Positions 1 to 34,730 of a DNA stretch of 34,730 bases are shown one piece after another. Position 1 is the stretch's first letter; every line of letters begins with the position of its first letter. A model generated the notes under the pieces. It was not told where the DNA came from, did no database searches, and worked only from the letters and a program-made list of their open reading frames with translations. Source of the stretch: Pseudomonadota bacterium (GTDB taxonomy: Bacteria; Pseudomonadota; Gammaproteobacteria; Burkholderiales; JAKAFK01); assembly GCA_021817985.1 (NCBI GenBank), contig JAKAFK010000040.1:1-34730 (forward strand), in the 5' to 3' direction. The position numbers and the translations under genes were made by a program.

Positions 1-13
1 GGCTTCTCGATGA

Positions 14-89
<76 letters not shown>

Positions 90-166
90 ACGTTTGAACT
101 GAAGATGCTCTGACACCCGAACGGGTCACCTTGAGAGGTCACGAGGCATCCGGGCCGAGGATGCGA

Positions 167-196
167 ATTCTCCCACACTAACCGCCAATTTGTCGA
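167..196 (-). promoter_or_regulatory. possible promoter for the tRNA-Ala gene
   Basis: On the minus strand, TCGACA (191-196) and GAGAAT (167-172) are separated by 18 bases and would start transcription about 65 bases before the tRNA. Each box matches the sigma70 consensus at four or five of six positions. It lies in the short gap after the lgt stop codon. The match is modest, and the tRNA could instead be co-transcribed with lgt. Confidence 0.25.
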
Positions 197-214
197 GAGG
201 ATTGCGTTGGCGAG

Positions 215-1102
215 CTATGGCCGAGTCGTCCGCCGGGGCTGTTCCATCCCATCCGATGGAGAAGCCGCGGATGCGGTGTCACCGCGGCGACGATAGGCCC
301 AGACCAGCATGCCGAGGCCGACGACGATCATGGGAATGCTCAGCCACTGCCCCATGCTGAGCCCCAGCCACAAGAGTCCCAGGAAGGCATCCGGCGCGCG
401 GAAGAATTCGGCGATGAAGCGAAAGGTGCCATAGCCCAGCAGGAAAAGCCCGGAGATCGAGCCACGGGGCCGCGGCTTCGCCGAGAAGACCCACATGATG
501 ATGAACAGCAGCACCCCTTCAAGCAAAAATTCGTAAATCTCCGAGGGGTGGCGGGGAATCATGTCATGCTTGGGATAGATCATCGCCCAGGGGACATCGG
601 TCGGGCGTCCCCACAGCTCGCCATTGATGAAGTTGCCGACTCGCCCCGCGCCCAGCCCGAGCGGCACAAGCGGCGCGATGAAGTCCATGATCTTGAACCA
701 GGGCTTGCCCGTTCGCTTGGAAAAGCGCCACATGGCAAAAAGCACACCCAGCAACCCCCCATGGAAGGACATGCCCCCTTGCCATACGGCGATGATGCGC
801 ATGAAGGATTCCTTCAGCCCCGCCAGGATGTGGCCTGCGGTGAAGGGGTCGATCAGGTAATAGGCGGGCTGATAAAAGAGGACATAGCCCAGCCGTCCGC
901 CCAGGACGACGCCCAGCACCCCGTAAAAGAGCATGTCGTCCAACTCGGTGTACGACCAGCCTTCCTGGGGGCGCGTCCGGATGCGGTAGCGCCCGAGAAT
1001 GATGACGTTGATGAAGGCCGCCAGGTACATGAGCCCGTACCAGCGGACGGCGAGCGGGCCGATGCGGAAGGCGACCGGATTGATATTCGGATGAATGAAC
1101 AT
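215..1102 (-). CDS. lgt: prolipoprotein diacylglyceryl transferase Lgt
   Basis: This 295-residue inner-membrane enzyme transfers diacylglyceryl from phosphatidylglycerol to the lipobox cysteine of prolipoproteins, the first step of lipoprotein maturation. The sequence has several hydrophobic segments, the conserved His-Gly-Gly-Leu-Leu-Gly stretch at residues 114-119 and the Lgt signature [14 protein letters not shown] starting at Arg154, which corresponds to the essential arginine of the family. HPSEIYEF follows at about 185. Length is normal for the family. The start at 1102 gives the usual short N-terminus ahead of the first membrane segment (YGLMYLAAF); no strong ribosome binding site is visible. 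The gene diverges from ilvD across 216 bases. The lipoprotein LptE encoded at 26832 is a predicted substrate. Confidence 0.97.
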
Positions 1103-1214
1103 GAACGGACTTTCAGTTCGTGCCGGAGACTGCCCGCATACGCACGCCCATCATCGGGGCGCGACCCGCGAAGCCATCATGGGCTGGTACCGGCATTTTG
1201 CGTTAGAATTGGGC

Positions 1215-1220
1215 ATTATA
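1215..1220 (-). promoter_or_regulatory. possible -10 box for lgt
   Basis: Within the AT-rich centre of the 1103-1318 divergent gap the minus strand reads a perfect TATAAT, preceded by an A-rich run. It would give an lgt leader of about 105 bases. No good -35 box sits at 16-18 bases, so support is limited. On the plus strand the same island contains TAGAAT (1204-1209), which could serve ilvD but also lacks a -35 box. Confidence 0.35.
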
Positions 1221-1318
1221 TCGATTTTTAGTCAGCACATTGCGGCAATTGTTTCCGGGGTCATGGTTTTCGTCCCCCTTGCCCGTCGTCAAAACAGATT
1301 CCACCGTGAGGATTTCCC

Positions 1319-3187
1319 ATGCCTGAATACCGATCCCGCACCACCACCCACGGCCGCAATATGGCCGGTGCCCGGGCGCTGTGGCGTGCCACAGGGGTGA
1401 AGGACGAAGATTTCGACAAGCCGATCATCGCGGTCGCCAACTCCTTCACGCAGTTCGTCCCCGGACACGTGCATCTGAAGGATCTGGGGCAGCTCGTCGC
1501 ACGCGAGATCGAGAAGGCGGGCGGCATCGCCAAGGAGTTTAACACGATCGCCATCGACGACGGGATCGCCATGGGCCACGGCGGCATGCTCTACAGCCTG
1601 CCCTCCCGGGAGCTGATTGCCGACTCGGTGGAATACATGGTCAACGCGCATTGCGCCGACGCGCTGGTGTGCATTTCGAACTGCGACAAGATCACCCCGG
1701 GCATGCTCATGGCGGCGCTGCGCCTCAACATTCCGACCGTCTTCGTCTCCGGCGGGCCCATGGAGGCCGGCAAGGCGACGATCGGGGGCAAGACGCTCCA
1801 TCTCGACCTGATCGACGCGATGGTCGCCGCCGCGGACCCGAAGGTGAGCGATGCCGATGAACTGCAGCTGGAACGTTCGGCGTGCCCGACTTGCGGTTCC
1901 TGCTCGGGGATGTTCACCGCGAACTCCATGAACTGCCTGACCGAGGCGCTGGGGCTGGCCTTGCCCGGAAACGGGTCGCTCGTCGCCACCCATGCCGAGC
2001 GCAAGCGCCTTTTCATCGAGGCGGCCCATCTGGTCGTGGCCCTGACCCGCGCCTACTATGAACGCGACGACGCCTCTGTCCTGCCGCGCTCCATCGCGAC
2101 GCACCAGGCGTTCGAAAACGCCATGACGCTCGATATCGCCATGGGCGGGTCGACCAATACCGTGCTTCACCTGCTCGCCGCCGCCCACCAAGGGGGAGTC
2201 GATTTCACGATGGCCACCATCGACCGCCTGTCGCGCAGGGTGCCGAACCTTTGCAAGGTGGCGCCGGCCAGTCCGCAGTACCACATGGAGGACGTCCATC
2301 GCGCCGGGGGCGTCATGGCCATCCTGGGCGAACTGGACCGGGCCGGGCTCCTCCATCGCGAGGTGCCGATGGTCCACAGCCCCTCCCTCGCCCAGGCGCT
2401 GTCGCATTGGGACGTCCGCCGAAGCGAGGATGCCAAGGTGACCGATTTCTACCGTGCCGCGCCGGGCGGCATTCCCACCCAGGTGGCGTTCAGCCAGGAC
2501 AGCCGCTATCCGGCGCTCGACACGGACCGCGCCGGCGGGTGCATTCGGGATGCGGCGCACGCCTACAGCCAGGACGGCGGCCTGGCGGTCCTCTATGGGA
2601 ATCTCGCGCAGGACGGGTGCATCGTCAAGACCGCGGGGGTGGACGCGAGCATCCTCAAGTTTTCGGGGCCGGCGCGCATCTTCGAATCCCAGGAGGAGGC
2701 GGTGGAGGCGATCCTTGGCGATCGCATCCGGGCGGGGGACGTGGTTGTCATTCGCTACGAGGGCCCCAAGGGTGGGCCGGGCATGCAGGAAATGCTCTAT
2801 CCGACGAGCTATCTCAAATCCAAGGGCCTGGGCAAGGCCTGCGCGCTGATCACGGATGGGCGCTTTTCGGGGGGGACCTCGGGGCTGTCCATCGGCCATG
2901 TCTCGCCCGAGGCGGCCGAGGGCGGCAACATCGGCCTCGTCGAAGACGGCGATCGCATCGAGATCGATATTCCCAACCGCTCGATCAGCCTTGCCGTGGC
3001 CGAGGATGTGCTGGCTTCGCGCCGCGCGGCCATGGTCGCCCGCGGTGCGCGGGCATTTCGCCCGACCGCACGCCAGCGCGTGGTGTCCGAAGCGCTCAGG
3101 GCCTATGCCGCGCTGACCACGAGCGCGGCCACGGGCGCGGTGAGGAACGTCGAGCAGGTCGAAGGCCGCGGCGGGATGGGGGCCTAG
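1319..3187 (+). CDS. ilvD: dihydroxy-acid dehydratase IlvD
   Basis: IlvD dehydrates 2,3-dihydroxy-isovalerate and 2,3-dihydroxy-3-methylvalerate to the keto acids of valine and isoleucine; valine, leucine, isoleucine and pantothenate synthesis all depend on it. The 622 residues match the E. coli-type enzyme along their whole length, from [19 protein letters not shown] at the start. Cluster ligands are visible at Cys122 (SNCDKITPG) and Cys195 ([11 protein letters not shown]); the position that is a third cysteine in [2Fe-2S] members is Gly49 here (FVPGHVH), which points to the oxygen-sensitive [4Fe-4S] class. [10 protein letters not shown] and [11 protein letters not shown] are intact. TGAGGA lies seven bases before the ATG and fixes the start. 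The stop codon overlaps that of the convergent CorC-type gene. Confidence 0.98.
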
Positions 3188-4512
3188 CCCGGCGCCTCGG
3201 GGGCGGCCGGCGCGTCTTGCGCCGCGGTGCCGGCGGCGGGTGCGGCCTGGGTCGCCAGCACCTTGTCGACGCGGGTCTTGTCCATGTCCACCACCTCGAA
3301 GCGCAGACCCTGCCATTCGAAATGGTCGGCCACCTTGGGGATGCGTCCCATCCGGGTCATGATCAAGCCGCCCAGCGTATTGTAGCCGCGCTCCGCTTCG
3401 TCCGGCGCCTCGCTGATCTGGAAGATCTCGTGCAACTGCTCGACGGGCAGCATGCCGTCCAGCAGCCAGGAGCCGTCCTCGCGCCGGACCGCGAGTTCGC
3501 GCACGTCTTCCGGCATCATGCCCACGACCGCACTGAGGAGGTCGGTCGCCGTCACCAGGCCTTGGATCTCGCCGTACTCGTCGACCACCAGGGCGGCATT
3601 GATCGCCGAACGTCTGAAGGTCTCCAGGAGGTCCAGGCCCGACAGCGATTCCGGCACATAGACCGGCGGGATGAGGGTACTCACGAGATCGGGCGTCTTG
3701 CCCGCGAGCGACCGGGCGAGCAGCGTCTTCGCCTGGACGAATCCCAGCACGTTGTCGAGCCCCTCCTTGCATACCGGAAAAAGCGAGAACCCGCTCTCTT
3801 CGATGCGGCGCAGGTTCTCCGCCATCGGACTCGCCGCGTCGAGGTAGGCGATGTCCGGGCGCGGCGTCATGAACGCGCCGACCATGCGCGCATCCAACCG
3901 GAAGACGTTCCGTACCAGTTCCTGCTCGGTCTTCTCGAAGATGCCGGCCTTGGTGCCCTGCTCCATCAGTACCCGGATCTCCTCTTCCGTCACCGGCGGT
4001 TCCTTGGAGGCGCGCGCGCCGACGAACCGCAGCACGAGGTCGGTGGCGCCGCTCAGGGTCTTGACGGCGGGAAACATGATCGTGGACAGGATTTGCATGG
4101 GTCTTGCCATCAGCGTTGCCATGCCCTCGGGATTGAGGAGGGCGAGGCGCTTGGGGACGAGCTCGCCGATGACGAGCGAAAGGAACGTGATGACGACGAC
4201 CACGATCGAAAAGGCGAGCGTCGCGGCATGGGGTCGGAGCCACGCCACGGCTTGCAAGGTGCGCGCGAGCGGGGCGGCGAGGGTGGCCTCCCCATAGGCG
4301 CCGTTCAGGATGGTGACGAGCGTGATGCCGACCTGGATGGTCGCGAGGAACGTCGCCGGCTCGCGGGCGAGGGCCAAGGCCCTCTGCGCGCGCGGGCTGC
4401 CGGCTTCCGCCTGGCGCTGCAGCCGCGCCTTGCGCGCCGACACGACCGCCATCTCCGCCAGGGAGAACACACCGTTCAACACGATCAGCGCGGCAATGAT
4501 CGCAAGCTCCAT
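3184..4512 (-). CDS. CNNM/CorC-type membrane protein (DUF21, paired CBS, CorC_HlyC domains)
   Basis: The 442-residue protein belongs to the family often annotated as hemolysin-related or as magnesium/cobalt efflux CorC. Residues 1 to about 165 form the DUF21 membrane domain, with hydrophobic segments near 1-20, 55-75 and 95-118 and the motif [14 protein letters not shown] pair spans roughly 210-335 ([29 protein letters not shown]). The C-terminal CorC_HlyC domain (about 350-415) carries [12 protein letters not shown] and [10 protein letters not shown], followed by an Ala/Pro-rich tail. The frame is open further upstream to 4671, but the start at 4512 is chosen because AAGGG lies just before it and because [20 protein letters not shown] begins the membrane domain. 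The role is probably metal-ion homeostasis; the substrate cannot be told from sequence. Confidence 0.9.
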
Positions 4513-4552
4513 GATAGGCCCTTTGCTTTCAGGAAGTTGACCCCTATCTGTA

Positions 4553-4630
4553 TTGTCGCATAGCCGCGTGCCGCCCGCCGGGCGACAAGAATACCCGACT
4601 AATGCGTTCAGGTATTCGTGCTTTCGTGCT
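4553..4630. repeat. nested inverted repeats and an 8-bp tandem repeat upstream of the DUF255 gene
   Basis: Three structured elements fill most of the 130-base divergent gap. TTGTCGC (4553-4559) pairs with GCGACAA (4582-4588) and encloses CGCCC/GGGCG (4572-4576, 4580-4584). GAATACC (4589-4595) is mirrored by GGTATTC (4611-4617), 22 bases centre to centre, which puts both arms on one face of the helix. TTCGTGCT is repeated head to tail at 4615-4622 and 4623-4630. The spacing of the second pair would suit a dimeric regulator; this is inference. A TTGACC at 4537 has no good -10 partner. Confidence 0.5.
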
Positions 4631-4642
4631 AGAGTGCGGGGG

Positions 4643-6712
<2,070 letters not shown>

Positions 6713-6721
6713 GCCGGAACC

Positions 6722-7276
6722 TCAGGAGGCGCCCGCAGCCGCGGCCCGCCGGGCCTTGTGGGACCAGGTCCAGACGTAATGGCATCCCGACAGGGCGGCC
6801 GATGCAAACACCACGTCGAACAGCGCATGCATCCAGCGTCCGCCGCCGACGAAGCCCGCCGCCTGGGCCATGACGAGGCCCAACAGCGCGAACTCGAGGA
6901 AGACGTGGATCTTGCCGAGCCGGCTCGGGGCGATGTCGAGTTCCCCGAAGAGCCAGCGGTAGGCGGCTGCACCCCCGATGATCAGCGCATCGCGTCCAAT
7001 CAGGCTGCTGGCCACCCAGTCCGGCACGAGTCCCAGCCAGGTCGTCGTCACCAGGGTGGCGAGAAGCACGACCTTGTCGGCGACCGGGTCCAGTACGGCG
7101 CCCAATCGCGTGAACCAGCGGAAGCGGCGCGCAAGAAAGCCGTCCAGGGCGTCGCTGACGCCCGCCGCGAGAAAAAGCGCGGTGGCGGCCACATAGCGGC
7201 CCTGCAGCAGGACGCCGACTTCGAGCGGCGCGATGCACAGGCGTGCGAGCGTGATGAGGTTCGGAATGTATCGCAT
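6722..7276 (-). CDS. CDP-alcohol phosphatidyltransferase family protein
   Basis: The 184-residue membrane protein is related to PgsA and cardiolipin synthases of the CDP-alcohol type. The signature DG-x2-AR-x8-G-x3-D-x3-D is complete: Asp42, Asp45-Gly46, Ala49-Arg50, Gly59, Asp63 and Asp67 in SDALDGFLARRFRW followed by LGAVLDPVADK. The start MRYIPNLITLARL is typical and the rest forms about five hydrophobic segments. It should transfer a phosphatidyl group from CDP-diacylglycerol to an alcohol (glycerol-3-phosphate, phosphatidylglycerol or another polyol); the acceptor cannot be told from sequence. In-frame starts upstream (ATG 7312, GTG 7339) are possible, but none has a clear ribosome binding site. 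It is probably the last gene of the dusB-to-tsaC run. Confidence 0.85.
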   Translation of the reverse strand: MRYIPNLITLARLCIAPLEVGVLLQGRYVAATALFLAAGVSDALDGFLARRFRWFTRLGAVLDPVADKVVLLATLVTTTWLGLVPDWVASSLIGRDALIIGGAAAYRWLFGELDIAPSRLGKIHVFLEFALLGLVMAQAAGFVGGGRWMHALFDVVFASAALSGCHYVWTWSHKARRAAAAGAS

Positions 7277-7339
7277 GGCGGGGCTCGTCGCCTCTTGCGG
7301 CGCGCGGGACATGAACAAACTGTAACGGCATGATACCAC

Positions 7340-7361
7340 CGGGCGCGACGGTTTGCGCCCG
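7340..7361. repeat. GC-rich hairpin between the tsaC-like and phosphatidyltransferase genes
   Basis: CGGGCGC (7340-7346) and GCGCCCG (7355-7361) form a 7-bp stem with an 8-base loop. No T-run follows on either strand, so it is not a canonical terminator. It could slow or partly stop transcription between the two minus-strand genes. Confidence 0.4.
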
Positions 7362-7388
7362 TTCCTCGTGCATGCCGATCGGGCCGGA

Positions 7389-7402
7389 ACGGCGCGCGCC
7401 GT
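7389..7402. repeat. 14-bp perfect palindrome next to the tsaC-like stop codon
   Basis: ACGGCGCGCGCCGT is a perfect palindrome that begins immediately after the minus-strand stop codon at 7403-7405. In RNA it could form a 5-bp stem with a GCGC loop. No T-tract follows. It may protect the mRNA end or be chance in GC-rich DNA. Confidence 0.35.
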
Positions 7403-7963
7403 CTAGGGGCGGATGATGCGCCCTGTCTCCGGGTCGAGGATGGTGGACGGGCGCGTGCGCCGGCCGATGCGTCCGCGGACCACAAGCACCTGGCCGCCGA
7501 ACATCCGGCGTACCCCTGCCGCCGTCCGGGCGGGCTTGTGCCCCGCAGGATTCGCACTCGTCGAGACGAGCGCCTGCCCCAAGGCGCGCGCGAGGTGCGC
7601 CGTGTCGGGGTGGGCGCTCACCCGCACGGCGAGGGTCTCATGGCGGCCGGTCAGCCAGCGCGGCGTGTGCCTCGCCGAAGGCAGGAGCACGGTCGTGGGT
7701 CCCGGCCAGACGGTGGTCATGACCGCCCGTGCGCGCTCGCTGGGGGCGCAGACGAAGGGCGCCAGGCGGGCGAACGAATGGGCGACGAGGATCAAGCCCT
7801 TATGGCGAGGGCGCCCTTTGAGCCGAAGGAGGGCCAGGACCGCTCGCGCGCTGCGCGGGTCGCAGCCCAGGCCGAAACACGACTCTGTGGCATAGGCGAT
7901 GAGGCCCCCATGCGCGAGGTGCGCCCGGATGCGCGCCAGGGGGGGGGACAATGGTCCGGGCAT
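7403..7963 (-). CDS. tsaC: Sua5/YciO/YrdC family protein, probable threonylcarbamoyl-AMP synthase
   Basis: About 186 residues with the YrdC fold throughout. TsaC makes threonylcarbamoyl-AMP from threonine, bicarbonate and ATP for t6A37 formation on ANN-decoding tRNAs. Visible motifs are GGLIAYATESCFGLGCDP (residues 19-36; the usual Pro of the YPTE motif is Ala), the basic LKGRPRHKGLIL at 48-59, WPGPTTVLLP and VSTSANPAG at 133-141. The length equals E. coli TsaC and there is no Sua5 C-terminal domain. The start at 7963 fits homologues; an in-frame ATG at 8005 would overlap purE by 20 bases, and neither has a clear ribosome binding site. It follows purE closely, so the two are probably co-transcribed. 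A YciO-type paralogue cannot be excluded. Confidence 0.85.
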   Translation of the reverse strand: MPGPLSPPLARIRAHLAHGGLIAYATESCFGLGCDPRSARAVLALLRLKGRPRHKGLILVAHSFARLAPFVCAPSERARAVMTTVWPGPTTVLLPSARHTPRWLTGRHETLAVRVSAHPDTAHLARALGQALVSTSANPAGHKPARTAAGVRRMFGGQVLVVRGRIGRRTRPSTILDPETGRIIRP

Positions 7964-7985
7964 CGGGCGATGCGCGGGGCCGGCC

Positions 7986-8501
7986 TTATTGCGGCTGGGC
8001 CCCATTTTTCAGTTGCGCCTGCAGCGCCTCGTCCTTGGCGATGATGGCCCGGACGTTCTCGGCGCGTTCGTCCTTCAGGCGCTGAAAGAGCGCGGCGTCC
8101 TCGACGGCCAGGATCTGCGCGGCGAGATAGGCGGCGTTCTTGGCGCCCGCCTTGCCGACCGCGACACTGGCCACCGGCACGCCGCCGGGCATCTGCACCG
8201 TCGAAAGCAGCGAGTCGAAGCCATTGAGCGGCCCGCCCGCCATCGGCACCCCGATTACCGGGCGCAGCGTGTTGGCCGCCACCGCCCCCGCCAAGTGGGC
8301 CGCAAGCCCCGCCGCCGCGATGAAGACCTTGCAGCCGCGTGCTTCCGCCGCGCGGACATACTCGACCGTGCGCTCGGGCGTGCGGTGGGCCGAGGTGATG
8401 CGCACTTCCCAGCGGACACCCAGCGCGGTCAGGGTGTCGAGGCTCGCCTGCATCGTCGGCAAATCGGAATCGGATCCCATCAGAATGGCCACAAAACTCA
8501 T
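7986..8501 (-). CDS. purE: N5-carboxyaminoimidazole ribonucleotide mutase PurE (class I)
   Basis: PurE moves the carboxyl group of N5-CAIR to give CAIR in de novo purine synthesis. The 171 residues show GSDSDLPTM (9-17), the catalytic-histidine motif SAHRTPE with His39, and [20 protein letters not shown]. Arg-Thr-Pro after the histidine fits class I, the mutase that depends on PurK, rather than class II, the AIR carboxylase. The start at 8501 has a clear GAGGGAG eight bases upstream; it lies 11 bases after the purD stop. The frame is open much further upstream, but that part overlaps purD and is not coding. No purK lies next to it; the following gene is the tsaC-like one. Confidence 0.96.
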
Positions 8502-8512
8502 CGTACACTCCC

Positions 8513-9787
8513 TCAATGCTTGTTGTTGATCGCGCGGCTTCCGATATCGTGCCGCATCTGGCACCCTTTGAAGCTGATCAGGTGGGCGATCTCGTAAGCG
8601 CGCCGCTGCGCCATCCGGACGTTCTCGCCCAGCGCGGTGACGCACAGCACGCGGCCGCCGTCCGTCACGACCGAACGGCCGTCGAGCCGGGTGCCGGCGT
8701 GGAACACGCGGTAATCGGCGCCCGCAGGCGGAAGGCCGTCGATCGCATCGCCCTTGCGGGGGGCCTCGGGATAACCCTCGGCCGCCAGGACGACGCCCAG
8801 GGCGGCGCGCCGATCCCATTCGGGTGCGGCCTGATCGAGGGTGCCTGCCACGGCGTGCTCGACCAGACCGACGAGATCGCTCTTCAACCGCAGCATGATG
8901 GGCTGGGTCTCGGGGTCGCCCAGCCGGCAATTGAATTCCAATACCTTCAACTGTCCGTCCGGCCGAATCATCAGGCCGGCGTAGAGGAAGCCGGTATAGG
9001 GCTCGCCATCCTGGATCATCCCGGAGATGGCCGGCATGATCACCTCGCGCATGATGCGGGCGTGGACGGCCGGCGTGACCACCGGCGCGGGGGAATAGGC
9101 GCCCATGCCGCCGGTGTTGGGGCCGGCATCGCCGTCGCGCAGGCGCTTGTGGTCCTGCGAGGTGGCGAGCGGCACGACATGCTTGCCGTCCGACATGACG
9201 ATGAAGCTCGCCTCCTCGCCTTCGAGGCATTCCTCGACGACGACGCGAGCACCCGCGTCACCCATCGCGTTGGCGAGCAGCATGCCGTCGACCGCCGCGC
9301 AGGCTTCTTCCACGGTCTGCGCGACCACCACCCCCTTGCCGGCGGCCAGACCGTCCGCCTTGACCACGATCGGGGCGCCTTGCGCGGCGATGTAGGCACG
9401 CGCCTGAGCGGCGTCGGTGAAGGTCGCATAGGCGGCGGTCGGGATGCCGTGGCGCACCATGAACGCCTTCGCGAAGTCTTTCGAGCTCTCGAGGCGCGCG
9501 GCGCGTTGCGAGGGGCCGAAGATCTTGAGGCCGGCGGCGCGGAAGGCGTCGACCACCCCTTGCGAGAGAGGGGCTTCGGGTCCGACCACCGTGAGCCCGA
9601 TCGGCTCTTGCAAGGCGAAGCGCACGAGTTCGGGGATCTCGCGCAGGTCGACGTTTTCCAGGCCGGGTTCGAGGGCGGTGCCGCCATTGCCGGGGGCCAC
9701 GAAGATCTTGGAGACCTTGGGCGACTGCAGCAGTTTCCAGGCGAGGGCGTGTTCCCGGCCCCCGCCGCCGATGACGAGTATTTTCAT
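8513..9787 (-). CDS. purD: phosphoribosylamine-glycine ligase PurD
   Basis: PurD (GAR synthetase) joins glycine to 5-phosphoribosylamine with ATP, the second step of purine synthesis. The 424 residues follow the ATP-grasp layout: an N-domain with VIGGGGREHALAW (5-17) and APGNGGTA, the ATP-grasp body with GLAAGKGVVVA, EGEEASFIVMSDG and PNTGGMGAYSPAPV, and the metal-binding FNCRLGDPETQ near 290. The E. coli enzyme has 429 residues. The start at 9787 is fixed by the Rossmann-like N-terminus and a GGGAGAG upstream; the open frame before it is not homologous. The gene sits between purH (220-base gap with hairpins) and purE (11 bases). Confidence 0.97.
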   Translation of the reverse strand: MKILVIGGGGREHALAWKLLQSPKVSKIFVAPGNGGTALEPGLENVDLREIPELVRFALQEPIGLTVVGPEAPLSQGVVDAFRAAGLKIFGPSQRAARLESSKDFAKAFMVRHGIPTAAYATFTDAAQARAYIAAQGAPIVVKADGLAAGKGVVVAQTVEEACAAVDGMLLANAMGDAGARVVVEECLEGEEASFIVMSDGKHVVPLATSQDHKRLRDGDAGPNTGGMGAYSPAPVVTPAVHARIMREVIMPAISGMIQDGEPYTGFLYAGLMIRPDGQLKVLEFNCRLGDPETQPIMLRLKSDLVGLVEHAVAGTLDQAAPEWDRRAALGVVLAAEGYPEAPRKGDAIDGLPPAGADYRVFHAGTRLDGRSVVTDGGRVLCVTALGENVRMAQRRAYEIAHLISFKGCQMRHDIGSRAINNKH

Positions 9788-9837
9788 AGAGTTAGGCTCT
9801 CCCAGGCCCGGCCGGTGGCAAGACCGAATGACAAGGG

Positions 9838-9870
9838 GTGGGACACCCGTCCCTTCCGACGGGTTCCCAC
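9838..9870. repeat. 13-bp-stem hairpin in the purH-purD gap
   Basis: GTGGGA (9838-9843), a one-base bulge and ACCCGTC (9845-9851) pair exactly with GACGGGT (9858-9864) and TCCCAC (9865-9870) around a 6-base loop. It is the strongest simple hairpin I found in the window. Neither strand continues into a T-run. It lies in the transcribed gap between two purine genes, so it could be a processing or attenuation element, or a copy of a dispersed intergenic repeat. Confidence 0.6.
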
Positions 9871-9924
9871 GCCCCGGCGATGTGCTTTCCCGGTGCGCGC
9901 GGCGGCCATGGTTTGGGGGACAGA

Positions 9925-9941
9925 CGCGGCCGGCGGCCGCG
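9925..9941. repeat. second GC hairpin in the purH-purD gap
   Basis: CGCGGCC (9925-9931) and GGCCGCG (9935-9941) are perfect complements around a 3-base loop. On the minus strand the sequence continues TCTGTCCCCC, which is not a proper T-tract. Together with the 9838-9870 hairpin it may lower readthrough from purH into purD. The rest of the 220-base gap holds nothing I recognise. Confidence 0.4.
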
Positions 9942-10007
9942 CCGAAAGGTCCAGGGCAAGGCGCCCAGCGCGCATGCAAAACGAAGGCATGTCATGCGAA
10001 CCCGGGT

Positions 10008-11570
10008 TCAATGCCGGAAATGCCGGACTCCGGTGAAGACCATGGCGATGCCCCGTTCCTCGGCGGCCGCGATGACCTCGTCGTCGCGCAGGCTCCCGCC
10101 CGGCTGGATGACCGCCTTTGCGCCGGCCGCGGCCAACACGTCGACATTGTCGCGGAAGGGGAAGAAGGCGTCCGACGCCACGACGGAGCCTGCCAGATCG
10201 AGTCCCGCGTTCTGCGCCTTGATGGAGGCGATGCGGGTGCTGTCGACGCGGCTCATCTGGCCTGCGCCCACGCCCAAGGTGCGGCCGCCCCCGGCAAAGA
10301 CGATCGCGTTGGACTTGACGAACTTGGCCACGCGCCAAGCGAACAGCAGGTCCTCGAGCTGCTCGGCGCTGGGTGCCAGGCGCGTCACCACGCGCAATTC
10401 GGCAGCACCGACGTTGCGCAGGTCGGGGGTCTGCACCAGAAGGCCGCCCCCCACCCTCTTGAAGTCCCAGCCGTTCGCGCCGTCGCCCAGCGGGATCGCG
10501 AGAACGCGGACGTTGGGCTTGGCGGCGAACACCTGTGCCGCCTCGGCCGATACCGCCGGCGCCATCACCACCTCGACGAACTGGCCGACCACGGCCTGGG
10601 CGGTGGGCGCGTCGATCTCCCGGTTGAAGGCGATGATCCCGCCGAAGGCCGAGCTCGGGTCGGTGGCGAAGGCGCGCCGATAGGCTTCCAGCAGACCCTG
10701 CGCGGTGGCCACCCCGCAGGGGTTGGCGTGCTTCACAATGACGCAGGCGGGCGCGGCGAAGGTCTTGACGCATTCCCATGCGGCGTCGGAATCGGCGATG
10801 TTGTTGTAGGACAGCTCTTTGCCCTGCAGCTGGGTGAAGGCGGCAATCGACCCCGAGGCGCCTTTCGTCTCCCGGTAGAAGGCCCCTTGCTGATGCGGAT
10901 TCTCGCCATAGCGCAGATCCTGGCCCTTGTGGAACTGCAAGGTCAGGGCATCGGGGAAACGCGAAGGCTTGCCCGCATCGTCGAGGCTCGTCAGATAATT
11001 GCTGATCGCCGCGTCGTAGGCCGCCGTGTGGGCGAAGGCCTTTTTGGCGAGCTCTAGCCGGGCGGCGGCGTCCATCTCCCCTCCCGGGTGCGCGAGCGCC
11101 TCGAGGACCAGGGAATAGTCGGCCGGATCGGTGATCACCGCGACGCGGTCATGGTTCTTGGCGGCCGCGCGCACCATGGTGGGGCCCCCGATGTCGATGT
11201 TCTCGATCGCATCGGCCAGCGTGCAGCCGGCTTTGGCCACGGTGGCCTCGAAGGGGTAGAGGTTGACCACCACGAGGTCGATGTAGGGAAAGTCCATCTG
11301 CGCCATCGCCGCGACATGCTCGGCGGAATCGCGGCGGGCCAGGATGCCGGCATGGACTTTGGGGTGCAAGGTCTTGACCCGGCCGTCGAGCATTTCCCGG
11401 AAGCCGGTATAGTCGGACACCTCGGTGACCTTGACGCCCGCCTCCTGCAGCAGCTTGGCCGTTCCCCCGGTGGAGAGGATTTCGACGCCGTGGCTGGCGA
11501 GGCCGCGGCCAAATTCGGCCAGGCCGGTCTTGTCGGAAACGCTGATGAGGGCACGTCGGATGGAGGTCAT
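10008..11570 (-). CDS. purH: bifunctional AICAR transformylase / IMP cyclohydrolase PurH
   Basis: PurH carries out the last two steps to IMP: formylation of AICAR with 10-formyl-THF and ring closure of FAICAR. The 520 residues begin with the MGS-like cyclohydrolase domain (about 1-195: [57 protein letters not shown]), then the transformylase domain, where the catalytic Lys-His pair is at 280-281 in [12 protein letters not shown] and [11 protein letters not shown] is at 218-228. E. coli PurH has 529 residues. It lies 72 bases downstream of fis on the same strand, an order common in betaproteobacteria. No strong ribosome binding site is visible before 11570, but the N-terminus aligns with the family. 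Confidence 0.98.
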
Positions 11571-11642
11571 AAGTCTATCGATTCTCTTACACGCATGAAG
11601 CCCGGTCGGGCGGAGTCCGGCGCCGGACGGGATGCCCGGCGC

Positions 11643-11882
11643 TCACTTGATGCCATACTGCAGCATTTTCTTGCGCAAGGTGTTGCGGCTCACGCCCAGA
11701 ATGCCGGCTGCCTTTGCCTGGTTGCCCTGCGCATATTCGAGGACGAATTCGATGAGCGGCTTGTCCACGCAGCCGATCACCATCTCGTAGATGGCGCGGG
11801 GTTGCTCGCCGTCGAGATCCTTGAAGTATTCGGTCATTGCCTGCCGAACGCAGCGTGCGATTTCGCTTTCTTTGTTGACCAT
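11643..11882 (-). CDS. fis: DNA-binding protein Fis
   Basis: The 79-residue protein is a small Fis of the non-enterobacterial type. The C-terminal half contains the Fis helix-turn-helix: PLIEFVLEYAQGNQAKAAG followed by ILGVSRNTLRKKMLQYGIK, ending exactly where E. coli Fis ends. The N-terminus (MVNKESEIARCVRQAMTEYF) is shorter than the 98-residue E. coli protein and lacks its beta-hairpin arm, the part needed for Hin invertase stimulation. GGTGAG precedes the ATG. It starts 11 bases after the dusB stop, the conserved dusB-fis operon in which the first gene's promoter controls Fis supply. Fis acts in nucleoid architecture and in control of stable RNA genes. Confidence 0.96.
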   Translation of the reverse strand: MVNKESEIARCVRQAMTEYFKDLDGEQPRAIYEMVIGCVDKPLIEFVLEYAQGNQAKAAGILGVSRNTLRKKMLQYGIK

Positions 11883-11893
11883 TGTCTCACCGC

Positions 11894-12880
11894 TCAAGCC
11901 GCCATGGGCGGCGGTAGGCAAACATCCGCGAAGCAGGCGTCGAAGGCCCTCCATTGGGCACGGGCGTCCGTGGGGCTGTTGACGGCTTTCCGGACGACCT
12001 CTTCGCATCCGAGCGCACGCCCATACCACGCCAGATGCTTGCGCGCGATTCGCACCCCCAGCGGCTCGCCATAGAAGTCGTGCAGCGCGGCCACGTGGCG
12101 GCGGATCACCCGATAAATTTCCGCGGCGTCCGGTGCGCCCGCAGACCCCCCATGGATGAGCGCCTGCGCCAGTTCGCGGAAGATCCAGGGCCGCCCCAGG
12201 GCCGCCCGCCCGATCATGAGGGCGTCGACGCCGGTGTGCGCGAGGAACCGACGCGCGACGGCCACGCTGGTGATGTCCCCGTTGGCGATGATCGGAATGC
12301 GCGCCTGCGCCTTGACGGCCGCGATCGTGTCGTATTCCGCTGGCACCCCGTAGCCGCAGGCGCGCGTGCGCCCGTGCAGCGCGAGGGCCTGGATGCCCGC
12401 GTCTTCCGCAATGCGCAGGATCGTCAGGATGTTCTTGTGCTCGGTGTCCCATCCCGTGCGCGTCTTGAGCGTCACGGGCACGTCCACGGCCTTGACCACG
12501 GCGTCCAGAAGGCGCGCCACGAGCCGCTCGTCCTTCAGCAGCGCCGAGCCCGCCAGCGTCCGACAGACCTTCTTGGCGGGGCAGCCCATATTGATGTCGA
12601 TGATCTGCGCGCCCTGATCCACGTGGTAGCGGGCGGCGCTCGCCAGCGTCGCGGGATCGGCGCCGACGATCTGCACCGCGATTGGAGCGGTTTCCCCGGC
12701 ATGGTCCGCGCGCCGCCGGGATTTCGGCGTGGCGCGCAGCCGCCCATCGGAGGCCAGCATCTCCGAGGGGGCCAGATCGGCCCCGAATTCGCGGCACAGG
12801 GTACGAAAGGGACGGTCCGTGACGCCCGCCATCGGCGCGAGGATGAGCTTGTTCTGCAGGCGATACGGGCCGATGCGCAT
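11894..12880 (-). CDS. dusB: tRNA-dihydrouridine synthase DusB
   Basis: DusB is an FMN enzyme that reduces specific D-loop uridines of tRNA to dihydrouridine using NADPH. The 328 residues start with GPYRLQNKLILAPMAGVTDRPF, and the catalytic cysteine is Cys100 in DINMGCPAKKV. Further landmarks are the VTLKTRTGWD stretch, LHGRTRACGYG, PIIANGDITS and MIGRAALGRPWIF, which form the TIM-barrel flavin site; the C-terminal helical domain contains HLAWYGRAL. The gene leads the minus-strand run with fis and purH downstream. A candidate promoter lies at 12909-12938. Assignment to DusB rather than DusA or DusC rests on the link to fis and on the sequence pattern. Confidence 0.96.
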   Translation of the reverse strand: MRIGPYRLQNKLILAPMAGVTDRPFRTLCREFGADLAPSEMLASDGRLRATPKSRRRADHAGETAPIAVQIVGADPATLASAARYHVDQGAQIIDINMGCPAKKVCRTLAGSALLKDERLVARLLDAVVKAVDVPVTLKTRTGWDTEHKNILTILRIAEDAGIQALALHGRTRACGYGVPAEYDTIAAVKAQARIPIIANGDITSVAVARRFLAHTGVDALMIGRAALGRPWIFRELAQALIHGGSAGAPDAAEIYRVIRRHVAALHDFYGEPLGVRIARKHLAWYGRALGCEEVVRKAVNSPTDARAQWRAFDACFADVCLPPPMAA

Positions 12881-12908
12881 GGTGATTCTTTTTCGGGAAG
12901 AGCGCTAG

Positions 12909-12938
12909 ATTCTATACCTAATCCGGTGTGCAGCGAAA
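12909..12938 (-). promoter_or_regulatory. candidate promoter of dusB-fis-purH
   Basis: On the minus strand TTTCGC (12933-12938) is followed after 16 or 18 bases by TATAGAAT (12909-12916), which contains two overlapping -10-like boxes (TATAGA and TAGAAT). The leader to the dusB ATG would be about 25 bases. The -10 match is good and the -35 match weak. The rest of the 190-base gap (12881-13070) is GC-rich and shows nothing else I recognise. Confidence 0.4.
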
Positions 12939-13070
12939 GGCCACCCCGCGAGGTCTTTGGGGGGCGCGCGTTGCCGGCGCGTGTGTCGTGGTCGGTCGGG
13001 AAAAGGGGCCCGTGCCGCGGAACGAGCCGGCTTTCGGTCGGCGCGGCGCGAGGGCGCTATCGGCCGTCGG

Positions 13071-14195
13071 TCATCCGGCGTGGCACAGCAGCGTGTTGTC
13101 CCGCTCCCCGCTCTCGGCGATGCGGTCGAGACTCTCGAGGACGTGCTGGCTGGCCGTCTCCATGCGGCTGATGGCCTCGAAGGCCTCGTCCGGCCGACCG
13201 TCCCTGAAATGCTGCAGCGAAGCCATGCCGCTGTCGTGAAAGGCCTTGTGGGGCTCTTCCATCTCGCGGTAGCCGGGCAGGGCGGAGAAGCAGTCGTGCC
13301 CGTCGCCCTCGTAATACCACTGGCCGAGCCGGCACCGCTGGTGGTTCGCGAAGTCGCTTTCCGTTTTGCGCGACAGCCCCATGAACACCTTGTAGATCTC
13401 CAGCTTGTACACCAGATGATCGATCTTGGCCACTTCCACGAAACTGCGCAGGGCGGAGGCGGCGATCACGCCCTCCATGGCCTCCGACAGCTGGAGTACC
13501 CGCGTCATGCTGGAGGTCGTGTCGTGCCCCTTGCGGCTGAAGGTTTCGGTGTTGTCCGCCCATTCGTTCATATGGGTGCGCGTCTGCTCGGTCTGGGCCT
13601 GGATGGCCGTGACGAGATGGGAAATCTCGGCAGTGGCCTTGCGGGTGCGCTCGGCAAGCTTGCGGACCTCGTCGGCGACCACGGCGAAGCCGCGTCCCAT
13701 CTCGCCGGCGCGTGCCGCCTCGATGGCGGCATTGAGCGCGAGCAGGTTGGTCTGGTCCGCGATTTCCTTGATGAGCTGGACGATGCCCCCGATTTGTTCC
13801 GCCTGTGCGCTCAGTTGGCCGACCTTTTCCGCCATCTCGGAGGAATCGGCCGACATCGATTCCATGCGCCGCGAGAGCTGCTCCATCGCCGTCTGGCTTG
13901 CTCCGCTGGCCGTTGCGGCCTCCATCGCATGCTGCTTTTCGGCTTGCATGGACTCCGCGAGGCTCGCCTGCGAGCGCTGGATGTCCAGCAAGGAGGCGGA
14001 GAAGACCCCGAGGGTCTCGTACAAGCGGCGACAGTGGTCGACTTCCTGCCGCACGGCTGCGGCCGCCGCGAGGGCGGCGAGCTTGTCCTGCCGCTCCGCC
14101 GCGAGTCCGGCTTCCAGCGCCGCAACCCTGGCCTCCAGTTCGCGGGTGCGCCCTTCGTAGGCGAGGGCTTTTTCTTTCCATTGGGTCAAAAACAT
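13071..14195 (-). CDS. soluble methyl-accepting chemotaxis protein with C-terminal CZB domain
   Basis: This 374-residue receptor has no membrane segment and should be cytoplasmic. An N-terminal coiled coil (about 5-60) leads into the MCP signalling domain, whose conserved tip is at about 147-183 ([19 protein letters not shown], then [18 protein letters not shown]). The C-terminal CZB (chemoreceptor zinc-binding) domain spans about 250-365. Its predicted zinc ligands are His260 (KIDHLVYK), Cys288 ([11 protein letters not shown]), His316 and His320 (EEPHKAFH). Proteins of this layout, such as TlpD, sense oxidants through the zinc-bound cysteine or zinc itself. No C-terminal CheR/CheB-tether pentapeptide is present. 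GGAG precedes the start by seven bases. It lies 28 bases after the Aer-like receptor gene and is probably co-transcribed with it. Confidence 0.92.
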
Positions 14196-14223
14196 GCTTT
14201 CTCCGTCGGGTCGGCCGACCCCG

Positions 14224-15852
14224 CTAGCGCGGCGTCCGCGCCAGCTTGAATTGATCCACCAGGCGCTTCAGGTCCCCGGCGGTCGCCGCAAGCCTTTCCG
14301 TTTCGCCCCATGCCTCCTGCGCGGATTGGGTGTTCCGGTCGATCAGGGTCGAGACCTGTTCCATATTGGCGGCCACTTGATGGCTTGCGGCGGCCTGGGC
14401 CGACGCCGCTTCGGCGATCCCCTGCGCCTTGCTCGCCACATCGACGCTGGCCTCGGTGATGCGGTCGAGGTCGGCCAGGGACTCTTTCATCAGGGCGGTG
14501 CCCGACTCGACCTCGTGCATGGCTTGTGCCATGGCGGCCACCGTCTGACCGGTGACGCTCTGGATTTCCGCGACGCGCGCCGAGATGTCGCCGGTGCTCA
14601 GCGTGGTCCGCTCGGCGAGCTTGCGGACCTCGTCGGCCACGACCGCGAAGCCGCGGCCCAGTTCGCCGGCGCGGGCCGCCTCGATCGCCGCGTTGAGCGC
14701 CAGGAGGTTGGTTTGATCGGCGATGTCCTTGATGGATTGGGTGATGGTGCCGATTTTCTCGATCGACTGGTTGAGTTTGCCGATGGTCGCGCTGGAGGCC
14801 TGCACGGCTTCCACCACGCGAGCGGTCGCGTCCTGGCTTCGCGTCATGCTGGCATTGCTGTCCTCCACCCGCTTCTGCGACTGCGTGGCGGACAACGCGG
14901 CGGCGCTCGCCCCTTCCGCGACTTCGCCGATCGACGCGCTGAACTGCTCGGTGGCGGCGGCGACCGATTGCACGCGGCCGCGCTGCTCGTGCGACTGCTC
15001 GACCACGTTCTTCATCTCGCCTTCGAGCACGGCGCACTTGCTGTCGATCGCCCGGGCCGCTTCCTTGATTTCGTCCAGCATGACCGTGAGGTTGGCCTGC
15101 ATCGCCGCCAAGCCGTTCAACAACTGGCCCTCCTCGTTGCGGCCGCCGATGTCGATGTCGTCGGTCAGAATGCCTTGGGCGATGCGGTCGAGGTGCCCCA
15201 GGGCGACATCGAGCTTGCCCATGACGGTGCGCGCCAGGAGGTAGAACGCGCCAAACGTGACGGAGATCCAAGAGAAGGCGAAGGCGCCGAGCTGCCCGAC
15301 CTCTCTCCAGGACAGGTTCAGAGCGGGCTTGCTTGCCGCCAGGGCGAGCGCCATCCCGATATACAGCGCAGACAGGACCGCGAACATCCGCGTGCGGATG
15401 GAAAGTCCGCGCCAGCTCAAGCGCGATGCCGTCGGCAAGGCATGTCCCGCATTGAGGCGCGCGTAAAGGGCTTCCGCCTCCTTGATGCTCTCTCGCGAGG
15501 GTTCCGAGCGCACCGACAGGTATCCGGTCGTCCGGCCCTCCTGGCGTATCGGGACGATCATCGCGGCGACCCAGTAATGGTCGCCGCCCTTCGCCCGGTT
15601 CTTGACGATGCCGCGCCACGGATGCCCCGCCTTGACGGTGTCCCACAGGTTCTGGAACGCCGCCGCCGGCATGTCCGGGTGGCGGATGATGTTGTGGTTC
15701 TTGCCGATCAGCTCCTCGCGCGAGAACTCCGCCAGTTCGATGAACGTGTCGTTGGCATAGGTGATGATGCCCTTGAGGTCGGTCTTCGAGACCAGGTATC
15801 GCCCTTTGGGATAGGGCTTTTCGTTCTGCGTCACTGGAAGGTTGATTTTCAT
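14224..15852 (-). CDS. Aer-like methyl-accepting chemotaxis protein with N-terminal PAS domain
   Basis: The 542 residues have the layout of the aerotaxis receptor Aer. A PAS domain occupies about 8-118, with [49 protein letters not shown] and [12 protein letters not shown], the blocks that in Aer surround the FAD. Two hydrophobic segments follow (about 155-172 and 186-208) with a very short loop, then a HAMP-like linker (210-262) and the MCP signalling domain with its tip at 379-416. It should signal cellular redox or oxygen state to CheA. The start at 15852 is chosen because the family begins a few residues before PVTQ; an in-frame ATG at 15975 would add 41 Pro/Ala/Ser-rich residues unlike the family. 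No strong ribosome binding site is visible, only GGGAAC. A riboswitch-like element lies upstream. Confidence 0.92.
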
Positions 15853-15895
15853 GGGCTTGTTCTGTTCCCGGTGATGGAAGGGCGGATGCGCAGCG

Positions 15896-15982
15896 CTAGC
15901 GGGGCCGCTGCGGAGGCGGAATGGAACAGGGAAAGAAGCCGGCGCGGGCGGGCGGGAGGAGCTCGGTGCGGGCATTGTTCAT
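15896..15982 (-). CDS. possible 28-codon leader ORF between riboswitch and chemoreceptor gene
   Basis: An ATG at 15982 preceded by TTGAGGCG nine bases upstream opens a short frame ([20 protein letters not shown] and eight more residues) that ends at 15896, 43 bases before the receptor start. It is rich in Pro and Arg. It has a better ribosome binding site than the receptor gene itself, so it might couple translation to the riboswitch, but nothing else shows that it is expressed. Confidence 0.2.
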
Positions 15983-16024
15983 ACGGGTCGCCTCAAGCAA
16001 GAAATAGGGTGCGGCCATGCTTCA

Positions 16025-16120
16025 CCGGGCAATCCCGCCGTCATGGGCATCGAGCCTTTAGACCGGGACTTTGCGCCTTCGCCTTTCGAACGAAGTGACC
16101 TTTATCGGGTGTGTGCCCGG
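16025..16120 (-). ncRNA. candidate c-di-GMP-I (GEMM) riboswitch in the chemoreceptor leader
   Basis: On the minus strand the element has, in order: closing stem CCGGGC (16120-16115) with GCCCGG (16030-16025); a hairpin CTTCG/CGAAG (16095-16091, 16081-16077) capped by GAAA (16087-16084); the core CGCAAAG (16075-16069), which in this class contacts c-di-GMP; stem CCCG/CGGG (16067-16064, 16037-16034); and a tetraloop-receptor-like pair, TCTAAA (16062-16057) and CATGA (16045-16041), around a GGC/GCC hairpin. The 3' end GGCGGGATTGCC matches the usual GCCGGGTTRCC-type segment. The 5' side of the first hairpin (AAAGGTCA in place of AGGGCAAA) and the longer joint after the closing stem depart from the consensus. 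Such riboswitches are known upstream of chemotaxis and motility genes. A covariance-model search would settle it. It ends 172 bases before the Aer-like start. Confidence 0.75.
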
Positions 16121-16144
16121 CAGGAGAACAAGGCCCCCTGCCGG
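16117..16144 (-). promoter_or_regulatory. hairpin that overlaps the riboswitch closing stem
   Basis: CCGGCAGG (minus strand 16144-16137) and CCTGCCGG (16124-16117) form a perfect 8-bp stem with a 12-base loop. Its 3' arm shares bases 16117-16120 with the 5' arm of the riboswitch closing stem, so the two cannot form together. It could be part of the switch, or a weak terminator after polA; no T-run follows. Confidence 0.4.
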
Positions 16145-16168
16145 TAAGCGGATGTACGTATCCCTTAT

Positions 16169-16196
16169 CCTATATTAACTCGCGTTGCGTGCGCAA
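16169..16196 (-). promoter_or_regulatory. possible promoter of the chemoreceptor leader
   Basis: In the only AT-rich patch of the 15853-16226 gap the minus strand reads TTGCGC (16191-16196), 16 bases, then TATAGG (16169-16174). It would start transcription about 40 bases before the riboswitch. Both boxes are weak matches to sigma70, and I do not see the TAAA/GCCGATAA pair of a flagellar sigma28 promoter. Besides this patch, the gap holds the riboswitch, the overlapping hairpin and the short leader ORF. Confidence 0.3.
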
Positions 16197-16226
16197 CCGC
16201 GCGGCGTCTTCCCGTGCCGACGCGGA

Positions 16227-18992
16227 TCAATGGGCGCTTTCCCAGTTGGGCCCCACCCCCATTTCGGCAAGAAGCGGCACCTTGAGGGCGGCCACCCCAC
16301 ACATGAGGGCGGGCAGGCGTTCCTTGATGCGGCCGAGCTCCTCGTCGGGGACTTCGAGCACGAGTTCGTCGTGCACCTGCAGGATGAGGCGGCTGGCGGA
16401 TTTCTCCTGCTCCAGCCAGCCTTGCACGCTGATCATGGCGAGCTTGATGAGGTCGGCGGCCGTGCCCTGCATCGGTCCGTTGATGGCCGCCCGCTCGGCC
16501 GCCTGGCGGCGCGGCCCGCTGCCGCCGTTGATTTCGGGCAGCCAGAGCCTGCGCCCGAACACGGTTTCCACGTACCCCTGGGCGCGCGCCGCCTCGCGCG
16601 TGTGCCGCATGTATGCCGCCACGCCGGGGTAGCGCGCGAAATAGCGGTCGATATACTGCTGCGCGGCCGCGCGATCGAGCCCGAGCTGTGAGGCGAGGCC
16701 GAACGCCGACATGCCGTAGATGAGGCCGAAGTTGATGACCTTGGCGACGCGCCGCTGGTCGGGGCTCACGGCCTCGGGCGCGATTCCGAAGATCTCCCCG
16801 GCAGTGGCCCGGTGCACGTCCTGGTTTTCGGCAAAGGCGCGGGTGAGCCCGGGGTCTTGCGACAGGTGGGCCATGATGCGCAGCTCGATCTGGGAATAGT
16901 CTGCCGAAACCAGGTGGTGTCCCGGGGGCGCGATGAAGGCCTCCCGGATGCGGCGGCCCTCGGGGGTCCTCGCCGGGATGTTCTGGAGATTGGGATCGGA
17001 ACTGGCGAGCCGGCCGGTGACTGCCGTGGCCTGGCTGTAATGGGTATGGATGCGGCCTGTCGACGGGTCGACCATGGTCGGAAGCCGGTCGAGGTAGGTG
17101 GACTTGAGCTTGGCGAGCGCGCGATACTCGAGCAGGAGCTTCGGAAAGGGGTAATCGAGGGCGAGCTGCGCGAGCACCTCCTCGTCGGTGGAGGCGGCGC
17201 CGCCGGGCGTCTTCTTGATCACCGGCAGCCCCATTCGGGTGAACAGGATTTCCTGCAGCTGCTTGGGTGAATTGAGGTTGCACGGCTGGCCGACCAGCCG
17301 GTAGCAGTCCTGTTCCAGGGCGGTGATCTTGAGCCCGAGTTCGTGAGCCTGCGCGCGCAGGCGCCCGACGTCCACCAGCACGCCGTTGCGCTCCATGGTG
17401 AGCAGCACCGTCGCCAAGGGCACTTCGATGTGCTCGTAGACGAAGTCCAGCGCGTGCGACTCCCGGATCCGGGGGAACAGCGCCTGATGCAGCTTGAGCG
17501 TGACATCCGCATCCTCGGCGGCATAATGGGTGGCGGTATCGATGGCCACCTGGTCGAAGCCGATGCTGTTGGCGCCCTTTCCGGTGACCTCGGCGTAGGT
17601 GGTCGTCCTCAGCCCCAGGTGGCGCAGCGCCAGCGTGTCCATGTCGTGCTGGCGGTGGGATTCGAGCACATAGGATTCGAGCAGCGTATCGTGACGGATG
17701 CCTGCCAGGCGGATGCCGTGGTTGGCGAGGATGTGGGCGTCGAACTTGATGTTGTGGCCCACCTTGGGGAGGCTCGGGTCTTCCAGGCAGGGCTTCAATT
17801 CGGCGAGCACCCGTTCGAGCGGAAGTTGTGCCGGCGCGCCCGCGTAACGATGGCCGACCGGGATGTAGAACGCCGAATCGGGTTCGACCGCGAAGGAGAG
17901 CCCGACCAGGCGGGCGTTCATGGGGTCGAGCCCGGTGGTTTCGGTGTCGAGCGACACCAGGGGGGCGGCCGCGAGGCGCGCGCCCAAAGCGCCCAGCGCG
18001 GCCTCGTCCAGGATGACGGCATAGGTGCTGGCGAGCGCGGGCGGGTGCACCAGAGCCTGGCCCGCCGCGCCGCCGATTTCGCGGGCCCAACTCTCGAATT
18101 CGAACCGTTCGAACAGGGGCAGGAGCCTCTCGCGGTCGGCCGGCCGCGGGACCAGATCCTCGAGGCCCACCTGCAGGTCGACGTCTGTTTTCACGGTGAG
18201 GAGACTGCGCGCGAGGGGCAGGAACGCGGCCGCCTGGCGCAGGTTCAGGCCGATCGCGCCGGAGACCTCGTGCGCGTGCGCCACGAGATTGTCGAGGTTC
18301 CGGTAGGTCGCGAGGAGCTTGGCGGCGGTTTTCGGGCCGACCTTCTCGACGCCGGGCACGTTGTCGGCGGCATCGCCCACGAGCGCCAGATAATCGACGA
18401 TGCGCTCGGGCGCGACACCGAACTTCGCCGCCACGCCCGCTTCGTCGAGCTCTTCGTTGGACATCGTGTTCACGAGCCGGGTGGCCGGTCCCACGAGCTG
18501 GGCCAGGTCCTTGTCGCCCGTCGACACGAGGGTGGCGACCCCGGCGCGCTCCGCCGCCCGGGCGAGGGTCCCGATCACGTCGTCGGCCTCGACGCCCTCG
18601 ACCACCAGAAGGGGCCAGCCCAGCGCGGCGATCGCGGCCTTCAGCGGCTCGATCTGGGCGGCCAGCGCCTCCGGCATGGGCGGGCGGTGGGCCTTGTAGG
18701 GGGGGTACAAGTCGTCGCGGAAGGTCCTGCCCGGGGCGTCGAATACGCAGGCCCGGTAATCGGCGCTATAATCTCGGGTAAGCCGGCGGAGCATGTTGAT
18801 GACCCCGTAGATCGCCCCGGTCGGTTCATTGCGGCGCGTGCGCAGATCGGGAAGCGCGTGGAAGGCCCGGTAGAGGTAGGAAGACCCGTCGACCAGCAAG
18901 AGCCGTTTGGGGCGCCCGCCTTCCGGGGCGTCGGGCATCGGTGGGGCGTCCGGCGCGGTCCCGCGCGAGGAGCTGCGAGGTTTGTCGTCCAT
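16227..18992 (-). CDS. polA: DNA polymerase I PolA
   Basis: PolA fills gaps and removes RNA primers in Okazaki-fragment maturation and repair. About 921 residues, with three active domains. The 5'-nuclease (about 28-300) has LLLVDGSSYLYRAFHALPD and EGVEADDVIG. The proofreading exonuclease (about 320-510) keeps its acidic residues in SLDTETTGLDP, GHNIKFDAHIL and YAAEDADVTLKLH, so it looks functional. The polymerase domain has motif A (SADYSQIELRIMAHLS), motif B (RRVAKVINFGLIYGMSAFGL) and motif C with His-Asp-Glu at 874-876. The start at 18992 leaves only 19 bases to the divergent LOG-family start; an ATG at 18938 is an alternative, and the frame is open to 19070. No strong ribosome binding site is visible for any of them. 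Confidence 0.97.
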   Translation of the reverse strand: MDDKPRSSSRGTAPDAPPMPDAPEGGRPKRLLLVDGSSYLYRAFHALPDLRTRRNEPTGAIYGVINMLRRLTRDYSADYRACVFDAPGRTFRDDLYPPYKAHRPPMPEALAAQIEPLKAAIAALGWPLLVVEGVEADDVIGTLARAAERAGVATLVSTGDKDLAQLVGPATRLVNTMSNEELDEAGVAAKFGVAPERIVDYLALVGDAADNVPGVEKVGPKTAAKLLATYRNLDNLVAHAHEVSGAIGLNLRQAAAFLPLARSLLTVKTDVDLQVGLEDLVPRPADRERLLPLFERFEFESWAREIGGAAGQALVHPPALASTYAVILDEAALGALGARLAAAPLVSLDTETTGLDPMNARLVGLSFAVEPDSAFYIPVGHRYAGAPAQLPLERVLAELKPCLEDPSLPKVGHNIKFDAHILANHGIRLAGIRHDTLLESYVLESHRQHDMDTLALRHLGLRTTTYAEVTGKGANSIGFDQVAIDTATHYAAEDADVTLKLHQALFPRIRESHALDFVYEHIEVPLATVLLTMERNGVLVDVGRLRAQAHELGLKITALEQDCYRLVGQPCNLNSPKQLQEILFTRMGLPVIKKTPGGAASTDEEVLAQLALDYPFPKLLLEYRALAKLKSTYLDRLPTMVDPSTGRIHTHYSQATAVTGRLASSDPNLQNIPARTPEGRRIREAFIAPPGHHLVSADYSQIELRIMAHLSQDPGLTRAFAENQDVHRATAGEIFGIAPEAVSPDQRRVAKVINFGLIYGMSAFGLASQLGLDRAAAQQYIDRYFARYPGVAAYMRHTREAARAQGYVETVFGRRLWLPEINGGSGPRRQAAERAAINGPMQGTAADLIKLAMISVQGWLEQEKSASRLILQVHDELVLEVPDEELGRIKERLPALMCGVAALKVPLLAEMGVGPNWESAH

Positions 18993-19011
18993 CCAGTCAG
19001 GTTTCCAAACA

Positions 19012-19743
19012 ATGAGTGCCTTTGAGAAATTGCCCAAGCTCGTCGACCCGAATGCGATCGCCCGATCCACCTATTCCGCGCGCGAATCCTGGCGCGTGTT
19101 CGAGATTATGGCAGAATTCGTCGAGGCGACGGAGCGCCTCAATGCCATACAGCCGGCGGTCAGCATCTTCGGAAGCGCCCGTACGCCCGCGGACCATCCC
19201 TATTACATGCTGACCGAGCAGATTGCGCGCCAGCTTTCCGACGCCGGCTTCAGCGTGATTTCCGGCGGCGGGCCGGGCATCATGGAGGCCGCCAACAAGG
19301 GTGCCTATTTCGGCAGGTCGCCCAGCATCGGACTCAATATCCAGCTGCCGCACGAGCAGCATGCCAATCCCTACCAGGACATCAGCCAGACCTTCCGCCA
19401 TTTCTTCGCGCGCAAGGTCATGTTCGTGAAGTTCGCCAGCGCCTATGTGGTGATGCCCGGCGGCTTCGGCACCATGGACGAGATCATGGAATGCCTGACC
19501 CTGGTGCAGACCGGCAAGACGCGCACCATCCCCATCATCCTGGTCCATGAGCCGTTCTGGGGGGGGCTCATCGGCTGGTTCAAGAACACCTTGGTCGAGC
19601 AAGGCATGATCGACCAGCGGGACCTCGATCTCATCAAGGTCATCAACGAGCCGCGGGCCGTGGTGGACGCGATCTTCAACCACTACGAGACCCGCGGCTT
19701 CGAGCCCTCGGTGGAGGAACGCGAAATTCAGCTCAACTTGTAA
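19012..19743 (+). CDS. LOG-family (TIGR00730) Rossmann-fold protein
   Basis: The 243-residue protein carries both signatures of the lysine-decarboxylase-like LOG family: SGGGPGIMEAANKGA (84-98) and PGGFGTMDE (149-157). LOG enzymes cleave the N-glycosidic bond of nucleoside 5'-monophosphates, including cytokinin precursors; many bacterial members are thought to act in nucleotide salvage or turnover. It is not a lysine decarboxylase despite older annotations. It is longer at both ends than minimal 190-residue LOG proteins. The start at 19012 is chosen for the N-terminus and a CAGG upstream; the open frame continues to 18907 inside polA. It reads away from polA and precedes the DUF2782 gene, which has its own likely promoter. 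Confidence 0.88.
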   Translation: MSAFEKLPKLVDPNAIARSTYSARESWRVFEIMAEFVEATERLNAIQPAVSIFGSARTPADHPYYMLTEQIARQLSDAGFSVISGGGPGIMEAANKGAYFGRSPSIGLNIQLPHEQHANPYQDISQTFRHFFARKVMFVKFASAYVVMPGGFGTMDEIMECLTLVQTGKTRTIPIILVHEPFWGGLIGWFKNTLVEQGMIDQRDLDLIKVINEPRAVVDAIFNHYETRGFEPSVEEREIQLNL

Positions 19744-19750
19744 CGCCTTC

Positions 19751-19759
19751 TGCTACAAT
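19751..19759 (+). promoter_or_regulatory. extended -10 promoter for the DUF2782 gene
   Basis: TGCTACAAT combines the TGn extension with a five-of-six match to TATAAT, eight bases after the LOG-family stop. The -35 region is poor, which is usual for extended -10 promoters. The leader to the DUF2782 start would be about 37 bases. Confidence 0.5.
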
Positions 19760-19802
19760 AGCCTGGGCCAAAAGGGGCTTGTGTCCACCGACAGGGAATG
19801 TT

Positions 19803-20129
19803 ATGCGGCCGCTGATCTTTGTTTTCCTCCTTGGGCTTGGCTTCGGCACCGCCTTGGCGCAAGACGCCGCACCGCAGGTGCCGATGGGCGGAACCCCGCC
19901 GCCGGAGCTGGGCGGCAAGGCGCTCAAGCCGCACGTCACCATCATCAAGCGCGGCCAGAAGCGGGTCGAGCAATACAGCATCAATGGCCATGTGTACATG
20001 GTGAAGGTCACGCCCGCGCATGGGAAGCCCTATTATCTCATCGACGAGAAGGGCAACGGCATTTTCGTGCGCGAGGACACGCTGGGCCCGCAGCCCAGCG
20101 TCCCCGAGTGGGTGCTGTTGCGGTTCTAG
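19803..20129 (+). CDS. DUF2782 family protein, probably exported
   Basis: This 108-residue protein has a clear signal peptide (MRPLIFVFLLGLGFGTALAQ), with cleavage predicted near residue 19 or 20, then a Pro/Gly-rich linker and a conserved C-terminal block (VTIIKRGQKRVEQYSINGH, VYMVKVTP, GKPYYLIDEKGNG). Homologues next to polA or uvrD are typical of beta- and gammaproteobacteria and have no known function. It should sit in the periplasm; no lipobox is seen. The start at 19803 is supported by AGGGA eight bases before the ATG. Confidence 0.85.
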   Translation: MRPLIFVFLLGLGFGTALAQDAAPQVPMGGTPPPELGGKALKPHVTIIKRGQKRVEQYSINGHVYMVKVTPAHGKPYYLIDEKGNGIFVREDTLGPQPSVPEWVLLRF

Positions 20130-20190
20130 CCGATCCGGCGGTTTTCCTGGCCCGGGCGAGCATGCTCCCAATGGATGAAGAAGAGATGGT

Positions 20191-20985
20191 ATGCAATTAA
20201 GGCGCGACCTTAGCCCCAGGCAGGTCGCCGCGGTCGACGGCTGGCTGTGGATCCGGGAAGGGTTCCGGCTGTTCCGAAAAAGCCCCCTCGTCTGGGTCGC
20301 CTCCTTCTTCGTCTGCGTCGTGGCGGCCTATCTGGCGACCCTGATCCCCTTCGTCGGCCCTTTGCTGGTGGAGCTCCTGTCGCCGGTCGTCATCGCCGGA
20401 TTCATGATGGGATGCTGGGCACTCGCGCAAGGCGAGCCCACGCTCCGGCCCCGCCATCTGTTGGCGGGGTTCCAGGGCGGCGGGGGGCAGCTCGTGGCCG
20501 TCGGCGGCGCCTACCTGGTCGGCATGATCGTCATCTCCAAGCTGGTTGCCCTCATGGGCGGCAGCGAACTCGAACGTTTCACGGCCTTCAAGACGGGCGC
20601 GGAGTTGTTTGCGGCGCTCAATGCGGCGAGCTGGACCCACCTGGTTCGCGGGCTCCTGTTGCCCGCGCTCGCCTTGCTTCTCCTGGAAATCCCCTTGGCG
20701 ATGGCGACCTGGTTCGCGCCGGCCCTGGTCCTGTTCGACGGGCAGGATGCGCTGACCGCCATGAAGCTGAGCTTCCGGGGGTGCCTGCGCAACATCCCGG
20801 CCTTCCTCCTCTATGGCGTCATTTCCTTCGCCTGCACGGTGCTGGCGATGATCACGGGCATTCTTCTGCTGGTGCTGGGCCCGGTGCTGATCGGTTCGTT
20901 TTACGCCGGCTATTGCGACGTCTTCGGCGTGCCGGAGCGTCCGTCGCCCGAACTGGAGGCGGCTCGCCGCGTCACGCCGGGCTGA
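20191..20985 (+). CDS. BPSS1780-type membrane protein of unknown function
   Basis: The 264-residue protein begins with a short cytoplasmic stretch (GWLWIREGFRLFRKSPLVW) and has about five to six hydrophobic segments, near 33-55, 60-80, 100-120, 150-175 and 205-240. This pattern and the neighbourhood fit the BPSS1780 membrane family of betaproteobacteria. No catalytic motif is visible and I assign no function. The start at 20191 has GAAGAAGAGA just upstream, 61 bases after the DUF2782 stop. Its last 14 bases overlap the end of uvrD on the other strand. Confidence 0.75.
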   Translation: MQLRRDLSPRQVAAVDGWLWIREGFRLFRKSPLVWVASFFVCVVAAYLATLIPFVGPLLVELLSPVVIAGFMMGCWALAQGEPTLRPRHLLAGFQGGGGQLVAVGGAYLVGMIVISKLVALMGGSELERFTAFKTGAELFAALNAASWTHLVRGLLLPALALLLLEIPLAMATWFAPALVLFDGQDALTAMKLSFRGCLRNIPAFLLYGVISFACTVLAMITGILLLVLGPVLIGSFYAGYCDVFGVPERPSPELEAARRVTPG

Positions 20986-23122
20986 GTCTCGCGTATTCCA
21001 GCACCAGCCATTTCACGCCGCTCGCGCCGAAGTTGACCTGCACGCGCGCATCCTGCCCCCTGCCCTCGCAGTCGATGATGATCCCCGTACCGAACTTGGG
21101 GTGCGAGACGTTTTGCCCGACATGCCAGGGCGATGAAGGCTCGCGCTCGCGCGTCGTGCGAGGGTCGAGGGCGGCGGCCTCGCGCTGTCCGGCATGCGCG
21201 AGGAGTTCGCTCGGCAGCTCGCGCAGGAATCGCGAGGCGAGGCCGTAACGCACTTGTCCGTGCAGCATCCGGTTTTGCGCGTAGCTCAAGAATAGGCGTT
21301 CCTTGGCGCGGGTGATGGCCACATAGAGCAGGCGCCGTTCCTCTTCCACGCCCCCGCGGTCGTTGAGGCTATGCTCGTGGGGGAAAAGGCCTTCCTCGAG
21401 CCCGCTCAGGAACACCGTATGGAACTCGAGCCCCTTGGCCGCATGCGCGGTGGACAGCGACAAGGCTTGCGCGGCCCCTTCCGCCTGATACTCGCCCGCT
21501 TCCAGCGAGGCGTGGGACAAGAAGGCGGTGAGCGGCGGCAGCCCGACCGGGGCGAGCCCGGGATCCGCGGCGGCGGTGTATTCGTCGACGAAGGCGGCCG
21601 CCGCATTGACCAGCTCGGCGAGGTTTTCCAGCCGATCGGCCTCCGAGCGGCTAGCGGCATAGTGCGCGGACAGCCCGCTCAGCCTAAGCACGTGCTCGAC
21701 CTGTTCGGGCAGCGCGGCCGCTTGGCAGGCGGCGCGCATCTCGGCGAGGGTGCGGGCGAATTGGGCGAGGGCGGCGCCGCTCTTCCCGACACCCGGCCCC
21801 CGGGTCAAGGCGTCCGAGAGGGCAATGCCATGCTGCGCCGCGGTGTCGGCGAGCTGGGCGAGCGTGCGTGCTCCAATCCCGCGCGGCGGGAAGTTGATGA
21901 CGCGCTCTAGCGCGCCGTTGTCCTGCGGATTGGCGACGAGCCGCAAATAGGCGAGCGCGTGCTTGATCTCCTGCCGTTCGAAGAAGCGCAGCCCGCCATA
22001 GACGCGGTAAGGAATGGCCGCGTTGAACAGGGCGTGCTCGAGCGAGCGCGATTGGGCGTTCGAGCGGTACAGGACGGCGATGTCCGACAACGGCACGCCT
22101 TCGGCGGCCAAGCCGGCCACCGCCTGCGCGATGAAGGCGGCTTCGTCCTGGTCGCTTGGGGCGGCATGCACGATGATCGGGGAGCCCGGCCCGCGGCCCG
22201 TCCACAGCTCTTTTCCGAGGCGCCCCGTGTTGTGGCGAATGAGCGCATTCGCCGCGTCCAGGATGTTGCCCTGGGAGCGGTAATTCTGTTCCAGCTTGAT
22301 GATCCCCTGGATGCCGAAATCGCGCTGGAACTCGTGCATGTTGCCGGTGTAGGCGCCGCGGAAGGCATAGATGGACTGATCGTCGTCCCCCACCGCGAAT
22401 ACGCTCGCCCCGCCGCTCGCCAGGAGCCTGAGCCACTGGTACTGCAGCCGGTTGGTGTCCTGGAACTCGTCCACCAGGATATGCTGGAAGCGGGCGGCAT
22501 AGTGGGCGCGCAGGATCTCGTTTCGCGTCAGGAGTTCGTGCGTGCGCAGCAGCAGCTCGGGGAAGTCGACCAAGCCTTCCCGCGCGCATTGTTCGTCGTA
22601 AGCGGCGAAAAGTTCGGCCAGCCGCCGCTCGAAAGGCTGCGCGCCATCGAGGCTGCCGGCGCGCAAGCCGCTTTCCTTGGCGCTGTTGATGAAGTGCTGG
22701 ACTTCCTTGGCGGGGTACCGCTCGTCGTCCACATTGAGGGCCTTGAGCAGGCGCTTGATGGCAGCCAACTGGTCGGCGCTGTCCATGATCTGGAAAAGCG
22801 CAGGCAAACCGGCTTCGAGCGCATGGGCGCGCAGCAGCCGATGGCACAGGCCGTGGAAGGTGCCGATCCACATGCCCCCGATGTGGATCGGCGCCATGGC
22901 CTGCAAGCGGGCCGTCATCTCCTTGGCCGCCTTGTTGGTGAAGGTCACTGCCAGGATGCCGCGCGCGGGCGCTTGGCCCGTGTGGATCAGGTGCGCGATG
23001 CGGGTGGTCAGTACGCGGGTCTTTCCGCTGCCCGCCCCGGCCAGGATGAGGGTGGAGCCTTGCGGCGCGGTCACGGCCGCGAGCTGCTCGGGGTTGAGTC
23101 CCGCGAGGTAGGAAGACGTCAT
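20972..23122 (-). CDS. uvrD: DNA helicase II UvrD
   Basis: UvrD is a superfamily 1A 3'-to-5' helicase that removes the incised strand in nucleotide-excision and mismatch repair. The 716 residues (E. coli UvrD 720) show motif I AGAGSGKT (28-35), motif Ia VTFTNKAAKEM, motif II DEFQDTN (218-224), GDDDQSIYAFRGA (motif III), LEQNYRSQGNIL (motif IV), STAHAAKGLEFHTVFLSGLE (motif V) and YVAITRAKERL (motif VI). The C-terminal Tudor-like end (VGQNVSHPKFGTGIII) favours UvrD over Rep. There is no recognisable ribosome binding site before 23122. It follows prk after 51 bases that hold a hairpin, so cotranscription with prk is possible. Confidence 0.95.
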   Translation of the reverse strand: MTSSYLAGLNPEQLAAVTAPQGSTLILAGAGSGKTRVLTTRIAHLIHTGQAPARGILAVTFTNKAAKEMTARLQAMAPIHIGGMWIGTFHGLCHRLLRAHALEAGLPALFQIMDSADQLAAIKRLLKALNVDDERYPAKEVQHFINSAKESGLRAGSLDGAQPFERRLAELFAAYDEQCAREGLVDFPELLLRTHELLTRNEILRAHYAARFQHILVDEFQDTNRLQYQWLRLLASGGASVFAVGDDDQSIYAFRGAYTGNMHEFQRDFGIQGIIKLEQNYRSQGNILDAANALIRHNTGRLGKELWTGRGPGSPIIVHAAPSDQDEAAFIAQAVAGLAAEGVPLSDIAVLYRSNAQSRSLEHALFNAAIPYRVYGGLRFFERQEIKHALAYLRLVANPQDNGALERVINFPPRGIGARTLAQLADTAAQHGIALSDALTRGPGVGKSGAALAQFARTLAEMRAACQAAALPEQVEHVLRLSGLSAHYAASRSEADRLENLAELVNAAAAFVDEYTAAADPGLAPVGLPPLTAFLSHASLEAGEYQAEGAAQALSLSTAHAAKGLEFHTVFLSGLEEGLFPHEHSLNDRGGVEEERRLLYVAITRAKERLFLSYAQNRMLHGQVRYGLASRFLRELPSELLAHAGQREAAALDPRTTREREPSSPWHVGQNVSHPKFGTGIIIDCEGRGQDARVQVNFGASGVKWLVLEYARLSPA

Positions 23123-23134
23123 CGGGAGGAACGA

Positions 23135-23167
23135 GGCGGGCCGCCCAGGAGAATCGGGAGGCCCGCC
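23135..23167 (-). promoter_or_regulatory. hairpin between prk and uvrD
   Basis: GGCGGGCC (23135-23142) and GGCCCGCC (23160-23167) form a perfect 8-bp GC stem with a 17-base loop. It starts seven bases after the prk stop codon and ends 12 bases before the uvrD ATG. Without a T-run it is more likely an mRNA-stability or partial-attenuation element than a full terminator. Confidence 0.45.
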
Positions 23168-23173
23168 GGGAAG

Positions 23174-24049
23174 TTACCGCGCATTGGCCTTCGCGCGGAT
23201 CATTTCGTGGATGAGGGGCGTCAGGATGATCTCCATGGCGAAGCCCATCTTGCCGCCCGGGACTACGATGGTGTTCGGGCGCGACATGAAGGAATCGTGG
23301 ATCATGGCGAGCAGATAGGGGAAGTCCACGGCCTTGGGATCATGGAAGCGGATCACCACGAAGCTCTCGTCGGGCGTCGGGATGTCGCGCGCGATGAACG
23401 GATTGGAGGTGTCCACCGTGGGCACCCGCTGGAAATTGATATGCGAGCGGGAGAACTGCGGCGTGACGTAATGCACGTAGTCATACATGCGGCGCAGAAT
23501 CGTGTCGGTCACCGCCTCGGCGGAGTAGCCCCGTTCCGCGCAGTCGCGGTGGATTTTCTGGATCCATTCGAGATTGACGATGGGCACGACGCCGATCAGG
23601 AGGTCGACATGCTGGGCGACGTCGACCTTGTCCGTCACCACTCCGCCGTGCAGGCCTTCGTAGAACAGGAGGTCGGTGCCCGCGGGCAACGGCGCCCAGG
23701 GCGTGAAGGTGCCCGGCTCCTGCTTGTAGGGGGCCGCCTCGTCTTCATTGTGCAGATAGTAGCGGCGCGAAGCGGTGCCCGTTTCGCCGTACTCGCGGAA
23801 CATCTGCTCGATCTTGTCGAAATGGTTGGCCTCCGGCCCGAAATGGCTGGGGGCGCGCGAGCCCGCCTTCTCGGCGGCCACGATGGCCGCCTTCATGCCC
23901 TTGCGGTCGAGGCTGTGGAAGCTGTCGCCCTCCACCACGGCCGGATTGATCTTCTCGCGGTGGAAGATGTGCTCGAAGGCGCGCTTGACGGTCGTCGTGC
24001 CGGCCCCTGACGAGCCGGTGACGGCGATGACGGGATGCTTTTTGGACAT
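23174..24049 (-). CDS. prk: phosphoribulokinase, class I (proteobacterial)
   Basis: Phosphoribulokinase makes ribulose-1,5-bisphosphate from ribulose-5-phosphate and ATP and has no known role outside the Calvin-Benson cycle, so it marks the organism as probably autotrophic. The 291 residues (Rhodobacter enzyme 290) are of the octameric bacterial class. The P-loop is TGSSGAGTTT (11-20). Residues important in the Rhodobacter enzyme fall at the same numbers: Arg31, Asp42, His45, Arg49, His100, Glu131, Lys165, Arg168, Asp169, Arg173, Arg186 and Arg187. The redox-regulated cysteines of the plant/cyanobacterial class are absent. GGGAG lies seven bases before the ATG. No other cbb gene is in the window; prk has its own promoter candidate and is followed by uvrD. 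Confidence 0.97.
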   Translation of the reverse strand: MSKKHPVIAVTGSSGAGTTTVKRAFEHIFHREKINPAVVEGDSFHSLDRKGMKAAIVAAEKAGSRAPSHFGPEANHFDKIEQMFREYGETGTASRRYYLHNEDEAAPYKQEPGTFTPWAPLPAGTDLLFYEGLHGGVVTDKVDVAQHVDLLIGVVPIVNLEWIQKIHRDCAERGYSAEAVTDTILRRMYDYVHYVTPQFSRSHINFQRVPTVDTSNPFIARDIPTPDESFVVIRFHDPKAVDFPYLLAMIHDSFMSRPNTIVVPGGKMGFAMEIILTPLIHEMIRAKANAR

Positions 24050-24076
24050 CAGGATCTCCCTGCAATTTGAGTCAAA

Positions 24077-24098
24077 GGATAATATCGAAAAATGATCC
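24077..24098. promoter_or_regulatory. imperfect inverted repeat at the prk transcription start (possible operator)
   Basis: The 22 bases from GGATAAT to ATGATCC form a 6-of-7 mirrored pair around an 8-base centre and contain a T-N11-A spacing (24083 to 24095) of the kind bound by LysR-type regulators. They lie just downstream of the prk -10 box, overlapping the expected start of transcription. A second palindrome, TTTGA-G-TCAAA, sits at 24066-24076 in the leader. Binding by CbbR is only a guess. Confidence 0.35.
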
Positions 24099-24128
24099 AG
24101 TATAGCCGGTGCGCCGGCCCCTTGTCAC
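24099..24128 (-). promoter_or_regulatory. sigma70-type promoter of prk
   Basis: On the minus strand GTGACA (24123-24128) and TATACT (24099-24104) each match the consensus at five of six positions, with an 18-base spacer. Transcription would start near 24092, giving a leader of about 43 bases. This is one of the best promoter matches in the window. Confidence 0.55.
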
Positions 24129-24184
24129 GGCCCGCGCGCGGGGCCGTCGCCGGCTTGGCCTCCCGTTCCCGCGCGGCGCTAAGG

Positions 24185-26817
<2,633 letters not shown>

Positions 26818-26831
26818 CAAGGAGCGGCACC

Positions 26832-27332
26832 ATGCTTCGATCCTTCCTCGTGGCAGCCCTAAGCCTCTGGCTGGGCGGCTGCGGCTTTCATCTGCGCGGC
26901 CAGGAGGCGATCCGGCTGCCCTACCGGTCGATCTACGTCCAGGGCAATCCCAATACCGTGGTCGTGGCGGAGCTCAGGCGCGCGATCGAGGTGACCGGCA
27001 CCACCGAGTTGGCGCCCTCGCCGGCGCGCGCGCAGGTGGTGCTGGCCATCCTGGGCGAACGGGAGTGGGAGGAGATCCTTGCCCTGAGCGGCGGCGGACG
27101 GGTGAGCGAATACCGGCTGCACTATCAGGTCTCCTTCCAGCTGGCGGACCGGCAGCACCGCCTCGTCATCCCGCCCTCGACCGTCGCTTTGTCGCAGGAT
27201 ATCTCCTACAACGATTCCCAGGTGCTCGCCAAGCAATCGGAAGAGGCCGGCCTGTACAAGGCCATGCAGCGCGACGCCGCGCGGCAGATCCTGCGCCGCG
27301 TGCGCTGGCTGCGCAACGGGCGGGGAGGCTAG
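26832..27332 (+). CDS. lptE: LPS-assembly lipoprotein LptE
   Basis: LptE is the outer-membrane lipoprotein that plugs the LptD barrel and helps insert lipopolysaccharide into the outer leaflet. The 166 residues start with a lipoprotein signal (MLRSFLVAALSLWLGGCGFH) whose lipobox LGGC puts the modified cysteine at 17, so the mature chain would be an Lgt substrate. GFHLRG directly after the cysteine is the family signature, and the remainder (IYVQGNPNTVVVAELRRAI, DISYNDSQVLAKQSEEAGLY) fits LptE. AAGGAG lies eight bases before the ATG. It sits between leuS and holA, as in most beta- and gammaproteobacteria. Confidence 0.95.
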   Translation: MLRSFLVAALSLWLGGCGFHLRGQEAIRLPYRSIYVQGNPNTVVVAELRRAIEVTGTTELAPSPARAQVVLAILGEREWEEILALSGGGRVSEYRLHYQVSFQLADRQHRLVIPPSTVALSQDISYNDSQVLAKQSEEAGLYKAMQRDAARQILRRVRWLRNGRGG

Positions 27333-28370
27333 GTGCAGCTTCGCCCCGAGAGCCTGGACGCCCGCCTCGCGCGCGCGCTCGAGCGCCTGTATACGGTGTG
27401 CGGGGATGAGCCGCTGCTCGTCCAGGAGGCCGTGGACAGCATCCGGGGGGCCGCCCGCCGCGCGGGCTTCACCGAGCGCGAGGTCCTGACCGCCGAGGGG
27501 GGGTTCGCCTGGGGCCGTCTTCGCGAGTCGGCGAGGAGCCTGTCGCTTTTCGCCTCGCGCCGGCTCATCGAACTGCGGATTCCCTCGGGCAAGCCGGGCG
27601 CCGAGGGCGGGCGGCTGCTGGTCGAGCATTGCGCGCAAGCCTTCGAGGATACGATGACGCTCGTCGTGCTGCCCAAGCTCGATCGCGCGACCCAGGCGCA
27701 GCCCTGGGCGAAGGCGCTGATGGAGACGGGGGGCTGGGTGCAGGTGCAGCCGGTCGACCGCGCGCGGCTGCCGGCATGGATCGAAGGGCGGCTGGCGGCG
27801 CAAGGGCAAAAGGCCGGACGGGAGGCCTTGGAATTCCTGGCCGATCAGGTGGAGGGTCATTTGGCGGCGGCCGATCAGGAGCTCAAGAAGCTCGCCTTGC
27901 TGTATCCGCCGAGGGCCTTGTCCTTCGACGAGGTGCGGGAGGCGGTGGTCGACGTGGCCCGCTTCGACGCGTTCAAGCTCGCGGAGGCGGTGGCCACGGG
28001 CGATGCGGGGCGCTTTGCCCGCATGCTCGCGGTGCTCAAGGACGATGCGGGCGCCGCCCCCCTGGTCTTGTGGGTGCTGACCCAGGAGGCGCGGATTTAC
28101 TACAAGCTCGCACGGGCGCGCCGCGAGGGGCAGTCGCTGGAGGGGGTGCTCAAGCGGCTGCGCGTATGGGAGTCGCGTGCCGGCGCGGTCAAGCAGGCGG
28201 CGGCCCGCCTGTCCCCGGCGGCGATGCGCGCGGCCTTGCGCCATGCCGCGCGCATCGATCTCATGATCAAGGGATTGCGTCCAGGGGATGTGTGGGACGA
28301 ATTGTTGGCGCTGGGGGTCGCGCTGGCCCGGGGGATCGCCTCGGTGCCCGGGCGCGCTCTGGCGTCCTAG
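27333..28370 (+). CDS. holA: DNA polymerase III delta subunit HolA
   Basis: The delta subunit of the clamp loader opens the beta clamp. The 345 residues (E. coli 343) show the N-terminal [19 protein letters not shown] block, LRIPSGKPG-like strands, the conserved [15 protein letters not shown] region and a C-terminal helical collar ([15 protein letters not shown]). The start codon is GTG, and it follows the lptE TAG without a single base between; GGGGAGG eight bases upstream is a good ribosome binding site inside lptE. This arrangement implies translational coupling. The stop lies 31 bases before proA. Confidence 0.93.
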
Positions 28371-28401
28371 AATGAAGGTATCGAGGATTGAGGACATGCG
28401 C

Positions 28402-29673
28402 ATGGACGGCACGGAAAAGGACGTGAAGGCGTATATGCAGGGCATCGGGCGCGCGGCGCGCCAAGCGTCGCGGCTTCTGGCGAGCGCGGACACGCGGGCG
28501 AAGAACCGCGCGCTCACGGTCACCGCGCAGGCGCTCAAGCAGGACGCGGACGCGCTGCTGCGAGCCAACCAGCAGGATCTGGACGCGGCCCGGGGCCAGG
28601 GGCTCGATGCGGCGATGATCGATCGCCTGACGCTGAACGAAAAAACCGTGGCCGCCATGGCCGACGGGCTCCTGCAGATCGCCGAGCTGCCCGACCCGGT
28701 GGGGGAGATCAGCCACCTCAACTACCGGCCCTCCGGCATTCAGGTCGGCCGCATGCGCGTGCCCCTCGGCGTCGTCGGCATCATCTACGAGTCGCGGCCC
28801 AATGTGACCGCCGATGCCGCCGGGCTGTGCCTCAAGTCGGGCAACGCCACGATCCTGCGCGGCGGGTCGGAGGCCTTCCACAGCAATCAGGCCATCGCCG
28901 CCTGCGTGCGCCGGGGACTCGTCGAAGCCGGGCTGCCGGAACAGGCGGTGCAGGTGGTCGAGACCACGGACCGTGCGGCCGTGGGCGAACTCGTGCGCAT
29001 GAAGGAGTACGTCGACGTGATCGTGCCGCGCGGGGGCAAGGGCCTCATCGAGCGCATCTCCGCCGAGGCCCGCGTTCCGGTCATCAAGCATCTGCACGGG
29101 GTGTGCCACGTCTACATCGACGACAAGGCGGATCTCGAGAAGGCGGTGCGCATCGCCGACAATGCCAAGACCCAGCGGTACGGCACTTGCAATACCATGG
29201 AGACGCTGCTCGTCGCGGGGCGCGTCGCCGGCGAGGTGCTGCCGCGGCTCGCCCAGATCTATTTCGCCAAGGGCGTGGAGCTGCGCGGCGACGACGCGGC
29301 GCGGCGCCTCGTGCCGGACATGAAGGTGGCGACCGAGGAGGACTGGTCCACCGAATATCTGGCGCCCATCCTGAGCGTGCGGGTGGTCGCCGGCCTCGAT
29401 GAGGCGATCGAGCACATCGCGACCTACGGCTCGCAGCACACCGATGCGATCGTGACGGAGGACTTCGGCCGCGCGCGGCGCTTCCTGCGCGAGGTCGACT
29501 CGAGCTCGGTGATGGTCAACGCCTCCACGCGATTCGCGGACGGATTCGAATACGGCCTGGGCGCGGAAATCGGCATTTCGACCGACAAGATCCACGCCCG
29601 CGGACCGGTGGGACTGGAAGGGCTGACCTCGCAGAAGTTCGTGGTGCTGGGCGATGGTCATGTCCGAGGCTAG
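28402..29673 (+). CDS. proA: gamma-glutamyl phosphate reductase ProA
   Basis: ProA reduces gamma-glutamyl phosphate with NADPH to glutamate-5-semialdehyde in proline synthesis. The 423 residues (E. coli 417) belong to the aldehyde-dehydrogenase superfamily: [20 protein letters not shown] and [12 protein letters not shown] in the cofactor domain, the catalytic cysteine Cys263 in [13 protein letters not shown], and the family signature [13 protein letters not shown]. Of three in-frame ATGs (28372, 28396, 28402) the last is best, because TTGAGGA lies seven bases before it and the protein then starts like its homologues. proB is not nearby; it is commonly placed elsewhere in betaproteobacteria. 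Confidence 0.96.
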
Positions 29674-29682
29674 GCGTCGGCC

Positions 29683-30366
29683 TTGAGCGCGCTGGGGATC
29701 CTTGGCGGGACGTTCGATCCGATCCACTTCGGCCATCTGCGGCTCGCCCAGGAGATGGCGGAGGGCATCGGCCTTTCCGAAGTGCGGTTTGTCCCGGCAG
29801 GATGCCCGCCCCACCGGGCCCCGCCGGCGGCGAGCGCGCCGCACCGGCTCGCCATGGTGGAACGGGCGGTCGCCGCCAATCCCCTGTTTTGCGTCGATCC
29901 GCGCGAGATCGAGCGGGGCGGCCCCTGCTACACGGTGGACACGCTCTGCGGCCTGCGCGCCGAGCTGGGCGCGACTCGGCCGCTGTGCCTGCTGATGGGT
30001 GCCGATGCGTTTCTGGGGCTCGCCACCTGGCATCGCTGGCAGGAGATCTTCGATTTGGCCCATGTGGCGGTTGCCTTCCGTCCGGGCTTCCCGGAAGGGG
30101 CCTGGATGGACACGATGCCCGAGGCCTTGAGGACGATGCTGCGCACCCGGCGCGAGACCGACCCTGCGGCACTGCGGCAAGGGGCCGCCGGACGCGTCTA
30201 CGCCCAGCCCATCACGCCGCTGGATATTTCCGCGAGCCGGATCCGCAGCGCCCTCGAGGCCGGGCGCAACCCGCGCTATTTGCTGCCGGACGCCGTTCTC
30301 GATTATATTCAGCGCCATCAGCTATACGTCCGGCCGCCGCGGCAGACCCCGACGCCGGGGGCTTGA
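29683..30366 (+). CDS. nadD: nicotinate-nucleotide adenylyltransferase NadD
   Basis: NadD converts nicotinate mononucleotide and ATP to deamido-NAD. The 227 residues have the nucleotidyltransferase motif GILGGTFDPIHFGHLRLA with HFGH at 15-18 and the second motif DISASRIR at 181-188 (the ISxTxxR position). WHRWQEIFDLAHVAVAFRPG is also typical. The start must be the TTG at 29683: the frame is closed by a stop 10 bases upstream, which is the proA stop, and the P-loop-like motif begins six codons later. AGG of TAGGCG lies about nine bases before it. rsfS follows after 27 bases, as in most proteobacteria. Confidence 0.95.
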   Translation: MSALGILGGTFDPIHFGHLRLAQEMAEGIGLSEVRFVPAGCPPHRAPPAASAPHRLAMVERAVAANPLFCVDPREIERGGPCYTVDTLCGLRAELGATRPLCLLMGADAFLGLATWHRWQEIFDLAHVAVAFRPGFPEGAWMDTMPEALRTMLRTRRETDPAALRQGAAGRVYAQPITPLDISASRIRSALEAGRNPRYLLPDAVLDYIQRHQLYVRPPRQTPTPGA

Positions 30367-30393
30367 GAGGAGTTTTGCACGAATGCAGGGAGC

Positions 30394-30789
30394 ATGATGA
30401 GCCGCAACGCGATCGAGACGGCCGTGGTTTCGGCCCTGGAAGATATCAAGGCGCATGACATCGTCGTCCTCGACGTCAAGCGCATGACGTCGCTTTTCGA
30501 CACGATGGTCATCGCCAGCGCCGACTCCACCCGCCAGACCCGCGCGCTTGCCAACCATGTCCAGGAGAAGGCCAAGGCGCAAGGCGCCACGGTCCACGGT
30601 GTCGAGGGGCTTGACGCCGGCGAGTGGATCCTGGTCGATTTGGGCGACCTCGTCGTGCACATCATGGTGCCGGCCGTGCGCGAATACTACAACCTCGAGC
30701 AGCTCTGGGGCGGGGGGGCGGCGCCGCAGGCGCGGCCCCGGCAGCAGCCCTTCGGCTTGGGGCGACCGCACGACGTGGCCGAGAGTTGA
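30394..30789 (+). CDS. rsfS: ribosomal silencing factor RsfS
   Basis: RsfS (YbeB, Iojap family) binds ribosomal protein L14 on the free 50S subunit and blocks joining with 30S when nutrients are short. The 131 residues cover the whole domain: ALEDIKAHDIVVLDVK, FDTMVIASADSTRQTRALA, GLDAGEWILVDLGDLVVHIM and REYYNLEQLWG, with a polar Pro/Arg-rich tail. Two adjacent ATGs (30394 and 30397) follow AGGGAG; the second has the more normal spacing. Neighbours nadD and rlmH are its standard partners. Confidence 0.95.
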   Translation: MMSRNAIETAVVSALEDIKAHDIVVLDVKRMTSLFDTMVIASADSTRQTRALANHVQEKAKAQGATVHGVEGLDAGEWILVDLGDLVVHIMVPAVREYYNLEQLWGGGAAPQARPRQQPFGLGRPHDVAES

Positions 30790-30820
30790 GGCGGCTGCAC
30801 GCATCATCGGGCAGGCGCCG

Positions 30821-31288
30821 ATGAAGCTTTCCGTGGTGGCCGTCGGCAACAAGATGCCGGCTTGGGTCTGCGCGGCCTTCGCCGAATATGCCAAGCGGAT
30901 GCCGAATGAAGCCGCCCTCGCCTTGACCGAGATCCGGCCGGAACCGCGGGGCGCCAAGCCCGTGCCCCGGCTGCTGGAGGCGGAGCGCGATCGCATCGAG
31001 GCGGCGCTCTCGCCCGGTGTCCGGGTCGTGGCGCTGGACGAACGAGGCGCCCAGCTGGACAGCATCCGGTTTGCCGAACTGCTCGGGGACTGGATGCAAG
31101 ACGGGCGGGACGTGGCGTTTCTCATCGGCGGGCCCGACGGCCTGCATCGGAGCCTGAAGGATCGCGCCGAACGGCAGCTGGCGCTGTCGAGCTTCACGCT
31201 GCCGCACGGCCTGGCGCGCGTGGTGTTGGCCGAGCAGCTCTACCGTGCGCTGTCCATCCTGCGCCATCATCCCTATCATCGGGCATAA
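30821..31288 (+). CDS. rlmH: 23S rRNA pseudouridine1915-N3 methyltransferase RlmH
   Basis: RlmH is a SPOUT methyltransferase that methylates pseudouridine 1915 in helix 69 of 23S rRNA on the assembled 70S ribosome. The 155 residues equal the E. coli protein in length. The SAM-binding knot is seen as LDERGAQLDS (72-81), FLIGGPDG (100-107) and HGLARVVLAEQLYRALSILR; the C-terminal RHHPYHR carries the conserved His and Tyr. The start at 30821 gives the usual MKLSVVAVG; the preceding AGGCG is a weak ribosome binding site. It lies 31 bases after rsfS and 13 before maf. Confidence 0.96.
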   Translation: MKLSVVAVGNKMPAWVCAAFAEYAKRMPNEAALALTEIRPEPRGAKPVPRLLEAERDRIEAALSPGVRVVALDERGAQLDSIRFAELLGDWMQDGRDVAFLIGGPDGLHRSLKDRAERQLALSSFTLPHGLARVVLAEQLYRALSILRHHPYHRA

Positions 31289-31301
31289 GGGGGCGCAGCC
31301 G

Positions 31302-31913
31302 ATGGAACAGCGCGCCGATACCGGCATCTACCTGGCCTCCAACAGTCCGCGCCGGCAAGAGCTCCTGCGGCAGATCGGGGTGCCGTTCAAGCGCTTGCCG
31401 TCCGGCTGCCCGCATGAGGTCGACGAAGCCGTGCGGGCGGGCGAGGCCGTGGAGGCGTATGTCCTGCGCCTCGCGGCCGAGAAGGCGCAAGCCGGACGGA
31501 CCTGCGCGGCAGCGCTTGGCCTGCCCCCCTTGCCGGTGCTCGGCGCCGATACGGCGGTCGCCATCGGCGGCATCACCCTGGGCAAGCCCGCCGATGCGGC
31601 TGCGGCGACGGCCATGCTCGAACGGCTGTCCGGTCGGATCCATCGGGTCTTGACTGGGGTTGCGGTGGCCTTCGAAGGGGGCGTCGAGACGGCCCTCTCG
31701 GCGACCGAGGTCGAATTCAAGGCCCTGTCGCCGGAGGAGGTTCGGCGCTATGTCGCGACCGGCGAGAGCCTGGACAAGGCGGGGGCCTATGCCGTCCAGG
31801 GTCGTGCGGCGGTCTTCGTGCGCCGCCTTTCCGGCAGCTATTCAGGCGTGGTGGGACTGCCGCTTTTCGAGACGGCGGCACTTTTGACCCAATTGGGTGT
31901 GGAGCTATCTTGA
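31302..31913 (+). CDS. maf: Maf family nucleoside triphosphate pyrophosphatase
   Basis: Maf proteins hydrolyse non-canonical or excess nucleoside triphosphates to monophosphates. The 203 residues show LASNSPRRQELL (11-22), GADTAV (81-86), KPAD (95-98), ATEVEFKALS and DKAGAYAVQG (158-167), then SGSYSGVVGLPL. This set resembles the YhdE branch (dTTP/UTP pyrophosphatase) more than the YceF branch, though the distinction is not certain. AAGGGGG precedes the ATG by nine bases. The stop TGA overlaps the TTG start of rng, so the two are probably translationally coupled. Confidence 0.93.
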   Translation: MEQRADTGIYLASNSPRRQELLRQIGVPFKRLPSGCPHEVDEAVRAGEAVEAYVLRLAAEKAQAGRTCAAALGLPPLPVLGADTAVAIGGITLGKPADAAAATAMLERLSGRIHRVLTGVAVAFEGGVETALSATEVEFKALSPEEVRRYVATGESLDKAGAYAVQGRAAVFVRRLSGSYSGVVGLPLFETAALLTQLGVELS

Positions 31914-33364
31914 GTGACGAAATTCTGATCAACGTGACGCCGCAGGAGACGCGCGTCGCGGTCATGCAGCTCGGCGTCGTGCAGGAGCTCCACGTCGAGC
32001 GGACCTCGGCCCGCGGCCTGGTGGGCAACATCTACCAGGGCCAGGTGGCGCGCGTTCTGCCCGGGATGCAATCGGCGTTCGTGGACATCGGGCTCGAGCG
32101 CGCCGCCTTCCTGCATCGGGCGGACATCTGGGAAAGCCGCCAGGAGGAAGCGGCCGGCGTCCCGATCGAGCGGCTGCTCTTCGAGGGACAACCGCTCATG
32201 GTGCAGGTCATCAAGGATCCGATCGGCACCAAGGGGGCGCGGCTGTCCACCCAGATCAGCATCGCCGGGCGCCTGCTCGTCTACCTGCCGCAGGAGACCC
32301 ATATCGGCATTTCGCAGCGCATCGAGGACGAGCAGGAACGCGAGCTCCTGCGCGAGCGGCTGCAGGGGCTGCTGCCGGCGGGCGAGCACGGCGGCTTCAT
32401 CATCCGCACCGTGGCGGAATCCGCGGAAGACAAGGAGATCGCCGCCGACATCGAGTACCTGTTGCGCCTATGGGAGGACATCTCCGAGCGGGCCCGCAGC
32501 TTCCCGCCGAAGAGCCTGCTCTACCAGGACCTGGATCTGGCGTTGCGGGTGCTGCGGGACTTCGTGAGCGAGGCGACCGGGCGCGTGCTGGTCGATTCGC
32601 GCGAGACCCATCAGCGGCTGCAGGCGTTCTCCCAAAGCTTCATGATGAACGTCGTGCCGCGCCTCGAGCACTACTCCGGGGAGCGGCCCCTGTTCGATCT
32701 GTACGCCATCGAGAACGAGATCGAGAAGGCGCTCTCCCGCAAGGTGGACCTCAAGTCGGGCGGCTACCTCGTCATCGACCAGACGGAAGCGCTCACGACC
32801 ATCGACGTCAATACCGGCGCCTTCGTGGGCGGGCGCAATTTCGACGACACCATCTTCAAGACCAATCTCGAGGCCGCCCAGGCCATTGCGCGGCAGCTTC
32901 GGCTGCGCAACCTGGGCGGCATCATCATCGTGGACTTCATCGACATGGACAACGAGGAGCACCGCAATGCGGTGCTCGCGCAGTTCAGCCAGGCGCTCTC
33001 GCGCGACCGTACGCGCATGACCATGAACGGGTTCACGGCGCTCGGCCTGGTGGAGATGACGCGCAAGCGCACGCGCGAAAGCCTGGCCCATGTCCTGTGC
33101 GAGCCGTGCCCGACCTGCCAGGGGCGGGGGCAGGTCAAGACCGCCCAGACGGTGTGCTACGAGATTCTCCGCGAGATCGTGCGGGAGGCGCGCCAGTTCA
33201 ACGCGCGCGAGTACCGGATTCTCGCTTCCCAGCCGGTGATCGACCTGTTTCTCGACGAGGAGTCGCAAAGCCTCGCACAGCTCGGGGACTTCATCGGGCG
33301 CCCCGTCTCGCTTCAGGTGGAGAGCCAGTATACGCAGGAGCAGTACGACATCGTCCTCATCTAG
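31910..33364 (+). CDS. rng: ribonuclease G
   Basis: RNase G is an endoribonuclease that trims the 16S rRNA 5' end and some mRNAs. The 484 residues (E. coli 489) start with a strand block and an S1-type domain (about 36-125, [20 protein letters not shown]). The catalytic acids are Asp299 in TIDVNTGAF and Asp342 in [15 protein letters not shown], and CPTC at 400-403 corresponds to the zinc-link of RNase E. The protein lacks the long C-terminal scaffold of RNase E, so it is RNase G. The start is TTG at 31910 inside the maf stop, with GGAG nine bases before it. The stop codon shares a CTAG with the stop of the convergent dynamin-like gene. Confidence 0.96.
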
Positions 33365-34596
33365 GCGGCGCGCGAGGTGCCGCGTGCGGGCGCCTCGGAA
33401 AGCGCCGCCCGGATGTCCTGCAGTTCGATTCCCGTTTGCCGGAGGGCCTGGATCCGTTCGGCGACGGCCGTCTGGCTCTGCTTCAAGGTGCCCAGGTTGT
33501 CCTGGATTCGGCGCAGGTTGTCGGCGCGCCGCTCGAGGTGCCCCTTGTATTCCTTGACTGCGCGCAGCAGCGGCTCGAGCGCGTGTCCAAGCCATCCGTC
33601 GGCCTCGGCGTAGGCGAGCCGGTAGCTGTCTTCCGCGCGCGCCACCAGGGTCGAATAGAATTTGCGGATCAGGAAGCGCTTCTCCGTCATCACGTTGATC
33701 GGGTCTCGGCCGAAGGCGCGCGTGCGGGCGGCGAGCCCGCGCAGGCGGTCGCGGTGGGGGGCGAGATCCAGCGATGGGGCGGGCGGCGGAGCGAAGCCGT
33801 GCCGCGACGAGAAGTTGGCGTAGGCGTTGTCGACCAAGCGCCGGATCTGGTGGCTCAAGACCAGCGTCTTGTCGAACTGGCGGCTGAGTTCCTCCGTGAG
33901 GGTTCGCATGCCCCGCACCAGCGCGGCCGTCGTCCAGCTGCCGGCGAGCGCCTGCCGGCTGTCGGCGGCGATGGCCTCGAAGGCTTCGGGACCCAGGTTG
34001 CCGAGCAGGGTGCGGCCCGCCCGTGCCAGGGCGCTGCGTGTCTGGTTGAAGTCCTGCACGGTGGCCGCCAGGCTTTGCCGGTCCGCCGTGATTTTTTCGT
34101 GCAGCCCGCGCATCACCTCGCGGTTTTGCCCGCTCAAGGCCCGTAGCTCGCGCTCTTCCTTCGTGGCTTGCCTGAGGGCGTCCGCCTCGAGGCGCAATGC
34201 CGCGCTCACCAGGGGGACGGCGTGGGTCCGCAGGATTTTCTCCAGAAAGTCCCGCTTGGCGGGCAGCACGTGGCTGCCGAGGTAGGTTTTGAGCCGTTCG
34301 ATGCCGCCCGATGCCGAGACCGGGAAGACCTGCGCGAAGGGCAGCCCTAGGCGGGCGGCGCTCTCCTCCAGCGGGGGCGGTTCCGGCTGGGCGTCGTCAG
34401 CCGGGTGGAGGACCGCCAGCCGGTTGCGCACATGGGGGCGGATATGGCGGTTCCAGGTTTCGAGTTCGGCGTCCGTCACGGTGCCGCTGGCTCCCGCCAC
34501 GAACAAGACCACGTCCGCCTCCGTCAGCGTGCCCAGGATCAGTTCCGGTTCGGCCCGCAATACATCCAAGCCGGGGGTGTCGATGACGACGAGCCC
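33361..34596 (-). CDS. dynamin-like GTPase, 3' part of the gene
   Basis: About 411 C-terminal residues of a bacterial dynamin-family protein. The G3 motif is at the beginning (VVIDTPGLD) and is followed by [20 protein letters not shown], typical of this family. A long helical region follows (about 140-400) with heptad-like stretches, ending in a coiled coil ([20 protein letters not shown]). The P-loop and switch I should lie upstream and are not in the window. Where family members have an N-K-x-D G4 motif, this one reads [11 protein letters not shown]. Bacterial dynamins act in membrane remodelling or repair; the role of this one is unknown. Upstream of about 34596 the frame continues into RNase E-like sequence, which I do not believe belongs to this gene. 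Confidence 0.75.
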
Positions 34597-34730
34597 GGCC
34601 ATGTCGCGCAGCCGCAGCTGGCGGGCGATCTCCTGCGCCGCCTCGAGGTTGGTCGCGGTCGCGGTCTGCTCGATATTGTGCTCGCGCGTCGAGCGGCCCG
34701 AGTTGATGTCGATCGAGACCAGCGCCTCGG
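34579..34730 (-). other. RNase E catalytic-core fragment joined in frame to the dynamin-like gene
   Basis: The first 50 codons from the window edge read as RNase [17 protein letters not shown], then [20 protein letters not shown] and LVVID. In RNase E this leads into FIDM; here it switches to the dynamin G3 sequence TPGLD. Asp of SIDIN is one of the two catalytic metal ligands of RNase E. The wording ([16 protein letters not shown]) is closer to alphaproteobacterial RNase E than to the rng gene 1.5 kb away, which reads [12 protein letters not shown] at this place. The 18 bases for Gly-Leu-Val-Val-Ile-Asp (34579-34596) could belong to either gene. I read this as a foreign or misjoined end. Confidence 0.8.

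Follow-up and report, generated by a model that had tools for sequence, protein, structure and literature searches.

Most descriptions of how c-di-GMP connects to taxis concern the flagellar motor or c-di-GMP that is bound by proteins. Cbp1 of Azorhizobium is reported to be a chemoreceptor with a c-di-GMP-binding PilZ domain (PMC6454048). A connection through RNA is described for the Bacillus cereus group, in which the Bc1 c-di-GMP-I riboswitch is found before mcpE and other MCP genes and is reported to turn transcription on (PMC11218506). Here, we describe a c-di-GMP-I aptamer on the minus strand of a 34,730-nucleotide stretch of DNA from a Pseudomonadota bacterium (contig JAKAFK010000040.1 of assembly GCA_021817985.1; the whole stretch is hereafter the window). 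We consider it likely, with a probability of roughly 0.85, that this element is a riboswitch located in the 5' leader of a chemoreceptor unit of two genes, one for an Aer-like PAS receptor and one for a CZB receptor, and that it controls the unit.

By covariance-model, covariation and conservation tests, the element at positions 16025-16110 is a c-di-GMP-I aptamer. A cmscan of the entire window against Rfam 15 (4227 families), with the gathering threshold applied, returned two matches, a tRNA (89-17) and RF01051, the c-di-GMP-I (GEMM) family. The latter match lies at 16110-16025 on the minus strand, spans model positions 1-87 of 87, is the best match of its clan, and scores 48.3 bits against a gathering score of 35 (E 1.2e-6). 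An initial annotation, made from the letters of the window alone, had proposed the element as a candidate of the GEMM class and had named a covariance-model search as the check; that search returned the family at full length and with significance. A model built from aptamers of the order to which the source organism belongs (R1) gives the window aptamer 55.4 bits, and a model of the subclass described below (R2) gives 93.3 bits, with the window sequence among the ten used to build it. The aptamer is no more stable in minimum free energy than its shuffles (z -0.44), and neither is the leader as a whole, and the identification therefore relies on the covariance model, on covariation and on synteny, not on folding energy. 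No RF01051 match was found in 14 control genomes by a search identical to that of the source genome.

The motifs first read by eye, namely a GAAA loop, a CGCAAAG core, a receptor-like pair CCCGG-TCTAAA...CATGA and GGCGGGATTGCC, are each found in the window sequence, and the 172-base spacing holds between the final base of the aptamer (16025) and the receptor ATG at 15852. The closing stem, P1, had been put at 6 bp and is in fact four pairs, formed by CACC (16111-16108) with the 3' strand GGUG (16026-16023, minus strand), which is unchanged in the sister genome; beyond these four pairs lie a C-C mismatch and one further possible pair. The first hairpin (16073-16099, minus strand) carries the GAAA loop and an altered internal loop, with CAC facing GGC where AAA facing GAC is usual. 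The junction at 16066-16067 on the same strand is without one nucleotide, that of model position 44, which we take to be U53 of Vc2. Likewise, the presumed equivalents of Vc2 G20, C44, A47, G83 and C92 are located at 16100, 16075, 16072, 16038 and 16029.

The receptor that follows the aptamer (14224-15852, minus strand; 542 aa) is predicted to be of the Aer type, with a PAS domain and then an MCP signalling domain by Pfam, and the best PDB sequence matches of its PAS part are aerotaxis receptors (8dik_A, E 2.3e-38; 31cj_A, E 5.2e-37). Starting 28 bases past its stop is a second gene of 374 aa (13071-14195, minus strand), a predicted CZB chemoreceptor in which MCPsignal and CZB both exceed the Pfam cut-off (for CZB, 58.1 bits against 29.4); compared with PDB sequences, its C-terminal part (13071-13435) matched two designed proteins (E 1e-4) and no CZB structure. 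The Aer-like and CZB pair that the initial annotation proposed as the target is thus supported by Pfam and PDB sequence matches, and by an arrangement that recurs outside the genus. A longer, 583-aa receptor starting at ATG 15975 was rejected, as substitutions in the added region fall mainly at codon position 2 and as 24 aligned receptors, window and sister included, all start at one common place. CZB domains have been proposed as redox and aerotaxis sensors in a preprint (PMC13370339), so that pairing with an Aer-like receptor makes sense. Downstream of the receptor pair is a dihydrouridine synthase gene (Pfam), and the upstream neighbor on the strand of the aptamer is polA (16227-19070, minus strand; ORF and Pfam, with a putative start codon).

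The source genome (3.97 Mb in 184 contigs) has 45 GGDEF matches, 14 MCPsignal matches in 13 open frames and 2 flagellin matches, and messenger, receptors and flagella are therefore all predicted to be present. Two more Aer-like receptors are encoded on contigs that carry no aptamer (C90 and C158). RF01051 has four matches above the cut-off in this genome. Two of the others, L001 (C95:9995-10082) and L003 (C41:978-1071), are followed by ORFs that match sigma-70 region 2 and DUF6531, respectively. The last, L002 (C182:34500-34605), and L005 of the sister genome (C92:26623-26728) are c-di-GMP-I-like aptamers in which A takes the place of the G equivalent to Vc2 G20, as in cGAMP-type GEMM-Ib switches; each comes after a DUF2459 gene (by Pfam on that of the sister) and is followed by hairpins and a convergent gene, and no gene stands out as the target.

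Among the genomes searched, the family of the source organism includes one other, the sister G001, which has an aptamer of 49.0 bits (RF01051) at the equivalent location. The aptamer stretch is 93.5% identical between the two, compared with 78.6% for the intergenic DNA upstream and 82-87% for the leader downstream. No compensatory change was found when the window and sister leaders were compared alone, because the two sequences are too alike.

A broader view of the class comes from 399 genomes of the order, evenly drawn from a larger group, of which 149 have RF01051 matches. In an alignment of 98 matches from 95 sources, 25 of which were used to build R1, model positions 12, 35-39, 74 and 83 are invariant in all 98 aptamers, that of the window included, and position 11 is G in 93 and A in four (L002, L005, L096 and L076); lower-scoring aptamers of the order vary more at core positions. 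Two-sided changes occur in 18 of the 22 pairs, a number equalled by none of 500 shuffles, although fitting the alignment to the structure, as was done here, favors such a result. The compensatory changes in homologous leaders for which the initial annotation had proposed to look are therefore present. In this order, the class does not usually target chemoreceptors: the longest ORF downstream matched DUF1631 at 12 and MCPsignal at none of the 30 best-scoring loci outside the genus (a survey of best matches, not a random sample, with ORFs cut at 1.5-kb flanks), and of the 98 aligned aptamers two are followed by an MCP tip motif, those of the window and the sister. DUF1631 is the commonest match of the longest downstream ORF among these 30 loci, L009-L038 (L009 and 11 others). 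Elsewhere in the order, an ordinary c-di-GMP-I aptamer (L088, G195:C23) lies ahead of genes for CheW and for a TarH-type receptor, and thus further chemotaxis genes of the order are also linked to the class. Two aptamers follow each other in the same orientation, about 150-180 bases apart, at L028/L154 (G131:C62), L015 (G358:C60) and L019 (G145:C1).

When the first 250 residues of the receptor were searched in the 399 genomes of the order, matches were found in 291. For the best 20 receptor loci, model R1 places an aptamer upstream of 10 and none upstream of the other 10; 18 of the 20 lie outside the genus, and seven of these pass the Rfam gathering score. Model R2 was built from ten linked aptamers, and its matches were added to the linked set. 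Among the receptor and R2 matches listed, at least 13 of the 399 genomes have an aptamer that precedes a co-oriented Aer-like receptor gene by 87-506 bases, a lower bound that spans five families (G000, G001, G181, G079, G121, G186, G035, G021, G144, G015, G330, G160 and G123). Ten of the 13 linked receptors have 688-698 residues, longer than the 542 aa of the window receptor, and align in two blocks. A CZB receptor gene is next in eight cases (window, sister, L144-L148 and L151); Pfam confirms the domain in L144, L148 and L146 and gives L151 29.2 bits against the cut-off of 29.4 on a fetched stretch that was cut, and the gene of L147 was read only up to the contig end. For L143, the contig ends before any downstream gene, and within the fetched stretches no CZB match was found past the receptors of L140, L141, L149 and L150, nor beside the aptamer-less orthologues of G153 and G105. 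The tie between the aptamer and the Aer-like plus CZB receptor unit thus recurs across families, and an MCP tip motif lies downstream of all 13 linked aptamers compared with none of 45 mostly low-scoring others. In G144, dus and polA flank the switch and receptor as they do in the window, with the arrangement inverted. Two linked relatives fall under the Rfam gathering score (L146/L116, at 32 bits, and L140, which is not reported), and the general Rfam model appears to miss the weakest members. A tree of 24 PAS domains, in which 14 of 21 inner branches are open, needs 6 changes of the switch, a number as low in 41 of 500 shuffles, and carries little information on whether the switch was gained once.

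The recurrence of this arrangement bears on a different reading of the locus, in which the element is part of the polA transcript, at its 3' end, or has a small uORF as its sole target, and does not act on the receptors. In favor of this reading, polA precedes the aptamer in the same orientation in both window and sister, and a 28-codon ORF comes after the aptamer. At the 11 linked loci outside the genus, however, the roughly 1.0-2.4 kb fetched upstream of the aptamer gave no polA match; the sole polA match at these loci, at L149, is downstream of the receptor and on the opposite strand, and the receptor is the one partner common to all 13 linked aptamers. Attribution of the element to polA or to the uORF is therefore highly improbable.

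The 5' half of the first hairpin, which the initial annotation had described as deviating from the consensus, does deviate, and it does so in a manner common to a subclass of receptor-linked aptamers. The internal loop of the 13 linked aptamers reads CAC in five (window, L140, L144, L145 and L146), UAC in two, AAC, AAU, UUA, CAA and AUA in one each, and AAA in L141, compared with AAA in 86 of the 96 others of the first alignment; in the CAC loop, a C-G pair is possible in place of the A facing G. Model position 44, which is unpaired in the long helix, is present in L141 and absent from the other 12 linked aptamers, and by alignment it is absent from 4 of 141 other aptamers of the order (L142, L186, L201 and, doubtfully, L202). 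The Fisher value for this loss is 1e-13, which ignores kinship and uneven sampling, and the 141 are mostly best-scoring matches, together with 45 mostly low-scoring ones from 39 chosen genomes. A count made without alignment gives broadly the same picture: the distance from the core GCAAA to YCTA is 7 bases in 11 of 12 readable linked aptamers, and among 85 readable others it is 8 bases in 79, 9 bases in one and 7 bases in five (L142, L186, L201, L062 and L089), the pattern having failed to read 57 of 154 aptamers in all. For L062 and L089, the aligner moves the gap elsewhere. The subclass was accordingly taken to have 15 members, consisting of the 12 linked aptamers plus L142, L186 and L201.

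A second change concerns a bulge that is able to shift by one pair. The pair 47-75 is possible in 136 of the 141 others compared with 4 of the 15 subclass members, 11 of which allow the pair 47-73. The window and its sister retain the usual 47-75 pair and thus bear only part of the subclass signature, and L145 is without the G at position 74 that is otherwise constant. Over the 15 subclass aptamers, in an alignment that was likewise fitted to the structure, two-sided changes occur in 13 of the 22 pairs, with none of 500 shuffles as high.

These observations also speak to whether the aptamer could be a degenerating remnant that has lost its switching function. Its family-model score is low, at 48.3 bits compared with 64.7-88.2 among the order matches listed, and the window leader has no clear expression platform. 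Yet the aptamer is better conserved than its flanks between window and sister, much of the low score stems from features common to five families (as reflected in the 93.3 bits under R2, of whose ten sequences the window is one), and paired positions covary inside the subclass. Decay is thus a very unlikely account of the element, and the reading as a functional c-di-GMP-I riboswitch is preferred.

The three subclass members that are not linked to chemoreceptors (L142, L186 and L201) precede MASE1-PAS-GGDEF, ODP-family and dCache-PAS proteins. In L186 (G035:C3:38463-38549), an ODP-family gene follows the aptamer about 0.5 kb on; ODP proteins are oxygen sensors in chemotaxis, and L186 would thus fit a redox theme. 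It is conceivable, although we put this forward tentatively and with more doubt than confidence, that the linked aptamers are a separate c-di-GMP-I subtype, in which the bulge nucleotide is lost, the A-rich loop rebuilt and the A-G bulge mostly shifted, that this subtype is tuned to another concentration or to a related nucleotide, and that it defines an oxygen/redox regulon of Aer-like, CZB, ODP-family and MASE1-PAS-GGDEF proteins. If so, c-di-GMP would decide whether the cell can smell redox gradients.

With respect to the ligand, the window keeps the equivalents of G20, C44, A47, G83 and C92 as well as the GNRA loop and its receptor. The five positions are presumably those of ligand contact or docking in Vc2, and the changes that mark the subclass fall elsewhere. 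Because these presumed contact positions are kept, c-di-GMP is the predicted ligand of the window aptamer, and the altered ligand raised in the initial annotation is not favored. An alternative is that the subclass recognizes a different molecule, for example 3',3'-cGAMP or a linear dinucleotide, or that its affinity for c-di-GMP is changed and sets another threshold. Deviations near the binding core common to 12 of the 13 receptor-linked aptamers would agree with this alternative, as would the A at the G20 position in another aptamer of the same genome, but in the window all five equivalents are retained and the altered positions are not the presumed ligand contacts, and this alternative is unlikely; the affinity may nevertheless be changed. 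One report equates position 11 of the Cd1 aptamer with Vc2 G20 and describes the G20 position as helping the aptamer to discriminate between cyclic dinucleotides (PMC9262584).

Under the preferred reading, c-di-GMP made by the many GGDEF enzymes of the cell would bind the aptamer, and the ligand-bound aptamer would alter whether the transcript gets completed or translated, such that the amount of redox-sensing receptor would track the motile-to-sessile state. We infer that c-di-GMP sets receptor synthesis, through cis-regulation of both genes and probably at the level of transcription. Directly upstream of the aptamer is a perfect 8-bp hairpin, CCGGCAGG...CCTGCCGG (16117-16144, minus strand), with the same stem and a changed loop in the sister. 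A candidate promoter, TTGCGC-16-TATAGG (16169-16196, minus strand), was picked by eye and is kept in the sister; a consensus scan found no promoter-like site, and the candidate is thus weak. Downstream, a C-rich, G-poor stretch (15901-15978, minus strand; 41 C and 16 G of 78) reaches a level seen in 0.3% (window) and 0.6% (sister) of 1380 background segments, which fits a candidate Rho loading site in this genus; in the other eleven linked leaders the same measure ranges from 1.4% to 90%, and most are unremarkable. A candidate uORF of 28 aa (15896-15982, minus strand) ends at the same stop in the sister, with substitutions distributed 3/1/6 by codon position, a pattern that is no more than suggestive. 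The third-position bias over 15985-15914 (6 of 10 substitutions between window and sister) continues beyond the uORF stop, and the uORF is therefore given no weight.

Several candidate platforms were rejected for the window leader. The two terminator-like sites returned by a scan are both on the plus strand, with none on the minus strand; the best hairpin from our own scan is weak, equalled by 6 of 30 shuffles, and has no equivalent in the sister; and folds of the free and bound states gave no consistent difference in sequestration of the start site in either genome. Among relatives, hairpins with T-runs that no more than 2 of 30 shuffles equal occur soon after the aptamer in 5 of the 13 linked leaders (equalled by none of 30 shuffles for L149, L151 and L146, and by two for L140 and L143), and the best hairpins of L141, L144, L145, L147, L148 and L150 are equalled by 6 to 21 of 30. 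A series of co-transcriptional minimum free energy folds gave no clear rule for deriving the sign of regulation from the hairpins of these relatives. By analogy with Bc1, which is reported to switch on transcription before Bacillus chemoreceptor genes, we lean slightly towards activation.

If the predicted role of the element holds, the choice of redox sensors that the cell makes would depend on lifestyle, through a conserved RNA switch placed ahead of Aer-like and CZB receptors. Such a switch would provide a testable regulon in one order, across five of its families, as well as a structural subtype suited to testing what the U53 and A-G bulges contribute to the recognition of c-di-GMP. A full-text search, covering mostly open literature through titles and abstract openings, found no report of a c-di-GMP riboswitch before Aer-like or CZB receptors. 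The riboswitch kind is known, as is chemoreceptor control by c-di-GMP-I in Bacillus; as far as the search reaches, what seems new is the Aer-like/CZB target in this order, together with the structural subclass.

Compared to the c-di-GMP-I class (GEMM, RF01051), the window aptamer has the same helices, GAAA tetraloop, receptor-like loop and invariant core positions, and differs in being without the unpaired position 44, in having CAC for AAA, and in having G-U for the adjacent C-G pair. Natural variants of the class exist in c-di-GMP-I-GGC (RF03167) and the cGAMP-binding GEMM-Ib, and RF01051 remains the best clan match of the window. GEMM-Ib presumably has A at the position of Vc2 G20; unlike GEMM-Ib, the window and its sister have G at model position 11. 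With Bc1, the locus shares a c-di-GMP-I aptamer that leads chemoreceptor genes, but it belongs to another phylum and precedes other receptors, and the platform of Bc1 is described as having two intrinsic terminators, compared with none in the window. Cbp1, as reported, resembles the locus in that c-di-GMP provides input to a chemoreceptor; there, however, the messenger binds the protein, whereas control in the window is predicted to be exerted on receptor synthesis, by way of RNA.
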